DNA from: Piscinibacter sp.
GTDB taxonomy: Bacteria; Pseudomonadota; Gammaproteobacteria; Burkholderiales; Burkholderiaceae_C
NCBI GenBank assembly: GCA_017983795.1
Contig: JAGOAS010000002.1
Location: 248,001-312,000, forward strand
Direction of reading: 5' to 3'
DNA length: 64,000 bases
The notes under the pieces are model-generated. The model was not told the origin of the DNA. It did no database searches and saw nothing but the letters and a program-made list of their open reading frames with translations. Shown here in pieces: positions 1 to 64,000 of the stretch; positions within the stretch are counted from its first letter, which is position 1, and every line of letters begins with the position of its first letter. The position numbers were made by a program, and so were the translations under genes.

Positions 1-249
1 GACCTGCATCCCGGACTGCCTTCGATGCGCTGCGTGGGCTACCGCCAGGCCTGGGAAGCGCTGGATGCCGACAACCTCGCCGCCCTGCCCGAGCGCGGCA
101 TCGCCGCCACGCGCCAACTCGCCAAGCGCCAGCTCACCTGGCTGCGCGGCATGCCGCGCCGCGAGACGCTGGCCTGCGACGAAGCCGGCGCGATAGCCCG
201 CGTGGTGGAGCGCGCGATGCGCCACGCCGACGCGCTGCTGAGGTCATGA
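1..249 (+). CDS. miaA: tRNA dimethylallyltransferase MiaA, C-terminal end (5' truncated by window)
   Basis: The open frame runs in from base 1, so only the last 82 codons are present. The remaining residues contain the conserved MiaA C-terminal pattern ([11 protein letters not shown], then [15 protein letters not shown]). MiaA transfers a dimethylallyl group to A37 of tRNAs that read codons starting with U. The catalytic P-loop half lies outside the window. The stop codon overlaps the ATG of the following ABC ATPase by 4 nt (ATGA), so the two genes are translationally coupled. Confidence 0.93.
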
Positions 250-905
250 GCGACGCGATGCTGCGCCTGCAGGGTCTCGCCAAGCACTACGGCGCCACGC
301 CGGTGTTCAGCGGCGTCGATCTCGAACTGCGCGCCGGCGAATTCGTCGCGGTGCTCGGCGAATCGGGTGTGGGCAAGTCCACCCTGCTCAACGGCATCGC
401 CGGGCTCGACACGTTGGATGCCGGCCGCGTGCAACTGGCGGGCCGCGAAGTGACGACGATGAACGACGAGGAGCTTGCGCTGCTGCGCCGGCGCGACATC
501 GGCTTCGTCTTCCAGGCCTTCCACGTGCTGCCGCACCTGACGGTGGCGCAGAACGCGGCCCTGCCCTTGCTGCTGCTGCACAGCCCCGACGACGCCCGCG
601 TGGCGCGCGTGCTCGACGACGTCGGCCTGGCCGGCTTCGGCGAACGCCTGCCGCAGACGCTCTCCGGCGGCCAGCTGCAGCGCGTGGCGATCGCGCGGGC
701 GCTGGTGCACGCGCCCAGGCTGCTGCTCGCCGACGAGCCCACCGGCAACCTCGACCCCGGCAACGCCGAGCGCGTGATGGACACGCTCGCCCTGCAGACG
801 CGCGCACACGGCGCCGCCTGCCTGCTGGTGACGCACTCGCGCTCCGCCGCCGCGCGCGCCGACCGCGTGCTGGTGCTGCGGCCCGACGGACTGCATCGCG
901 CCTGA
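246..905 (+). CDS. ABC transporter ATP-binding protein (LolD/YbbA-like)
   Basis: This 219-residue single ATPase domain belongs to the MacB/LolD/FtsE class. Walker A is GESGVGKST (residues 38-46), the Q-loop Gln is about residue 90, the signature is LSGGQ (139-143) followed by [10 protein letters not shown], and Walker B is [12 protein letters not shown] (159-170). It most likely powers the large FtsX-fold permease encoded from 1354, with the lipocalin-like protein as the exported or periplasmic partner; ATPase, permease and AttH-like genes form a recurrent proteobacterial trio. It starts inside the miaA stop. A 59-bp gap containing a sigma-28-type promoter separates it from the next gene. Confidence 0.9.
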
Positions 906-910
906 AGCCC

Positions 911-937
911 TCAAGTTTCCGGCCGGCGTGCCGATAA
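911..937 (+). promoter_or_regulatory. sigma-28 (FliA) type promoter upstream of the receiver gene
   Basis: TCAAGTT at 911-917 and GCCGATAA at 930-937 are separated by exactly 12 nt. This matches the flagellar sigma factor consensus (TAAAGTTT-N11-GCCGATAA in E. coli, TCAAG variants in other proteobacteria). It lies in the only intergenic gap of the operon, with the receiver ATG 28 nt downstream. Initiation would fall near 945. The match is seen directly; use by FliA is inferred. Confidence 0.75.
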
Positions 938-964
938 GCCGGGCAGATCCCACCGCGCTCGCCC

Positions 965-1357
965 ATGCCCCGCATCCTCGTCGTCGAAGACCAGGCCGAC
1001 ATCCGCCGGCTCATCCGCTGGTCGCTGGAAGAACTGCAAGGCGCCGAGATCTTCGAGGCCGCCAACGGCCGCCTCGGGCTGGACGCGGTGCGCGCGCTGC
1101 GCCCCGACCTCGTGCTGCTCGACGTGATGATGCCCGGCGATCTCGACGGCTTCCAGGTCTGCGACACGCTGCGCAAGGAGCCGCCGTTCGCCTCGCTGCC
1201 CATCGTGATGCTGACCGCGCGCGCGCAAGCCGCTGACCGTGAAGCCGGCGCACGCGCCGGCGCCGACGACTACCTGTTCAAGCCCTTCAGCCCGGCGGTG
1301 CTGGTGCAGACCGTGCAGCGCCTGCTCGCGGCCCGCGCGCCACAATCGGCGCGGTGA
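965..1357 (+). CDS. stand-alone response regulator receiver (CheY-like)
   Basis: The 130-residue protein is a single receiver domain with no output domain. The acidic pocket is E8/D9, the phospho-acceptor is D53 (LLDVMMPGD), the switch Thr is T84 (VMLTAR) and the conserved Lys is K106 (LFKPFSP). Such proteins act through protein contacts, as CheY or SpoIIR-like relays do. Its stop codon overlaps the GTG start of the permease gene, so expression is coupled to the exporter. A receiver gene placed between the ATPase and permease genes is unusual, and its own sigma-28-like promoter suggests co-expression with motility genes. No histidine kinase is nearby and the partner is unknown. Confidence 0.9.
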   Translation: MPRILVVEDQADIRRLIRWSLEELQGAEIFEAANGRLGLDAVRALRPDLVLLDVMMPGDLDGFQVCDTLRKEPPFASLPIVMLTARAQAADREAGARAGADDYLFKPFSPAVLVQTVQRLLAARAPQSAR

Positions 1358-3894
1358 ACGCCGCCGCGCCGAGCACACCTCCGCCCTCCCCGCTGCCCGC
1401 CCTGCTGCGCCAGGTCTCCTGGCCCTGGCTGCTGCACCAGCCGCTGCGTCACGCCGTGGCGATGCTGGCGGTGGCCCTGGGCGTGGCGCTGGCCTTCTCG
1501 GTGCACCTGATCAACGAATCGGCGCTCGGCGAGTTCAGCGCCGCGGTGCGGCAGGTCAACGGCCAGCCCGACTTCGAGCTGCGCGCGCAGCGCGAAGGCT
1601 TCGACGAAGCGCTGTTCGCACGTGTCGCCACGCAGCCCGGCGTGGCGCTGGCCAGCGCCGTGATCGAGCTCGACGCGCAGGCGCTCGACGCCAGCGGGCA
1701 GCCGGTGCCGCTGCGCGTGATCGGGCTGGATGCGCTGGCCGCCGCCGCGCTCACGCCGGCGCTGCTGCCGCGGCCCGCCGAGGGCGCCGATCGACTCGCC
1801 GTGATCGACCCGGCGGCCGCCTTCCTCAACGCCGCGGCGGCACGCCGGCTCGGCGAGCCCGCCATGCTGCGGCTGCGCGCGGCGCGCGGCAGCACGAGTT
1901 TCGCGGTGCGCGGCAGCGTGCTGGCCGACGGCCCGCCGCTCGCGGTGCTCGACCTCGCCGGCGCGCAGCAAGCCTTCGGCTGGACCGGCCGCGTGAGCCG
2001 CATCGATGTGCGCCTCGTGCCCGGCACCGACCGCGAGGCGCTGCTGCGCGCGCTGCAGCTGCCGGCGGGCGTGCGCGCCGCGGCGCCGGACGAGTCCGCA
2101 CAGCGTGTCTCCAACGTCTCGCGCGCCTACCGCGTCAACCTCACGGTGCTGGCGCTGGTGGCGCTGTTCACCGGCGCCTTCCTGGTGTTCTCCATCCTTT
2201 CGCTGTCGGTGGCGCGGCGTGCGCCGCAGCTGGCGCTGCTCGGCGTGCTGGGCCTGGGTGCGCGCGATCGGCTCGCCTGGATGCTGGCCGAATCGGCGCT
2301 GATCGGGCTGGCCGGCAGCGTGCTCGGCCTGGCGCTCGGCACCGGCCTCGCGGCGCTGGCGCTGCGCCTGCTCGCCGGTGATCTCGGCGGCGCCTACTTC
2401 CCCGGCGTCGCGCCGCGCTTGCAGTTCAGCACCACGGCAGCGCTGGTCTACGGCGCGCTCGGCGTGGCCGTCGCGGTGGCGGGCGGCTGGCTGCCGGCGC
2501 GCAGCGCGCAGCGCATCGCGCCGGCACAGGCCCTCAAGGGGCTGGGCGAGAGCCACCCGCAGCACAGCCCGGCATGGCTGGGCCCGCTGCTGCTCGCGCT
2601 CGGCGTGCTGCTGGCCCAGGTGCCGCCCGTGGCCGGCATCCCGCTGGCTGCCTACGCCTCGGTGGCCTGCCTGCTGCTCGGCGGCATCGCCTGCGTGCCG
2701 GCCGCGGTGGCGTTGCTGCTGCGTCGCACGCGTTCGCCACGCCACGCACTCGTGCTGCTGGCAGTGCAGCGCGCGCGCCACGAACGCAGCAGCGCCACCA
2801 TCGCGGTGTCGGGCGTGGTGGCGAGCCTGGCGCTCGCGGTGGCGCTGACGGTGATGGTCACCAGCTTCCGCGAAGCCGTGACGCAATGGCTGGACGACGT
2901 GCTGCCGGCCGACCTCTACGCCCGCGCCGCGGCAGGCGGCGGCAACGACACCGCCTGGGTCGACGACGCGCTGGTCGCGCAGTTGCGCGCCCTGCCCGGC
3001 GTGGCGCGCGTCGAGGGCCAGCGTGTCGCCGCCATCCAGCTCGATGCGAGCCGGCCCACGGTGGCGCTGGTGGCCAAGCGCGTCGCCGACGATCCGGCAC
3101 GGCGCCTGCCGCTGCTAGGCGAACTGCTGCCGGCGCGCGAGGGCCTGCTCTCGGTGTACGTCAGCGAACCCGCCGCCAGCTTGTACGGCCTGCGCGCCGG
3201 CGCACGCTTCGAGCTGCCGCTGCCCGACGGACAGCGCGAGCGCGCCTTCGTGCGCGCGGTGTGGCGCGACTACGCCCGCCAGCACGGCGCCGTGACGCTC
3301 GATGCGGCCGACTATCGCCGCCTCACCGGCGACCTGCGCCTCAACGATCTGGCGCTCTGGCTCGCGCCCGGCGCCGACGCGGCCGCCGTGCAGGCACAGG
3401 TGCGCGCGCTCGCCGGGCCCGACGCGCCGCTCGAATTCGCCACGGTCGGCGAGCTGCGTGCGCTCTCGCTGCGCATCTTCGACCGCAGCTTCGCGGTGAC
3501 CTACTGGCTGCAGGCGGTGGCCATCGCCATCGGCCTGGCCGGCATCGCCGCGAGCTTCTCGGCGCAGGTGCTGGCGCGCCGGCGCGAGTTCGGCCTGCTC
3601 GCCCACCTCGGCCTGACGCGCGCGCAGGTGCTCGCGGTGGTGGCCGGCGAAGGCGCACTGTGGAGCGGCGTCGGCGTGCTGCTGGGCCTGGCGCTGGGCA
3701 TTGCGGTCAGCGCGGTGCTGGTGCACGTGGTCAACCCGCAGAGCTTCCACTGGACCATGGAGCTGCGCCTGCCCTGGGCACGCCTCGCGCTGCTCGCCGC
3801 CGCGATGGCCGCAGCCGGCACGCTGACCGCGTGGTGGGCCGGCCGCGCGGCCGGCGCGAAGCAGGCGGCGCTGGCGGTGAAGGAGGATTGGTGA
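1354..3894 (+). CDS. FtsX-family ABC transporter permease (large, duplicated)
   Basis: The 846-residue protein has an N-terminal membrane anchor (about residues 30-50), a long extracytoplasmic stretch, three TM helices around 255-380, further helices around 405-490, a second extracytoplasmic domain, and three C-terminal TM helices around 715-840. This is the double-FtsX layout of LolC/E- or YbbP-like permeases. The GTG start is set by overlap with the receiver stop (GTGA). The 3' end overlaps the lipocalin-like gene by one base (TGATG). Partnering with the ATPase at 246 is inferred. The substrate is unknown; lipoproteins, lipids or hydrophobic molecules are plausible. Confidence 0.88.
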   Translation: MNAAAPSTPPPSPLPALLRQVSWPWLLHQPLRHAVAMLAVALGVALAFSVHLINESALGEFSAAVRQVNGQPDFELRAQREGFDEALFARVATQPGVALASAVIELDAQALDASGQPVPLRVIGLDALAAAALTPALLPRPAEGADRLAVIDPAAAFLNAAAARRLGEPAMLRLRAARGSTSFAVRGSVLADGPPLAVLDLAGAQQAFGWTGRVSRIDVRLVPGTDREALLRALQLPAGVRAAAPDESAQRVSNVSRAYRVNLTVLALVALFTGAFLVFSILSLSVARRAPQLALLGVLGLGARDRLAWMLAESALIGLAGSVLGLALGTGLAALALRLLAGDLGGAYFPGVAPRLQFSTTAALVYGALGVAVAVAGGWLPARSAQRIAPAQALKGLGESHPQHSPAWLGPLLLALGVLLAQVPPVAGIPLAAYASVACLLLGGIACVPAAVALLLRRTRSPRHALVLLAVQRARHERSSATIAVSGVVASLALAVALTVMVTSFREAVTQWLDDVLPADLYARAAAGGGNDTAWVDDALVAQLRALPGVARVEGQRVAAIQLDASRPTVALVAKRVADDPARRLPLLGELLPAREGLLSVYVSEPAASLYGLRAGARFELPLPDGQRERAFVRAVWRDYARQHGAVTLDAADYRRLTGDLRLNDLALWLAPGADAAAVQAQVRALAGPDAPLEFATVGELRALSLRIFDRSFAVTYWLQAVAIAIGLAGIAASFSAQVLARRREFGLLAHLGLTRAQVLAVVAGEGALWSGVGVLLGLALGIAVSAVLVHVVNPQSFHWTMELRLPWARLALLAAAMAAAGTLTAWWAGRAAGAKQAALAVKEDW

Positions 3895-4982
3895 TGCGAC
3901 GCCGGCCCTTCGTCGGCGTGCTGCTCGCGCTCGGCGCCTTGCCGCTGGCGGCACAGTCGGCCCCGGTGCTACGCGGCCGCGCGCTGCAGTTCCCGCGCGA
4001 CCACGGCTCGCACCCCGATGCGCGCACCGAGTGGTGGTACGCCACCGGCTGGCTGGCCGCGCCGGGCGAGGCCGAGCCACGCTACGGCTTCCAAGTGACC
4101 TTCTTCCGCTCGCGCACCGACGTCGCGGCGAACCACCCGAGCCGCTTCGCCGCCACGCAGCTCGTCTTCGCGCACACGGCGCTCACCGACCTGGCAGCCA
4201 AGCGAGCGCGCCACGACCAGCGCATCGCCCGCGCCGGCTTCGGCGTGGCCGAGGCGGCCGAAGACGACACGCGCCTCGTGCTGCGCGGCTGGCGCTTGGC
4301 GCGCAGCGGGCCGCCCGAGGCGAGCGTCTACCGCGCGAGCATCGCCAGCGACGCCGCCGGCTTCGCGCTCGAGCTCGAACTCGCCGCCACGCAGCCGCTG
4401 CTGCTGCAAGGCGAAGCCGGCTTCTCGCGCAAGGGCCCGCGCCCCGAGCAGGCCAGCCACTACTACAGCCAGCCGCAGCTCGCCGTGCGCGGCACGCTGA
4501 CACTCGACGGCCGCGCGTTAGCCCTGCAGGGCCGCGCCTGGCTGGATCACGAATGGAGCGAGACGATCCTCGCCGCCGAGGCGGTGGGCTGGGACTGGAT
4601 CGGCATCAACCTCGCCGACGGCAGCGCCCTCACCGCCTTCCGCCTGCGCCGCGCTGATGGCAGCACGCTGTGGGCCGGCGGCAGCCTGCGCCGGCCGGGC
4701 GAAACCGCGCGCGCCTTCGGCCCCGACGAAGTGCGCTTCGAGCCGCTGGCGCGCTGGACCAGCCCGGCCTCGCGCGCCACCTACCCGATCGAGTGGCGCG
4801 TGAGCACGCCCGCCGGCACGCAGCGCGTGCGCGCCCTGCTGCACGACCAGGAGCTCGACAGCCGCGCCAGCACGGGCGCGATCTACTGGGAGGGCCTGTC
4901 GGAGCTGCTGGCCGAGGACGGCCGGCGCCTCGGCCTGGGTTACTTGGAGATGACGGGTTATGCGACACCCCTGCGGCTCTGA
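3894..4982 (+). CDS. AttH/CrtC-family lipocalin-like protein (carotenoid 1,2-hydratase family)
   Basis: The 362-residue protein has a short signal-like N terminus (VGVLLALGALPLAAQSA) and the family signature DHGSHPDARTEWWYATGWL early in the mature part. Later family-type stretches include WLDHEWSE and DWIGINL. AttH-like proteins are double-lipocalin beta-barrels commonly encoded next to an ATPase/FtsX permease pair; only some members are true carotenoid hydratases. Here it probably handles a hydrophobic ligand exported by the adjacent transporter. ATG at 3894 was chosen because it follows an AAGGAGG Shine-Dalgarno and overlaps the permease stop. Carotenoid chemistry is not supported by anything nearby. 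Confidence 0.85.
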   Translation: MRRRPFVGVLLALGALPLAAQSAPVLRGRALQFPRDHGSHPDARTEWWYATGWLAAPGEAEPRYGFQVTFFRSRTDVAANHPSRFAATQLVFAHTALTDLAAKRARHDQRIARAGFGVAEAAEDDTRLVLRGWRLARSGPPEASVYRASIASDAAGFALELELAATQPLLLQGEAGFSRKGPRPEQASHYYSQPQLAVRGTLTLDGRALALQGRAWLDHEWSETILAAEAVGWDWIGINLADGSALTAFRLRRADGSTLWAGGSLRRPGETARAFGPDEVRFEPLARWTSPASRATYPIEWRVSTPAGTQRVRALLHDQELDSRASTGAIYWEGLSELLAEDGRRLGLGYLEMTGYATPLRL

Positions 4983-6456
4983 CCATATCCGAGCGGCATT
5001 GGCCGCTCTGCTCTTGGCCCTCGCGCCCGCCATGGCCGCAACTGCGGCCGATCCTCCGGCTAGCAGCAGTGCCGTCGACGCTGCCGTTCGACAAGGACGC
5101 TGGGAGGAACTTCGCCGCAGAGCGCTCGAAGAGGCGGTCCTGCTGGATCCCTCCTCCGCACGGACGATCGGCGCCCTGGCTGCGGCGGGGGCAACCGATG
5201 CAGCCCTCGCCGCCGCGCGGCGCAGTGCACCGGCCCTGCGCACGACCCTGTTGCTGTCCGTGGCCGAGCAGGCGACCCAGCTTCCACCGCGACGCCGGCT
5301 GGACATCGTCGGCGAAGCCGGGCAGTCGGCCAGTGCAGCCGGCGTGCTGGCGCAGATCGGCGCAGGCAATGCGATCGCGGTGGCACTCGCCTACGCGCAT
5401 CTGGGCGACGACACCGAGGCGCGCCAGGCGTGGCAGCGTGCGCTGGCCATGGCAGCCGCGACCACACCGCCGGTGGCGGCCTCGCTGGTGCGGCGCATGG
5501 CCGAGACCAGCATCGGGGAGACCACGAATGCCACGCCCGAATGGCTACTGGCCGGCCTGAGCCGCGAGGTCACCCTCCTCGCTGCCGGCGCGGACCGAGG
5601 CTTCGCTCATCTGGCTCTCGCGCAGGCGTGGAGGCAGCGCGGCGCACAAGCGGAATCGCTCGCGCAGCTCGAGGCAGCCATGAGCGCCGGCTCGAGCGAG
5701 ACGCGCCGCGCCGATAGGCAACTCGTGCTCAAGGCGGCGGCCCGCATCGCCGTGCAGTGGGACATGCCGGAGATCGCACTGCGCCAGGTCGACGCCGATG
5801 CGCTGGCGATCGAGTTCACCGCCTATCACGCACGGCACCGCGACCGCGCGCTCGCCCTGAAGACGCTCGAACGCATCGGCTCCGACGGCTTGTACGTCTC
5901 GCATCGCTCCAGCGCCATGGTGGCGGCCGTGCAGGAGACGATCGCGCGCGGCGACGCCGGCGAGGCGGCGTTCTACATCGAGCGCTTCGGCGAGCTGCTG
6001 CCGCTCACCCGCGTGGATCTGTGGGTCCGGCTGGCCCGGCTGCAGGCCGAGCAGGGCGCGCGCGACAGCACCGCGCGCACGCTCACCCAGGCGCTGGCGG
6101 TGATTCCCGACACACCTGACCCACACGCAAGCAACCGGAGAGACGTCGCCACGCTGCTGCGCCTGACACGCTCGCTGGACGAATTGGGCCGGGCGGCAGA
6201 GGCGCGCACCGCCTTCGCCGCCGCCGCGCGGCAGGCCGACTACATCTCGCTGCGCCGCAACGACGAACGCGCCATGAGCCGCATCGCGCTGGCGCGCTTC
6301 TGCACGGCGCGCGGCGATCGTCGCCTGGCCGCAGCCCAGCTCCGCCAAGCCTGGCTCGAGTTCCACAGTCCCCTCGCGACGCGGCCGCTGCCCGCCGTCG
6401 ATCGCGCCGATGTCCTGCTTGCCTTCGCCGAGGCGTCCGGCGAACTGGCGCGCTGA
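4960..6456 (+). CDS. hypothetical exported alpha-helical (TPR-like) protein
   Basis: The product has 498 residues, with a signal peptide (hydrophobic stretch ending ALAPAMAATAA) and then almost continuous Ala/Arg/Leu-rich helices. Repeating patterns resemble tetratricopeptide or Sel1-like solenoids, for example LALAQAWRQRGAQAESLAQL and LVRLAR-type segments spaced by about 35-40 residues. I do not recognise a named family. The start at 4960 lies 23 nt inside the lipocalin-like gene, so this is probably the last gene of that operon. A periplasmic scaffolding role is only a guess. Confidence 0.7.
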   Translation: MRHPCGSDHIRAALAALLLALAPAMAATAADPPASSSAVDAAVRQGRWEELRRRALEEAVLLDPSSARTIGALAAAGATDAALAAARRSAPALRTTLLLSVAEQATQLPPRRRLDIVGEAGQSASAAGVLAQIGAGNAIAVALAYAHLGDDTEARQAWQRALAMAAATTPPVAASLVRRMAETSIGETTNATPEWLLAGLSREVTLLAAGADRGFAHLALAQAWRQRGAQAESLAQLEAAMSAGSSETRRADRQLVLKAAARIAVQWDMPEIALRQVDADALAIEFTAYHARHRDRALALKTLERIGSDGLYVSHRSSAMVAAVQETIARGDAGEAAFYIERFGELLPLTRVDLWVRLARLQAEQGARDSTARTLTQALAVIPDTPDPHASNRRDVATLLRLTRSLDELGRAAEARTAFAAAARQADYISLRRNDERAMSRIALARFCTARGDRRLAAAQLRQAWLEFHSPLATRPLPAVDRADVLLAFAEASGELAR

Positions 6457-6543
6457 GACGCAGCACGCGCCTTGCAATTCGTCAACGCTGATTGCGTCGT
6501 GCCGGCGCAAACTGCACCGCATCACTCGAAAACGGAGACAAGC

Positions 6544-8667
6544 ATGGCGCAGTTCGTCGACAGCATCGAGGCCGCGGTCGACCGCGTGCTGGACACCGTG
6601 AAGGGCGACGTCGTGCTGGGCATCCCCCTGGCCATCGGCAAGCCCAACCCCTTCGTCAACGCGCTGTACCGGCGCATGAAGGGCAACCCGGCGCGGCGCC
6701 TGCGCATCGTCACCGCGCTGTCGCTGGAGAAGCCGGTCGGCAAGAGCGAGCTCGAAGAACATTTCCTCGGGCCTCTCGTCGAGCGCGTGTTCGAGGACTA
6801 CCCCGATCTGCTCTACGTGAAGGATCTGCGCGCCGGCACGCTGCCCGCGCACATCGAGGTGCGCGAGTTCTTCATGAAGACCGGCGACTACCTCGGCAAC
6901 CCGGCCGCGCAGCAGAACTACATCTCGACCAACTACACCTTCGTCGCGCGCGACATGGCCGTGCAGGGCATGAACGTGATCGCGCAGGCGGTGGGCGCCA
7001 AGGGCGAGGGCGAGGGAATGCGGTTGTCGCTGTCGAGCAACCCCGACGTGGTGTTCGAGGTGGTGGAGAAGCTGCGCGCCGCCGGCCAGCCGCTGCTCAC
7101 CGTCGGCGTGGTCAACCGCAAGATGCCCTTCATGCCCAACGGCGCCGAGGTGGCGCCGGAGTTCTTCGACCTGGTGGTCACCGACCCGGCCGGCACGCAT
7201 GCGGTGTTCTGCCCGCCCAACAACAAGGTCAGCGCGGCCGACTACGCGATCGGCCTGCACGCCTCCGCCCTGGTGGCCGACGGCGGCACGCTGCAGATCG
7301 GCATCGGCTCGCTGGGCGACGCGATCGCGCAGGCGCTGATCGTGCGCGACCGGCACGGCGACGAATACCGCCGCATCCTCGAGTCGATCAGCCCCGACGG
7401 CATCGAGGGCCGCGAGCTCGGCCGCTTCGACCTGGGCCTGTACGGCTGCTCGGAGATGTTCGTCAACGGCTTCCTCAAGCTGATCGAGGCCGGCATCATC
7501 CGCCGCGAGGTATTCGGCGACGTGACGCTGCAGCGCGCGCTCAACGAGGGCGAGATCGACGAGACGGTGACGCCGCGCACGCTCGCCCTGCTGCTGCGCC
7601 ACGGCCGCATCCATTCGCCGCTGAGCGCCGACGATGTCGCCTACCTGAAGCACTGGGGCGTGCTGCGCGAAGGCGTGCAGCTCGACGGTGACAAGCTCGT
7701 GCTCGACGGCACCAAGCTGCCCAACGACCTGATCTCCGAGGCCAACCTCGCGCGCATCGGCGAGACCATGCTCGGCAGCCGACTCTCGCACGGCATCTTC
7801 ATGACCGGCGGCTTCTTCCTCGGCCCGCGTGACTTCTACGAGCGGCTGCGCACCATGCCGCCGCAGGAGCTGGCGAAGATCGACATGACGCGCATCGACT
7901 TCATCAACCAGCTCTACTCCGACAACGACGGCCAGGCGGCGGTCAAGCGCGCGCAGCGCCGTAAGGCGCGCTTCATGAACACGACGATGATCGTGACGCT
8001 GCTCGGCGCCGCCTGCAGCGACGCGCTCGAATCGGGCCAGGTGGTCAGCGGCGTCGGCGGCCAGTACAACTTCGTTGCCATGGCGCATGCACTGCCCGAC
8101 GCGCGGCTGCTGATGATGCTGCGCGCCACCCACGACAACAAGGACGGCCTGAAGAGCAGCATCGTCTGGAGCTACGGCCACGTGACGATTCCGCGCCATC
8201 TGCGCGACATCGTCGTCACCGAGTACGGCGCGGCCGATTTGCGCGGCCAGTCCGACAGCGAGGTGGTCAAGCGCCTGATCGCTGTGGCCGATTCACGCTT
8301 CCAGGAGGAACTGATCCGCCAGGCCAAGGCGCACGGCAAGCTCGAGTCGAACTACGAGTTGCCCGAGCGCTACCGCCACAACCTGCCCGAGGCGCTGGAA
8401 GAGAAGCTGCACCCCTGGGCGCAGGCCGGACTGCTGCCCGACTTCCCCTTCGGCACCGACCTCACCGAGGACGAACTGCACATCGTGCGTGCGCTCAAGC
8501 GGCTCAAGCACGCGACGCAGCACCCGGGTGAGCTGCTGACGATGGCGATCAAGAGCCTGTGGGAGAGCAAGGACGCGCCGCTGCCCTACCTCGAGCGCCT
8601 CGGCCTGGCGGAGACGCACAGCTTCAAGGATGCGTTCGTCAAGCGGCTGCTGGCGAACAACCTGTAG
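6544..8667 (+). CDS. acetyl-CoA hydrolase/transferase family protein
   Basis: The 707-residue protein belongs to the long form of the acetyl-CoA hydrolase/CoA-transferase family (N-terminal CoA-transferase-like half, then the C-terminal catalytic half with VVSGVGGQYNFVAMA and ITEYG-like VVTEYGAADLRG). Members hydrolyse or exchange acyl-CoA thioesters. ATG 6544 is preferred because GGAG stands 7-10 nt upstream and the family-like N terminus (MAQFVDSIEAAVD) begins there; an in-frame upstream extension from about 6472 looks non-coding. It stands alone between the exporter operon and a convergent gene. The in vivo acyl group cannot be read from sequence. Confidence 0.85.
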   Translation: MAQFVDSIEAAVDRVLDTVKGDVVLGIPLAIGKPNPFVNALYRRMKGNPARRLRIVTALSLEKPVGKSELEEHFLGPLVERVFEDYPDLLYVKDLRAGTLPAHIEVREFFMKTGDYLGNPAAQQNYISTNYTFVARDMAVQGMNVIAQAVGAKGEGEGMRLSLSSNPDVVFEVVEKLRAAGQPLLTVGVVNRKMPFMPNGAEVAPEFFDLVVTDPAGTHAVFCPPNNKVSAADYAIGLHASALVADGGTLQIGIGSLGDAIAQALIVRDRHGDEYRRILESISPDGIEGRELGRFDLGLYGCSEMFVNGFLKLIEAGIIRREVFGDVTLQRALNEGEIDETVTPRTLALLLRHGRIHSPLSADDVAYLKHWGVLREGVQLDGDKLVLDGTKLPNDLISEANLARIGETMLGSRLSHGIFMTGGFFLGPRDFYERLRTMPPQELAKIDMTRIDFINQLYSDNDGQAAVKRAQRRKARFMNTTMIVTLLGAACSDALESGQVVSGVGGQYNFVAMAHALPDARLLMMLRATHDNKDGLKSSIVWSYGHVTIPRHLRDIVVTEYGAADLRGQSDSEVVKRLIAVADSRFQEELIRQAKAHGKLESNYELPERYRHNLPEALEEKLHPWAQAGLLPDFPFGTDLTEDELHIVRALKRLKHATQHPGELLTMAIKSLWESKDAPLPYLERLGLAETHSFKDAFVKRLLANNL

Positions 8668-8683
8668 CGGTCGAGGCAGCAGC

Positions 8684-9676
8684 TCAGTCCGGCTTGATCT
8701 TCGCCCGCGCGATCACCGGCTTCCAGCGCTGCTGTTCGAGTTCGATGAACTTCGCGAACTCGGCCGGCGTGCCGCCGACGGCGATCGCCGCTTCGCCTTC
8801 CAGCAGCTTCAGCGCCGCAGGCTCCTTGATGGCCCGAGCCGATGCGGCCGCGAGCTTGTCGATGCTGGCCTTGGCCATGGACGAAGGCGCGAGCAGGCCG
8901 TACCACTGCGTCATCTCGAAACCCGGGAAGCCTTGCTCGGCAACGGTCGGCACGTCGGGCAGTTGCGCCAGGCGCTGCGGCGTGCCGGTCGCGATGCAGC
9001 GCAGCTTGCCGGTCTTGATGAACTGCATCACCGCCGGTGCGCCCACCGCCGCGGCTTCGAGCCGGCCGCCCATCAGGTCGGTCAGCTGCGGACCGGTGCC
9101 GCGGTACGGCACGTGGGTCACGAAGGTGTCGCTCGCCATCTTCAGATACTCGAATGCGAGGTGGCCGGCGCTGCCATTGCCCGCCGAGCCGTAGTTCAGC
9201 TGGCCGGGCTTGCTCTTGGCCAGCGCGATGAACTCCTTCAGGTTCTTGACCGGCAGGTCCGGCCGCACGACATAGAGGCTGGGCACCTTGGCGAGCAGCG
9301 AGACCGGCGTGAACGCCTTCGGGTCGTAGGGCAGCTTGTCGAAGATGTAGGGGTTCACCGCCAGCGTGCCGATGTGGCCGAGGATGATGGTGTGCTGGTC
9401 ATCGGCACGCGCCACCTCGCCCATCGCGACGTTGCCCGCGCCGCCGGGCTTGTTGTCGACGTAGACGCTTTGCCCGAGGATCTTCTGCAGTTCGCTCGCG
9501 GCCGCGCGCGCGACGATTTCGCTGCTGCCGCCGGGCGCGAAGGGCACGACGAAGCGTATCGCCTTGCTCGGCCAGGCGGCCTGGGCGCGCGCGAAGAGCG
9601 GCAGTCCGCCGGCGAAGGCGGATGCGGCGGTGGCGATACGCAGCGCGGTGCGCCGGTTGATCTTCAGTTCGGTCAC
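8684..9676 (-). CDS. Bug/TctC-family tripartite tricarboxylate transporter substrate-binding protein (first of two)
   Basis: The 330-residue periplasmic receptor carries a Tat/Sec-like leader (NRRTALRIA followed by a hydrophobic stretch ending ARAQA) and Bug-family blocks: IRFVVPFAPGGSSE, the DNKPGGAGNVAMGE loop, LNYGSAGNGSAGHLA and VPYRGTGPQLTDLMGG. These proteins bind carboxylates or aromatic acids. The GTG start at 9676 follows a CGGAGA Shine-Dalgarno. It is the last gene of the gntR-tctC-amidohydrolase-tctC operon. No TctA/TctB membrane subunits are present, typical of Burkholderiales orphan Bug proteins. Confidence 0.88.
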   Translation of the reverse strand: MTELKINRRTALRIATAASAFAGGLPLFARAQAAWPSKAIRFVVPFAPGGSSEIVARAAASELQKILGQSVYVDNKPGGAGNVAMGEVARADDQHTIILGHIGTLAVNPYIFDKLPYDPKAFTPVSLLAKVPSLYVVRPDLPVKNLKEFIALAKSKPGQLNYGSAGNGSAGHLAFEYLKMASDTFVTHVPYRGTGPQLTDLMGGRLEAAAVGAPAVMQFIKTGKLRCIATGTPQRLAQLPDVPTVAEQGFPGFEMTQWYGLLAPSSMAKASIDKLAAASARAIKEPAALKLLEGEAAIAVGGTPAEFAKFIELEQQRWKPVIARAKIKPD

Positions 9677-9695
9677 GGTGGGTCTCCGGAGGGGA

Positions 9696-10511
9696 CTACA
9701 GGTAGATGTGCGGCTGTCGATTCCGCAGGGCAACGGCCGCCTCGACACCGAGCGCCTCGACGACGGGCTGCCAGGTTTCGGCATAGGGCGGCATCGCCTC
9801 GGGCGCAAAGGTCGTATGGGGCCAGTCCGAGCCCCAGACCATGCGCTCGCCGAACAGGCCGGCGAGGCGGCGGATGCGCGGCACGAGGCTCGCATACGGC
9901 GCCTTCGCATCGAGCCGGTACCAGCCCGAGAGCTTGAGCCACGCGCCGCATGCGGCGAGCCGTTCGGCCGCGCGCCATGCCGGGTGATCGTCGGCGACCT
10001 GCGCGCCGAGGCCGGCAAGGTGATCGAGCACGCAGGTCACGCTGCCGGCACTATGCAGTTCGGCGATCTGCGGTAATTGCCCCGCGTCGGCGTACCACTG
10101 CAGGTGCCAGTTCAGCCGCCGAAGGCGCGGCGCCAGGGCGGCGAAGCGCCGCGCCGAATCGATCGCCTCGCCGACCGGCGACACCAGGTTCAGCCGCACG
10201 CCGCGCACGCCGGCGGCGTGCATGGCATCGAGCTCGGCGTCGGCAATGTCGTTGGACACCACCGCTACGCCGCGGTGGCGGCCCGGCTCGAGCGCCAGTG
10301 CACGCAGCATCAGCGTGTTGTCGCTGCCGTAGACGCTGGGCTGCACGAGCACGAGATGGCGCACGCGCTGCTCGAGTGCGGTCGCCTCGATCTGCGCCAG
10401 CGGACGATCGACGGGGCGGTAGTGCCCGGGGCGCGCCGGGGCTGCCGCGTCGAAGACATGCACGTGGCAGTCCCAGCCGCCTTCGCCCATGCCTTGGGCC
10501 AGATCACTCAC
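9696..10511 (-). CDS. amidohydrolase-family lactonase (2-pyrone-4,6-dicarboxylate hydrolase-like)
   Basis: This 271-residue TIM-barrel hydrolase of the amidohydrolase-2 (PF04909-like) family shows WDCHVHVFD near the N terminus, LVQPSVYGSDNTLML, GVRGVRLNL, VLDHLAG, WLKLSGWYRL and WGSDWPHT. The HxH pair and the late SDWPH aspartate are the expected catalytic or metal ligands of LigI-like lactonases. The GTG start at 10511 overlaps the upstream receptor stop by 8 nt, implying coupled translation. Co-transcription with two Bug receptors suggests catabolism of an imported cyclic or aromatic-derived carboxylate; the substrate is inferred only. Confidence 0.85.
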   Translation of the reverse strand: MSDLAQGMGEGGWDCHVHVFDAAAPARPGHYRPVDRPLAQIEATALEQRVRHLVLVQPSVYGSDNTLMLRALALEPGRHRGVAVVSNDIADAELDAMHAAGVRGVRLNLVSPVGEAIDSARRFAALAPRLRRLNWHLQWYADAGQLPQIAELHSAGSVTCVLDHLAGLGAQVADDHPAWRAAERLAACGAWLKLSGWYRLDAKAPYASLVPRIRRLAGLFGERMVWGSDWPHTTFAPEAMPPYAETWQPVVEALGVEAAVALRNRQPHIYL

Positions 10512-11484
10512 GCGTGATCCCCCGCTCCTTGACGACGCGCGCCCACAGGGCCTGCTGTGCGGCGAGGAAGCGAGCCGGGTCACCCGTGAAGACGTCGCCG
10601 CCGAGCGCGCGGATGCGGCCCAGAACCTCGGCGTCCGCCATCGCACGCGCCACGGCCGCGGCCAGCTTGTCGCGCACCGCCGGAGCCATGCCCGCAGGAG
10701 CGAGGATCGGGTTCCACTCCAGCACCTCGTAGCCCGGCACGCCGGCTTGCGCCATGGTCGGCACCTCGGGCAGCGCGCGGCAGCGCGTCGCTGCCGTGAC
10801 TGCAAGCGCCCGCAGCCGCCCCGTCTGGATCTGCCCCAGGCTCGATGCGACGTTGGCGAAGAACAGCGGAACCTGACCCCCGATCACGTCGTTGAGCGCC
10901 GGCCCGCCGCCACGGTAGGGCACGTGCGTGAGCTCGACCTTCGCCAGTTGCTCGAACAGTGCGCCGGCCAGATGCTGCGCCGAGCCGTTCCCCGACGACG
11001 CATAGGCGAGGCTTCCGGGCTTCGCGCGCGCCAGCTTCAGCACGTCCGCGACCGTCTTCGCCTCGAAGCCGGGCGTGCAGACCAGCACATTGGGAAACTG
11101 CGCCAGCACCGCGATGGGCACGAAGGCCTTGTCGCTGTCGTAGGGCAGCTTCTGGAACAAGGCCGGATTGACGGCGAAAGAGGAAGCGTCCAGCAACAAG
11201 GTGGCGCCGTCCGGCGTGGCGCGCGCGACCTGCAGGGCCGCGATCGTGCCGCTGGCGCCGGGCTTGTTGTCCACGATGACCGGCTGCCCGAGCGCCTCGG
11301 CCATCTTCGGCGCGATCAGCCTGGCCATCGCGTCCGCGCCGCCGCCGGCCGGGTAGGAGACCACCAGCGTGATCGGCTTGCCGCCGGCGATGTCGCCTGC
11401 GGCACGGGCAGGAAGGGCAAGGCCGGCGGCCGATGCCGCCGAGGCGGCGAGAAACTGCCGTCGAGTCGCTGGCGAAAAACGCAT
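10504..11484 (-). CDS. Bug/TctC-family substrate-binding protein (second of two)
   Basis: This 326-residue receptor is homologous to but clearly diverged from the one at 8684. It has a Tat-like leader (TRRQFLAASAAS), then ITLVVSYPAGGGADAMARL, VDNKPGASGTIAALQVARA, LAYASSGNGSAQHLAGALF and VPYRGGGPALNDVIGG. ATG 11484 has AGGAGA about 7 nt upstream, which overlaps the stop of gntR; the genes are only 10 nt apart. Two different Bug receptors in one operon suggest either two related ligands or differing affinities. Membrane components must be encoded elsewhere. Confidence 0.88.
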   Translation of the reverse strand: MRFSPATRRQFLAASAASAAGLALPARAAGDIAGGKPITLVVSYPAGGGADAMARLIAPKMAEALGQPVIVDNKPGASGTIAALQVARATPDGATLLLDASSFAVNPALFQKLPYDSDKAFVPIAVLAQFPNVLVCTPGFEAKTVADVLKLARAKPGSLAYASSGNGSAQHLAGALFEQLAKVELTHVPYRGGGPALNDVIGGQVPLFFANVASSLGQIQTGRLRALAVTAATRCRALPEVPTMAQAGVPGYEVLEWNPILAPAGMAPAVRDKLAAAVARAMADAEVLGRIRALGGDVFTGDPARFLAAQQALWARVVKERGITRE

Positions 11485-11494
11485 GGAAGGTCTC

Positions 11495-12235
11495 CTAGGT
11501 GATCGTGACGCTGTAGTGAAAGGCGAACGCGTCGGCACGCGTGAAGCGCAGCTCGATGCAGCGCCCCGCCAGGTCGTAGGCCTGCCGCGTGACCGTGACG
11601 CCGGGGTGGCCGGCCGACAGTTGCAGATGGCGCGCCTGTGCGGCGCTGAGGCTTGCGAAGCCGATCTCGTCGCTCGCGCGCGTGACCGCGACGCCGCAGC
11701 GTTCGGCAAACATCGGGTACAGCAGATTGCCCCAGTCGGCCAAGGGCAACGCGAGCAAGGGCTCGAAGGCCGGCAACGGCAGCCAGATCTCCTCGAGCAG
11801 GCAGGGTTGCCCGCCCAGCGAGCGCAGCCGATGCAGACGCAGCACGGGGTCGCCAGCCGCCACGCCGAGCCGGCGAGCGACCTCGGCCGGCGCGACGACG
11901 GACTGGCGTGCGAGCACGCGCGACTGCGGCACTTCGCCATCGCCGCTGCCGAAGCGGAAGAAGCGCAGCATCGTCGCGCCGGCGAGCCCGCCGCGAACAA
12001 AGGTGCCCTTGCCGTGTCGACGTTCGATGAGGCCTTGTTCGGCCAGCAGTTCCAGGGCGCGCCGCAAGGTTCCGAGCGCCACGCTGTGCTCGGCAGCGAG
12101 GCTGGTCTCGGCCGGCAGCGGCGTGCCCGGGGGCCACTCGCCGGCGACGATGCGGTGGCGCAGTGCCGCCGCCAGCGCCGCATAGCGGCTCTGCCCGGGT
12201 TCGGGCTGGATCAGCGCGAGACGCCTCGATGTCAT
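11495..12235 (-). CDS. GntR-family (HutC/UTRA type) transcriptional regulator
   Basis: The product has 246 residues. The N-terminal winged helix carries YAALAAALRHRIVAGEWPPGTPLPAE and VALGTLRRALELLAEQGLIERRHGKGTFV, the classic GntR DNA-binding core. The C-terminal UTRA-like ligand domain (about 90-246) includes LRLHRLRSLGGQPCLLEE and ends LRFTRADAFAFHYSVTIT. It is the first gene of the operon, so it probably autoregulates and controls the two receptors and the amidohydrolase. A perfect 18-bp palindrome sits 13 bp in front of the start codon. The effector is probably the substrate or a catabolic intermediate. Confidence 0.9.
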   Translation of the reverse strand: MTSRRLALIQPEPGQSRYAALAAALRHRIVAGEWPPGTPLPAETSLAAEHSVALGTLRRALELLAEQGLIERRHGKGTFVRGGLAGATMLRFFRFGSGDGEVPQSRVLARQSVVAPAEVARRLGVAAGDPVLRLHRLRSLGGQPCLLEEIWLPLPAFEPLLALPLADWGNLLYPMFAERCGVAVTRASDEIGFASLSAAQARHLQLSAGHPGVTVTRQAYDLAGRCIELRFTRADAFAFHYSVTIT

Positions 12236-12248
12236 GCTTGTACTCTAC

Positions 12249-12266
12249 CAGTCCTCTAGAGGACTG
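12249..12266. promoter_or_regulatory. palindromic GntR/HutC operator
   Basis: CAGTCCTCTAGAGGACTG is a perfect 18-bp palindrome lying 14-31 bp upstream of the gntR ATG. Its core GTCCTCTAGAGGAC fits the GntR-superfamily pattern GT-Nx-TA-Nx-AC typical of the HutC branch. Position and symmetry make it the likely operator of the gntR operon; binding is inferred. Confidence 0.75.
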
Positions 12267-12370
12267 AAATACGTAATCGCACGGACACCGCGCATCGCGG
12301 CGGCGCCGTCAAGCGTTCGATGACCTCGGCATGGAGGCGATCCACGAGTTCGAGCTGCGGGACTCTCCCG

Positions 12371-13921
12371 TCAATGCGCCCCGCCCGCGTCCGCCGAGCC
12401 GATGCCCGCGGCGCGCCGCGGCCGGGCCAGCCACACCACCGCGATCATCGCGAGGAAGAGGAAGGCCGAGAGGCGGAACAGGTCGGTGGCGGCCATGGTG
12501 TAGGCCTGCTGGTCGACCAGCCGGTTCACCGTCGCCGCGGCCTGCTCGGGTGAGAGCCCGGCCGCGCCGAGCTGCGCCAGCGTCTGGCTGGCCGCCAGGC
12601 TGCCCGGGTTGACCTGCTCGGCGAGTTGCGCGTGGTGCAGGATGGCGCGGTCTTCCCACACCGTGGTGAAGATCGAGGTGCCCATCGCGCCGGCGGTGAT
12701 GCGCACGAAGTTCGACAGGCCCGAGGCTGCCGGCAACTGGTCGGGCGTCAGGCCGCTGAACACGATCGCCTGCAGCGGAATGAAGAAGAAGGCCATCGCC
12801 ACGCCCTGCACCAGCGTCGGCAGCAGCACGGTCGAGAAGGTCGACTGCGGGTTGAACTGCGAACGCATCCACAGCACCAGCGCGAACACCACGAAGGCCA
12901 CGGTGGCGAGCTTGCGCGGATCGACGCGCGAGACGTTCTTGCCCACCAGCGGCGAGAGCAGGATGGCGAACAGCCCCACCGGCGCCATCGCCAGGCCGGC
13001 CCAGGTGGCGGTGTAGCCCATGTACTGCTGCAGCCACAGCGGCAGCAGCACCACGTTGCCGAAGAACAGGCCGTAGGCCAGCGCCAGCGCCGAGGTGCCG
13101 AGCACGAAGTTGCGCCGCGCGAACAGGCGCAGGTTGACGATCGGGTGGTGCTCGGTGAGCTCCCAGGCGAGGAAGAAGGCGAAGCCCACCACCGCGACGA
13201 TGGCCAGCATGACGATCTGCCCGGAGGCGAACCAGTCGAGCTCCTTGCCCTTGTCGATCATGATCTGCAGCGCGCCCACCCACAGCACCAGCAGGCCGAG
13301 GCCGACGCTGTCCAGCGGCACCTTGCGCGGCCCGGGGTCGCGCGTGCGGTAGATCGACCAGGCCATCGCAGCGGCGAGCAGGCCCACCGGCACGTTGATG
13401 TAGAAGATCCACGGCCAGGAGATGTTGTCGGTGATCCAGCCGCCCAAGAGCGGCCCCATCACCGGCGCCACCAGCGTGGTCATCGCCCACATCGCCATCG
13501 CCGTGCCGGCCAGCGCCGGCGGGTAGCTCGCCAGCAGCAGCGTCTGCGACAGCGGGATCATCGGCCCGGCCACCAGGCCCTGCACGACGCGGAAGAAGAT
13601 CAGCGACTCGATGGTCGGCGCCAGGCCGCACAGCCACGAGGCGATCACGAACAGCAGCACGCTGGCGACGAACAGGCGCACCTGGCCGAAGCGCTGCGTG
13701 AGCCAGCCGGTGAGCGGCACGGCGATGGCGTTGGCCACGCCGAAGGAGGTGATCACCCAGGTGCCCTGCGCCGGGCTCACGCCCATGTCGCCGGCGATGG
13801 CGGGAATGGACACGTTGGCGATCGACGAATCGAGCACGTTCATGAACGTGGCCAGCGACAGCGCCAGCGTGCCCAGCACGCGCGCGCTGCCTTCCAGCGG
13901 CGGAAAGGCCGGACCCTTCAC
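12371..13921 (-). CDS. emrB: DHA2-family MFS multidrug efflux permease (EmrB-like)
   Basis: The protein has 516 residues and about 14 hydrophobic helices. The DHA2 signature in TM1 reads FMNVLDSSIANVSIPAIAGDMG, with the motif-C region in TM5 (MTTLVAPVMGPLLGGWITD). It exports lipophilic compounds by proton antiport together with EmrA and an outer membrane channel. The GTG start overlaps the emrA stop by 4 nt (GTGA). It is the distal gene of the marR-OMF-emrA-emrB operon. The C-terminal tail (RPRRAAGIGSADAGGAH) is cytoplasmic and unremarkable. Confidence 0.92.
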   Translation of the reverse strand: MKGPAFPPLEGSARVLGTLALSLATFMNVLDSSIANVSIPAIAGDMGVSPAQGTWVITSFGVANAIAVPLTGWLTQRFGQVRLFVASVLLFVIASWLCGLAPTIESLIFFRVVQGLVAGPMIPLSQTLLLASYPPALAGTAMAMWAMTTLVAPVMGPLLGGWITDNISWPWIFYINVPVGLLAAAMAWSIYRTRDPGPRKVPLDSVGLGLLVLWVGALQIMIDKGKELDWFASGQIVMLAIVAVVGFAFFLAWELTEHHPIVNLRLFARRNFVLGTSALALAYGLFFGNVVLLPLWLQQYMGYTATWAGLAMAPVGLFAILLSPLVGKNVSRVDPRKLATVAFVVFALVLWMRSQFNPQSTFSTVLLPTLVQGVAMAFFFIPLQAIVFSGLTPDQLPAASGLSNFVRITAGAMGTSIFTTVWEDRAILHHAQLAEQVNPGSLAASQTLAQLGAAGLSPEQAAATVNRLVDQQAYTMAATDLFRLSAFLFLAMIAVVWLARPRRAAGIGSADAGGAH

Positions 13922-15159
13922 GAGCGCGCCTTGCCCATGTTGGCGGCGATGATGCCGCGCACGATCTTGTCGGCTTCCTCGCCCGGCGCGTCGAGCACCT
14001 GCGTGGCGCTGGGGCGCGTCACGGCGGAGGCGAGCAGCGGCGCGCCTTCCTGCTTCGAGATGTCGACATTGGCTTCCATCGACAGGCCGACGCGCAGCGG
14101 ATGCTCGGCGAGCTGCTTCGCATCGAGCTCGACGCGCACCGGCACGCGCTGCACCACCTTGATCCAGTTGCCGGTGGCGTTCTGCGCCGGCAGCAGCGCG
14201 AAGGCCGCGCCGGTGCCGGCGCCCAGGCCGGCGATGCGGCCGTCGTACTCGACCTTGCTGCCGTACAGATCGGCCTTCAGCTTGACCGGCTGGCCGATGC
14301 GCATCTGGCGCAGCTGCACTTCCTTGAAGTTGGCCTCGACCCAGACCTGCTCGAGCGGGATCACCGTCATCAGCGGCGTGCCGGCGGCCACGCGCTGGCC
14401 GACCTGCACGGTGCGCTTGGCCACCTGCCCGCTCACTGGCGCGGGCAGCTCGGTGCGCTGCAGCGCCAGCCAGGCCTCGCGCACGGCCGCGGCGGCGCGT
14501 TGGACGTTGGGATGCTTCTCGACCGCGGTGCCCTCGGTGAGCGCGCGGTTGGAGGCGGCCTGCTCGCGCGCCGCGGCCAGCGCCGATTGCGCGCCGGCGA
14601 GCGCGCTCTTGGCCGAGGCCAGCGTGGTCTCGGCGTGCTTCATCTCCTCGCCGCCGACCGCGCCGCTGGCCATCAACGGGCGGCGCCGCGCCACGTCGTC
14701 GGCGGCGCGCGCCACCTCGGCGTCGAGGCGCGCGGCCTCGGCCTCGCGGGCGCGCACCGAGGCGGCCAGCGCGGCGTTGTTGACGTAGAGCGTGCGCACC
14801 TCGCGCACCGTCTGCGCCAGCTGCGCCTCGGCGCGCTCGAGGGCCAGCCTGGCGTCGCTCGGGTCCAGCTTCACCAGCGGCGTGCCCTGCTTCACCACAT
14901 CGGTGTCGTCGGCCAGCACGGCCAGCACCGTGCCGCTCACCTGCGGCGTTATCTGCACCACCGGCGCCTGCACGTAGGCGTTGTCGGTGCTCTCGTGCTG
15001 GCGCAGCGCCAGCGCCCAGTAGGCGCCGTAGGCACCGGCCACCAGCAGCGTCAGCGCCGCGACGGCCAGCAGCGCCGGCTTGCGGCGCGAGGCGGCGATC
15101 GCCGGGGCCGGGGCCGCTGCGGGGCGCGCGGATTCGTTGTTGTCGTTCGTGGTCGTCAT
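13918..15159 (-). CDS. emrA: HlyD/EmrA-family membrane fusion protein
   Basis: The 413-residue periplasmic adaptor has one N-terminal TM helix (about 30-50, LLAVAALTLLVAGAYGAYWAL). It is followed by the EmrA hallmark STDNAYVQAPVVQITPQVSGTV, an Ala/Glu-rich coiled-coil hairpin (about 105-210), and the lipoyl and beta-barrel parts (APVSGQVAKRTVQVGQRVAAGTPL). It bridges EmrB to the outer membrane factor encoded just upstream. The N terminus is unusually rich in Thr/Asn (MTTTNDNN). It ends overlapping the emrB start. Confidence 0.93.
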   Translation of the reverse strand: MTTTNDNNESARPAAAPAPAIAASRRKPALLAVAALTLLVAGAYGAYWALALRQHESTDNAYVQAPVVQITPQVSGTVLAVLADDTDVVKQGTPLVKLDPSDARLALERAEAQLAQTVREVRTLYVNNAALAASVRAREAEAARLDAEVARAADDVARRRPLMASGAVGGEEMKHAETTLASAKSALAGAQSALAAAREQAASNRALTEGTAVEKHPNVQRAAAAVREAWLALQRTELPAPVSGQVAKRTVQVGQRVAAGTPLMTVIPLEQVWVEANFKEVQLRQMRIGQPVKLKADLYGSKVEYDGRIAGLGAGTGAAFALLPAQNATGNWIKVVQRVPVRVELDAKQLAEHPLRVGLSMEANVDISKQEGAPLLASAVTRPSATQVLDAPGEEADKIVRGIIAANMGKARS

Positions 15160-15193
15160 GGTCGTGTCTTGCGGATGAGGGGAGTGGCGACGC

Positions 15194-16606
15194 TCAGGCG
15201 TCGCGGTAGCCGCCGCCGAGGGCGCGCGCGAGGCCGATCTCGGCAGCCAGGTGGCGCGCCTTCAGGTCGGAGGCGGCGCGGCGCTGCGCCAGCACGTTGG
15301 TCTGCGCGGTCAGCACGACGAGGAAGTTGCCGAGCCCGGCCTGGTAGCGCTGCACGGCGAGCTCGTAGGCGGCATCGGCCGCGGCGGTGGCCTCGGCCTG
15401 CGCCTGCTGCGCCCGCTCGATGGCCTGCAGGCTCGTCACCTCGTCGGCCACCTCGCGCAGCGCACGCAGCAGCGTGCCGTTGTAGGCCACGATCGCGGCA
15501 TCGACGTCGGCGCGGCGCGTCTCGAGCTGGGCGCGCAGGCGGCCGCCGTCGAACAGCGGCAGGTGCAGCGCCGGGCCCACGCCGTAGGTGCGCGAGCCGG
15601 CGTCGACGAAGCGGTCCAGCCCCAGGCTGGACAGGCCGACGAAGGCAACCAGGTTGATGTCCGGATAGAACTGCGCCTTGGCCGCATCGACCTGGTTGGT
15701 GGCCGCATCGACGCGCCAGCGCTGCGCGACCAGGTCGGCGCGGCGGCCGATCAGGTCGGCCGGCAGCGCGTCGGGCAGCGGCGCCGAGTGCAGCGGTGCG
15801 AGCGAGGGCGTGAGCGTGTCATAGGTGTTCGGCCCCTGCCCGGCGAGCTCGGCCAGCGCATGGCGCGTGCGCGCCGCGGCTTCGTCCAGCGCCTCGATCT
15901 CGACGCGCGACTGCGCCACCAAGCCCTCGGCCTGGCGCAGTTCGACGCGCGTGTCCAGCCCGGCGGCGATGCGCTGGCGCACCAGCGCGAGGATCTGCTC
16001 GCGCTGCGCGCGCGACTCGGCCGCGATGCGCCGCGCTTCGGCGACGCGCGCGAGATCGACGTAAGTCGCCGCCACCTGGCTGGCCAGCAGCACGCGTGCG
16101 GCCTGCGCATCGGCCTGCGCGGCGCGCACCTGGCCGATCGCCGCGTCGAGCTCGGCGCGGCGGCGGCCGAACAGATCCAGCTCCCAGCTGGCGCCGATCT
16201 GCGCGCTGTTGTTCCACTCGATGCTGCCGGCCAGCGGCGGCGGGATCAGGCCGTGCTCGGTGAAGCGCTGGTCGCTCAGCTCGACCGACAGCCTGCCCTG
16301 CGGCTTCTCCACGGCACGCGTGGCCTCGACGGCGATGCGCGCCACGCGCAGCCGCTCCTCGGCGGCCTGCAGGCCGGGCGCGCCGGCGAGCGCCTGGTCG
16401 ACGATCGCATCCAGCGTCGCATCGCCCCAGGCCGACCACCAGCGTGCCTCGGGCCAGGGCGCGGTCGTGCCGTCGGCGCCCAGTGCGGCGCTCTGCAGCA
16501 TGGCGCGCGGCGCACCGGCCGGGCCGGGAGTCGCGCAGGCGGCCAGCGCCAGCGCGGCGGCCAGTGCGGCGGCCGGTGCCAGCAAACTCGTGCGGGGCCG
16601 GCTCAT
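15194..16606 (-). CDS. TolC/OprM/NodT-family outer membrane efflux lipoprotein
   Basis: The product has 470 residues. It begins with a lipoprotein signal whose lipobox is LAAC (Cys24) and has the duplicated outer-membrane-factor architecture of long helices. Family-type sequences include SWELDLFGRRRAELDAA, RRADLVAQRW, AKAQFYPDINLVAFVGLSSLG and LREVADEVTSLQA. It supplies the outer membrane channel for EmrAB in the same operon. ATG 16606 overlaps the marR stop by 4 nt. A channel encoded inside an emrAB operon is common in Burkholderiales, unlike E. coli, where TolC is separate. Confidence 0.92.
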   Translation of the reverse strand: MSRPRTSLLAPAAALAAALALAACATPGPAGAPRAMLQSAALGADGTTAPWPEARWWSAWGDATLDAIVDQALAGAPGLQAAEERLRVARIAVEATRAVEKPQGRLSVELSDQRFTEHGLIPPPLAGSIEWNNSAQIGASWELDLFGRRRAELDAAIGQVRAAQADAQAARVLLASQVAATYVDLARVAEARRIAAESRAQREQILALVRQRIAAGLDTRVELRQAEGLVAQSRVEIEALDEAAARTRHALAELAGQGPNTYDTLTPSLAPLHSAPLPDALPADLIGRRADLVAQRWRVDAATNQVDAAKAQFYPDINLVAFVGLSSLGLDRFVDAGSRTYGVGPALHLPLFDGGRLRAQLETRRADVDAAIVAYNGTLLRALREVADEVTSLQAIERAQQAQAEATAAADAAYELAVQRYQAGLGNFLVVLTAQTNVLAQRRAASDLKARHLAAEIGLARALGGGYRDA

Positions 16607-17091
16607 GCCGCCTCCTCGCTGGCCTGCAGGGCTTGGCCGTTGGCGCTCATGCGCTCGATGAAGCGGCGCAGCTGCTTCCACTCGCGCTCGGAGAAGCCTT
16701 GCAGGAAATCGTTGTTCACCGAGGCGAGCACGTGCGGGATGCGCGCCGCGGCGGCCTCGCCGGCCGGCGTGAGGCGCAGGTGCACCACGCGCCGGTCGGT
16801 CTCGGAGCGCGCGCGCTCGATCAGGCCCTTGTCTTCGAGGCGGTCGATCATGCGCGTGACCGCGCCGGCATCGACGCAGGCCTCGCGCGCCAGCTCGATC
16901 GCGGTGGTGGCGCGGCCGCTCTTGAGCAGCCACAGCGGCTTCCACTGCGCATCGGTCAGGTCGTGGCGCGCCATGCGCAGCTCGACCTCGCGGCGCATCA
17001 TCTGCACCAGGCTCACCAGGTGGTGGCCGACGCTCTCGGCCACCTCGTAGTTCGCGCCGTCGTAGCGCGGGAAGTCCTTGGTCTCGGTCAT
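16603..17091 (-). CDS. MarR-family transcriptional repressor of the efflux operon
   Basis: The 162-residue winged-helix protein shows LTDAQWKPLWLLKSGRATTAIELAREA and VDAGAVTRMIDRLEDKGLIERARSETDRR, the standard MarR recognition helix and wing. It should repress its own operon and release DNA on binding lipophilic or phenolic inducers, as EmrR does. ATG 17091 is preferred over an upstream in-frame start at 17157 because GGGGAG lies just ahead of it and because the longer version would run through the promoter/operator. It is the first gene of the operon. Confidence 0.9.
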   Translation of the reverse strand: MTETKDFPRYDGANYEVAESVGHHLVSLVQMMRREVELRMARHDLTDAQWKPLWLLKSGRATTAIELAREACVDAGAVTRMIDRLEDKGLIERARSETDRRVVHLRLTPAGEAAAARIPHVLASVNNDFLQGFSEREWKQLRRFIERMSANGQALQASEEAA

Positions 17092-17109
17092 GGGGCGTGA
17101 CTCCCCAAC

Positions 17110-17155
17110 GTTTGCTCGAACAATGATTGCATAGGCAAATTCTGCCGCAGCAAAC
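17110..17155 (-). promoter_or_regulatory. marR-operon promoter with nested dyad operator
   Basis: On the minus strand, TTGTTT (17152-17157) and TATGCA (17128-17133) stand 18 nt apart as -35 and -10 candidates. Around the -10 there is TTGC-ATAG-GCAA (17127-17138). Outer arms GTTTGCT (17110-17116) and AGCAAAC (17149-17155) are symmetric about exactly the same axis (17132/17133). Such nested dyads over a -10 are typical MarR operators. The symmetry is seen; repressor binding is inferred. Confidence 0.55.
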
Positions 17156-17204
17156 AATCCCGAGTCGAGCCCGGGGAATTGCCCTGCTCACCTAGACTCG
17201 CCCG

Positions 17205-19031
17205 ATGTCGTCGAACCCCAGCGCCGTGGCCGCGCCCCTTGCCCCCGCCGCCGAAGCGGCGCCCGCCTCGCGCAAGGTGCGCTCGCTGTCGGGCCTCGCC
17301 CCCTTCCTGCGCCCCTACCGGCGCCAGATCGCGCTGGCCGCGGTCTTTCTCGTGCTGGCGGCGCTGTCCACGCTGGTGCTGCCGGTCGCGCTCAAGTCGC
17401 TGATCGACCAAGGCATCGTCGCCGCCGACCCCGGCGAGCGCGTGATGGCGCTGCGCGGGCATTTCTTCGCGCTGTTCGGCGTCGGCGCTGCGCTCGGCCT
17501 GTTCTCGGCGGCGCGCTTCTACATGGTCACCTGGCTGGGAGAGCGCGTCACCGCCGATCTGCGCAACGCGGTCTACGCCCACGTGCTGCGCCAGAGCCCC
17601 GAGTTCTTCGAGACCACGCAGACCGGCGAGGTGCTCTCGCGCCTGACCACCGACACGACGCTGGTGCAGACGGTGGTGGGCTCCAGCCTGAGCATGGGCC
17701 TGCGCAACACGGTGATGGGCATCGGCGCGATGGCGATGCTGATCGTCACCAACCCCTACGTGATGTCGCAGGTGCTGGGCACGCTGGTGCTGGTGGTGCT
17801 GCCCAGCCTGTGGCTGGGCCGGCGCGTGCGCAAGCTCAGCCGCGCCAGCCAGGACCGCGTGGCCGATTCCAGCGCCATTGCCGCCGAGGTGCTCAATGCC
17901 GTGCCGGTGGTGCAGAGCTACGTGCAGGAGGCGCGCGAGGCGCAGCGCTTCGACGCCGCCACCGAGAGCGCCTTCGAGACGGCGCGGCGCCGCACGCGCG
18001 TGCGCTCCTTCCTCGTCGCCTTCATCATCACCGCCACCTTCGGCGCGCTGCTGTGGGGCCTGTACCAGGGCACGCAGGCGGTGCTGGAAGGCAAGATGAG
18101 CGCCGGCCACCTGGCGCAGACGGTGGTGTACGTCACCATCCTGGTCAGCTCGGTGGCCGTGCTGTCGGAGGTCTACGGCGACCTGCTGCGCGCCGCCGGC
18201 GCCACCGAGCGCCTGATGGAACTGCTCGCCGCGAGCTCGAAGATCGCCTCGCCCGCCGCGCCGCGCGCGCTGCCGCCGACGCGCGGCGGCTCTGCGCTGG
18301 CGCTGCGCGGCGTGAGCTTCCGCTACCCCTCGCGGCCGCGCCATGCGGCGCTGGCCGAGGTCGAACTCGTGGTGCAGCCGGGCGAGACGGTGGCGATCGT
18401 CGGCCCCAGCGGCGCCGGCAAGAGCACAGTATTCCAGCTGCTGCTGCGCTTCTACGACGCCAGCGAAGGCGTGATCGAGGTCGACGGCGTGCCGGTGCGC
18501 GAAGCCTCGCTGGAGGCGCTGCGCCAGCGCATCGGCATCGTTCCGCAGGACAGCGTGATCTTCTCGGCCAACGCGATGGAGAACATCCGCTACGGCCGCC
18601 CCGAGGCGAGCGACGACGAGGTGATCGCCGCCGCGAAGGCCGCCTTCGCGCACGACTTCATCAGCGCGCTGCCCGAGGGCTACGCCACCTTCCTGGGCGA
18701 GCGCGGCGTGCGCCTGTCGGGCGGACAGAAGCAGCGCATCGCCATCGCCCGCGCGATGCTGAAGAACCCGCCGCTGCTGCTGCTCGACGAGGCCACCAGC
18801 GCGCTCGATGCCGAGAGCGAGCGCATGGTGCAGGCGGCGCTCGAGTCGGCGATGAAGGACCGCACCACGCTGGTCATCGCGCACCGCCTGGCCACCGTGC
18901 AACGCGCCGACCGCATCGTGGTGATGGAAGCCGGCCGCATCGTCGAGAGCGGCACGCATGCGCAGCTCTCCGACGCCGGCGGCCTGTACGCGCGCCTCGC
19001 GGCGCTGCAGTTCGACCAGGATCAAGGTTGA
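17205..19031 (+). CDS. ABC exporter, fused permease-ATPase (MsbA-like)
   Basis: The 608-residue half-transporter has six TM helices (about 45-330) and a C-terminal ATPase. Walker A is GPSGAGKST, the Q-loop is IVPQDSVIF, the signature is LSGGQKQRIAIARAML, Walker B is LLLLDEATSALDAESE and the switch His is VIAHRLATV. It acts as a homodimer exporting lipids or drugs; substrate choice cannot be settled from sequence. It is transcribed divergently from the marR operon. A -10-like TAGACT (17193-17198) lies only 6 nt before the ATG, so the mRNA may be leaderless. Confidence 0.9.
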   Translation: MSSNPSAVAAPLAPAAEAAPASRKVRSLSGLAPFLRPYRRQIALAAVFLVLAALSTLVLPVALKSLIDQGIVAADPGERVMALRGHFFALFGVGAALGLFSAARFYMVTWLGERVTADLRNAVYAHVLRQSPEFFETTQTGEVLSRLTTDTTLVQTVVGSSLSMGLRNTVMGIGAMAMLIVTNPYVMSQVLGTLVLVVLPSLWLGRRVRKLSRASQDRVADSSAIAAEVLNAVPVVQSYVQEAREAQRFDAATESAFETARRRTRVRSFLVAFIITATFGALLWGLYQGTQAVLEGKMSAGHLAQTVVYVTILVSSVAVLSEVYGDLLRAAGATERLMELLAASSKIASPAAPRALPPTRGGSALALRGVSFRYPSRPRHAALAEVELVVQPGETVAIVGPSGAGKSTVFQLLLRFYDASEGVIEVDGVPVREASLEALRQRIGIVPQDSVIFSANAMENIRYGRPEASDDEVIAAAKAAFAHDFISALPEGYATFLGERGVRLSGGQKQRIAIARAMLKNPPLLLLDEATSALDAESERMVQAALESAMKDRTTLVIAHRLATVQRADRIVVMEAGRIVESGTHAQLSDAGGLYARLAALQFDQDQG

Positions 19032-19147
19032 ACCAGGTGCTGATACAGGCGGATACGCGCGGCAGTCCGCGCGGCCCGAACTCCGCGCGTTGCTGCAGGT
19101 CGAAGGCCTGCGGCGCCAGCCGCGTCAAACCCGAGAAGGAGAACAGC

Positions 19148-19810
19148 ATGAAGAACACTTCGCTTCGCACCCCCACCCTCGCCGCTCTGGCCGCCGCCGC
19201 GCTGCTGGCCGGCTGCGCCACCGAGATGAGCGAGCGCCAGAAGGGCACGGCCACCGGCGCGGCCATCGGCGCCGTGGTCGGCGGCGTGCTGAGCTCGGCC
19301 ACCGGCGGCAAGGCCGGCACCGGCGCGGTGGTGGGCGGCGCGGTCGGCGCGGTGGCCGGCAACCTGTGGTCCAAGCGCATGGAAGAGAAGCGCGCCGCCA
19401 TGGAGAAGGCCACCCAGGGCACCGGCATCGGCGTCGAGCGCACCGCGCAGAACGAGCTGAAGGTCAACGTGCCGAGCGATTTCTCCTTCGACGTCGGCCG
19501 CTCGGCGATCAAGCCCGAGATGCGCCCGGTGCTCGACCAGTTCGCGCAGGGGCTGGATCCGGCCATGCGCGTGCGCATCGTCGGCCACACCGACAGCACC
19601 GGCAGCGACGCGATCAACAACCCGCTCTCGCTCGACCGCGCGCACAGCGTGCGCGACTACCTGGCCGGCCGCGGCGTGGCGCCGACGCGCGTCGAGACCG
19701 AAGGCCACGGCTCGCGCGAGCCGGTGGCCGACAACGGCAGCGAGGCCGGCCGGGCGCAGAACCGCCGCGTCGAGATCCTGCTGCGCGAGCCGGCACCGGC
19801 GCAGAGCTGA
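19148..19810 (+). CDS. OmpA-family outer membrane lipoprotein with glycine-zipper segment
   Basis: The product has 220 residues. The lipoprotein signal ends LLAGC (Cys23). Residues about 35-75 form a Gly/Ala/Val-rich glycine zipper (GAAIGAVVGGVLSSATGG). The C-terminal OmpA/Pal peptidoglycan-binding domain includes FDVGRSAIKPEMRPVLDQFA, IVGHTDSTGSD, NPLSLDRAHSVRDYL and AGRAQNRRVEILL. It probably ties the outer membrane to peptidoglycan, like YiaD. ATG 19148 has an AAGGAG ribosome site a few bases upstream. The 116-bp gap before it holds no recognisable signal. Confidence 0.92.
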   Translation: MKNTSLRTPTLAALAAAALLAGCATEMSERQKGTATGAAIGAVVGGVLSSATGGKAGTGAVVGGAVGAVAGNLWSKRMEEKRAAMEKATQGTGIGVERTAQNELKVNVPSDFSFDVGRSAIKPEMRPVLDQFAQGLDPAMRVRIVGHTDSTGSDAINNPLSLDRAHSVRDYLAGRGVAPTRVETEGHGSREPVADNGSEAGRAQNRRVEILLREPAPAQS

Positions 19811-19826
19811 GCTGAGGCGGCGCACC

Positions 19827-19832
19827 TAGAAT
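19827..19832 (+). promoter_or_regulatory. -10-like TAGAAT box of thyA
   Basis: TAGAAT ends 7 nt before the thyA ATG, so a transcript starting at the usual distance would be leaderless or nearly so. No good -35 hexamer is visible 16-18 nt upstream. Similar boxes precede several other genes in the window. Confidence 0.35.
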
Positions 19833-19839
19833 CCGGGCG

Positions 19840-20664
19840 ATGCAGAACATCGCGACGCCTCGCCCGGCCCGTTCCCAGTACGAGGACTTCATGCGCCATG
19901 TCTACGCGCATGGCGTGGCGAAGTCCGACCGCACCGGCACCGGCACGCGCAGCGTATTCGGCCACCAGATGCGCTTCGATTTGCGCGAAGGCTTCCCGCT
20001 GGTCACCACCAAGAAGGTGCACCTGAAGTCCATCATCCTGGAACTGCTGTGGTTCCTGCGCGGCGACGGCAACGCGAAGTGGCTGCAGGAGCGCGGCGTG
20101 ACGATCTGGGACGAATGGGCCAAACCCGACGGCGACCTCGGCCCGGTCTACGGCGTGCAGTGGCGCAGCTGGCCGACGCCCGACGGCGGCCACATCGACC
20201 AGATCGCCGAGGTCGTGAAGCAGCTGCAGACCAACCCCGACTCGCGCCGCATCATCGTCAGCGCCTGGAACGTGGCCGATCTGCCGAAGATGGCGCTGAT
20301 GCCCTGCCACGCGTTCTTCCAGTTCTACGTGGCGGAGGGCAGGCTCTCCTGCCAGCTCTACCAGCGCAGCGCCGATATCTTCCTCGGCGTGCCCTTCAAC
20401 ATCGCCAGCTACGCGCTGCTGACGCACATGCTGGCGCAGCAGTGCGAACTCGAGGTCGGCGACTTCATCTGGACCGGCGGCGACTGCCACATCTACAGCA
20501 ACCACTTCGAGCAGGTGGAGCAGCAGCTCGCGCGCACGCCCTACCCCTATCCGCTGCTGAACATCAAGCGCCGGCCGGCCTCGATCTTCGACTACGCCTA
20601 CGAGGATTTCGAGGTGCTCGAGTACCAGCACCATCCGGCCATCAAGGCGCCGGTGGCGGTCTGA
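19840..20664 (+). CDS. thyA: thymidylate synthase
   Basis: This 274-residue ThyA converts dUMP to dTMP using methylene-tetrahydrofolate. It matches the E. coli enzyme almost block for block: [66 protein letters not shown], the catalytic cysteine C156 in [30 protein letters not shown] and [13 protein letters not shown]. The length is that of the short ThyA class plus about 10 N-terminal residues. folA, its usual neighbour, is not adjacent here. No Shine-Dalgarno is visible. Confidence 0.97.
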
Positions 20665-20671
20665 GCAGGTT

Positions 20672-21697
20672 TCACTCGCGCTTGAGCCAGAGGTCGGCGA
20701 TCACCGGCCGGTGAGCCGAGGCCTCGGCCCCGCCGACGAAACTGTCGCGCACGCCGATCTGCGCGCTGACCATGACATGGTCGATGCGCAGGAACGAGAG
20801 GTGCGGGCGCAGCGAGTGGCCGTAGCTGAAGCCGTAGCCCAGCCCGGCCGCCGCGAAGCTGTCGCGCAGGCCGGCCTCGCGCAGGCGTGCGATCACCGGC
20901 GACGAATCCGGCGCGTTCAGGTCACCGGCCAGCACCAGCGGGCGCGGGTGCCCGGCGAGATCCTGCGCGAGCCGGCGCGCCTGGATCAGCCGCATCGCGA
21001 AGTTCTCGCGCCACTCGGCGAGCCCGCCAAGGCGCTCATGGCGCGTCGCGTTCAGGCCTTCGCGCGGCGAAAGCAGGTGCGCGGTGGCGAGGCCGAACTC
21101 GACGCCGTGGGCAGCGATCGTGCAGGTCACGTAGTGGTGGCCCTCGCCGGGGAAGGAGATGTCGCCCGAGCGGCAGTCGCGCATCGGGAAGCGGCTCGCG
21201 ATGACGTACTGGCCGGAGAGGTACAGCTGCCGCTTGCCCAGCGCCGCCTTGATCGGATCGGGAAGCGATTCCGCTGTGTTGGCGAAGTTGGCGTCCTGCA
21301 TGGCGATGACGTCCGCGTCGTGCAGGGCGATCTCCCAGGCGAGGCGGCCGAAGCCGTCGGGCTTGTTGTCGGCCTCGTAGGCCTTCACGTTGAAGCTCAT
21401 CAGGCGCAGCGGCGCACGGCCCGACGCCTCGCCGCGATGCACGTGCAGATCCATGATCGGAACCAGCACGACAGGCAGCATGGCCAGCGCCGCCAGGCGC
21501 CAGCGCCAGCCCGAGGGCCAGGCCAGCAGCACGCCCAGCAGCGCCAGCGCGAGAAACACCGGGTACGGCAGGTAGCGCGCGAGTTCGATCCACCAGGTCG
21601 ATTCGGTGCCGAAGGCGAAGCCCGCCCACGCGAGCACCACCGTGAGCATGCACAGCGCGCTGAGCAGTCTTGCGGCGAGCGTGGCGATTCGCGTCAC
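20672..21697 (-). CDS. membrane-anchored endonuclease/exonuclease/phosphatase-fold protein
   Basis: The product has 341 residues. Two or three TM helices (about 10-85) precede an EEP catalytic domain with LRLMSFNVKAYE (catalytic Asn), VIAMQDANF, PLVLAGDLNAPDSSPV, RIDHVMVSAQ and the terminal SAHRPVIADL (HRPV catalytic His). The acidic residue normally Glu in the QE motif is replaced by Asp (MQD). Substrates of this exported-facing EEP group (lipid, phosphoester or nucleic acid) are unknown. The GTG start at 21697 lies just after the GNAT gene stop (3-nt gap), and the two probably share a transcript. It is convergent with thyA. Confidence 0.8.
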   Translation of the reverse strand: MTRIATLAARLLSALCMLTVVLAWAGFAFGTESTWWIELARYLPYPVFLALALLGVLLAWPSGWRWRLAALAMLPVVLVPIMDLHVHRGEASGRAPLRLMSFNVKAYEADNKPDGFGRLAWEIALHDADVIAMQDANFANTAESLPDPIKAALGKRQLYLSGQYVIASRFPMRDCRSGDISFPGEGHHYVTCTIAAHGVEFGLATAHLLSPREGLNATRHERLGGLAEWRENFAMRLIQARRLAQDLAGHPRPLVLAGDLNAPDSSPVIARLREAGLRDSFAAAGLGYGFSYGHSLRPHLSFLRIDHVMVSAQIGVRDSFVGGAEASAHRPVIADLWLKRE

Positions 21698-21700
21698 GGT

Positions 21701-22231
21701 TCAGCCGTCCACCGGATTCGCCGGCGTGTCCAGCAGCAGCTGGTAGAAGGCCAGGTCCAGCCAGCGGCCGAACTTGAAGCCCACCTGCGGCAGCGTGCCG
21801 ACGTGCTTGAAGCCCAGGCGCTCGTGCAGCGCGATGCTTCCCGCGTTGGTGGCGTCGATGCCGCCCATCATGGCGTGCACGTCGTTCTGGCGCGCCGCCG
21901 CGATGAGCGAGCGCATGACCTGCAGACCGAGGCCGCGGCCACGATGGTCCTTGTGCACGTACACCGAATGTTCGACCGTGTACTTGTACGCCGGCCACGC
22001 GCGGAAGCTGCCATAGCTGCCGAAGGCCAGCAGCGTTCCGTCCGGGTCCTCGATGCCGATCACCGGGAAGTTGCCCTTCGTCTTGGCCTCGAACCAGGGC
22101 CCCATGCTCTCGGGCGCGCGCGGCTTGTAGTCGTACAGCGCCGTGGAGTTGAGGATCGCCTCGTTGAAGATGTCGAGGATGGCAAGTGCGTGCTTCTCGT
22201 GCGTGCAGTGAACCTGGGTCGGCGCGGTCAT
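21701..22231 (-). CDS. GNAT-family N-acetyltransferase (phosphinothricin acetyltransferase-like)
   Basis: The 176-residue acetyltransferase has an N terminus resembling Pat/Bar/YncA proteins (ILDIFNEAILNSTALYDYKPR), the acetyl-CoA loop VHKDHRGRGLGLQVMRSLI, and MMGGIDATNAGSIALHERLGFKHVGTLPQVGFKFGRWLDL. Members acetylate small amines such as phosphinothricin or methionine sulfoximine and sulfone; the physiological substrate is uncertain. ATG 22231 follows an AGGAG ribosome site. The ssrA terminator lies immediately upstream on the same strand, so the gene needs its own promoter or read-through. Confidence 0.85.
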   Translation of the reverse strand: MTAPTQVHCTHEKHALAILDIFNEAILNSTALYDYKPRAPESMGPWFEAKTKGNFPVIGIEDPDGTLLAFGSYGSFRAWPAYKYTVEHSVYVHKDHRGRGLGLQVMRSLIAAARQNDVHAMMGGIDATNAGSIALHERLGFKHVGTLPQVGFKFGRWLDLAFYQLLLDTPANPVDG

Positions 22232-22261
22232 GGGGTTCTCCTCGAAATGCGCGAAGCGGGC

Positions 22262-22292
22262 AAAAAAAGAGCCAACCGGGAAAGGTTGGCTC
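22262..22292 (-). terminator. rho-independent terminator of ssrA
   Basis: On the minus strand the transcript reads GAGCCAACC-tttccc-GGTTGGCTC followed by a run of seven T. The 9-bp perfect stem and T-tract begin 7 nt after the CCA end of the tmRNA. It is the clearest intrinsic terminator in the window. Confidence 0.93.
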
Positions 22293-22298
22293 GTTGAT

Positions 22299-22658
22299 TG
22301 GTGGAGCTGGGGGGAATCGAACCCCCGTCCGCAAGCCATCGCTGGCCAGTTCTACATGCGTAGCCGTCTGATTTGAGTCTCGCGGGTCAGGTCGCGCAGC
22401 GGCACGCTACCTCACCCGCCAGTCACTTGGTCTCGCGCCGCACCGAGTGACCCGGTGCGATGCCAGCCGATGTGAATGACTTCTCAGCCCTTGCGGGCCC
22501 GGCCCATCGGCCAACCGTTGAGAAGCTCACCGGTGTTAAGCGGCGAGGGCGAAACGTTCGTCGTTCGCAGTTACTTTGTTCCAGTGGATTTACGAGCGTA
22601 CTGGTGCTCGGCATGCCCTGAACCAACTCCGCACCCACGTCGAAGCCAGGTCAGCCCC
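22299..22658 (-). ncRNA. ssrA: transfer-messenger RNA (tmRNA)
   Basis: The roughly 360-nt RNA starts GGGGCTGACCTGGCTTCGAC and ends with the tRNA-like T-arm GGTTCGATTCCCCCCAGCT plus CCACCA. The 5' GGGGCTGA and 3' AGCTCCA form the alanine acceptor stem. The internal reading frame encodes the tag ANDERFALAA (22536-22568). tmRNA with SmpB rescues stalled ribosomes and tags nascent peptides for proteolysis. The gene lies between gph and the GNAT gene on the same strand; its 5' end is 13 bp from the gph stop, so its promoter must overlap the 3' end of gph. Confidence 0.97.
22536..22568 (-). other. tmRNA proteolysis-tag reading frame (ANDERFALAA)
   Basis: GCG resume codon, then AAC GAC GAA CGT TTC GCC CTC GCC GCT and TAA encode A-N-D-E-R-F-A-L-A-A. 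This is the usual betaproteobacterial tag with the ALAA-type degradation signal, and it supports the taxonomic placement. Confidence 0.95.
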
Positions 22659-22671
22659 TGAAGCATGTAGT

Positions 22672-23337
22672 TTAGGGCAGAGCGAGCAGCTTCAAGAGCT
22701 CGCCCGGCGATTCGACGACGTGGTGCGCATCCCAGTCCGCGATGGCCTCGCCCTCGCCGAGGTAGCCCCAGGCGGCGGCCACGGTGAGCATGCCCGCGGC
22801 GCGGCCGGCCTGCACGTCGCGCAGGTCGTCGCCGACATAGACACACTCCGCCGGCGCTACACCCAGCCGCCGCGCCGCCTCCAGCAGCGGCGCCGGATGC
22901 GGCTTCGAATGCGGCGTGGTGTCGCCGCAGATCAGCGTGGCGGCCTCGCCGAGCAGCCCGAGCGCACGCACCAGCGGCTCGGAGAAGCGCGTCGCCTTGT
23001 TGGTGACGATGCCCCAGGGTCGGCCCGCGTCGCGCAGCGCGGCCAGCACCGGCCGCATCGCCGCGAAGACCTGCGTCTCGCGCGTCATGCGCGCCTCGTA
23101 GCGCTGCAAAAACTCGTCGCGCAGCGCTTCGAAGTCGGGGTGGCCCGGCTGCACCTGCAGCGCGCGGCCGAGCATGCCGCGCGCGCCGGAGCCGACCATG
23201 GGCCGGAAATGCGCCAGCGGCAACATCGGCAGGCCGCGCGCGGCGCGCATGTCGTTGCCGGCGCCGGCGAGGTCGGGGGCGGAGTCGATCAGCGTGCCGT
23301 CGAGATCGAACAGCACGGCGCGCACGGCCGCGGTCAT
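22672..23337 (-). CDS. gph: phosphoglycolate phosphatase (HAD superfamily)
   Basis: The 221-residue HAD hydrolase has motif [11 protein letters not shown], a helical cap, motif II IVTNK, motif III Lys in [11 protein letters not shown] and motif [14 protein letters not shown]. It removes phosphate from 2-phosphoglycolate produced by DNA repair or oxygenase side reactions. Placement directly after ubiG (4-nt ATGA overlap) is the conserved ubiG-gph arrangement of betaproteobacteria. Other HAD phosphatases look alike, but the context supports Gph. Confidence 0.92.
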
Positions 23338-24056
23338 GCTGCCTTCCGGCAGGCGATCAGGTAGTTGACGCTGGTGTCGGCCGACAAGCCGTAGCGGCGC
23401 GTGATCGGGTTGTAGTCGAGGCCGCGCGTCGCGGTGGCATCGAGGCCGGCATCACGGCACCAACCGACCAGTTCGCTCGGGCGGATGAAGCGGGCGTACT
23501 CGTGCGTGCCCTTGGGCAGCAGTTGCAGCACGTGCTCGGCGCCGACGATGGCGAACAGGAACGCCTTGGCGTTGCGGTTGATGGTCGAGAAGAACACCCA
23601 GCCGCCGGGCTTGACCAGGGTCGAGCAGGCACGCACCACCGACGCCGGATCGGGCACGTGCTCCAGCATCTCCATGCAGGTGACGACGTCGAAGGCCGCC
23701 GGCGACTCCGCCGCCAGCGCTTCGGCCGCCACCTCGCGGTAGCGCACCGACGCCGTGCCGGCCTCCATCGCGTGCAGCTGCGCCACCTTGAGCGGCTTGC
23801 TCGCCAGGTCGATGCCCAGCACGTTCGCGCCGCGCCGCGCCATCGAGTCGGAGAGGATGCCGCCGCCGCAGCCCACGTCGAGCACCTGCTTGCCGGCCAG
23901 CGGCACGAAGCCGGCGATCCAGTCCAGGCGCAGCGGGTTGATCTGGTGCAGCGGTCGGAACTCGCTCTCCGGATCCCACCAGCGGTGGGCCAGCTCGCTG
24001 AACTTGGCGAGTTCCTGAGGGTCGGCGTTGGTGGTGGTGGTCGTCGTCGTGGTCAT
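23334..24056 (-). CDS. ubiG: ubiquinone biosynthesis O-methyltransferase UbiG
   Basis: The 240-residue SAM-dependent methyltransferase shows [31 protein letters not shown], the SAM motif [33 protein letters not shown] and the C-terminal [22 protein letters not shown], all typical of UbiG. It performs both O-methylation steps of ubiquinone synthesis. The protein starts with a run of eight threonines ([10 protein letters not shown]) encoded by ACC/ACG repeats, a likely slippage tract; an alternative ATG lies 9 nt upstream at 24065. The 3' end overlaps gph by 4 nt. Confidence 0.95.
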
Positions 24057-24090
24057 GGCGCGCATCGTAGCGAAGGACCGTCCAGAAACG

Positions 24091-24112
24091 AGAAACCCCG
24101 CCGAAGCGGGGT
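24091..24112 (-). terminator. intrinsic terminator of ompA
   Basis: The minus-strand RNA forms ACCCCGC-ttcg-GCGGGGT, a 7-bp stem closed by a C(UUCG)G-type tetraloop, followed by TTCTCGTTT. It lies 25 bp after the ompA stop and before ubiG, which is on the same strand. Confidence 0.85.
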
Positions 24113-24137
24113 CTCCTTGACTAGAAGGATCCGAGGA

Positions 24138-24812
24138 TCACTTCTTGGTGCGCGTACCGACGACCTCGATCTCGACGCGGCGGTTCTTCGCCTTGCCTTC
24201 CTTGGTCTTGTTGTCGGCGACGGGCTGCTTCTCGCCCTTGCCTTCGGTGTACACGCGGTTCTTCTCGACGCCCTTGCTCGTCAGGTAGTCCTTGACGGCT
24301 TCGGCGCGGCGCACCGACAGCTTCTGGTTGTAGGCGTCGGAGCCGTCGCTGTCGGTGTGGCCGACGGCGATGATGACTTCGAGGTTGATGCCGCCCATCT
24401 TGCTGGTCAGATCGTCCAGCTTGGCCTTGCCTTCGGGCTTGAGCACCGCCTTGTTGGTGTCGAAGAACGCGTCAGCGGCGAAGGTCACCTTCTCGCTGGT
24501 CGGGGCGGCCGGAGCCACCGGGGCGGGCTTCGGAGCCGGGGCCGGAGCGGCCGGGGCGGGCGCCGGGGCCGGGGCGGGCGCCGGGGCGGGCGCGGGCGCC
24601 GGAGGAGCCTTCTTGGGCGCGCCGTCGCACTCTTCCTTGGCGGTGGCCGGCGTCCAGTTGGCATCGCGCCAGCAGAGCTCGTTCGTGCCGTTCTTCCAGA
24701 CGGTGCCGGTGCTGTTGACCCAGTTGTCGACGTTCTGGGCGAACGCGCCAGAAGCCGAAGCAGCCAGGGCGGCGGTTGCGAAGAGCGAGGCCACCGTGTT
24801 CAGTTTCTTCAT
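24138..24812 (-). CDS. ompA: OmpA-family outer membrane protein with Pro-Ala linker
   Basis: The product has 224 residues. A signal peptide (about 1-25, ending ASGAFA) and a short N-terminal region with two Cys (NELCWRDANW and EECDG) precede a Pro-Ala linker of about 35 residues (repeating APAP). The C-terminal OmpA domain contains FDTNKAVLKPEGKAKLDDL, VGHTDSDGSDAYN, LSVRRAEAVKDYL and KAKNRRVEIEV. There is no beta-barrel domain, so it is the small OmpA type found beside gyrA in Burkholderiales. It binds peptidoglycan. ATG 24812 is preceded by an AGGAG. It is divergent from gyrA. Confidence 0.92.
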   Translation of the reverse strand: MKKLNTVASLFATAALAASASGAFAQNVDNWVNSTGTVWKNGTNELCWRDANWTPATAKEECDGAPKKAPPAPAPAPAPAPAPAPAPAAPAPAPKPAPVAPAAPTSEKVTFAADAFFDTNKAVLKPEGKAKLDDLTSKMGGINLEVIIAVGHTDSDGSDAYNQKLSVRRAEAVKDYLTSKGVEKNRVYTEGKGEKQPVADNKTKEGKAKNRRVEIEVVGTRTKK

Positions 24813-25010
24813 GATTCTCCTCTCGAGGGAATTAGCAGTAGGTCTGCAATGACGTCCGACCCGGGTTCGGATGCTGCTGGCAAACCCTCGTTTCCGAGGG
24901 TCAACCACCGCGCGGCATTGTGCCATAGCGGTTTCGGCAGGCAGGATTTTGGCCAGCGTGGCGGCACTCCTGCGGGCCGATGTTGCTCTGCTGCGACAAG
25001 CCGCGGGAAC

Positions 25011-25016
25011 TAGAAT
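25011..25016 (+). promoter_or_regulatory. -10-like TAGAAT box upstream of gyrA
   Basis: TAGAAT lies 70 nt before the gyrA ATG within the 274-bp ompA-gyrA divergent region. No convincing -35 is seen at 16-18 nt. The rest of the gap contains a CCCTCG-tttc-CGAGGG hairpin at 24885-24900, which would lie in the ompA leader if transcription starts beyond it. Confidence 0.35.
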
Positions 25017-25086
25017 CGCGTGTTTCGCATGGCGCTGCCGCGCCCTGTGTGTCCCTGCGCTTGACCGAGCCCGCTCGCCTTCCCGC

Positions 25087-27692
<2,606 letters not shown>

Positions 27693-27693
<1 letters not shown>

Positions 27694-28280
27694 TGCGCAA
27701 GTTGATCGTCCTGGCGCTGGTCGCCGGCGCCTCGCTGGCGCATGCGCAGGGCAGTTCGAAGAAGGAACTGGTGGCCCGCCTGCTGCAGCTGCAGCAGCCC
27801 AGCATCGAGGCGCTGGCGCGCAACATCGTCGAACGCCCGGCGGTGCAGATGATGCAATCCGCCGGCGCGGCCATGCAGGCGCAGGTGCCGCCGAGCAAGC
27901 GCGACGCGGTGGCCAAGTCGGTCGACGCCGACATCCGCAAGTTCGTCGACGAAGCCTCGCCGCTGCTGGCCGAGCGCGCCGTCAAGCTCGCGCCCTCGGT
28001 CTACGGCGTGCAGATGGAAGAGCGCTTCAGCGAAGACGAGCTCAAGCAGCTGATCGCCTGGCTCGAATCGCCCGTCAACAAGAAATTCCAGCAGCAGTTG
28101 CCCGAGCTGCAGAACGGCTTCGCGCAAAAGCTGATCGGCGAAGCCGGCCCGCTGCTCGAGCCGCGCCTCAAGACGCTGCAAGGCAAGCTGCAGGCCACGC
28201 TCAACGCGGCCGCCGCGCCGGCCGCCGCGGCGTCGGCACCGAAGGGAGCACCTTCCCCCGCCAAGGCCGCATCCAAGTGA
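27693..28280 (+). CDS. DUF2059-domain exported protein
   Basis: The 195-residue product has a signal peptide (IVLALVAGASLAHAQG) and a helical DUF2059-like body (FVDEASPLLAERAVKLAPSVYG, then LKQLIAWLESPVNKKFQQQLPELQNGF). The tail is Ala/Pro/Lys-rich (about 170-195). The function of this family is unknown. The start overlaps the gyrA stop by one base, so it is translationally linked. A comparable gene sits between gyrA and serC or pheA in many Burkholderiales; serC itself is absent here. Confidence 0.82.
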
Positions 28281-28301
28281 TGCGACAATTTGCGGCACGC
28301 C

Positions 28302-29408
28302 ATGGCTGACTCCCCGACCGCGCCCCACCCCGATCTGCTCGCGCTGCGCCACCAGATCGACGCGGTCGACCGTGAACTGCTGGCGCTGCTGAACCGCCGC
28401 GCCGCGATCGCCAGCCATGTCGGCGAGCTGAAGAAGAAGGAAGGCTCGGTGGTCTTCCGCCCCGAGCGCGAGGCGCAGGTGATCGACGGGCTGAAGGCCG
28501 TCAACCCCGGCCCGCTGCGCTCCGAGAGCGTGGCGCCGATCTGGCGCGAGATCATGTCGGCCTGCCGCGCGCTCGAGACGCCCACGCGCGTGGCCTACCT
28601 GGGCCCGGCCGGCACCTTCAGCGAGGAAGCGGCGCTGGGCTTCTTCGGCTCCTCGATCGTCAAGGTGCCCTGCGCCACCTTCGACGAAGTGCTGCACAAC
28701 ACCGTGGCCGGTTCGGCCGACTTCGGCATCGTTCCGGTGGAGAACTCGACCGAAGGCGTGGTGACGCGCTCGCTCGACCTGTTCCTGACCACGCCTCTCT
28801 TCATCATCGGCGAGACCAGCCTGCTGGTGCGCCACAACCTGCTGCGCCGCGAGAACTCGCTCGAGGGCATCGCGGCCGTCTGCGCGCATCCGCAGGCGCT
28901 GGCGCAATGCCACGGCTGGCTGTCGCTGCACCTGCCGCAGGCCGAGCGCCGCCCGGTGGCGAGCAACGCCGAAGGCGCGCGGCTGGCGGGGAGCGACGCC
29001 TCGATCGCCGCCATTGCCAGCGTGCGCGCCGGCGGCGAGTTCGGCCTGCACGTGGTCGCGCCGGCGATCCAGGACGAAGCCCACAACCGCACGCGCTTCG
29101 CCATCCTCGCGCACCCCGATCGCCACCCGCGCCCGGCGGCGTCGGGGCACGACTGCACCAGCCTGATCGTCTCGGTGCCGAACCGGCCCGGCGCGGTACA
29201 CGACATCCTCGTGCCGCTGAAGAACCACGGCGTCTCGATGACGCGCTTCGAGTCGCGCCCGGCGCGCTCGGGCCAGTGGGAGTACTACTTCTACATCGAC
29301 CTGCAGGGCCATCCCGACCAGCCGAACGTGGCCGCCGCGCTGCAGGAGCTGCGCGGCATGTGCGCCTTCCTCAAGTTGCTGGGGACCTACCCCATCGACG
29401 TGCACTGA
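28302..29408 (+). CDS. pheA: chorismate mutase / prephenate dehydratase (P-protein)
   Basis: This 368-residue bifunctional enzyme of phenylalanine synthesis has an AroQ-type chorismate mutase (about 8-90, LRHQIDAVDRELLALLNRRAAIA). The prephenate dehydratase domain (about 98-275) includes YLGPAGTFSEEAAL, VPVENSTEG and the catalytic HNRTRFAIL motif. The ACT regulatory domain (about 285-368) has NRPGAVHDIL and FESRP, the phenylalanine-binding residues, so feedback control is expected. ATG 28302 is chosen; a TTG in frame at 28290 is less likely. hisC, usual between pheA and tyrA in relatives, is missing. Confidence 0.95.
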   Translation: MADSPTAPHPDLLALRHQIDAVDRELLALLNRRAAIASHVGELKKKEGSVVFRPEREAQVIDGLKAVNPGPLRSESVAPIWREIMSACRALETPTRVAYLGPAGTFSEEAALGFFGSSIVKVPCATFDEVLHNTVAGSADFGIVPVENSTEGVVTRSLDLFLTTPLFIIGETSLLVRHNLLRRENSLEGIAAVCAHPQALAQCHGWLSLHLPQAERRPVASNAEGARLAGSDASIAAIASVRAGGEFGLHVVAPAIQDEAHNRTRFAILAHPDRHPRPAASGHDCTSLIVSVPNRPGAVHDILVPLKNHGVSMTRFESRPARSGQWEYYFYIDLQGHPDQPNVAAALQELRGMCAFLKLLGTYPIDVH

Positions 29409-29421
29409 ACCGGTTTCCAGG

Positions 29422-30300
29422 ATGTTCAACCAGCTCGGCGTCATCGGTTGCGGTTTGATGGGCGGCTCCTTCGCCTTGGCGCTCAAGCGCGCCGGCCTCG
29501 TCAAGCGCGTCATCGGCTACAGCAAGTCGCCCTCCACCACCGAGCGCGCGCGCCAGCTCGGCGTGATCGACCAGGCCGCCGAATCGGCGCTGCTCGCGGT
29601 CTCGGGCTCGGACATCGTGCTGATCGCCGTGCCGGTGTCGGCCACCGAGTCGACCTTCAAGGCGATCCGCCACCTCGTCGAGCCGGGCGTGCTGTTAATG
29701 GACGTGGGCTCGACCAAGCGCGACGTGGTCGACGCGGCGCGCCGCGTGCTCAAGGAGCGCGTGCCCTCCTTCGTGCCGGCGCACCCGATCGCCGGCAAGG
29801 AAGTGGCCGGCATCGCGCATGCCGACGCGGCGCTCTACAGCGGCCGCCAGGTGATCCTCACGCCGCTGCCGCAGACCACGCCCGAGCTGGTGCAGAAGGC
29901 GACCGACTGCTGGGCCGCCATCGGCGCGCAGGTGCTGCGCATGACGCCGGAGAACCACGACGCGGCCTTCGCCGCCGTGAGCCACCTGCCGCACCTGCTC
30001 GCCTTCTCCTATTTCAACTCGGTCGCCAACCAGCCGGCGGGGCGTGACTTCCTCTCGCTGGCCGGCCCGGGCTTCCGCGACTTCACGCGCATCGCCGCCA
30101 GCGACCCGGCCGTCTGGCGCGACATCCTGATGTCGAACCGCGAAGAGATCCTCAAGCAGTCGCAGCGCTTCCGCCATGCGCTCGACGCCTTCGAGCACGT
30201 GATGAAGTCGGGCAACGCCGAGGCGCTCGAAGACCTGATCAACAAGGCCTCCGAGGCGCGCGGCGGCTGGCACATGGGTGCGGGCAAGCCGAACCGCTGA
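29422..30300 (+). CDS. tyrA: prephenate (or arogenate) dehydrogenase
   Basis: The 292-residue TyrA has the NAD(P)-binding motif GCGLMGGSFALALKRAGL, the conserved VGSTK loop (LMDVGSTKRDVV) and FVPAHPIAGKEVAG with the catalytic His. The helical dimer domain includes AFAAVSHLPHLLAFSYF and GPGFRDFTRIAASDPAVWRDI. It oxidatively decarboxylates prephenate towards tyrosine. There is no fused chorismate mutase or ACT domain. It lies 13 bp after pheA and 33 bp before aroA-cmk and is very probably co-transcribed with them. Confidence 0.95.
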   Translation: MFNQLGVIGCGLMGGSFALALKRAGLVKRVIGYSKSPSTTERARQLGVIDQAAESALLAVSGSDIVLIAVPVSATESTFKAIRHLVEPGVLLMDVGSTKRDVVDAARRVLKERVPSFVPAHPIAGKEVAGIAHADAALYSGRQVILTPLPQTTPELVQKATDCWAAIGAQVLRMTPENHDAAFAAVSHLPHLLAFSYFNSVANQPAGRDFLSLAGPGFRDFTRIAASDPAVWRDILMSNREEILKQSQRFRHALDAFEHVMKSGNAEALEDLINKASEARGGWHMGAGKPNR

Positions 30301-30333
30301 CCCTCCGCTGCCCTCGCGCCACGCGCCGCGCCG

Positions 30334-32328
30334 ATGTACACGACCCGCTTCCTCGACCTTCCCCCCTTCGCCCAGGCCGCCGGCACGGTGCGCCTGCCCG
30401 GCTCGAAGAGCATCTCCAACCGCGTGCTGCTGCTGGCCGGCCTGAGCGCCGGCACGACCGAGGTGCACGACCTGCTCGACTCCGACGACACGCAGGTGAT
30501 GCTGGCCGCGCTCGAACAGCTCGGCTGCCGCCTCGAGCGCTCGGGCAGCGTGCTGCGCATCACCGGCCTGGGCGGGCGGCTCGCAGTGCACGAGGCCCAG
30601 CTCTTCCTCGGCAATGCCGGCACGGCGATGCGGCCGCTCACGGCCGCGCTGGCGCTGCTGGCCGCCACGCAAGGCGGCGACTTCGCGCTCTCCGGCGTGC
30701 CGCGCATGCACGAGCGGCCGATCGGCGATCTGGTCGACGCGCTGCGCCAGCTCGGCTGCGAGGTCGACTGCACCGGCACACCCGGCTACCCGCCGCTGCG
30801 CCTGCGCGGACAGCCCGGCGGCAGGCTGCACACGGCGCAGCCGATCCGCGTGCGCGGCGACGTCTCCAGCCAGTTCCTCACCGCGCTGCTGCTGGCGCTG
30901 CCGCTGGTGGCGGCCGATGGCGAAATCGTCGTCGAGGTCGAGGGCGAGCTGATCTCCAAGCCCTATGTCGAGATCACGCTCAACCTGCTGGCGCGCTTCG
31001 GCATCGCGGTGCGGCGCGAAGGCTGGCAGCGCTTCGTCATTCCCGCCGGCAGCGCCTACCGCTCGCCGGGCCGCGTGCACGTCGAGGGCGATGCCTCCTC
31101 GGCCTCGTACTTCGTCGCGCTGGGCGCGATCGCCGGCGTCGACGCGCCGGTGCGCATCGAGGGCGTCGGCACCGATTCGATCCAGGGCGACATCCGCTTC
31201 ATCGAAGCGGCGCAGGCCATGGGCGCCGAAGTCACGGGTGGCCCCGGCTTCCTCGAGGTGCGCCGCGGCGCCTGGCCGCTCAAAGCCATCACGCTGGACT
31301 GCAACCACATCCCCGACGCCGCGATGACGCTGGCGGTGATGGCCTTGTACGCCTGCGGCAGCACGCGGCTGACCAACATCGCCAGCTGGCGCGTCAAGGA
31401 AACCGACCGCATCGCCGCCATGGCCGCCGAGTTGCGCAAGCTCGGCGCGGGCGTGCTCGAGGGCGCCGACTTCATCGAGATCACGCCGCCGGCCGCGCTC
31501 ACGCCGGCGGCGATCCACACCTACGACGACCACCGCGTCGCGATGTGCTTCTCGCTGGCGGCCTTCGCCGGCGTGCCGGTGCGCATCCTCGACCCGAAGT
31601 GCGTCGCCAAGACCTTCCCCGACTACTTCGAGGCGCTGTTCGATCTGGTGTGCACCGGCGTCGAGGCCGTGCCCGTGATCACGGTCGACGGCCCGACGGC
31701 CTCGGGCAAGGGCACGCTCGCCAGCGCGGTGGCCAAGGCGCTGGGTTACCACTTCCTCGATTCCGGCGCCGTCTACCGCGCCACCGCGCTGACGGCCATG
31801 CGCATCGGCGTGGCACCCGACGACGAAGCCTCGCTGGCGCGCATCGCCGCGACGCTGCCGCTGCACTTCATCGGCGGCGATGCCCACCTGGGCGACGAGA
31901 ACGTGGCCGATGCGCTGCGCGCCGAGGACGTGGGCGCGATGGCGTCGAAGGTCTCCGCCTGGCCCGCCGTGCGCGAGGCGCTGCGCCAGCTGCAGCTGTC
32001 GTTCCGGCGCATTCCGGGCCTGGTGGCCGACGGGCGCGACATGGGCACGGTGATCTTCCCCTCCGCCACGCTCAAGGTGTTCCTCACCGCGAGCGCCGCG
32101 ACGCGTGCGGAGCGGCGCTACAAGCAGTTGATTTCAAAGGGAATTCCGGCTAACATCTCGACCCTTCGCGCCGAGCTTGAAGCGCGCGACGAGCGGGATC
32201 GAAACCGCAGCGTCGCACCCTTGAAGCCGGCAGAAGATGCGCTGCTGCTGGACAACTCCGAGCTCACCGTCGAAGCCTCGATGGCACGAGTTCTGGAAGC
32301 CTGGGAGCAGCGCAGGCCGTTCGGCTGA
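30334..32328 (+). CDS. aroA: fused EPSP synthase / cytidylate kinase (AroA-Cmk)
   Basis: One uninterrupted 664-residue frame carries two enzymes. Residues about 1-440 are 3-phosphoshikimate 1-carboxyvinyltransferase: [66 protein letters not shown] and [14 protein letters not shown]. Residues about 447-664 are a CMP kinase with P-loop [20 protein letters not shown] and [11 protein letters not shown]. There is no stop or restart at the junction (about 31670). Most bacteria encode aroA and cmk separately or adjacently; the fusion is known from some Burkholderiales. It links aromatic amino acid synthesis to pyrimidine salvage only genetically. Confidence 0.95.
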
Positions 32329-32346
32329 GCCGGGCGGATCAAGGTT

Positions 32347-32388
32347 CGGCGCCTTCCCTCCAGTGCCGCAAGGCACGCCGAGGCGCCG
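32347..32388 (+). promoter_or_regulatory. nested hairpin in the rpsA leader
   Basis: CGGCGCC (32347-32353) pairs with GGCGCCG (32382-32388). Inside it, GTGCC-GCAA-GGCAC (32363-32376) forms a stem with a GNRA tetraloop. The structure fills the 106-bp gap between aroA-cmk and rpsA and is followed by TTCTTTCAA. It could be an autoregulatory S1-binding leader or a partial terminator; the sequence alone does not decide. Confidence 0.45.
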
Positions 32389-32434
32389 GTTCTTTCAACT
32401 CAACCCCGCAGCGGAAGCTGCACCGAGAAACTCC

Positions 32435-34150
32435 ATGTCCCAAACCCAACAAGCCACCAGCGCCGGCGGCGAATCGTTTGCCGCCCTGTTCGAAGAATCG
32501 CTCAAGCGCTCGGAGATGCGCAGCGGCGAGGTCATCACGGCCGAAGTCGTCCGTGTCGACTACAACTTCGTGGTGGTGAACGCCGGCCTCAAGTCGGAAG
32601 CCTACATTCCCATCGACGAATTCAAGAACGACCAGGGCGAAGTCGAAGTCCAGGTCGGCGATTTCGTCTCGGTGGCCATCGATGCGCTCGAGAACGGCTA
32701 CGGCGACACCATCCTGTCGCGCGACAAGGCCAAGCGCCTGGCCTCCTGGCTGTCGCTGGAGAAGGCCCTCGAGTCCGGCGAATTCGTCGTCGGCACGGTC
32801 AACGGCAAGGTCAAGGGCGGCCTGACGGTTCTCGTCAACGGCATCCGCGCCTTCCTGCCCGGCTCGCTGCTCGACACGCGTCCTGTCAAGGACATGACGC
32901 CGTTCGAGGGCAAGACCATGGAGTTCAAGGTCATCAAGCTCGACCGCAAGCGCAACAACGTGGTGCTGTCGCGCCGCGCGGTGGTCGAGGCCTCGATGGG
33001 TGAAGAGCGCGCCAAGCTGCTCGAGACGCTGACCGAAGGCGCCATCGTCAACGGCGTGGTCAAGAACATCACCGAGTACGGCGCCTTCGTCGACCTCGGC
33101 GGCATCGACGGCCTGCTGCACATCACCGACATGGCCTGGCGCCGTGTGCGGCATCCGAGCGAGGTGGTGCAGGTCGGCCAGGAACTGCAGGCCAAGGTGC
33201 TCAAGTTCGACGCCGAGAAAAACCGCGTCTCGCTGGGCATCAAGCAGCTGGGCGACGACCCGTGGCACGGCGTCTCGCGCCGCTACCCGCAGGGCACGCG
33301 CCTGTTCGGCAAGGTCACCAACATCGCCGACTACGGCGCCTTCGTCGAGATCGAGCCGGGCATCGAAGGCCTGGTGCACGTCTCCGAGATGGACTGGACC
33401 AACAAGAACGTCGCGCCGAGCAAGGTCGTCTCGCTGGGCGACGAGGTCGAGGTGATGGTGCTCGAGATCGACGAGGACAAGCGCCGCATCAGCCTGGGCA
33501 TGAAGCAGTGCAAGGCCAACCCGTGGGAAGAGTTCGCTGCCAACGTGCAGCGCGGCGACAAGGTCAAGGGCCCCGTCAAGTCGATCACCGACTTCGGCGT
33601 GTTCGTCGGCCTGGCCGCGGGCATCGACGGTCTGGTGCACCTGTCCGACCTGTCGTGGAACGAGCCGGGCGAGAGCGCGGTGCGCAACTACAAGAAGGGC
33701 CAGGAAGTCGAGGCCGTGGTGCTGGCCGTCGACGTCGACCGCGAGCGCATCTCGCTGGGCATCAAGCAGCTCGACAGCGATCCGTTCACCAGCTACACCT
33801 CGGTGAACGACCGCGGCATGACGGTCAACGGCAAGGTCAAGACGGTCGACGCGCGCGGCGCCGAGATCCAGCTCAACGACGACGTGACCGGCTACCTGCG
33901 CGCCTCGGAAATCTCGCGCGACCGCGTCGAAGACGCCCGCAACATCCTGAAAGAAGGCGACGAAGTCACCGCCCTGATCATCAACATCGACCGCAAGACG
34001 CGCTCGATCCAGTTGTCGATCAAGGCCAAGGACAGCGCCGACCAGCAGGAAGCGATGCAGCGCCTGTCGGCCGCCAACGAGCGCGAGACCGCCGGCACGA
34101 CCAGCCTGGGCGCCCTGCTGCGCGCCAAGCTGGACAACAAGGGCGAATAA
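32435..34150 (+). CDS. rpsA: 30S ribosomal protein S1
   Basis: The 571-residue S1 has six OB-fold repeats; the full-length repeats 3-6 carry clear S1 RNA-binding signatures ([62 protein letters not shown]). It recruits mRNAs to the 30S subunit. ATG 32435 ([23 protein letters not shown]) matches S1 N termini. The order cmk-rpsA-ihfB is conserved across proteobacteria. Confidence 0.97.
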
Positions 34151-34180
34151 GACCCTGCCTCTGCCGAGCCGCGACACGTC

Positions 34181-34510
34181 ATGACCCGTTCCGATCTCGT
34201 GGCGCAGCTGGCCGAACGCTTCGGCCAGCTGACGCACCGCGACACCGAGTTCGCCGTCAAGACCATTCTCGATGCGATGTCCGACGCGCTCGCGCGCGGG
34301 CACCGCATCGAGATCCGCGGCTTCGGCAGCTTCTCGATCAATCGCCGGCCGCCGCGCGTGGGCCGCAACCCACGCAGCGGCGAGCAGGTGATCATTCCCG
34401 AGAAGCTGGTGCCTCACTTCAAGCCCGGCAAGGCGCTGCGAGAGTCCGTCGACGCGCATGTGCCGGTGATCGATCCCGACGACGGCAGCACGCCTTCCGC
34501 CGCCCCCTGA
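34181..34510 (+). CDS. ihfB: integration host factor subunit beta
   Basis: The product has 109 residues and the HU/IHF fold. The beta-specific start [20 protein letters not shown], the [20 protein letters not shown] arm with the DNA-intercalating Pro, and [12 protein letters not shown] mark IhfB. It bends DNA as a heterodimer with IhfA. The C-terminal extension ([19 protein letters not shown]) is longer than in E. coli (94 residues) and probably disordered. It lies 30 bp after rpsA. Confidence 0.96.
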
Positions 34511-34550
34511 GCCCTCGGCTCCGCTGGCTAGAATCGCCGCCGGAGACCCG

Positions 34551-34856
34551 ATGCGCTTGCTCGTCTGGCTCGTTCGAGCCGCCCTCTTCTTCCTGCTTTT
34601 CGCCTTCGCGCTGAACAACCAGCACGAAGCCTCCATCCGCTGGTTCTTCGGCCACGAGTGGCGCACGAACATGGTGTTCGTGGTGCTCGCGGCCTTCGCG
34701 CTCGGCTGCGTATTCGGCATCATGGCGATGCTGCCCAGCTGGTGGCGCCAGCGCAGCGTGGCACGGCGGCGCCGCAGTAGCGACGACGGCGACGACAGCT
34801 CGCAGCTCGCGCTGCCCACCCTCACCCCGGAACACCCGCCGCGCGATGGAATTTGA
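34551..34856 (+). CDS. lapA: LapA-domain (DUF1049) inner membrane protein, LPS assembly
   Basis: The 101-residue protein has two TM helices (about 5-25 and 42-65) and the LapA pattern FALNNQHEASIRWFFGHEWRTNMVFVVLAAFALGCVFG, with a basic and then acidic cytoplasmic tail. With LapB (YciM) it participates in regulation of LPS synthesis. It overlaps lapB by 11 nt. A -10-like TAGAAT (34529-34534) lies 16 nt upstream of the ATG. It is unrelated to the giant adhesin also called LapA at the end of this window. Confidence 0.9.
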   Translation: MRLLVWLVRAALFFLLFAFALNNQHEASIRWFFGHEWRTNMVFVVLAAFALGCVFGIMAMLPSWWRQRSVARRRRSSDDGDDSSQLALPTLTPEHPPRDGI

Positions 34857-35979
34857 CCTGCAGTGGCTGCTGCTCGGCCTGCCGGTGGCCTTCGCGCTCG
34901 GCTGGCTGGCCTCGCGCTTCGACCTGCGCCAGTGGAAGCGCGAGCAGAAGGAGTCGCCCAAGGCCTACTACCAGGGCCTGAACCTGCTGCTCAACGAGCA
35001 GCACGACAAGGCGATCGACGCCTTCATCGAGGCGGTGCAGCACGACCCCGACACCTCCGAGCTCCACTTCGCGCTCGGCAACCTGTTCCGCCGCCGCGGC
35101 GAGTACGAGCGTGCCGTGCGCGTGCACGAGCACCTGCTCAAGCGCGCCGACCTCCCCGCCAGCGAGCGCGAGCGCGCCCAGCACGCGCTGGCGCAGGACT
35201 TCATGAAGGCCGGCCTGTTCGACCGCGCGCAGCAGGCCTTCGAGGCGCTCGAGGGCACGGTGTTCGACACCGAGGCGCGCCTTGCGCTGCTGGCGCTGCA
35301 CGAGCGTTCGCGCGAGTGGCGCGCCGCCGCCGAGGTGGCCGCCCGCCTGGAGCGCAGCGGCAGCGGTTCGTTCGCCACGCGCATCGCGCACCACTGGTGC
35401 GAGCTCGCCGCCGAGGCCGATGCGCGCCAGCAGCGCAGCGAGGCCGACGAGGCCCTGCAGCGCGCGCGCGAAGCCGCGCCGCAGTCGCCGCGGCCGCTCA
35501 TCATGGCCGGCCAGCGCGAGCGCGCGCGCGGCGAGCATCGCGCGGCGCTGCTGCACTGGGGCACGCTGATGGCGGCCCACCCGGCCGCGTTCAACCTCGT
35601 CGCCGCCGACTATGCCGACAGCGCCAAGGCACTCGGCGAGGCGGAGGCCGCGCTGGAACGCCTGGAGGCGCTCTATCGCCGCCAGCCGAGCAGCGACCTG
35701 CTGGCCGCCATCGGCCGCCTCGATGGCGACGCGGCGCGGCAGCGCCAGCGCACCCTCGCCCACCTGCAGCACAACGGCTCGCTGAGCGCGGCGCAGGCCC
35801 TGCTCGCCTCGGGCGACGACGAAGCCAAGGCCGTGCGCGACGCCGTCGCGCGCGCCGCGAAACCCTTGCAGCGCTACCGCTGCGCCGCCTGCGCCTTCGA
35901 GGCGCAGAACTACTTCTGGCAGTGCCCCGGCTGCCTGGGCTGGGACACCTACCCGCCGCTGCGCCAGGAGGATCTCTGA
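34846..35979 (+). CDS. lapB: LPS assembly protein LapB (YciM)
   Basis: The product has 377 residues. It has an N-terminal membrane anchor (about 5-22), roughly nine TPR-type helical pairs (for example YYQGLNLLLNEQHDKAIDAFIEAV), and a C-terminal rubredoxin-like metal knuckle YRCAACAFEAQ/WQCPGCLGWDTYPP with two CxxC pairs. LapB directs LpxC degradation by FtsH and so balances LPS against phospholipid. Its position before heptose genes (rfaE1, hldD) forms a coherent LPS block. The start overlaps lapA. Confidence 0.94.
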   Translation: MEFDLQWLLLGLPVAFALGWLASRFDLRQWKREQKESPKAYYQGLNLLLNEQHDKAIDAFIEAVQHDPDTSELHFALGNLFRRRGEYERAVRVHEHLLKRADLPASERERAQHALAQDFMKAGLFDRAQQAFEALEGTVFDTEARLALLALHERSREWRAAAEVAARLERSGSGSFATRIAHHWCELAAEADARQQRSEADEALQRAREAAPQSPRPLIMAGQRERARGEHRAALLHWGTLMAAHPAAFNLVAADYADSAKALGEAEAALERLEALYRRQPSSDLLAAIGRLDGDAARQRQRTLAHLQHNGSLSAAQALLASGDDEAKAVRDAVARAAKPLQRYRCAACAFEAQNYFWQCPGCLGWDTYPPLRQEDL

Positions 35980-35980
35980 T

Positions 35981-36913
35981 ATGACCACCCCTTCCCGCGA
36001 ACGACTCGCGCGCGCCCGCGTGCTGGTGGTCGGCGACGCGATGCTCGACCGCTACTGGTTCGGCGCGGTCGACCGCATCTCGCCCGAGGCGCCGGTGCCG
36101 GTGGTGCGCGTCAACCGCGAGGAGGAGCGCCTGGGCGGCGCCGCCAACGTGGCGCTCAACGTGAAGACGCTGGGCGCGCAGGCCACGCTGCTGACGGTGG
36201 TCGGCGACGACGAGCCGGCGCGCACGCTGAAGAAGCTGCTCGAGCGCCAGGGCGTGACCGCGCTGCTGGGCAGCGACCCGCAGCTCTACACCATCGTCAA
36301 GCTGCGCGTGATCGGCCGCTCGCAGCAGCTCATCCGCATCGACTTCGAGAACCAGCCCGACCACGAGGTGCTGGCGGCGATGCTGGACGACTATGAACGC
36401 GCCCTGCCCGAACACGACGCGGTGCTGTTCTCCGACTACGGCAAGGGCGGTCTGACGCACATCCCGCGCATGATCGAGCTGGCCCGCGCTGCCGGCAAGC
36501 CGGTGCTGATCGACCCCAAGGGCAGCGACTACGGCCGCTACGCCGGCGCCACGGTGATCACGCCGAACCGCGCCGAGCTGGCGCAAGTGATCGGCCCCTG
36601 GAGCAGCGAGGCGCAGCTGCACGAACGGGCGCAGAAGCTGCGCGCCGAACACCGCCTCGAAGGCCTGCTGCTGACGCGCAGCGAGGAAGGCATGTCGCTC
36701 TTCGACGCCGCCGGCCACGCGCAGGTGCCGGCGCAGGCGCGCGAGGTGTTCGACGTCACCGGCGCCGGCGACACCGTCATCGCCACCCTGGCCGCCATGC
36801 TGGCCTGCGGCCATTCGCTGCGCGAAGCCATGCCGGTGGCCAACCGCGCCGGCGGCATCGTGGTCGGCAAGTTCGGCACCGCCAGCGTCTCCTACGAGGA
36901 ACTCTTCGCATGA
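35981..36913 (+). CDS. rfaE1: D-glycero-beta-D-manno-heptose-7-phosphate kinase
   Basis: The 310-residue PfkB/ribokinase-family enzyme shows [68 protein letters not shown] and [16 protein letters not shown], with the catalytic Asp in GAGDT. It phosphorylates heptose-7-phosphate at O-1 for ADP-heptose synthesis. Only the kinase domain of HldE is present; the adenylyltransferase (rfaE2/hldC) must be encoded elsewhere, as usual in betaproteobacteria. It starts 1 bp after lapB and overlaps hldD by 4 nt (ATGA). Confidence 0.95.
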
Positions 36914-37902
36914 AAGTCGTCGTCACCGGCGCGGCCGGCATGATCGGCAGCAACATCGTCCACGGCCTGAACGCGATCGGCATCGACGACGTGATCGCCG
37001 TCGACAACCTGACCAACGGCCCCAAGTACCGCAACCTGCTGGGCGCGAAGATCAGCGACTATTTCGACAAGACCGACTTCTACGCGCGCTTCGCGCGGCG
37101 CGAGTTCGGCCGCGTCGACGCCGTGCTGCACCAGGGTGCCTGCAGCGACACCATGCAGCACGACGGGCGCTACATGCTCGACACCAACTACCGCTGCTCG
37201 AAGGACCTGCTCGACGCCTGCCAGGACCAGGGCACGCGGCTGCTCTACGCCTCCTCGGCCGCCACCTACGGCGGCAGCGCCTCGTTCCGCGAGGAGCCGC
37301 AGTTCGAGTTGCCGCTCAATGTCTACGGCTACAGCAAGCTGCTGTTCGACAACGTGGTGCGGCGCATGCTGCCGACGGCGACGTCGCAGGTGGCGGGATT
37401 CCGCTACTTCAACGTCTACGGCCCGCGCGAGCAGCACAAGGGGCGCATGGCCTCGGTGGCCTTCCACCACTTCAACCAGTTCCGCGAGCACGGCAAGGTC
37501 AAGCTGTTCGGCGAGTATGGCGGCTACGGCCCGGGCATGCAGTCGCGCGACTTCGTCTTCGTCGACGACGTGGTGGCCGTGAACCTGTGGTTCCTGCAGA
37601 ACCCCGGCCAGAGCGGCATCTTCAACCTCGGCAGCGGCCGCGCCCAGCCCTTCAATGACGTGGCCGTGGCCACCGTCAACGCGGCACGCACCCTGAAGGG
37701 GGAAGCGCCGCTGCCGCTGGCCGAGCTGGTGTCGCGCGCTCTGGTCGAGTACATCCCCTTCCCCGAGGCGCTGGTCGGCAAGTACCAGTGCTTCACGCAG
37801 GCCGATCTGACGCGGCTGCGCGCCACCGGCTGCGACCATGTCTTCGCCGACGTGGCAACCGGCGTGGGCCGCTACGTGAACTGGCTGGCCGCGCAAGGCT
37901 GA
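36910..37902 (+). CDS. hldD: ADP-L-glycero-D-manno-heptose-6-epimerase
   Basis: The 330-residue extended SDR has the nucleotide motif [18 protein letters not shown], the [12 protein letters not shown] loop typical of HldD, the catalytic YGYSK (with Ser/Thr before it) and [20 protein letters not shown]. It makes ADP-L-glycero-D-manno-heptose for the inner core of LPS. It is the last gene of the lapA-lapB-rfaE1-hldD block. A GC-rich hairpin follows the stop. Confidence 0.96.
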
Positions 37903-37912
37903 GACTTCCGCA

Positions 37913-37932
37913 CGTCCCCCGCCGGGGGGACG
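37913..37932 (+). terminator. GC hairpin after hldD
   Basis: CGTCCCCC-gccg-GGGGGACG forms an 8-bp stem 11 bp after the hldD stop. No T-tract follows, so this is a weak call as an intrinsic terminator. The 137-bp gap to the next gene holds no other signal. Confidence 0.45.
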
Positions 37933-38039
37933 GCCGGCCGGGTGGCCCGCGGTGGCGATTCACGCCGCGAGAGCGCGCCGGAACACTGGCTCCCGAGCTC
38001 GCAATTCCGCGGCTCGCCAACCACCGAAGGAGCCACATC

Positions 38040-38378
38040 ATGTTCAAGTTTCTCAGCGCCGCCGTCCTCTCGTTCGCCTGCGCCGCGGCCTTCGCCGCCA
38101 CCGACGTCAACAAGGCCGGCCAGGCCGAGCTGGAAGCCGTCAAGGGCATCGGGCCGAGCATGGCCACGCGCATCCTCGAGGCGCGCAAGAGCGGCAGCTT
38201 CAACAACTGGGCCGACCTGCAGGGCCGCGTCAAGGGCGTGGGCGACGGCAACGCGCGCAAGTTCTCCGCCGACGGGCTGACCGTCAACGGCCAGGCCTAC
38301 ACGGCGGCCGCCGCGCCGGCGAAGGTCAAGGGCCAGAAGGCGCCGAAGAAGACCGCCGAATCGAAGGCCAAGTCCTGA
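38040..38378 (+). CDS. ComEA-like helix-hairpin-helix exported DNA-binding protein
   Basis: The 112-residue product has a signal peptide (FLSAAVLSFACAAAFA) and a single HhH2 pair (DVNKAGQAELEAVKGIGPSM then FNNWADLQGRVKGVGDGNA). The tail is Lys/Ala-rich (APAKVKGQKAPKKTAESKAKS) and probably binds DNA or polyanions. Proteins of this type act as periplasmic DNA receptors in natural transformation in some species; no other competence gene is nearby. The start has an AAGGAG ribosome site. Confidence 0.85.
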   Translation: MFKFLSAAVLSFACAAAFAATDVNKAGQAELEAVKGIGPSMATRILEARKSGSFNNWADLQGRVKGVGDGNARKFSADGLTVNGQAYTAAAAPAKVKGQKAPKKTAESKAKS

Positions 38379-38382
38379 GGGA

Positions 38383-39564
38383 TCAGGTCCAGCCGAAGAA
38401 GGCGCGCACCTCGTCGCGCCTGACGATCGTGTCGGCCACGCCGAGCGTGACGAGCTCGCGCGTGTAGGGCGACTCGAAGAGCAGGTAGCTCGCCAGCGCC
38501 GCGCCGCGCGCGTCCTCGCCGCGGCCCGACACGCCCACCGCGCGCAGCATGCCGCGCACCGGCGCCGGCAGGCTGCCGATGTGCTTGGCGGCGAGGTCGT
38601 CGAGGCGCTGGCTGGGCGCGATCACCAGCGTCTCGATCGGCCTGAGCATGGTGTGCGCCAGCGCCTCGGGCGAGAGCAGCTTGAGCGTGGCGTTGATGCG
38701 CTGCAGCCGCTCCACGTCCACCGCCAGCGCGTCGAGGAAGATGTTCGACATCGCGTGGCCGGCGATCTGCGCCAGGTTCGGGTATTCCTCGCTGTGGGCG
38801 CGCACGCCCGGCGGCTCGTGCATGCGGCCGGCGCCGATGATGAGGATGCGGTTGGCGCCCAGGTGCACCGCCGGCGAGATCGGCGCGGCCTGGCGCATCG
38901 AGCCGTCGCCGAAATACTCGGTGCGGTCTTCGATGGGCAGCGGCACGGCCGGGAAGACGAAGGGAATCGCCGACGAGGCCATCAGGTGCTGCACGCCGAT
39001 GTCGGCGCGCACCGCGATGCGCTGCGAGCGCGTCCAGGGCAGGATCTCCTTGACCGCGTCGTAGAAGGTCACGTGCAGGCCCGAGCCGTAGCTCGAGGCG
39101 GTGACCGCGAGCGCCTGCAGGTGGCCCTCGTGCATCGCCTGCTTGATCGCTGTGCTGCCCACCATGCGCTGCAGCAGGTCGGCGGCCGGCGCGTTGTCCA
39201 GCAGCGAGCGCGGCCGCGCGCGGCGCCAGCGTGCGATCAGCCAGCCCAGCGAGAACAGCGTCAGCCAGCGCGCGCCGGTGCGGATCACGCCCAGCGAGTC
39301 GGCGCGGTAGATCTGGTCGGCGTGGAAGTTCTCCCACACCTCGGCGAGCACGCGCACCGCCTCGTCCATGTTGGCGCTGCGGCAGGCCAGCGCGGCCGCG
39401 TTGATCGCGCCGGCCGAGGTGCCGGTGATGACGGGAAACGGATTGCCCGGCGGCGCATTCGACTCGCGGCGGATCTGCATCACCGCCTTGAGCACGCCGA
39501 CCTGATACGCCGCGCGCGCACCGCCGCCGGTGAGCACGAGGCCGGTGGTCGGCTGCCCGGTCAC
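38383..39564 (-). CDS. patatin-like phospholipase
   Basis: The 393-residue protein has the patatin oxyanion motif GGGARAAYQVGVLK (about 13-26), the serine elbow GTSAG (catalytic S50) and the catalytic Asp in DGSMRQAAPISPAVHLGA (about 226). It hydrolyses acyl lipids, as in the YlaK/RssA-like group with a C-terminal extension of about 120 residues. The GTG start at 39564 overlaps the dnaE stop by 4 nt (GTGA), so it is translationally coupled to dnaE, an odd but seen arrangement. No signal peptide is evident. Confidence 0.87.
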   Translation of the reverse strand: MTGQPTTGLVLTGGGARAAYQVGVLKAVMQIRRESNAPPGNPFPVITGTSAGAINAAALACRSANMDEAVRVLAEVWENFHADQIYRADSLGVIRTGARWLTLFSLGWLIARWRRARPRSLLDNAPAADLLQRMVGSTAIKQAMHEGHLQALAVTASSYGSGLHVTFYDAVKEILPWTRSQRIAVRADIGVQHLMASSAIPFVFPAVPLPIEDRTEYFGDGSMRQAAPISPAVHLGANRILIIGAGRMHEPPGVRAHSEEYPNLAQIAGHAMSNIFLDALAVDVERLQRINATLKLLSPEALAHTMLRPIETLVIAPSQRLDDLAAKHIGSLPAPVRGMLRAVGVSGRGEDARGAALASYLLFESPYTRELVTLGVADTIVRRDEVRAFFGWT

Positions 39565-42500
39565 TCGTACACCACCTCTGCCCTGCCCTGGCTGGCGCTG
39601 CTGCGCCAGCGGGCGATGGCTTCGTCGGTCGGGTAGAAGCGCGCCGCGTCGCCGAGGTCGACCTCGCCGCTGGCGCGCTCGCGCTGCAGCGCCAGGCGGA
39701 TCGTCAGGCCCTGCGGCAGATCGCCGTGTTCGGTCTGCAGCCGGCGCGAGGGGTAGTCGCGCAGCACCTCGGCCACCGGCGGGATGCTGCCGTTGACCTC
39801 GACGCGCAGGTATTTGCCGAAGCGGCAGCGCGCCGCCGCCAGATCCCACACCTGCGTGACGTTCAGGCGCAGTCCGCCGGAGAAACGATCCGGCTGCACC
39901 TTGCCCTGCACGATGATCAGCTCGTCGTCCTTGAGCAGCTCGCGGTGGGCGTTGAGCAGCTCTTCGTTGGCCACCGCCTCGATGGCCTCGGTCTTGTCGT
40001 CGAGCTTGAAGATGGCGACGCGGCCGCGCTGGCCGTTGACCACGCGCAGGTCGCCGACGATGCCGGCCAGCAGCTGCGGCTCGCGGCTGTCGACCACGTC
40101 GGCATTGCGGCGCCGCGCGATGCGCCGCACCTCGTCGCCGCTCTGGTCGAACAGGTGGCCGGAGAGGTAGAAGCCGAGCGCCACCTTCTCGAAGCCGAGC
40201 CGCTCCTTGATGCTCCAGGGCTCGGCGGCGATCAGCTCGGGCTCCTGCGTGCTCGCGGCATGGGAGTCACCGAAGTCGAACAGCCCGCCCTGGTCGGCGT
40301 TCGCCGCCTGCGTGTCGGCGTAGTCGAAGGCCAGGGCGATGCTGGCCACCATCTGCGAGCGCTCGGCGTGCAGCTTGTCGAAGGCGCCGGCCTTGATGAG
40401 CGCTTCCACCACGCGCTTGTTGATGCGGCCACGGTCGACGCGATTGCAGAAGTCGAAGATGGACTTGAACGGCCCGCCTTCCTCGCGTGCGGCGATGATC
40501 GCCTCGATCGCACCCTGCCCCGTGCCCTTGATCGCGCCCAGGCCGTAGCGCACCGTGTCGTCGGCCACCGGCGCGAAGCGGTAGCCGCCGCTGTTGACGT
40601 CAGGCGGCTCGAAGGTGATGCCGAGCGCGACCGCGTCGTCGTGGAAGATCTTGAGCTTGTCGGTATCGTCCAGCGCCACGCTCATGTTGGCGGCGGTGAA
40701 CTCGGCCAGGTAGTGAACCTTCAGGTAGGCCGTGTGATAGGCCAGCAGCGCGTAGGCGGCCGCGTGCGACTTGTTGAAGCCGTAGCCCGCGAACTTCTCC
40801 ATCAGGTCGAAGATCTCGTTGGCCTTGGGCTCGGCGATGCCCTTCTTCGCCGCGCCCTCGGCGAAGGTGGCACGGTGCGCCACCATCTCCTCGAGCTTCT
40901 TCTTGCCCATCGCGCGGCGCAGCAGGTCGGCGCCGCCCAGCGAGTAGCCGCCGACGATCTGGGCCACCTGCATCACCTGCTCCTGGTAGACCATGATCCC
41001 GTAGGTCTCCTCGAGCACCTCGCGCATCAGCGGATGCGGGTACTCGACCTCCTCGCGGCCGTGCTTGCGCGCGCAGAAGGTCGGGATCAGGTCCATCGGG
41101 CCCGGGCGGTACAGCGCCACCAGCGCGATCACGTCCTCGAAGACGCTGGGCTTGGCGTCGCGCAGCATGCGCTGCATGCCGGAGGATTCGAGCTGGAATA
41201 CCGCGACCGTCTTGCCCTCGCTCATCAGCCGGTACGAGGCCTTGTCGTCCAGCGGCAGGGTCTCGAAGGCGAAGACCTCCTGGCCCTTGCGGCGCGCGCG
41301 GATGAAATCCTTGGCGAGCTCGAGGATGGTCAGCGTGGCCAGGCCCAGGAAGTCGAACTTCACCAGGCCGATCGCCTCGACGTCGTCCTTGTCGTACTGG
41401 CTGACCGCCGAATCGCTGCCCGGCTGCTGGTAGAGCGGGCAGAAGTCGGTGATCTTGCCCGGCGCAATCAGCACGCCGCCGGCATGCATGCCGACGTTGC
41501 GCACGATGCCTTCCACACGCTCGGCGAGCGCGAGCAGCTCGGCCACTTCCTCCTCGTTCTTCTCGCGCTCCTCGATCTCCGGCGCCTCCTTGCGCGCGTA
41601 GATCACGCCACTGTCGGGCGGCTCGGGCGGGCGGCGCAGCGTCACCGTCTTGCCCGGCGGCGCGGGCACCAGCTTGGCGACGCTGTCGACGTGGCCGTAA
41701 CCCATGCCCAGCACGCGGCCGACGTCGCGCAGCGCGGCCTTGGCGGCCATGGTGCCGAAGGTGGCGATCTGGCTCACCGCGGCGCGGCCGTATTTGTCCT
41801 TGACATAGTCGATGACGCGGTCGCGGTTGCCCTGGCAGAAGTCGATGTCGAAGTCGGGCATCGACACACGATCCGGGTTCAGGAAGCGCTCGAACAGCAG
41901 GTTGTAGCGCAGCGGGTCGAGGTCGGTGATCTTCAGCGCATAGGCCACCAGCGAGCCCGCGCCCGAGCCGCGCCCCGGGCCCACCGGGCAGCCGTTGTTC
42001 TTGGCCCAGTTGATGAAGTCCGCGACGATCAGGAAGTAGCCGGGGAAGCCCATCTTCAGGATGGTCGCGATCTCGAAGTCGAGCCGCTGCACGTAGCGCG
42101 GCCGCTCCTTGTCGCGCTGCGCGGCGTCGGGGTAGAGATGCGCCAGCCGCTCCTCCAGCCCCTGGTGCGAGAGCTGGCCGAAGTAGTCGGCCATGGGCAT
42201 GGGCTCGCCGCCCACCAGCGGCGTCGGGAAGTTGGGCAACTGCGGCTTGCCCAGCAGCTTGTCGAGGTTGCAGCGCTGCGCGATCTGCACCGAGTTGGCC
42301 AGCGCCGAGGGCAGGTCGGCGAACAGCGCCGCCATCTGCGTGCGCGTCTTGAAATACTGCTCGCGGCTGAAGCGCTTGATGCGCTTCGGGTTGGTCAGCG
42401 TCTCGCCCTCGGCGACGCAGATGCGCGCCTCGTGGGCCTCGAAGTCTTCCGGCGTGAGGAACTGCACCGGATGCGTGGCCACCACCGGCAGGCCGAGCTC

Positions 42501-43070
42501 GGCGGCCAGCGGCACGGCGGCGCGCACCTGGGCTTCGTGCGCCGGCATGCCGCCGCGCTGCAGCTCGAGGTAGAAGCGCTGCGGGAACAAGGCCGCGAGG
42601 CGCCGCGCGGTGGCCGCGGCGCGCGCCTTGTCGCCCGCCAGCAGCGCCTGGCCGACGGCGCCGAGGTCGGCGCCCGAGAGCGCGATCAGCCCCGCGCCAT
42701 GCTCGGCCAGCCACTCCCACTTCACCCAGGCCTGGCCGCGCTGCTCGTTGGTGATCCAGGCCTTGGAGAGGATCTCGCAGAGGTTGAGGTAGCCCTCGCG
42801 GCTTTGTGCCAGCAGCAGCAGGCGGCTGGCCTGCTTCTCGCCGCTGTCGCTCTCCAGCCAGATGTCGGCGCCGAGGATGGGCTTGACGCCCTTCTTGCGC
42901 GCCTGGCTGTAGAACTTCACCGCGCCGAACAGGTTCGACAGATCGGTGATCGCCAGCGCGCCCTGCCCGTCCTTCGCCGCCGCGGCCACCATGTCATCCA
43001 CCCGCAAGGTGCCATCGACGACGGAGAACTCGGTGTGGCTGCGCAGGTGGATGAAGTCCATGCGCGGCAT
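39561..43070 (-). CDS. dnaE: DNA polymerase III subunit alpha
   Basis: The 1169-residue replicative polymerase has an N-terminal PHP domain (FIHLRSHTEFSVVDG), the palm with catalytic acids in MPDFDIDFCQGNRDRVIDYV and the fingers (PGPMDLIPTFCARKHG, YQEQVMQVAQ). The helix-hairpin-helix region includes KGTGQGAIEAIIAAREEGGPF, and the OB fold and C-terminal domain end EVVYE. It is DnaE1 by length and motif. ATG 43070 gives the canonical start MPRMDFIHLRSH; upstream frame extension runs into repetitive intergenic DNA. It overlaps the patatin start. Confidence 0.97.
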   Translation of the reverse strand: MPRMDFIHLRSHTEFSVVDGTLRVDDMVAAAAKDGQGALAITDLSNLFGAVKFYSQARKKGVKPILGADIWLESDSGEKQASRLLLLAQSREGYLNLCEILSKAWITNEQRGQAWVKWEWLAEHGAGLIALSGADLGAVGQALLAGDKARAAATARRLAALFPQRFYLELQRGGMPAHEAQVRAAVPLAAELGLPVVATHPVQFLTPEDFEAHEARICVAEGETLTNPKRIKRFSREQYFKTRTQMAALFADLPSALANSVQIAQRCNLDKLLGKPQLPNFPTPLVGGEPMPMADYFGQLSHQGLEERLAHLYPDAAQRDKERPRYVQRLDFEIATILKMGFPGYFLIVADFINWAKNNGCPVGPGRGSGAGSLVAYALKITDLDPLRYNLLFERFLNPDRVSMPDFDIDFCQGNRDRVIDYVKDKYGRAAVSQIATFGTMAAKAALRDVGRVLGMGYGHVDSVAKLVPAPPGKTVTLRRPPEPPDSGVIYARKEAPEIEEREKNEEEVAELLALAERVEGIVRNVGMHAGGVLIAPGKITDFCPLYQQPGSDSAVSQYDKDDVEAIGLVKFDFLGLATLTILELAKDFIRARRKGQEVFAFETLPLDDKASYRLMSEGKTVAVFQLESSGMQRMLRDAKPSVFEDVIALVALYRPGPMDLIPTFCARKHGREEVEYPHPLMREVLEETYGIMVYQEQVMQVAQIVGGYSLGGADLLRRAMGKKKLEEMVAHRATFAEGAAKKGIAEPKANEIFDLMEKFAGYGFNKSHAAAYALLAYHTAYLKVHYLAEFTAANMSVALDDTDKLKIFHDDAVALGITFEPPDVNSGGYRFAPVADDTVRYGLGAIKGTGQGAIEAIIAAREEGGPFKSIFDFCNRVDRGRINKRVVEALIKAGAFDKLHAERSQMVASIALAFDYADTQAANADQGGLFDFGDSHAASTQEPELIAAEPWSIKERLGFEKVALGFYLSGHLFDQSGDEVRRIARRRNADVVDSREPQLLAGIVGDLRVVNGQRGRVAIFKLDDKTEAIEAVANEELLNAHRELLKDDELIIVQGKVQPDRFSGGLRLNVTQVWDLAAARCRFGKYLRVEVNGSIPPVAEVLRDYPSRRLQTEHGDLPQGLTIRLALQRERASGEVDLGDAARFYPTDEAIARWRSSASQGRAEVVYE

Positions 43071-43462
43071 TCTAGGGAAGCCGCTTCCTGGGATGCGGGA
43101 CGGGTGTGCGAGGTCGAGTTGTACCAAGCGGAGCGGCAAGGGCCGAGCGGGTCGCCCTTGCTGAACCAACCGTGGCATGCCACCTGTGCGCAGACCCCGC
43201 TGGCTCAGCGCGGCAGGCGCGGCCCCGTGGGAGCGACTTGGGAGTCGCCGAGCAGCGCAGTGCCGGGGTCGGCGCGCGTACTCGCGCGCTTCGTAAACCA
43301 GCTCGTCGCCGCTGTTCGAGTGCAACGACCGAAGGGAGTGGAACGAGTTCGGCGACGCGACCCCGGTGCGAGCAGCGCAGGGCAGCCGGCGCCAGCCGGC
43401 CGACTCCGCAGGAGCCCCCGCGGGGCTGCGCCTGCCGCGCCCGCGCGGCTCACGATCGCAAA
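43071..43462. repeat. gene-free 392-bp region with mosaic direct and inverted repeats
   Basis: No credible gene is present. An imperfect inverted repeat of about 40 nt joins 43208-43247 (GCGCGGCAGGCGC start) to 43401-43441 (complement, about 80 percent identical). An inner inverted pair is GCCGGGGTCG (43262-43271) and CGACCCCGGT (43358-43367). The 12-mer CGAGCAGCGCAG occurs at 43249-43260 and again exactly 120 bp later at 43369-43380. The layout suggests a foldback element or dispersed intergenic repeat. It contains the dnaE promoter side and the region downstream of the DUF599 gene. Confidence 0.6.
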
Positions 43463-44188
43463 TCAGGCTCCGGCCTTGAGCACCTTCAGCACCTCGGAGC
43501 GAAACTCGCGCCGGTAGAGGATGAAGACGACGCCCACGGTGGCGACCGCGAGGGCCAGCGGCGAGAAGAACCAGCCGATCGCCGCGAAGGCGAAGTAGTA
43601 GGCACGCAGCCCGTCGTTGAAGGTCTCGGCGGCGAGCCCGACCACGCGCCCGGCGCGTTCGGCGAAGGCCTCGCGGATCGGCGCGGCCGCATCACCCATC
43701 GCCAGCAGGTCGTCGCGCTCGGGCAGCGCGCCGACCAGCAGCGCGCCGAAGGTGTACTGGCGCAGCGACCAGGTGAAGCGGAAGAAGGCGTAGACGAAGA
43801 TGCCCAGCAGCAGCACGATCTTCAGGTCGAACACCAGCACCGACGTGCGCGCCGCGAAGGGAATCTCGCGCACCAGTTCGCTGGCCTTCTCGGTGGTGCC
43901 CAGCACGGCCAGCAGGCCGCCGATGATCAGGATGGTCGTCGAGGCGAAGAACGACGGACTGCTGGACAGGCTCTGGATGACGATGCCGTCGACCACGCGC
44001 ACCTCGCGGTAGGTCGACTGCAGCATCCAGTGGCGGCGGATGTGGTTGGTGGTGTCCAGCAGCGAAGGCTGCAGGGTGCTGCGCCGCTTGGCGAATACCG
44101 CATAGCCGATCCAGCCGAGGAAGAGCACGGCCACCGCCGCCCAGTCGGTCCAGGGCAGCAGGCCCAACACCTTGAATGCCGTCTCCAT
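43463..44188 (-). CDS. DUF599 inner membrane protein
   Basis: The 241-residue protein has four hydrophobic helices (about 15-35, 80-100, 120-140 and 205-230). It carries the DUF599 marker LDTTNHIRRHWMLQSTYREVRVVDGIVIQSLSSSPSFFAS and a later FNDGLRAYYFAFAAIGWFF. The function is unknown. It stands 40 bp downstream of the FMN reductase gene on the same strand, but the gap makes operon membership uncertain. Confidence 0.85.
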   Translation of the reverse strand: METAFKVLGLLPWTDWAAVAVLFLGWIGYAVFAKRRSTLQPSLLDTTNHIRRHWMLQSTYREVRVVDGIVIQSLSSSPSFFASTTILIIGGLLAVLGTTEKASELVREIPFAARTSVLVFDLKIVLLLGIFVYAFFRFTWSLRQYTFGALLVGALPERDDLLAMGDAAAPIREAFAERAGRVVGLAAETFNDGLRAYYFAFAAIGWFFSPLALAVATVGVVFILYRREFRSEVLKVLKAGA

Positions 44189-44228
44189 GACGGCGACTGT
44201 AGCAAGGGCCCGCAGGCCGTGAACCGAC

Positions 44229-44825
44229 TCAGCCGGCCGACTTCAGCGCCGTGGCGAGGCGGATCAGCGAGGCCACCACCGCCTCCAGCGCCGCCTGCTG
44301 CTTGGCATCCTTCAGCGCGCCGCTCTCGTCGAAGGCCTCGCCGGCCTTCGACAAGGCGAACTGCTGCGGCACCGGCAGCATCGCGATGGTCATGCCCAGG
44401 TACTGGCGCGTGAAGTTCAGCGAGCGCAGCGCCCCCATCGGCCCCGGCGATGCGCTGAACAGGCCGAGCGGCTTGCCGCTGCTCGCGGCCAGGCCCGAGG
44501 GTGCGTCGCCCTCGGGCTGCAGGCGCGAGAGCCAGTCGAAGCTGTTGAGCAGCAGCGGCGTCGGGAAGCCGTTGTACTCGGGCGCCGAGAGCAGCACGCC
44601 GTCGGCCGCGCGCAGCGCGTCGCGCAGGCGGCGCGCGCCCTCGGGCACGCCGCCAGCCTTCTCGAGGTCGGCGTCGTACAGCGGCAGCGCCAGCGAACGC
44701 AGGTCGAGCGATTCGACCTGCGCGCCGCGCGCCTGCGCCGCTCTCGCGGCGACATCGACCAGCTTGCGGTTCCACGAGCCGGTGCGCGAGCTACCGGAAA
44801 TCGCCAGCAGGCGCAGCGTGCTCAT
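44229..44825 (-). CDS. NADPH-dependent FMN reductase (flavodoxin-fold)
   Basis: The 198-residue protein matches the NADPH-dependent FMN reductase/ArsH-ChrR family. The phosphate loop is LAISGSSRTGSWNRKLVDVA, followed by LPLYDADLEKAGGVPEGARRLRDAL and the flavin-contact loop SAPEYNGFPTPLLLNSFDWLSR. Members reduce quinones, chromate or azo compounds with two electrons. It lies 12 bp after the flavodoxin-like gene and two genes from the pirin. Together these resemble a quinone-stress module. Confidence 0.88.
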   Translation of the reverse strand: MSTLRLLAISGSSRTGSWNRKLVDVAARAAQARGAQVESLDLRSLALPLYDADLEKAGGVPEGARRLRDALRAADGVLLSAPEYNGFPTPLLLNSFDWLSRLQPEGDAPSGLAASSGKPLGLFSASPGPMGALRSLNFTRQYLGMTIAMLPVPQQFALSKAGEAFDESGALKDAKQQAALEAVVASLIRLATALKSAG

Positions 44826-44837
44826 GACAACCCCCGC

Positions 44838-45392
44838 TCAGCCGAAGACCTTGGCGGCGACCTCGGCCACGCGCTTGCCGAAGGCCTGGGCGGTGGCGAT
44901 GTCGCCCGGCGGAATCTCGTCGGGCGAGGCGTCCGAGGGCGAGACGGTCATCAGGCCCGAGAACGAGCCCACGTAGTTGACGTCGTTGCGCGTCGCCGCC
45001 TTGGAGTTGCTGGGCATCAGGCCGGTGCCGACCCACAGCATGCTGTGCTGCTGCGAGAGCGTGAAGAAGTAGTGCAGCGTCGAGAGCTTGTCGCCGTTCA
45101 TCGTCGCCGAGTTGGTGAAGCCGGCGGCGAGCTTGTCCTTCCACTGCTGGGTGAACCAGGGCTTGGACGAGGCATCGGCGAACTTCTTGAACTGCCAGCT
45201 CGCTCCGCCCATGTAGGTCGGCGAGCCGAACACGATCATCTTCGCGGCGGCGAGTTGCTCCCAGCCGCCTTCGGGCAGATTGCCCTCGGCATCGATGGCC
45301 AGCAGCGCGGCGCCGGCGCTCGCGGCCACGGCCTCGGCGATCTTCTTGGTGTGGCCGTAGCCGCTGTGGTAGACGATGACGATCTTGGACAT
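44838..45392 (-). CDS. flavodoxin / NAD(P)H:quinone oxidoreductase-like protein
   Basis: The 184-residue flavodoxin-fold protein has the FMN loop IVYHSGYGHTKKIAEAVA, FGSPTYMGGASWQFKKFADAS (WrbA-like second loop) and LHYFFTLSQQHSMLWVGTG. It probably accepts NAD(P)H and reduces quinones in one two-electron step. ATG 45392 has a GGAG about 8 nt upstream. It sits between the pirin and FMN reductase genes on the same strand, with gaps of 49 and 12 bp. Confidence 0.85.
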   Translation of the reverse strand: MSKIVIVYHSGYGHTKKIAEAVAASAGAALLAIDAEGNLPEGGWEQLAAAKMIVFGSPTYMGGASWQFKKFADASSKPWFTQQWKDKLAAGFTNSATMNGDKLSTLHYFFTLSQQHSMLWVGTGLMPSNSKAATRNDVNYVGSFSGLMTVSPSDASPDEIPPGDIATAQAFGKRVAEVAAKVFG

Positions 45393-45441
45393 CCGGGACT
45401 CCAGGGTTGACGAAAGGGAATGAGGAAGGGAGAAGAAGGCG

Positions 45442-46155
45442 TCAGGCGGCGAGGTCGAACAGCAGCACCTCGGCATCGCGCCCGCCGGCCAGCGCCACGC
45501 GCGACTCACCGGCCAGCAGTGCCGCGTCGCCGCCGCGCAGCGTCTCGCCGTTGACGCTCAGCTCGCCGCGCACCAGGTGCACGTAGCTCTTGCGCGCCGG
45601 GTCGAGCGCCAGTTCGGCCGACTCGGCGCCGTCGAACAGGCCGGCGTAGAGCGCGGCGTCGGCGTGGATGCGCACCGAGCCTTCGCGGCCGTCGCGGCTG
45701 GCGACCAGGCGCAGGCGGCCGCGCTTGTCGGCGCTCTCGAAGCGCTTCTGCTCGTAGCTCGGGTCGACGCCGGCCTGGTCGGGCTCGATCCAGATCTGCA
45801 GGAAATGCGTGGTCGCGGCGGCGGCGTGGTTGTATTCGCTGTGGCGCACGCCGCGGCCTGCGCTCATGCGCTGCACGTCGCCGGGGCGGATCACGCCGCT
45901 GTTGCCGCCCTCGGTGCCGATGCTGTCGCGGTGCGCCAGCTCGCCTTCGAGCACGTAGCTGATGATCTCCATGTCGCGGTGGCCGTGCGTGCCGAAGCCG
46001 GTGCCGGGGGCGACGCGGTCTTCGTTGATCACGCGCAGGTTGCCCCAGCCCATGTGCTTGGGGTCGAAGTAGTCGGCGAACGAGAAGCTGTGGAAGCTCT
46101 TCAGCCAGCCGTGGTCGGCATAGCCGCGGTCGCAGGACTTGCGCAGGGTGATCAT
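45442..46155 (-). CDS. pirin-family bicupin (YhhW/YhaK-like quercetinase family)
   Basis: The product has 237 residues. The N-terminal cupin carries the metal ligands in FGTHGHRDMEIISYVLEGEL, with a following RHSEYN; further hallmarks are FHSFSFADYFDPKHMGWGNLRVINEDRV and IRPGDVQRMSAGRGVRHSE. YhhW cleaves quercetin, and YhaK is an oxidative-stress marker. It is divergent from a YhaJ-like LysR regulator, the same pairing as E. coli yhaJ-yhaK, and its downstream neighbours are two quinone-type reductases. Confidence 0.92.
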   Translation of the reverse strand: MITLRKSCDRGYADHGWLKSFHSFSFADYFDPKHMGWGNLRVINEDRVAPGTGFGTHGHRDMEIISYVLEGELAHRDSIGTEGGNSGVIRPGDVQRMSAGRGVRHSEYNHAAAATTHFLQIWIEPDQAGVDPSYEQKRFESADKRGRLRLVASRDGREGSVRIHADAALYAGLFDGAESAELALDPARKSYVHLVRGELSVNGETLRGGDAALLAGESRVALAGGRDAEVLLFDLAA

Positions 46156-46241
46156 GGCGTGAGGCTCTCGATGCGAAGGGCGGATCGAAGGTCGATGCAG
46201 CCACTGTAGGAGCCGGCCGCCACGGCAGGCGCCGTCCGGCC

Positions 46242-46258
46242 TTGAAGTTCACGTTCAA
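46242..46258. promoter_or_regulatory. dyad in the pirin-LysR divergent region
   Basis: TTGAA (46242-46246) and TTCAA (46254-46258) form an inverted pair with a 7-nt spacer in the 108-bp divergent region. LysR regulators usually bind such a short interrupted dyad near their own promoter. It lies 5 bp before the first possible start of the regulator, or 38 bp before the second. Confidence 0.4.
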
Positions 46259-46263
46259 ATAAG

Positions 46264-47280
46264 ATGAACTCCTCGCCCCGCCCGCCCGCGCCCGCCATGA
46301 CCGAACGCCGCAACGTGCTCACGCCAGAAGCCCTCGCGATGATGGACACCATCGCGCGCACCGGCAGCTTCGCCGCCGCGGCGCGCGAGCTCGGCAAGGT
46401 GCCCTCGGCGCTGACCTACAACGTGCGCCAGCTCGAGGACGCGCTCGACGTGCTGCTGTTCGACCGCAGCTCGCGCCAGGCGCAGCTCACCGCCGCCGGC
46501 GAGGAACTGCTCAACGAGGGCCGGCGCCTGCTCGCCGAGATGGACGCGGTGGCCAATCGCGTGCGCCGCGTCGCCACCGGCTGGGAGACGCAGCTCACGG
46601 TGGCGGTGGACACCATCATCTCGCAGGTCACCGTGTTCGAGCTGTGCGAGGCCTTCTACTCGCGCTGCAGCGAGCAGGGCGTCGAGCACGGCACGCGGCT
46701 GCGCGTGCGCAGCGAGGTGCTGGCCGGCACCTGGGAGGCGCTGCTGTCGGGCCAGGCCGATCTCGCCATCGGCGTGGGCACGCATGCCACGCCGCCGGCG
46801 GGCATCGAGTTCGCGCTGCTGGGCGACATCGACTTCGTCTTCGCGGTCGCGCCGCACCATCCGCTGGCGAATCACCAGGGGCCGATCAGCGACGCCGAAC
46901 TGCTGCGCCACCGCGCGGTGGCAGTGGCCGATTCGGCGCAGCGCATGACGCCGATCACCGTGAACCTGCTGCCCGGCCAGGATGTGCTGACGGTGGCCAG
47001 CACGCAGGCCAAGATCGAGGCGCAGATCCGCTGCATGGGTTGCGGCTACATCCCAGAGCCGATGGCGCGGCCGCACGTGGAGGCCGGGCGCTTGGTGGTC
47101 AAGGAAGTCGAGCGCGCGCGGCCGCGCGCCCACATGGGCTACGCCTGGCGCTCGGGCACCGGCGGGCGCGGCAAGCGGCAGCCGCTGGGCCTGGCGCTGC
47201 AATGGTGGCTGAGTCAGCTGGAGAGCCCGGCCACGCGGCGCGCGCTGCTCGAACGCCACAGCGGCCCCTGGGGAGGCTGA
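46264..47280 (+). CDS. LysR-family transcriptional regulator (YhaJ-like)
   Basis: The product has 338 residues. The N-terminal winged helix reads [51 protein letters not shown], very close to YhaJ. The effector domain includes [37 protein letters not shown] and [12 protein letters not shown]. An internal ATG at 46297 ([13 protein letters not shown]) matches the YhaJ N terminus better and may be the true start. It is divergent from the pirin gene and probably controls it. YhaJ senses quinone or aromatic breakdown products in E. coli; the same ligand here is inference. Confidence 0.9.
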
Positions 47281-47287
47281 GGCTCGC

Positions 47288-48175
47288 ATGAGCGGCTACG
47301 TCGGCCGCTTCGCCCCCTCGCCCACCGGACCGTTGCACGCCGGCTCGCTGGTCGCGGCCCTGGCGTCGTGGCTGGACGCGCGCGCGCACGGCGGGCGCTG
47401 GCTGGTGCGCATCGAGGATGTCGACACACCGCGCTGCGTGCCGGGTGCCGACCGGCTCATCCTCGCGCAGCTCGCCGCCTGCGGCCTTGTGCCCGACGAG
47501 GAGCCTCTGTGGCAATCGGCGCGCGGCGCGCTCTACCAGGCGGCGCTCGAGCGCCTCGTCGCCGCCGGCTGGGCCTACCCCTGCGCCTGCACGCGCAGCG
47601 ACATCGAGCGTGCGCTGGCGGCGCAGGGCCAGGCCAAGCCGCGCGGCGGCGAACTGGTCTACCCCGGCACCTGCCGCGATGGCTTGCAGGGCCGCGCGGC
47701 GCGCGCGGTGCGCATGCGCACGTCGTTCGTCGCCTGCGCCGACGAGCCCGAGATCCACTGGCACGACCGCCGCCTCGGCGCGCAGCGCCAGCACCTGTGC
47801 GAAGCGGTGGGCGACTTCGTCCTGAAGCGCGCCGACGGCCTGTGGGCCTACCAGCTCGCCGTGGTGGTGGACGATGCCGCGCAGGGCATCAGCGACGTCG
47901 TGCGCGGCGAGGATCTGGCCGACAACACGCCGCGCCAGATCCTGCTGCAGCGTGCGCTCGGCGTGGCGACGCCGCGCTACCTGCACACGCCGCTGGTGCT
48001 GGGCGCCAACGGCGAGAAGCTCTCCAAGCAGAACGGCGCGACGGCGCTGGACCTGCGCGACCCGCTCGCCGCGCTGCGCGACGCGGCCAGCGTGCTGGGG
48101 CTGCGCATCGAGGCGACGGATCGGCCGGGCTTTCTGGCCGTCGCCACCGAGGCCTGGCGGCGCACGGTGGCATGA
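47288..48175 (+). CDS. gluQ: glutamyl-Q tRNA(Asp) synthetase
   Basis: This 295-residue truncated GluRS paralogue has the class I signature [25 protein letters not shown], the zinc-binding cysteines in [10 protein letters not shown] and [16 protein letters not shown], and the KMSKS-like EKLSKQNG. It lacks the anticodon-binding half. GluQ attaches glutamate to the queuosine of tRNA-Asp. ATG 47288 lies 7 bp after the LysR stop. The name gluQRS is also used. Confidence 0.95.
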
Positions 48176-48212
48176 TGGCGGCCCCTTTCCACCTCTGTGA
48201 CGAGACCCCACC

Positions 48213-48566
48213 ATGGCCCTGACCACCACCGCCTCCGGGCTGCAGTACGAAGACACAGCCGTCGGCTCCGGCGCCGAGGCGCGCGCCGGCCAGTACGTCA
48301 CCGTGCACTACACCGGCTGGCTCTACAACGACGGCGTCAAGGGCGCCAAGTTCGACAGCAGCAAGGACCGCAACGACCCCTTCCAGTTCGGCCTCGGCCA
48401 GGGCATGGTGATCCGCGGCTGGGACGAAGGCGTGCAGGGCATGAAGGTCGGCGGCACGCGCGTGCTGGTGATCCCGGCGCAGCTCGGCTACGGCGCACGC
48501 GGCGCCGGCGGCGTCATTCCTCCGAACGCCACGCTGATGTTCGAGGTGGAGCTGCTCGGCACCTGA
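48213..48566 (+). CDS. FKBP-type peptidyl-prolyl cis-trans isomerase
   Basis: The 117-residue single FKBP domain has a complete active site: VTVHYTGWLYNDG, KFDSSKDRNDPFQFGLGQGMVIRGWDEGVQGMKVGGTRVLVIP, YGARGAGGVIPPNATLMFEVELL. It has no signal peptide, so it is cytoplasmic. It catalyses proline isomerisation during folding. The gene stands 37 bp after gluQ and 14 bp before the transglutaminase-like gene. Confidence 0.94.
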   Translation: MALTTTASGLQYEDTAVGSGAEARAGQYVTVHYTGWLYNDGVKGAKFDSSKDRNDPFQFGLGQGMVIRGWDEGVQGMKVGGTRVLVIPAQLGYGARGAGGVIPPNATLMFEVELLGT

Positions 48567-48580
48567 AGCACCTGAACTCG

Positions 48581-49492
48581 ATGACGGTTCGCTACGACAT
48601 CGTCCACACGACGAGCTATCGCTACCGCGAACCGGTGCGCTTCGGCGAGCACCGCGTGATGTTCCGCCCGCGCGACGGGCATGACCTGCGCGTGCTCGCC
48701 ACCGACCTGCAGGTCAGCCCCGAGGCTTCGGTGCGGCTGATCCAGGACCCGCACTCCAACTCGATCGCGATCGTGCAGCCGCTGGCCGAAGCGGCCGAGC
48801 TGCGCATCACCTGCAGCTTCACGATCGAGCATGCGCACACGCACAACCTCGAGCTGCCGCTCGACCCGGCGGCCGAGCGCTTTCCCTTCGCCTACAGCGT
48901 GGAAGACCGCTTCGACCTCGAGCATTACCTGCGGCCGCACCACGACGACCCGAAGGGCGAGCTGACCGCCTGGGCGCGCCAGTTCATCCGCACCGACGGG
49001 CCCACCGGCACGCGCGAGCTGCTGGTGGCGATGAACCAGAACATCCGCGAGCGCTTCGCCTACGCGGCGCGCGAGGAGGAAGGCACGCAGACGCCGCTGC
49101 AGACGCTCGCGCGCGGCGGCGGCTCGTGCCGTGATTTCGCGCTGCTGATGATGGAAGCGGCGCGCCGGCTCGGCATCGCCACGCGCTTCGTCTCCGGCTA
49201 CCTCTACGACCCGGCGCTCGACGACGACAGCGCCGAAGCGGCGGGCGGGGAGTCCGGCGTGGTCGGCGCCGGCAGCACGCATGCCTGGCTGCAGGCCTAC
49301 CTGCCGGGCGCCGGCTGGCTGCCCTTCGATCCGACCAACAACCTGCTCGGCGGCAACACGCTGATCCGCGTCGGCGTGGCGCGCGACCCGCAGCAGGCGC
49401 CGCCGATCGCGGGCACCTGGTTCGGCCCGCGCGACGCCTACCTCGGCATGGACGTGCAGATCAGGGTAACGCGCCAGCGCGGCGCGGCCTGA
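48581..49492 (+). CDS. transglutaminase-like cysteine peptidase family protein
   Basis: The 303-residue protein has an N-terminal bacterial transglutaminase-like beta domain (VRYDIVHTTSYRYREPVRFGEHRVMFRPRDGHD). The catalytic core reads GGGSCRDFALLMMEAARRLGIATRFVSGYL (catalytic Cys), THAWLQAYLPGAGWLPFDPTNNL (His and Asp). Such proteins are probable proteases or amidases; the substrate is unknown. ATG 48581 gives the family N terminus. Confidence 0.88.
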   Translation: MTVRYDIVHTTSYRYREPVRFGEHRVMFRPRDGHDLRVLATDLQVSPEASVRLIQDPHSNSIAIVQPLAEAAELRITCSFTIEHAHTHNLELPLDPAAERFPFAYSVEDRFDLEHYLRPHHDDPKGELTAWARQFIRTDGPTGTRELLVAMNQNIRERFAYAAREEEGTQTPLQTLARGGGSCRDFALLMMEAARRLGIATRFVSGYLYDPALDDDSAEAAGGESGVVGAGSTHAWLQAYLPGAGWLPFDPTNNLLGGNTLIRVGVARDPQQAPPIAGTWFGPRDAYLGMDVQIRVTRQRGAA

Positions 49493-49503
49493 TCAGCGTC
49501 CGA

Positions 49504-50862
<1,359 letters not shown>

Positions 50863-51089
50863 CGTTCTCTTTCGCAAGCAACGGCGCAAAGCACCGCCGG
50901 GCCTGCGTTCGCGGCAGGCCCTGATCAGGTCGCGGGGAAACTTCGTCGGAAGGCTCGTAGCGACGGCATCGCCGCCAACCGTGCCCACGCCGTCGCGGCG
51001 TGATGTTCCGAACGAGAGAAAGACGGAACGAGGTCGAAGGAGATGAACGGACGACGCGCGGACGAAGCCGCGCGTCGGGGCGCATTGTA
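50863..51089 (-). promoter_or_regulatory. promoter and highly structured leader of the RhlE-type helicase
   Basis: A -10-like TACAAT (51084-51089 on the minus strand) predicts a start near 51076, giving a leader of about 215 nt. It contains four perfect stems in a row: GACGCGCGG/CCGCGCGTC (51053-51076), GTTCCG/CGGAAC (51005-51029), GCGACGGC/GCCGTCGC (50960-50996) and GGGCCTGC/GCAGGCCC (50899-50921). The first would sit at the very 5' end of the RNA. This accounts for most of the 325-bp gene-free stretch to 51187; the part beyond 51090 shows nothing recognisable. Confidence 0.55.
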
Positions 51090-51187
51090 GCCGCTCGCGG
51101 GAATTCCTGCTGCGCCGCAGCATGGCTCGGCGTGGCATGACCTTGGTCAAGCGGCCGACCCCATGGTGCGTGGCAGACTGCCGCCCC

Positions 51188-51976
51188 ATGCGCGAAAGCC
51201 CCGCCCTCGTCGAATCACGCCGCTTCGGCACGCGCCGCGTGCCCGTGCTGCGCCCGCTCGGCTGGCTGGCCGCGGGCTGGCGCGACTTCATGCGCTGCCC
51301 GCTGCCCGGCGTGCTGCACGGCCTGGCGCTGGCGCTGTTCGGCGGCACGCTGTTCTGGCTCGCGCGCGACCAGTTCTGGCTGCTCTCCGGCGCCTTCTCC
51401 GGCTTCCTGCTGGTGGCGCCGGTGCTGGCCACCGGCCTGTACGCGGTCAGCCGCGCGCTGCAGCGCGAGGGCCGCGCGCGGCTCGCCACCGCGCTGGCCG
51501 CCTGGCGGCCGCGCGACAGCCGCCTCGTCGTGTTCGGCGTGCTGCTGGCCGTCGCCGGCACCGGCTGGGTGATGACCTCGGCCGCGCTGATCACCGGCCT
51601 CGCGCCCGCGCCGGTGCGCAACCCGGTCGAGTTCCTGCGTGTGGTGGTGCTGGCCGATCAGGGCCACCTGTTCGAGATCTGGCTCGCGCTCGGCGGCGTG
51701 CTCGCGGCGCCGGTATTTGCCTCCAGCGTGGTCGCCATCCCGCTGCTGCTCGACCGCGAGGTCGGCGTGCTGGCCGCGGTATTCACGAGCTGGCGCGTGG
51801 TGATGGACAACCCGGTGGCGATGGCGCTGTGGGCCGGCCTGCTCATGGGCCTCACGCTGCTGGGCATGGCCAGCCTGATGCTGGGCCTGGCGATCGTGGT
51901 GCCCTGGCTCGCGCACGCGAGCTGGCACGCCTACCGCGACCTCGTCGACAGCTCCGGCCTCGTCGCGCGGCCCTGA
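51188..51976 (+). CDS. DUF2189 integral membrane protein
   Basis: The 262-residue multispanning protein matches the DUF2189/COG5473 pattern. A short N-terminal segment with VLRPLGWLAAGWRDFMRCPLPGVLHG precedes six hydrophobic helices, including FSGFLLVAPVLATGLYAVSR and FASSVVAIPLLLDREVGVLAAVFTSWRVVMDNP. The function is unknown. ATG 51188 (MRESPALVESRRF) is preferred to the upstream in-frame 51122 because the extension has no family character. Confidence 0.85.
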   Translation: MRESPALVESRRFGTRRVPVLRPLGWLAAGWRDFMRCPLPGVLHGLALALFGGTLFWLARDQFWLLSGAFSGFLLVAPVLATGLYAVSRALQREGRARLATALAAWRPRDSRLVVFGVLLAVAGTGWVMTSAALITGLAPAPVRNPVEFLRVVVLADQGHLFEIWLALGGVLAAPVFASSVVAIPLLLDREVGVLAAVFTSWRVVMDNPVAMALWAGLLMGLTLLGMASLMLGLAIVVPWLAHASWHAYRDLVDSSGLVARP

Positions 51977-51994
51977 ACGAAGGCAGGGCGCAGC

Positions 51995-52213
51995 ATGTTC
52001 GGCTACAGCGAAGACCAGATCGCCTGGTTCGGCCTCACCTTCGGGGTGACGGCCTTCATGCTGTACATGGTGTTCATCATCCTGCAGCTCGCGCGCGAAT
52101 CGAAGGCGGGCAAGTTCGGCACCTTCGTGCTGCTGCTCGGGCTGGGCGTGGGCCTGGTCGGCTTCGCGGCCAAGGGCCTGATCAAGTTCTTCCTCTCGGG
52201 GATCGTCGAGTGA
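51995..52213 (+). CDS. DUF2788 small membrane protein
   Basis: The 72-residue protein has two TM helices (about 10-32 and 44-64) and the family start MFGYSEDQIAWFGLTFGVTAFMLYMVFIILQLARESKAGKFG. The function is unknown. Its stop overlaps the GTG start of the YitT-family gene (GTGA), so the two are probably coupled. It lies 18 bp after the DUF2189 gene. Confidence 0.85.
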   Translation: MFGYSEDQIAWFGLTFGVTAFMLYMVFIILQLARESKAGKFGTFVLLLGLGVGLVGFAAKGLIKFFLSGIVE

Positions 52214-52815
52214 GCGCACAAGCACTGCGCCACGCCTGGTACGACGACGCGCTGGCCTTCGTCACCGGCACGCTGTTCATCACCATCGGCGTGAGCATGT
52301 TCACCCACGCCGGGCTGCTCACCGGCGGCACGGCGGGGCTGGCCTTCCTTGCGCACTACGCCACGGGCATCGGCTTCGGGCCGCTGTTCTTCGCCATCAA
52401 CCTGCCCTTCTATGCGCTCGCCTGGCGAGCCATGGGCCGAGCCTTCACGCTCAAGACCTTCGCCGCGGTGACGCTGCTCTCGACACTCACCAGCGTGATC
52501 CCGCGCTGGGCCGGCTTCGCGGTGCTCGACCCCTGGTTCGCCGCCGTCGCCGGCGGGCTGCTGATGGGCACCGGCTTCCTCGTGCTGTTCCGCCACCACG
52601 CCAGCCTGGGCGGGCTGAACATCCTGGTGCTGGTGTTGCAGAAGCGCTTCGGCTGGCGCGCCGGCTGGGTGCAGATGGGCATCGACGGCACCATCCTGAT
52701 CGCCTCGCTGGCGATGATCGAGCCCAAGCGCATCGCGATGTCGATCCTGGGTGCGCTCGCGCTCAACCTCACGCTGGCGCTGAACCACCGGCCGGGGCGC
52801 TACGTGGCCTTCTAA
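52210..52815 (+). CDS. YitT-family (DUF161) membrane protein
   Basis: The 201-residue protein has five hydrophobic segments and YitT-like sequence: ISTF-type start LFITIGVSMFTHAGLLTGGTAGLAFL, FFAINLPFYALAWRAMGR, GLLMGTGFLVLFRHHASLGGLNIL. It is shorter than Firmicute YitT proteins and lacks the C-terminal DUF2179 domain. The function is unknown. The GTG start overlaps the preceding stop. Two stem-loops follow before the convergent phaB. Confidence 0.8.
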   Translation: MSAQALRHAWYDDALAFVTGTLFITIGVSMFTHAGLLTGGTAGLAFLAHYATGIGFGPLFFAINLPFYALAWRAMGRAFTLKTFAAVTLLSTLTSVIPRWAGFAVLDPWFAAVAGGLLMGTGFLVLFRHHASLGGLNILVLVLQKRFGWRAGWVQMGIDGTILIASLAMIEPKRIAMSILGALALNLTLALNHRPGRYVAF

Positions 52816-52830
52816 GCCGGGCTCGCCCCA

Positions 52831-52856
52831 GGCCTTGCGCAAGCATGCGCAAGGCC
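52831..52856. terminator. stem-loop 1 between convergent yitT-like gene and phaB
   Basis: GGCCTTGCGCA (52831-52841) and TGCGCAAGGCC (52846-52856) form a perfect 11-bp stem with loop agca. It lies 15 bp after the YitT-like stop. No T-tract is present, so it may stall or protect transcripts rather than act as a classic terminator. Confidence 0.5.
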
Positions 52857-52867
52857 GTGACCGAGGC

Positions 52868-52894
52868 GAGAGATCGTCCTCAGGACGATCTCTC
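52868..52894. terminator. stem-loop 2 between convergent yitT-like gene and phaB
   Basis: GAGAGATCGTCCT (52868-52880) and AGGACGATCTCTC (52882-52894) are perfect 13-nt inverted repeats around a single base, a strong hairpin on either strand. It is 8 bp from the phaB stop and 11 bp beyond stem-loop 1. A bidirectional terminator role is likely. Confidence 0.55.
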
Positions 52895-52902
52895 GTCCGC
52901 GG

Positions 52903-53640
52903 TCACCCCATATGCAGGCCACCGTTGCAGGAGAAGTCCGCGCCGGTCGTGAAGCCCGACTCCTCGCCGGCCAGCCAGCCGACGATGGAGGCGATCTCGT
53001 CCGGCGTGCCCAGGCGCTTGACCGGGATGCCGGCGACGATCTTGTCGAGCACGTCCTGACGGATCGCCTTGACCATGTCGGTGCCGATGTAGCCCGGGCT
53101 CACGGTATTCACCGTCACGCCCTTGTTGGCCACTTCCTGCGCCAGCGCCATCGTGAAGCCGTGCATGCCGGCCTTGGCGGCCGAGTAGTTGGTCTGGCCG
53201 AACTGGCCCTTCTCGCCGTTCACCGAGCTGATGTTGACGATGCGGCCCCAGCCCTTGTCGAGCATGCCGTCGATCACCTGCTTGGTGACGTTGAACAGGC
53301 TGGTGAGGTTGGTTTCCATGACCGCATCCCAGTCGGCACGGCTCATCTTGCGGAACACGCTGTCGCGCGTGATGCCGGCGTTGTTGACCAGCACGTCGAC
53401 CACGCCGTGTTCGGCCTTGATCTTCTCGAAGGCCGCCACGGTCGAATCCCAGTCGCCGACGTTGCCGACCGAGGCGTAGAAGGTATAGCCCAGCGCCTTC
53501 TGCTCGCCCAGCCACTTGTTGAAGTCGCGGCTCGGGCCGCAGCCCGCGATCACCTTGAACCCGTCCTTGTGCAGGCGCTGGCACATCGCGGTGCCGATGC
53601 CACCCATGCCACCGGTCACGTACGCAAGCTTCTGAGCCAT
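52903..53640 (-). CDS. phaB: acetoacetyl-CoA reductase PhaB
   Basis: The 245-residue SDR enzyme has the NADPH-binding VTGGMGGIGTAMCQRLH, NNAGITRD, the catalytic Ser/Tyr/Lys set (NISSVNGEKGQFGQTNYSAAKAG) and the PhaB-typical GVTVNTVSPGYIGTDMVKAI. It reduces acetoacetyl-CoA to (R)-3-hydroxybutyryl-CoA for PHB synthesis. FabG is the main alternative, but the position directly behind phaC-phaA settles PhaB. A ribosome site GGAGA precedes ATG 53640. It is the last gene of the operon. Confidence 0.96.
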   Translation of the reverse strand: MAQKLAYVTGGMGGIGTAMCQRLHKDGFKVIAGCGPSRDFNKWLGEQKALGYTFYASVGNVGDWDSTVAAFEKIKAEHGVVDVLVNNAGITRDSVFRKMSRADWDAVMETNLTSLFNVTKQVIDGMLDKGWGRIVNISSVNGEKGQFGQTNYSAAKAGMHGFTMALAQEVANKGVTVNTVSPGYIGTDMVKAIRQDVLDKIVAGIPVKRLGTPDEIASIVGWLAGEESGFTTGADFSCNGGLHMG

Positions 53641-53683
53641 TTGTCTCTCCTGGTTGAAATGATGTTGTTCGTCGTGAACGGTT

Positions 53684-54865
<1,182 letters not shown>

Positions 54866-54976
54866 GGGAACGAGTCTCCTGCGATGGAACGGAACGGAAA
54901 ATGAGGACGGTCAGTGCGGACTGTCGCGCGCCTGCCGCAGTGCAGCAAGCCCCCGACAAACCCGCATCGTGTTTGC

Positions 54977-56662
54977 TCAGGCCTTCTGCTTGACGTAGCG
55001 GCCGGGCGCCGGCTCGATCGCCTTGTGCGTGCGGTTGCCGTAGGTTTTCGGTGCGGCGATCTGCTTGCCGGCATGCGGCTTCAACCAGTCGGCCCAATCG
55101 GTCCACCAGCTGCCGGGGTGCTCCTTGGCCTTGGCGAACCAGTCCTGCGCATCGGCGGGCAGCGTGCTGCCGGTGCCGATCCAGTGGCTGCGCTTGCCCT
55201 TGGCGGGCGGGTTGATCACGCCGGCGATGTGGCCCGAGGCGCCCATCACGAAGCGCACCCTGCCCTTCGCGCCGCGCAGCACCTGGGTATTCTTGTAGGC
55301 CGCGTCCCAGGGCACGATGTGATCCTCGCGCGAGGCGTAGACGTACACCGGCGCCTTGATCACGCCGAGGTCGACCTTCTCGCCGCACACCGTCAGCGCA
55401 CCCGGCTGCATGAGCTTGTTCTCGTGGTAGGTGTTGCGCAGGTACCAGCAGTACATCGGCCCCGGCAGGTTGGTGCTGTCGCTGTTCCAGTACAGCAGGT
55501 CGAAAGGCGGCGGCGTCTCGCCCTTCAGGTAGTTGCCGACGACGTAGTTCCACACCAGATCGTTGGGGCGCAGGAAGCTGAAGGTCGAGGCCAGCTCCTG
55601 GCCCTTGAGCAGGCTGCCGCCGCCCGGGCTCTTGGGGCCGAGCGTCATCTCGCGCACCTGCACCATGGTCTCGTCGACGAAGATGTCGAGGATGCCGGTG
55701 TTGGAGAAGTCCAGCAGCGTGGTCAGCAGCGTCACGCTGGCGGCCGGGTGCTCGCCGCGCGCCGCCAGCACCGCCAGCGCGGTGGCGAGGATGGTGCCGC
55801 CGACGCAGAAGCCCAGCGTGTCGAGCTGCTTGCTGCCGCTGATGTCCTGCACCTCGCGGATGGCGCGGATCGCGGCGTCCTCGATGTACTGGTCCCAGGT
55901 CCGGTCGGCGAGGCTCTCGTCGGGGTTGCGCCAGCTGACGACGAAGACGCGATGGCCCTGCTCGACGGTGTACCGGATCAGCGAGTTGTCCGGCTGCAGA
56001 TCCATGATGTAGTACTTGTTGATGCACGGCGGCACGAACAGCATGGGCCGCTCGAACACCTTGGCCGTCAGCGGCTTGTATTCGATGAGCTGGAACAGCT
56101 CGTTCTCGAACACCACCGCGCCCTCGGTGGTGGCGACGTTGCGCCCGACCTCGAAGACGCTCTCGTCGGTCTGCGACAGGTGGCCCTGCTGCACGTCGTT
56201 CCACAGGTGCTTGAGGCCCTGGCTGATGCTCTCGCCCTTGGTCTCGAGCGCCTTGCGCTGCGCCTCGGGGTTGAGTGCGAGGTAGTTGCTCGGGCTCGCG
56301 GCATCGACCCACTGCTGCACCGCGAAGCGCACGCGCTGCTTCGTCTTCGCATCACCTTCGACGGCCTCGGCCATCTGCATCAGCGTGCGCGCGTTGAGCA
56401 GGTACATCTGCGCGATGTAGGCGCTGGCCGGGTTGCCGGCCCAGTCCTGCGCGGAGAAGCGCCGGTCGGAGGGCGCAGCGGGCTTGCCGTCGCCCTTTTG
56501 CAGCGTCTGGTTCCACAGCTCGGTGGCCTGCTTCAGGTAGTCGGCCTGCAGCGTGTTGAGCGCCGGCAGCGGCAGGTTGAGGCCCTGCATGGCCTTCCAG
56601 ATCTCGCCGACGCCGTTGCCGAAGGCCTGCGCGACCTCGGCCGGGTTGGATGTCGCCTTCAT
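54977..56662 (-). CDS. phaC: class I polyhydroxyalkanoate synthase PhaC
   Basis: The 561-residue synthase has a variable N-terminal domain (about 1-190) with the conserved WAGNPASAYIAQMYLLNAR region. The alpha/beta-hydrolase core follows with the lipase-like box GFCVGGT (nucleophile C286), D447 (REDHIVPW) and H478 (GASGHIAGVINPP). It polymerises hydroxyacyl-CoA into PHB at granule surfaces. Its length is close to that of the Cupriavidus enzyme (589), with a shorter N-terminal arm. ATG 56662 has a GAGGAG ribosome site. It is first in phaCAB; neither phaR nor a phasin is nearby. Confidence 0.97.
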   Translation of the reverse strand: MKATSNPAEVAQAFGNGVGEIWKAMQGLNLPLPALNTLQADYLKQATELWNQTLQKGDGKPAAPSDRRFSAQDWAGNPASAYIAQMYLLNARTLMQMAEAVEGDAKTKQRVRFAVQQWVDAASPSNYLALNPEAQRKALETKGESISQGLKHLWNDVQQGHLSQTDESVFEVGRNVATTEGAVVFENELFQLIEYKPLTAKVFERPMLFVPPCINKYYIMDLQPDNSLIRYTVEQGHRVFVVSWRNPDESLADRTWDQYIEDAAIRAIREVQDISGSKQLDTLGFCVGGTILATALAVLAARGEHPAASVTLLTTLLDFSNTGILDIFVDETMVQVREMTLGPKSPGGGSLLKGQELASTFSFLRPNDLVWNYVVGNYLKGETPPPFDLLYWNSDSTNLPGPMYCWYLRNTYHENKLMQPGALTVCGEKVDLGVIKAPVYVYASREDHIVPWDAAYKNTQVLRGAKGRVRFVMGASGHIAGVINPPAKGKRSHWIGTGSTLPADAQDWFAKAKEHPGSWWTDWADWLKPHAGKQIAAPKTYGNRTHKAIEPAPGRYVKQKA

Positions 56663-56728
56663 GTAAGTCTCCTCGCGGATGCTTCAGCTCGGTGAAGCTG
56701 TTCTTGTCCGTGCAGTTTTACCGGCAAA

Positions 56729-56769
56729 GCTTACCACATAATGACACTGAATTTCATAATTCGGTAAGC
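56729..56769. promoter_or_regulatory. AT-rich divergent promoter region with inverted repeat upstream of phaC
   Basis: GCTTACC (56729-56735) and GGTAAGC (56763-56769) are perfect 7-bp arms 27 bp apart. Between them CATAAT occurs twice with an 18-bp period (56737-56742 and 56755-56760), the second being a possible -10 for the plus-strand gene at 56774. This roughly 75-bp stretch is the most AT-rich in the window. It lies between divergent phaC and a small membrane protein gene, so it is a likely shared promoter/operator. Confidence 0.5.
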
Positions 56770-56773
56770 ACTC

Positions 56774-57055
56774 ATGTATCTCGTCGCGCTCGCCTGGGGC
56801 TACGTGGTTCTGATGATGGCCATCGTCGAGGCGACCGCCTCGAACGGCACCTGGCTCGGCGCGGTCTTCACGCTGCTGCTGTACGGCGTGCTGCCGCTGT
56901 CCATCGTGCTCTACCTGATGAATACGCCGCATCGCAAGCGTGCGCGGCGCGAGGCCGAGGCGCGTGAGGCGGCAGCCTCAACCGCGGCGCTCGAGCCAGA
57001 CCGCCGCGACCATGCGGCCGGTGACGCGGTCGCGGCGAAACGAGAAGAAGCGTGA
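56774..57055 (+). CDS. small membrane protein of unknown function
   Basis: The 93-residue protein has two TM helices (about 4-22 and 29-50, VFTLLLYGVLPLSIVLYLMN) and a charged Arg/Glu/Ala-rich C-terminal half (KRARREAEAREAAASTAAL). No known family was recognised. The last 78 bp overlap the 3' end of pgeF on the opposite strand. It is divergent from phaC and may be regulated from the same intergenic region. A plausible AT-rich promoter and Met start support it as a real gene. Confidence 0.7.
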   Translation: MYLVALAWGYVVLMMAIVEATASNGTWLGAVFTLLLYGVLPLSIVLYLMNTPHRKRARREAEAREAAASTAALEPDRRDHAAGDAVAAKREEA

Positions 57056-57757
57056 GGCTTCTTCGACCGTGCACCAGCCGCCGCCGGCCAGGCGCGACAC
57101 GCCGGCCCGCCGCAGGCGCTCGCGCGCCAGGCCGGCGAGATCGGCCAGCCACTTGCCCTGCTCCGGGCGCGCCGTGAAGAAGGGTTGATCGCCGCGCCGC
57201 GGGTCGGCGCCGAAGGCCTGCAGCACGTCCGCCCCGACCTCGAACTGGCGCGGCCCGATGCAGGGCCCGAGCCAGGCCTGCAGTTCGCCGGGCGCGCAGG
57301 CCGCGGCGTCGCAGAGTGCGGCGATCGTGGCTTCGAGCACGCCACCGGCCAGCCCGCGCCAGCCCGCGTGCGCGCCGCCCACGCCGCGCGGGAATGTTGC
57401 ACCGGGCGCGGCGAACAGCACCGGCAGGCAGTCGGCCACCTGCACCGTGCAGGCCAGGCCAGGCTCGGTGCAGATGCTCGCATCGGCGGTCGGCAACTGG
57501 CCGAGCAGTTCCGGCCCGAGGCGCACCACCGCCGCGCCATGCACCTGGTTCAGCCACACCGGCCGCGCGCCGATCGCGGCCGCGAAGACCGCCTGGTTGT
57601 GCGCCACCGCGGCCGGGCTGTCGCCCAGGCCGTCGCGCAGGTTCATGCTCTCGAATGCGCCCTCGCTGATGCCGCCGGCACGCGTCGTCATCAGCGCGCC
57701 GACGCCCGGCGCATCCCAGCCCGGGCGCAGCCAGTCGGGATGACCGCCGCCCGGCAT
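56978..57757 (-). CDS. pgeF: peptidoglycan editing factor / multicopper-like laccase-fold purine nucleoside phosphorylase
   Basis: The 259-residue YfiH-family protein has MTTRAGGISEGAFESMNLRDGLGD, LNQVHGAAV (metal His), CTVQVADCLPVLFA, VGGAHAGWRGLAGGVLEATI (Cys and His ligands) and LGPCIGPRQFEVG. The family acts on purine nucleosides and removes misincorporated Ser-containing muropeptide precursors. ATG 57757 shares one base with the stop of the upstream isomerase gene (TGATG). Its 3' end overlaps the convergent small membrane gene by 78 bp. Confidence 0.93.
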   Translation of the reverse strand: MPGGGHPDWLRPGWDAPGVGALMTTRAGGISEGAFESMNLRDGLGDSPAAVAHNQAVFAAAIGARPVWLNQVHGAAVVRLGPELLGQLPTADASICTEPGLACTVQVADCLPVLFAAPGATFPRGVGGAHAGWRGLAGGVLEATIAALCDAAACAPGELQAWLGPCIGPRQFEVGADVLQAFGADPRRGDQPFFTARPEQGKWLADLAGLARERLRRAGVSRLAGGGWCTVEEASRFFSFRRDRVTGRMVAAVWLERRG

Positions 57758-58401
57758 CAGGCGGCGTCCGGGCAGGCCGAAGGCTGGGTCTTGGCGAAGG
57801 CGTCCAGCGCCATGCAGGCCTCGAACACGCGCATCACGGTCGGCACATGGTCGAGCCGGCACTCGAAGCGCTGCGCGTTGTGGATCTGCGGCACCAGCAC
57901 CACGTCGGCCAGTGTCGGCGCATCGCCGTGGCAGAAGCGGCCGGTGGCCGGGCTGCCGGCCAGGCGCTGCTCGACCACCTCGAGCCCGGTCTCGACCCAG
58001 TGCCGGTACCAGCGGTTCTTGTCGTCCTCGCTCACCTTCATGTCCTTCACGAGGTAGCGCAGCACGCGCAGGTTGTTCAGCGGGTGGATCTCGCAGGCGA
58101 TGTCCAGCGCCAGTGCACGCACGCGGGCGCGCGCCGCCGCATCCTTGGGCAGCAGCGGCGGCTCGGGGTGCGTCTCTTCCAGGTACTCGACGATCGCCAG
58201 CGACTGCGAGACCAGGTTGTCGCCGTCCTCGAGCAGCGGCACCAGGCGCGCCGGCGACAGCGCCGCATACGACTCGGCGAACTGCTCGTTGCGCTGCAAG
58301 TGCACCGGGATGTAGTCGTAGTCCAGGCCCTTGAGCGCGAGCGCGATGCGCACGCGGTACGAGGCCGAGGAGCGGAAGTAGTTGTAGAGCTTCATGGCCA
58401 T
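57757..58401 (-). CDS. maiA: maleylacetoacetate/maleylpyruvate isomerase (zeta-class GST)
   Basis: The 214-residue glutathione-dependent isomerase has the zeta-class motif YNYFRSSASYRVRIALALKGLDY (SSxxxR active site), RLVPLLEDGDNLVSQSLAIVEYLEE and DAPTLADVVLVPQIHNAQRF. It isomerises maleylacetoacetate (tyrosine pathway) or maleylpyruvate (gentisate pathway). It follows an FAH-family hydrolase by 14 bp, a nagK-nagL-like pair, so maleylpyruvate is possible. ATG 58401 (MAMKLYN) or 58395 may start it. No ring-cleaving dioxygenase is nearby. Confidence 0.92.
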   Translation of the reverse strand: MAMKLYNYFRSSASYRVRIALALKGLDYDYIPVHLQRNEQFAESYAALSPARLVPLLEDGDNLVSQSLAIVEYLEETHPEPPLLPKDAAARARVRALALDIACEIHPLNNLRVLRYLVKDMKVSEDDKNRWYRHWVETGLEVVEQRLAGSPATGRFCHGDAPTLADVVLVPQIHNAQRFECRLDHVPTVMRVFEACMALDAFAKTQPSACPDAA

Positions 58402-58415
58402 GCGCGATGCCCTCG

Positions 58416-59123
58416 TCAGAGCGCCACCACCTGCACCTGCAGCGAGCCCACGCCGGCCACGCGCGCCGCGAGCGTGTCGCCCGCCACCACCGCGGCCACG
58501 CCCTCGGGCGTGCCGGTGAAGATCAGGTCGCCGGGCGCCAGCGTCCAGGCCGCCGAGAGGTGCTCGATGATCTCGGGGATGTTCCAGATCAGCTTGGCGA
58601 TCGTGCTCTTCTGGCGCGTGGCGCCGTTGACCTCGAGCACGATCTCGGTGTCGGGGCCGACGCCGCACTGCGCGGCCGGGCGAATCGGGCCGATCGGCGC
58701 CGATTCCTCGAAGCCCTTGCCGATGCACCACGGGCGGCCCTGCTTCTTGGCCTCGCCCTGCAGGTCGCGGCGCGTCATGTCCAGGCCGATGGCGTAGCCC
58801 CATACATGCTTCATCGCATCGGCCGCGGCGATGTTGCGCCCGCCGGTACCGATGGCCACCACCAGCTCGACCTCGTGGTGCAGGTCTTTCGTCAGGCTCG
58901 GGTAGTGCATGCGCCCCACCTGGCCCTCGGCCACCGGCAGCACGGCATCGGCCGGCTTCATGAAGAAGAACGGCGGCTCGCGGCCGGTGAAGCCCATCTC
59001 CTTGGCGTGCTCGACGTAGTTGCGGCCCACGCAGTAGATGCGGTGCACGGGGAACGAGGCGCCGGGGGCGCCGCCGGCGACGGGCACGGCAGGGGTGGCG
59101 GGCGGGGTGAGGACGAAGCTCAT
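58416..59123 (-). CDS. fumarylacetoacetate hydrolase family protein (NagK-like fumarylpyruvate hydrolase)
   Basis: The 235-residue FAH-fold enzyme shows IYCVGRNYVEHAKEMGF, PFFFMKPADAVLPV, the metal ligands in LHHEVELVVAIG, GYAIGLDMTRRDLQ, KGFEESAPIGPI and FTGTPEGVAAVVAGD. It hydrolyses C-C bonds of fumarylpyruvate-like acids, releasing fumarate and pyruvate. At 235 residues it fits the NagK/short class rather than full-length FAH of tyrosine breakdown. It is the first gene of the maiA-pgeF cluster. ATG 59123 is chosen; upstream frame sequence overlaps the divergent Nudix promoter. Confidence 0.9.
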   Translation of the reverse strand: MSFVLTPPATPAVPVAGGAPGASFPVHRIYCVGRNYVEHAKEMGFTGREPPFFFMKPADAVLPVAEGQVGRMHYPSLTKDLHHEVELVVAIGTGGRNIAAADAMKHVWGYAIGLDMTRRDLQGEAKKQGRPWCIGKGFEESAPIGPIRPAAQCGVGPDTEIVLEVNGATRQKSTIAKLIWNIPEIIEHLSAAWTLAPGDLIFTGTPEGVAAVVAGDTLAARVAGVGSLQVQVVAL

Positions 59124-59214
59124 GCGAAAGGCTCCACGAAGGCGGTCGGATGCAACGCGAACGATGATGCCACGCCACGGTGGCCACGGCCCTGCGCGAT
59201 ACACTGCCGCCGCC

Positions 59215-59760
59215 ATGTTCAACCCGCGCAGCATCAAGCACTGCCGTGCCTGCGGCGCGCCGGCGCAATACGGCGTGCCCGCCGACGACAACCGCGAGCG
59301 CGCCACCTGCACGGTGTGCGGCACCATCCATTACGAGAACCCGCTGAACGTGGTCGGCACCGTGCCCGTCTGGCAAGACCAGGTGCTGCTGTGCCGCCGC
59401 AACATCGAGCCGCGCTATGGGCTGTGGACGCTGCCGGCCGGCTTCATGGAGCTCGGCGAGACGCTGCGCGACGGCGCCCTGCGCGAGACCATCGAGGAAG
59501 CCGGCGCCCAGGTCGAGATGCAGGAGCTCTACACGATGCTCAACGTGGTGCGCGTCGGCCAGGTGCATTTCTTCTACCGCGCGCAGTTGCTCGACACGCG
59601 CTTCGACCCCGGCCCCGAGACCATCGAGGTCAGGCTCTTCCGCGAAGACGAGATCCCCTGGGAGCAGATCGCCTTCCGCACCGTGAAGGAAACCCTGAGG
59701 CGCTGGTTCGACGACCGCCGCCAGGGTCAATTCGGCTTCCACACGGTCGATATCGGCTGA
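59215..59760 (+). CDS. Nudix hydrolase with N-terminal zinc ribbon
   Basis: The 181-residue protein has a four-Cys ribbon (CRACGAP then CTVCGTIHYENP) before a complete Nudix box, GFMELGETLRDGALRETIEEAGA (G-x5-E-x7-RE-x2-EE-x-G). It hydrolyses a nucleoside diphosphate derivative such as NADH or ADP-ribose; the exact substrate is uncertain. It is divergent from the FAH-family gene with 91 bp between. TACACT (59200-59205), 9 nt before the ATG, is a -10-like box. Confidence 0.9.
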   Translation: MFNPRSIKHCRACGAPAQYGVPADDNRERATCTVCGTIHYENPLNVVGTVPVWQDQVLLCRRNIEPRYGLWTLPAGFMELGETLRDGALRETIEEAGAQVEMQELYTMLNVVRVGQVHFFYRAQLLDTRFDPGPETIEVRLFREDEIPWEQIAFRTVKETLRRWFDDRRQGQFGFHTVDIG

Positions 59761-59777
59761 TCGCTGCAAGCGCGCCC

Positions 59778-61976
59778 ATGAGCCAAGCCACGCCCCAGGA
59801 CACCGCCCCGGCCACCAAGGCCGCCACGCTGCGCCTGCGCGAAGACCTGATCCACCTGGATCCGCTGCTCGACTGCCTGGTCGAGCTGTGCCGCCTGAAC
59901 GGCCAGGCCGCCACGCGCGCCTCGCTGTCGGCGGCGCTGCCGCTGCGCGACGGGCGCCTGACCATCGAGCTGGCCGAACGCGCCGCCGCACGCGCCGGCA
60001 TGACGACGCGGCTGCAGCGAGCGCCGCTGGCCGCCATCGACGCGGCCGCGCTGCCGGCCCTCCTCGTGCTGGCCGACAACAAGGCCTGCGTGCTGCTCGG
60101 CTGGGACGACGAGGGCCAGGCACGCGTGCTGCTGCCCGAGACGGGCCAGGGCTCGGCGAGCCTGCCGCGCGACGAGCTCGCCGCGCGCTACAGCGGCGTG
60201 GTGCTGTTCGCGCGGCCGCATTTCCGCTTCGACGCGCGCACCGAGAGCGCCGCGGGCAGACCGAAGCCGCTGCCCTCGGCGCACTGGTTCTGGGGCGCCT
60301 TCCTCGAGCAGCGCTTCGTCTACCGCGACGTGCTGTGGGCCGCGCTGCTGGTCAACCTGTTCGCGCTCGCCTTCCCGATGTTCTCGATGAACGTCTACGA
60401 CCGCGTGGTGCCGAACAACGCCGTCGAGACGCTCTGGGCGCTGGCCATCGGCGTGGTGCTGATCCTCGGCGCCGATCTCTTCATGCGGCTGCTGCGCGGC
60501 CGCTTCGTCGACGAGGCCAGCGCGCGCATCGACGTGCGCATCTCCGCCACGCTTATGGAGCGCGTGCTGGGCATGCGCCTCGAGCAGCGCCCCGAGTCGG
60601 TGGGCTCGTTCGCCTCCAACCTGCGCGGCTTCGAGCAGGTGCGCGACTTCATCGCCTCGGGCACGGTCACCGCGCTGATCGACCTGCCCTTCGCGCTGCT
60701 GTTCGTGATCGTCATCGCCTGGATCTCGCCCTGGCTGGTGCTGCCGGTGGTCGTGGCCGCCGTGCTCGTGCTGCTGATGGGCTGGGTGCTGCAGCACCGG
60801 CTGCACGAGCTCTCGCAGACCACCTGGCGCGCCGGCGCGCAGCGCAACGCCACGCTGGTGGAGAGCCTGACCGGCATCGAGACCATCAAGGCGCAAGGCG
60901 CCGAGAGCGTGGTGCAGGCGCGCTGGGAGCGCGCCAACGCCTTCCTCGCCGCCACCGGCGTGAAGATGCGCGGCGTCTCGTCGACCGCGATGTACCTCAC
61001 CGGCTTCCTCACGCAGGCGACCACGGTGGCCATCGTCATCATCGGCGTGCACCTGATCGCCGAGCGCCAGCTCACCATGGGTGCGCTGATCGCCGTGTCC
61101 ATGCTCGCCGGCCGCGCGCTCGCGCCGGCCGGCCAGGTGATCGGCCTCTTGATGCAGTACCAGGGCGCGCGCACCGCGATGACCAGCCTCGAGCAGATCA
61201 TGGCCAAGCCGGTAGAGCGCCCGGCCGGCGAGACCTTCATCCACCGCCCGCAGCTGCACGGCGAGATCGAGTTCCGCAACGTCCACTTCGCCTACCCGAA
61301 CCGCAAGGATGCGGCGCTCGAGGGCATCAGCTTCAAGATCGCCGTGGGCGAACGCGTGGCGCTGATCGGCCGCGTGGGCTCGGGCAAGTCGACCATCCAG
61401 CGCCTCATCATGGGCCTGTACCAGCCTACCGACGGCGCGGTGCTGCTCGACGGCATCGATGCGCGCCAGCTCGACCCGGCCGACGTGCGCCGCAACCTCG
61501 GCTGCGTGTCGCAGGACGTGATGCTGTTCTACGGCTCGCTGCGCGAGAACATCACGCTGGGCCTGCCCTACGCCGACGACTCGGCGGTGCTCGCCGCGGC
61601 CGACACCGCCGGGCTGGCCGAGTTCGTGAACCGCCATCCGCGCGGCTTCGACATGCCGGTGGGCGAGCGCGGCGAGTTCCTCTCCGGCGGGCAGCGCCAG
61701 GGCGTGGGCTTGGCGCGCGCGCTGCTGCACAACGCGCCCATCCTGCTGCTGGACGAGCCCACCAGCGCGATGGATTTCAGCTCGGAAGCGCAGATCACCC
61801 AGCGCCTGAGCACGTTCGCGCAGGACAAGACCGTGGTGCTGGTCACCCACCGCACCTCGCTGCTCGCGCTGGTGACGCGCGTGATCGTGATCGACGGCGG
61901 CAAGGTCGTGGCCGACGGCCCGCGCGACCGCATCATGGAGGCGCTGGCCAGCGGCCGCGTCGCGAAGGCCGCATGA
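59778..61976 (+). CDS. type I secretion ABC transporter (LapB-type) with degenerate C39 domain
   Basis: The product has 732 residues. Residues about 20-155 form a C39-like domain in which no peptidase QxxxxxC-G motif is visible (LDCLVELCRLNGQAAT instead), so it should bind rather than cut substrate. Six TM helices span about 180-430 (FSMNVYDRVVPNNAVETLWALAIG). The ATPase carries Walker A GRVGSGKST, signature LSGGQRQGVGLARAL and Walker B LLLDEPTSAMD. It is followed by HlyD with a 4-nt overlap and then by the giant adhesin, so it most likely exports that adhesin. The outer channel is not in the window. Confidence 0.92.
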   Translation: MSQATPQDTAPATKAATLRLREDLIHLDPLLDCLVELCRLNGQAATRASLSAALPLRDGRLTIELAERAAARAGMTTRLQRAPLAAIDAAALPALLVLADNKACVLLGWDDEGQARVLLPETGQGSASLPRDELAARYSGVVLFARPHFRFDARTESAAGRPKPLPSAHWFWGAFLEQRFVYRDVLWAALLVNLFALAFPMFSMNVYDRVVPNNAVETLWALAIGVVLILGADLFMRLLRGRFVDEASARIDVRISATLMERVLGMRLEQRPESVGSFASNLRGFEQVRDFIASGTVTALIDLPFALLFVIVIAWISPWLVLPVVVAAVLVLLMGWVLQHRLHELSQTTWRAGAQRNATLVESLTGIETIKAQGAESVVQARWERANAFLAATGVKMRGVSSTAMYLTGFLTQATTVAIVIIGVHLIAERQLTMGALIAVSMLAGRALAPAGQVIGLLMQYQGARTAMTSLEQIMAKPVERPAGETFIHRPQLHGEIEFRNVHFAYPNRKDAALEGISFKIAVGERVALIGRVGSGKSTIQRLIMGLYQPTDGAVLLDGIDARQLDPADVRRNLGCVSQDVMLFYGSLRENITLGLPYADDSAVLAAADTAGLAEFVNRHPRGFDMPVGERGEFLSGGQRQGVGLARALLHNAPILLLDEPTSAMDFSSEAQITQRLSTFAQDKTVVLVTHRTSLLALVTRVIVIDGGKVVADGPRDRIMEALASGRVAKAA

Positions 61977-63355
61977 ACGCACTCGTGCAACGCATCGACG
62001 CCTGGACGGCCGCCGTCTCGCGCCGCCTGTTCGGCCCGATCGCGCCGGAGGTCGACGCCGGCCTCGCCAGCTTCGCGGCCGAGGCCGATGCGGTGATGTC
62101 GCGCCAGCGCACCCAGCGCGCGCAGGCGATCGTGCGCACCGCCGTCGTCGTCGTGCTGCTGCTGATCGTCTGGGCCGCGCTCGCCCATGTCGACGAGGTC
62201 ACGCGTGGCGATGCGCGCGTCATCCCCTCGCGCCAGTTGCAGCAGGTGCAGTCCTTCGACGGCGGCGTGGTCTCGGAGATCCTGGTGCAGGAAGGCCAGG
62301 TGGTCGAGCGCGACCAGCTGCTGCTCAAGATCGACGAGACACGCGCCACCTCCGGCGTGCGCGAGAGCGCCGCCCAGGGCTTCGCGCTGCGCGCCCGCCA
62401 GGCGCGGCTGCGTGCGCTGGCCGAGGGCACAGCCTTCGTGCCGCCCAAGGCGGCCGACGGCGAGGAGACACGCATCGTGACGGAGGAACGGCGCCTCTAC
62501 GAGACACGCCAGACCGAGCTGGGCACGCTGCTGGCCATCAACCGCCAGCAGTTGCAGCAGCGCGAGCAGGAGCTCTCCGAGATGCGCGCCCGGCGCGGCT
62601 CGGCCGAGCGCAGCCTGGACCTGAGCCAGCAGGAGCTCGCGAAGACGCGCCCGCTGCTGGCCAGCGGCGCCGTCTCCGAGGTCGACATCCTGCGCCTGGA
62701 GCGCGACGTCGCCCGCGCGCGCGGCGAGACCGAGCAGGCCACGGCGCAGATCGCGCGCGTGCAGGCCGCCATCGGCGAAGCGCAGCGCAAGATCCAGGAG
62801 ACCGAGCTCACCTTCCGCAACGACTCGCGCAAGGAACTCGCCGATGTCGTCGGCAAGCTCAATACGCTGAACGAGGGCGCGGTCGCGCTGGCCGACAAGG
62901 TCGACAAGTCGCAGATCAGGAGCCCGGTGCGCGGCCGCGTGCAGCGCCTGCTGGCCAACACCGTGGGCGGCGTGGTGCAGCCGGGCAAGGACATCGTCGA
63001 GATCGTGCCGCTGGACGACGCCCTGGTGCTGGAGGCGCGCATCCAGCCCAAGGACATCGCCTTCATCGCCCCCGGCCAGGCCGCGACGGTGAAGTTCAGC
63101 GCCTACGACTTCTCCATCTACGGCGGCATGGACGCCGAGGTCGAGAACATCAGCCCCGACACGGTGGTCGACGAGAAGGGCAACGCCTTCTACCTGATCC
63201 GCGTGCGCACCAAGGGCGCGCGCTTCAACGACAAGCTGCCCATCATCCCCGGCATGACCGCCGAGGTCGACATCCTCACCGGCAACAAGTCGGTGCTGGC
63301 CTACCTGCTCAAGCCGGTGCTCAAGGCCAAGGCCTACGCGCTGCGCGAACGCTGA
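61973..63355 (+). CDS. type I secretion membrane fusion protein (HlyD/LapC-type)
   Basis: The 460-residue adaptor has one TM helix (52-71), the lipoyl half-motifs VVSEILVQEGQVVERDQLLLKID and SPVRGRVQRLLANTVGGVVQPGKDIVEIVPL, a long coiled-coil (about 155-285, rich in Gln/Glu/Arg), and the beta-barrel with PGMTAEVDILTGNKSVLAYLLKPVLK. It is the LapC/LssD-like partner of the upstream ABC protein, overlapping it by 4 nt (ATGA). Stop at 63353-63355; the adhesin gene begins about 240 bp later behind its own promoter. Confidence 0.93.
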   Translation: MNALVQRIDAWTAAVSRRLFGPIAPEVDAGLASFAAEADAVMSRQRTQRAQAIVRTAVVVVLLLIVWAALAHVDEVTRGDARVIPSRQLQQVQSFDGGVVSEILVQEGQVVERDQLLLKIDETRATSGVRESAAQGFALRARQARLRALAEGTAFVPPKAADGEETRIVTEERRLYETRQTELGTLLAINRQQLQQREQELSEMRARRGSAERSLDLSQQELAKTRPLLASGAVSEVDILRLERDVARARGETEQATAQIARVQAAIGEAQRKIQETELTFRNDSRKELADVVGKLNTLNEGAVALADKVDKSQIRSPVRGRVQRLLANTVGGVVQPGKDIVEIVPLDDALVLEARIQPKDIAFIAPGQAATVKFSAYDFSIYGGMDAEVENISPDTVVDEKGNAFYLIRVRTKGARFNDKLPIIPGMTAEVDILTGNKSVLAYLLKPVLKAKAYALRER

Positions 63356-63388
63356 CAGCGCCGCGGCGCCCGGCCGCGACATTTGCCC

Positions 63389-63415
63389 TCAAGTTGCACC
63401 GCATCGGGCCGAAAG
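63389..63415 (+). promoter_or_regulatory. sigma-28-like promoter upstream of the LapA-like adhesin
   Basis: TCAAGTT (63389-63395) and GCCGAAAG (63408-63415) are separated by 12 nt, the same arrangement as the better match at 911-937. The -35 element is identical to that site and the -10 differs at two of eight positions. Initiation near 63423 would leave a leader of about 175 nt before the adhesin ATG. The rest of the 242-bp gap shows no other signal. FliA use is inferred. Confidence 0.55.
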
Positions 63416-63597
63416 CCGATCACGCGGTGATGTCTGATGCCGTCGGATCGGCTGCCGGCGTTCGTCCTTAGGGCCGCACGCGAGCCGCATTCCGGTGATG
63501 TCCGTCACACGGCAGACATCATGAAACGCATTTAGTGCAGGCGTCTCGGTTACCCTCGGTTGCCACTGCAATGCAGCATATGAAACAAGGTCCTTTC

Positions 63598-64000
63598 ATG
63601 CCCGTTATCGCGCAATCGCCCGAAGGCAAAGTGATTTCCGTCTGGGGTACCGCCTTGATCCGAGGCGCCGACGGCAAGCTGCGACTGCTCAAGGTCGGGG
63701 ACATCGTCCGCAAGGGCGACCAGATCCTGACCACGCAGGACGGCATCGTGCAGATCGCCAACGGCGACGGCACCGTGCAGGCGGCCCAGGCCAAGAAGCC
63801 TGTGACGACGCCGGCCGGCGACGAGGTCGAGCGCGCGATCGGCGAACTGGACCGCGGCGACCGCGATGCCGCCCCGGCGGCCGGCCTGGCAGGCGGCGGC
63901 GACGGCTCGCTGCAGGAAGGCTATCGCGTCGAGCGCATCGGCGAAGCCCTGGGCACGGCCGAGGTGCCGCGCAGCAGCGGCGACGCCGCACTGCGCGTCG
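63598..64000 (+). CDS. LapA-like giant RTX adhesin, N terminus (3' truncated by window)
   Basis: Only the first 134 codons are in the window, with no stop. The N-terminal retention module reads GKVISVWGTALIRGADGKL, RLLKVGDIVRKGDQILTTQDG, VQIANGDGTV. A PAAG motif (P93-A94-A95-G96) matches the site cleaved by the periplasmic protease LapG (TAAG/PAAG types). Such adhesins are held in the outer membrane by this module and released when c-di-GMP falls. ATG 63598 is preferred (AAGG 8 nt upstream); 63580 and 63571 are in-frame alternatives. LapBC-type secretion genes lie directly upstream. Confidence 0.88.
   Translation, partial: MPVIAQSPEGKVISVWGTALIRGADGKLRLLKVGDIVRKGDQILTTQDGIVQIANGDGTVQAAQAKKPVTTPAGDEVERAIGELDRGDRDAAPAAGLAGGGDGSLQEGYRVERIGEALGTAEVPRSSGDAALRV

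Follow-up and report, generated by a model that had tools for sequence, protein, structure and literature searches.

A predicted sigma-28 promoter before a stand-alone receiver gene of Piscinibacter, and a possible partner in a PhnD-type sensor kinase encoded elsewhere

In a 64,000-nucleotide stretch of Piscinibacter DNA (referred to as the window), a box resembling the promoters of the flagellar sigma factor sigma-28 (FliA) precedes the gene of a stand-alone receiver, which is itself surrounded by the genes of an ABC exporter. This raises the question of whether the box is a true sigma-28 promoter and, if so, whether it serves the exporter, the receiver or neither.

The box and the operon that holds it

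The box (TCAAGTTTCCGGCCGGCGTGCCGATAA, with coordinates found exact on re-reading of the sequence) has the layout TCAAGTTT-N11-GCCGATAA and ends 27 nt before the receiver ATG. The transcriptional start site of the predicted promoter would be expected at about position 944–945. The first-pass annotation had placed it in the sole gap of an otherwise coupled operon, and the gene coordinates confirmed this: the box is intergenic, in a 59-nt gap between the ABC stop codon (905) and the receiver ATG (965), and the miaA/ABC, receiver/FtsX and FtsX/CrtC junctions each overlap by 1–4 nt (Table 1), the receiver/FtsX overlap also being present in the related genome G001. Inspection by eye revealed no clear Shine-Dalgarno sequence before the receiver. 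Compared with the E. coli tar site as given in an excerpt of PMC4183435 (TAAAGTTTCCCCCCTCCTTGCCGATAAC), the box is identical at 15 of 16 positions, with equal spacing.

Pfam also bore out the earlier description of the downstream genes as a stand-alone receiver, in which Response_reg was the only domain, followed by an FtsX-type permease with MacB_PCD. The receiver carries the acidic pair E8/D9, D53, T84 and K106 (by eye), and the CrtC/Lipocalin_9 protein at the end of the operon is the one that the first-pass annotation had called AttH-like. For the ABC ATPase, every match in an NCBIfam search fell below its cut-off. Because there is no gap between receiver, FtsX and CrtC, read-through from the receiver into the last two genes is likely, and both are probably co-transcribed with the receiver and carried along as passengers.

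Table 1. Features of the window around the predicted promoter, with a second, weaker box-like site
Feature	Position in window	Strand	Evidence or detail
miaA 3′ end (IPP transferase)	1..249	+	Pfam IPPT, 41.4 bits; ABC start at 246 overlaps
ABC transporter ATPase (FtsE/LolD/MacB type), upstream of box	246..905	+	Pfam ABC_tran
Sigma-28 type promoter box (predicted)	911-937	+	–35 TCAAGTTT, 911-918; spacer 11; –10 GCCGATAA, 930-937
Stand-alone receiver, 130 aa	965..1357	+	Pfam Response_reg only, 100.9 bits
FtsX-type permease with MacB-like periplasmic part	1354..3894	+	Pfam FtsX (2 stretches), MacB_PCD
CrtC / Lipocalin_9 protein	3894..4982	+	Pfam CrtC 195.6 bits, Lipocalin_9 134.3 bits
Second, weaker box-like site, TCAAGTTGCACCGCATCGGGCCGAAAG	63389-63415	+	3 mismatches to the full box

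A chance match was ruled out in four ways. No match to the box appeared in 100 shuffles of the window, and the pattern TNAAGTTT-N11-GCCGATAA occurred once in the 4.24 Mb genome and not at all in the reversed control. When up to three mismatches were allowed, the whole genome yielded 22 sites versus 6 for the reversed control, the window box being the only site with fewer than two mismatches. Finally, base composition, taken from 105 kb of the window's genome, predicts 8e-5 full matches per genome.

Sigma-28 core sites in genome, genus and family

The genome of the window encodes fliA (274 bits; cut-off 189.6), located in a flagellar region together with FHIPEP (FlhA), MotB, MotA and a CheY-like receiver. 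Like the window receiver, this CheY-like gene (L155 18152-18547) has a FliA-type box, TCAACTTT-N11-CCCGATAA, which lies at the end of the motB-like gene and ends 28 nt before the start codon used. The window receiver nevertheless does not look like a close relative of CheY: against the CheY model (E. coli-type) it scored only 66 bits, under the cut-off of 189, and in a tree of 23 chosen receivers it was placed far from the CheY of another genus member (CheY_G002).

Searching eight genomes of the genus with the core pattern TCAAG-N15-CCGATA revealed 65 sites, versus 8 for the reversed control, and eight of the sites were in the window's genome, where composition predicts about 0.5 per genome. 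We examined 63 of the 65, the other two being repeats of an identical 40-nt stretch. Genes 3′ of these sites were called from start codons and GC3 only, which picked the wrong reading frame in some cases (L195, L198, L161 and L249 among them; L195, L198 and L249 were corrected separately), and by this crude call the chosen start lay 0–75 nt downstream of the core site in 54 of the 63. Grouped by similarity of the downstream proteins, with Pfam run on one protein per main group, the targets were HD-GYP, HDOD and chemoreceptor-like proteins (7 sites each), a small lipoprotein-like protein without Pfam match (6), MotA, FliS (with L195 counted) and carbonic anhydrase (4 each), and FliD and a CheY-like protein (1 each). 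The core box stands before fliS and an HD-GYP gene in the window's own genome, and before motA, fliD and chemoreceptor genes in its relatives.

Among 150 genomes of the family, those with fliA (n=111) held a mean of 4.59 core sites and those without (n=39) a mean of 1.05 (Mann-Whitney p 2.6e-9; raw counts, uncorrected for kinship and genome size). The reversed control in the same genomes gave means of 1.14 and 0.87, respectively (Mann-Whitney p 0.40). Since fliA is present, the core precedes flagellar genes and the number of core sites tracks fliA, the window box is very probably a sigma-28 promoter. The comparison in turn provides TCAAG-N15-CCGATA as a working core of sigma-28 promoters in the genus, along with a list of candidate regulon genes.

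The box is not, however, a model member of this class. The first-pass annotation had it match the FliA consensus at essentially every informative position, which holds against the E. coli consensus but not against the sites of the genus, where its matrix score of 24.8 bits ranks 36th against 58 others (median 26.4) and is therefore middling. Most genus sites have TCAAGTC or TCAAGCC as their –35 element; of the 58 other sites, 45 carry C at position 7 and one carries T, and the base before the –10 element is mostly G. The TTT of the –35 element in the window is thus E. coli-like and atypical for the genus.

Three groups of genes behind core boxes were recorded in their own right. A eukaryotic-type carbonic anhydrase follows the core box in four genus genomes (L191 1006-2164, to which the Pfam assignment applies; L199; L163; L167). 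The small lipoprotein-like protein, of about 125 aa, follows it in six (L187 936-1367; L202; L239; L170; L181; L182) and is a candidate motility protein. A free single-cache periplasmic protein (Cache_3-Cache_2) is found behind the core box in G001 and G003 (L192 920-1501; L175) and may be a soluble protein that binds ligands for chemoreceptors.

Recurrence of the box with the receiver and with PhnD-kinase genes

A receiver of more than 70% identity was found in four of the eight genus genomes, namely that of the window, G001, G003 and G005, the last with a broken reading frame; the window and G001 receivers are 77% identical. Outside the genus, 299 family genomes (a draw without G005, with 14 candidates scored per genome) held no receiver match above 61%. 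Absence of the box before orthologous receivers had been named at the outset as grounds for giving up the promoter, and in all four receiver-bearing genomes a core box precedes the receiver unit. It stands directly before the receiver in the window's genome and in G005 (37 nt). In G001 and G003, which are near copies and were counted as one, it stands 30 nt before a PhnD gene that is the first of a PhnD-kinase-receiver-FtsX-CrtC series. Together with the presence of fliA and the core class, this recurrence supports the earlier proposal of a sigma-28 type promoter before a non-flagellar receiver. In the four genus genomes lacking the receiver, the exporter contig was free of core boxes.

The sequence around these sites was compared by aligning them at the box, for which chance identity is about 29% by composition. 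Agreement at 11 of the 16 element positions is by construction, the sites having been picked by the core pattern; window and G001 were identical at 12/16 element, 8/11 spacer, 18/40 upstream and 12/35 downstream positions, and window and G005 at 12/16, 2/11, 14/40 and 14/35, respectively. The telling point is that each receiver unit has such a site before it though the flanks hardly align. The similar spacers of window and G001 speak for common descent.

The genes behind the G001 box encode a Phosphonate-bd protein (PF12974) and then a HisKA/HATPase kinase with PAS domains (Pfam), and the receiver gene comes immediately after this kinase gene in both G001 and G003. In the window, where the receiver has ABC and FtsX genes as neighbours, neither PhnD nor kinase adjoins. 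The same genome does carry a PhnD-kinase pair on another contig (C32; Pfam), preceded by a box, TCAAGGATCCGGCTGCGATGCCGATA, at a distance from PhnD of 4–46 nt according to which start codon is taken. Around this pair, no receiver match was found within the 12 kb read and no exporter adjoins. Identity between C32 and G001 amounts to 70–73% for PhnD and 55–58% for the kinase (77% for the receiver), and as the C32 pair is less like its G001 counterpart than the receiver is, it may be a paralogue.

PhnD is present in three of the eight genus genomes, with a core box in 3/3; none was found in G005, which is 77% complete. Across 200 family genomes, PhnD at E <= 1e-40 occurred in 20, and a core box preceded it in two, both of this genus; at the 18 loci from other genera, none lay within 300 nt. 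Twelve of the latter (all but L223–L228) were read further. Kinase followed PhnD in 12/12, a receiver directly adjoined the pair in three (L276, L280, L283) and was divergent in L287, weaker receiver matches (34–41%) followed in L284–L286, and five of the twelve had no receiver match. The tree of 23 receivers comprised those of the window, G001 and G003, a paralogue from contig C43 of the window's genome, four PhnD-near receivers, 14 other receivers and one CheY, the G005 receiver being left out because of its broken frame. The window receiver grouped with those of G001 and G003 (99/95), and the receivers that lie next to PhnD in L280, L283 and L287 were placed elsewhere. Hence the link between receiver and PhnD-kinase pair is firm in G001 and G003, and only suggestive beyond them.

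In a genome of another genus (G118), a core box (L283 1344-1369, + strand; G118:C26:240343-240368) was observed 70 nt upstream of a further stand-alone receiver, which is followed by an EAL-domain gene and has a receiver-PhnD-kinase unit alongside. This neighbourhood is a hint that PhnD-type sensors are linked to c-di-GMP.

The box, its recurrence and the gene orders are read directly from the sequence. The account of them that we favour, and hold to be probable by a modest measure, is that a sigma-28 promoter would put the receiver into the motility regulon, the receiver being the displaced partner of a PhnD-PAS kinase two-component system. Somewhat more tentatively, and at slightly under even chances, the sensor and receiver halves may have been split while each kept its sigma-28 promoter. 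It would then be the flagellar sigma factor, rather than linkage in an operon, that pairs them and confines the PhnD-type response to swimming cells. In such a scheme, for which we infer the use of FliA, the pairing of the receiver with the C32 kinase, phosphotransfer, a ligand and a target, FliA set free late in flagellar assembly would lead to transcription of both halves, and transcription would probably continue into FtsX and CrtC. PhnD and kinase would sense a small, perhaps anionic, ligand and phosphate would be passed to the receiver. As the receiver has no output domain, it would then act through contact with a further protein, one involved in motility or in c-di-GMP signalling.

Other readings, and likeness to known systems

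The receiver might instead be an orphan that, under sigma-28, now serves another kinase, either CheA or the kinase near its C43 paralogue, with the C32 pair as an unrelated member of the regulon. The greater divergence of the C32 pair relative to the receiver is in keeping with this, as are the boxed receiver of G005, where no PhnD gene was found, and contig C43 itself, which holds both the receiver paralogue (59% identity) and a PAS kinase. Moreover, the orphan receiver VemR is phosphorylated by CheA or other kinases (PMC9218911, in excerpt). We nevertheless consider an orphan rather unlikely, at perhaps one chance in four, since in G001 and G003 the kinase directly precedes the receiver, and since the box is found both at PhnD units (in all three genus genomes that have one) and at receiver units. 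The C43 paralogue was also considered as a bearer of the box in its own right and rejected, its contig being without a core box.

The first-pass annotation had read the box as motility-linked control of an export or signalling module. Were export its purpose, the promoter would mainly increase the amounts of FtsX and of the lipocalin-like protein when cells swim, and the receiver would be an adjunct. Given the overlaps between the genes, FtsX and CrtC should both lie on a transcript that starts at the box. The ABC-FtsX-CrtC operon is, however, widespread in Burkholderiales without the receiver. Among 80 named exporter loci, two have the receiver (L084, L092) and both have the box, whereas none of the 78 others showed a core box in the stretch examined; these stretches are unequal, 74 of the 80 having at least 1 kb before FtsX, with the ABC gene found within 4.5 kb in 58. 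In addition, the ATPase gene lies upstream of the box, and at C32 a similar box precedes PhnD where no exporter adjoins. The exporter is thus disfavoured as the cause of the box, control of export as such was not supported, and we regard a promoter kept mainly for export as improbable; the operon looks like the host of the box, not its reason.

A further neighbour of the exporter was examined as well. An ODP-type MBL protein (PF19583) is encoded directly after the ABC gene in all seven other genus genomes (L147 794-1561 in G001; L149–L153); among the named loci, 11 of 80 also have it at more than 45% identity. It has been lost from this place in the window's genome, which holds one weak match elsewhere (29.7 bits; cut-off 27.2). 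ODP is an MBL-fold family, and in Treponema one of its members senses oxygen for chemotaxis (PMC7666581, in excerpt). As cause of the box it was rejected, since the four ODP-bearing genus genomes without the receiver show no core box on the contig.

That the site is inert or due to chance, with no productive use by FliA, is very improbable. In E. coli, 30 of the 52 FliA sites are intragenic, most of them without detectable RNA (PMC4183435, in excerpt), but the box here stands between genes, has a start codon 27 nt further on and is unique in its genome, and it recurs before the receiver unit in 4/4 genomes.

The box, the PhnD-kinase pair and the receiver each have parallels in known systems. 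Sigma-28 control of non-flagellar genes is already known: the E. coli FliA regulon, as described in the excerpt of PMC4183435, uses a box and spacing near-identical to those of the window and has targets outside the flagellar apparatus, such as modABC, ycgR and flxA. The present case differs in what is targeted: a free receiver in the window and a PhnD-type sensor kinase at other loci, with FliA dependence being a prediction. In TtrS/ThsS, the input to a histidine kinase comes from a PhnD-like periplasmic domain, which in TtrS senses a small ligand, as would be the case in the Piscinibacter unit (PMC5408782, in excerpt). The PhnD-like part of TtrS is a domain of the kinase, whereas here PhnD has a gene of its own, the receiver lacks an output domain and a sigma-28 box stands before the unit. 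VemR, finally, resembles the window receiver as a stand-alone, motility-linked receiver without output domain, and it acts by contact; its kinase is CheA, and the excerpt of PMC9218911 reports no sigma-28 box.

A search of the literature at hand found no published account of such a sensor kinase and receiver under FliA in Piscinibacter, and a split sensor/receiver pair would, if confirmed, be an unusual twist on sigma-28 control. If the displaced-partner reading is true, the motility regulon of the Burkholderiales genus Piscinibacter would gain a sensor kinase that works with a periplasmic binding protein, as well as a free receiver. The comparison also suggests that a promoter can remain with a signalling module despite gains and losses of genes inside an unrelated operon.
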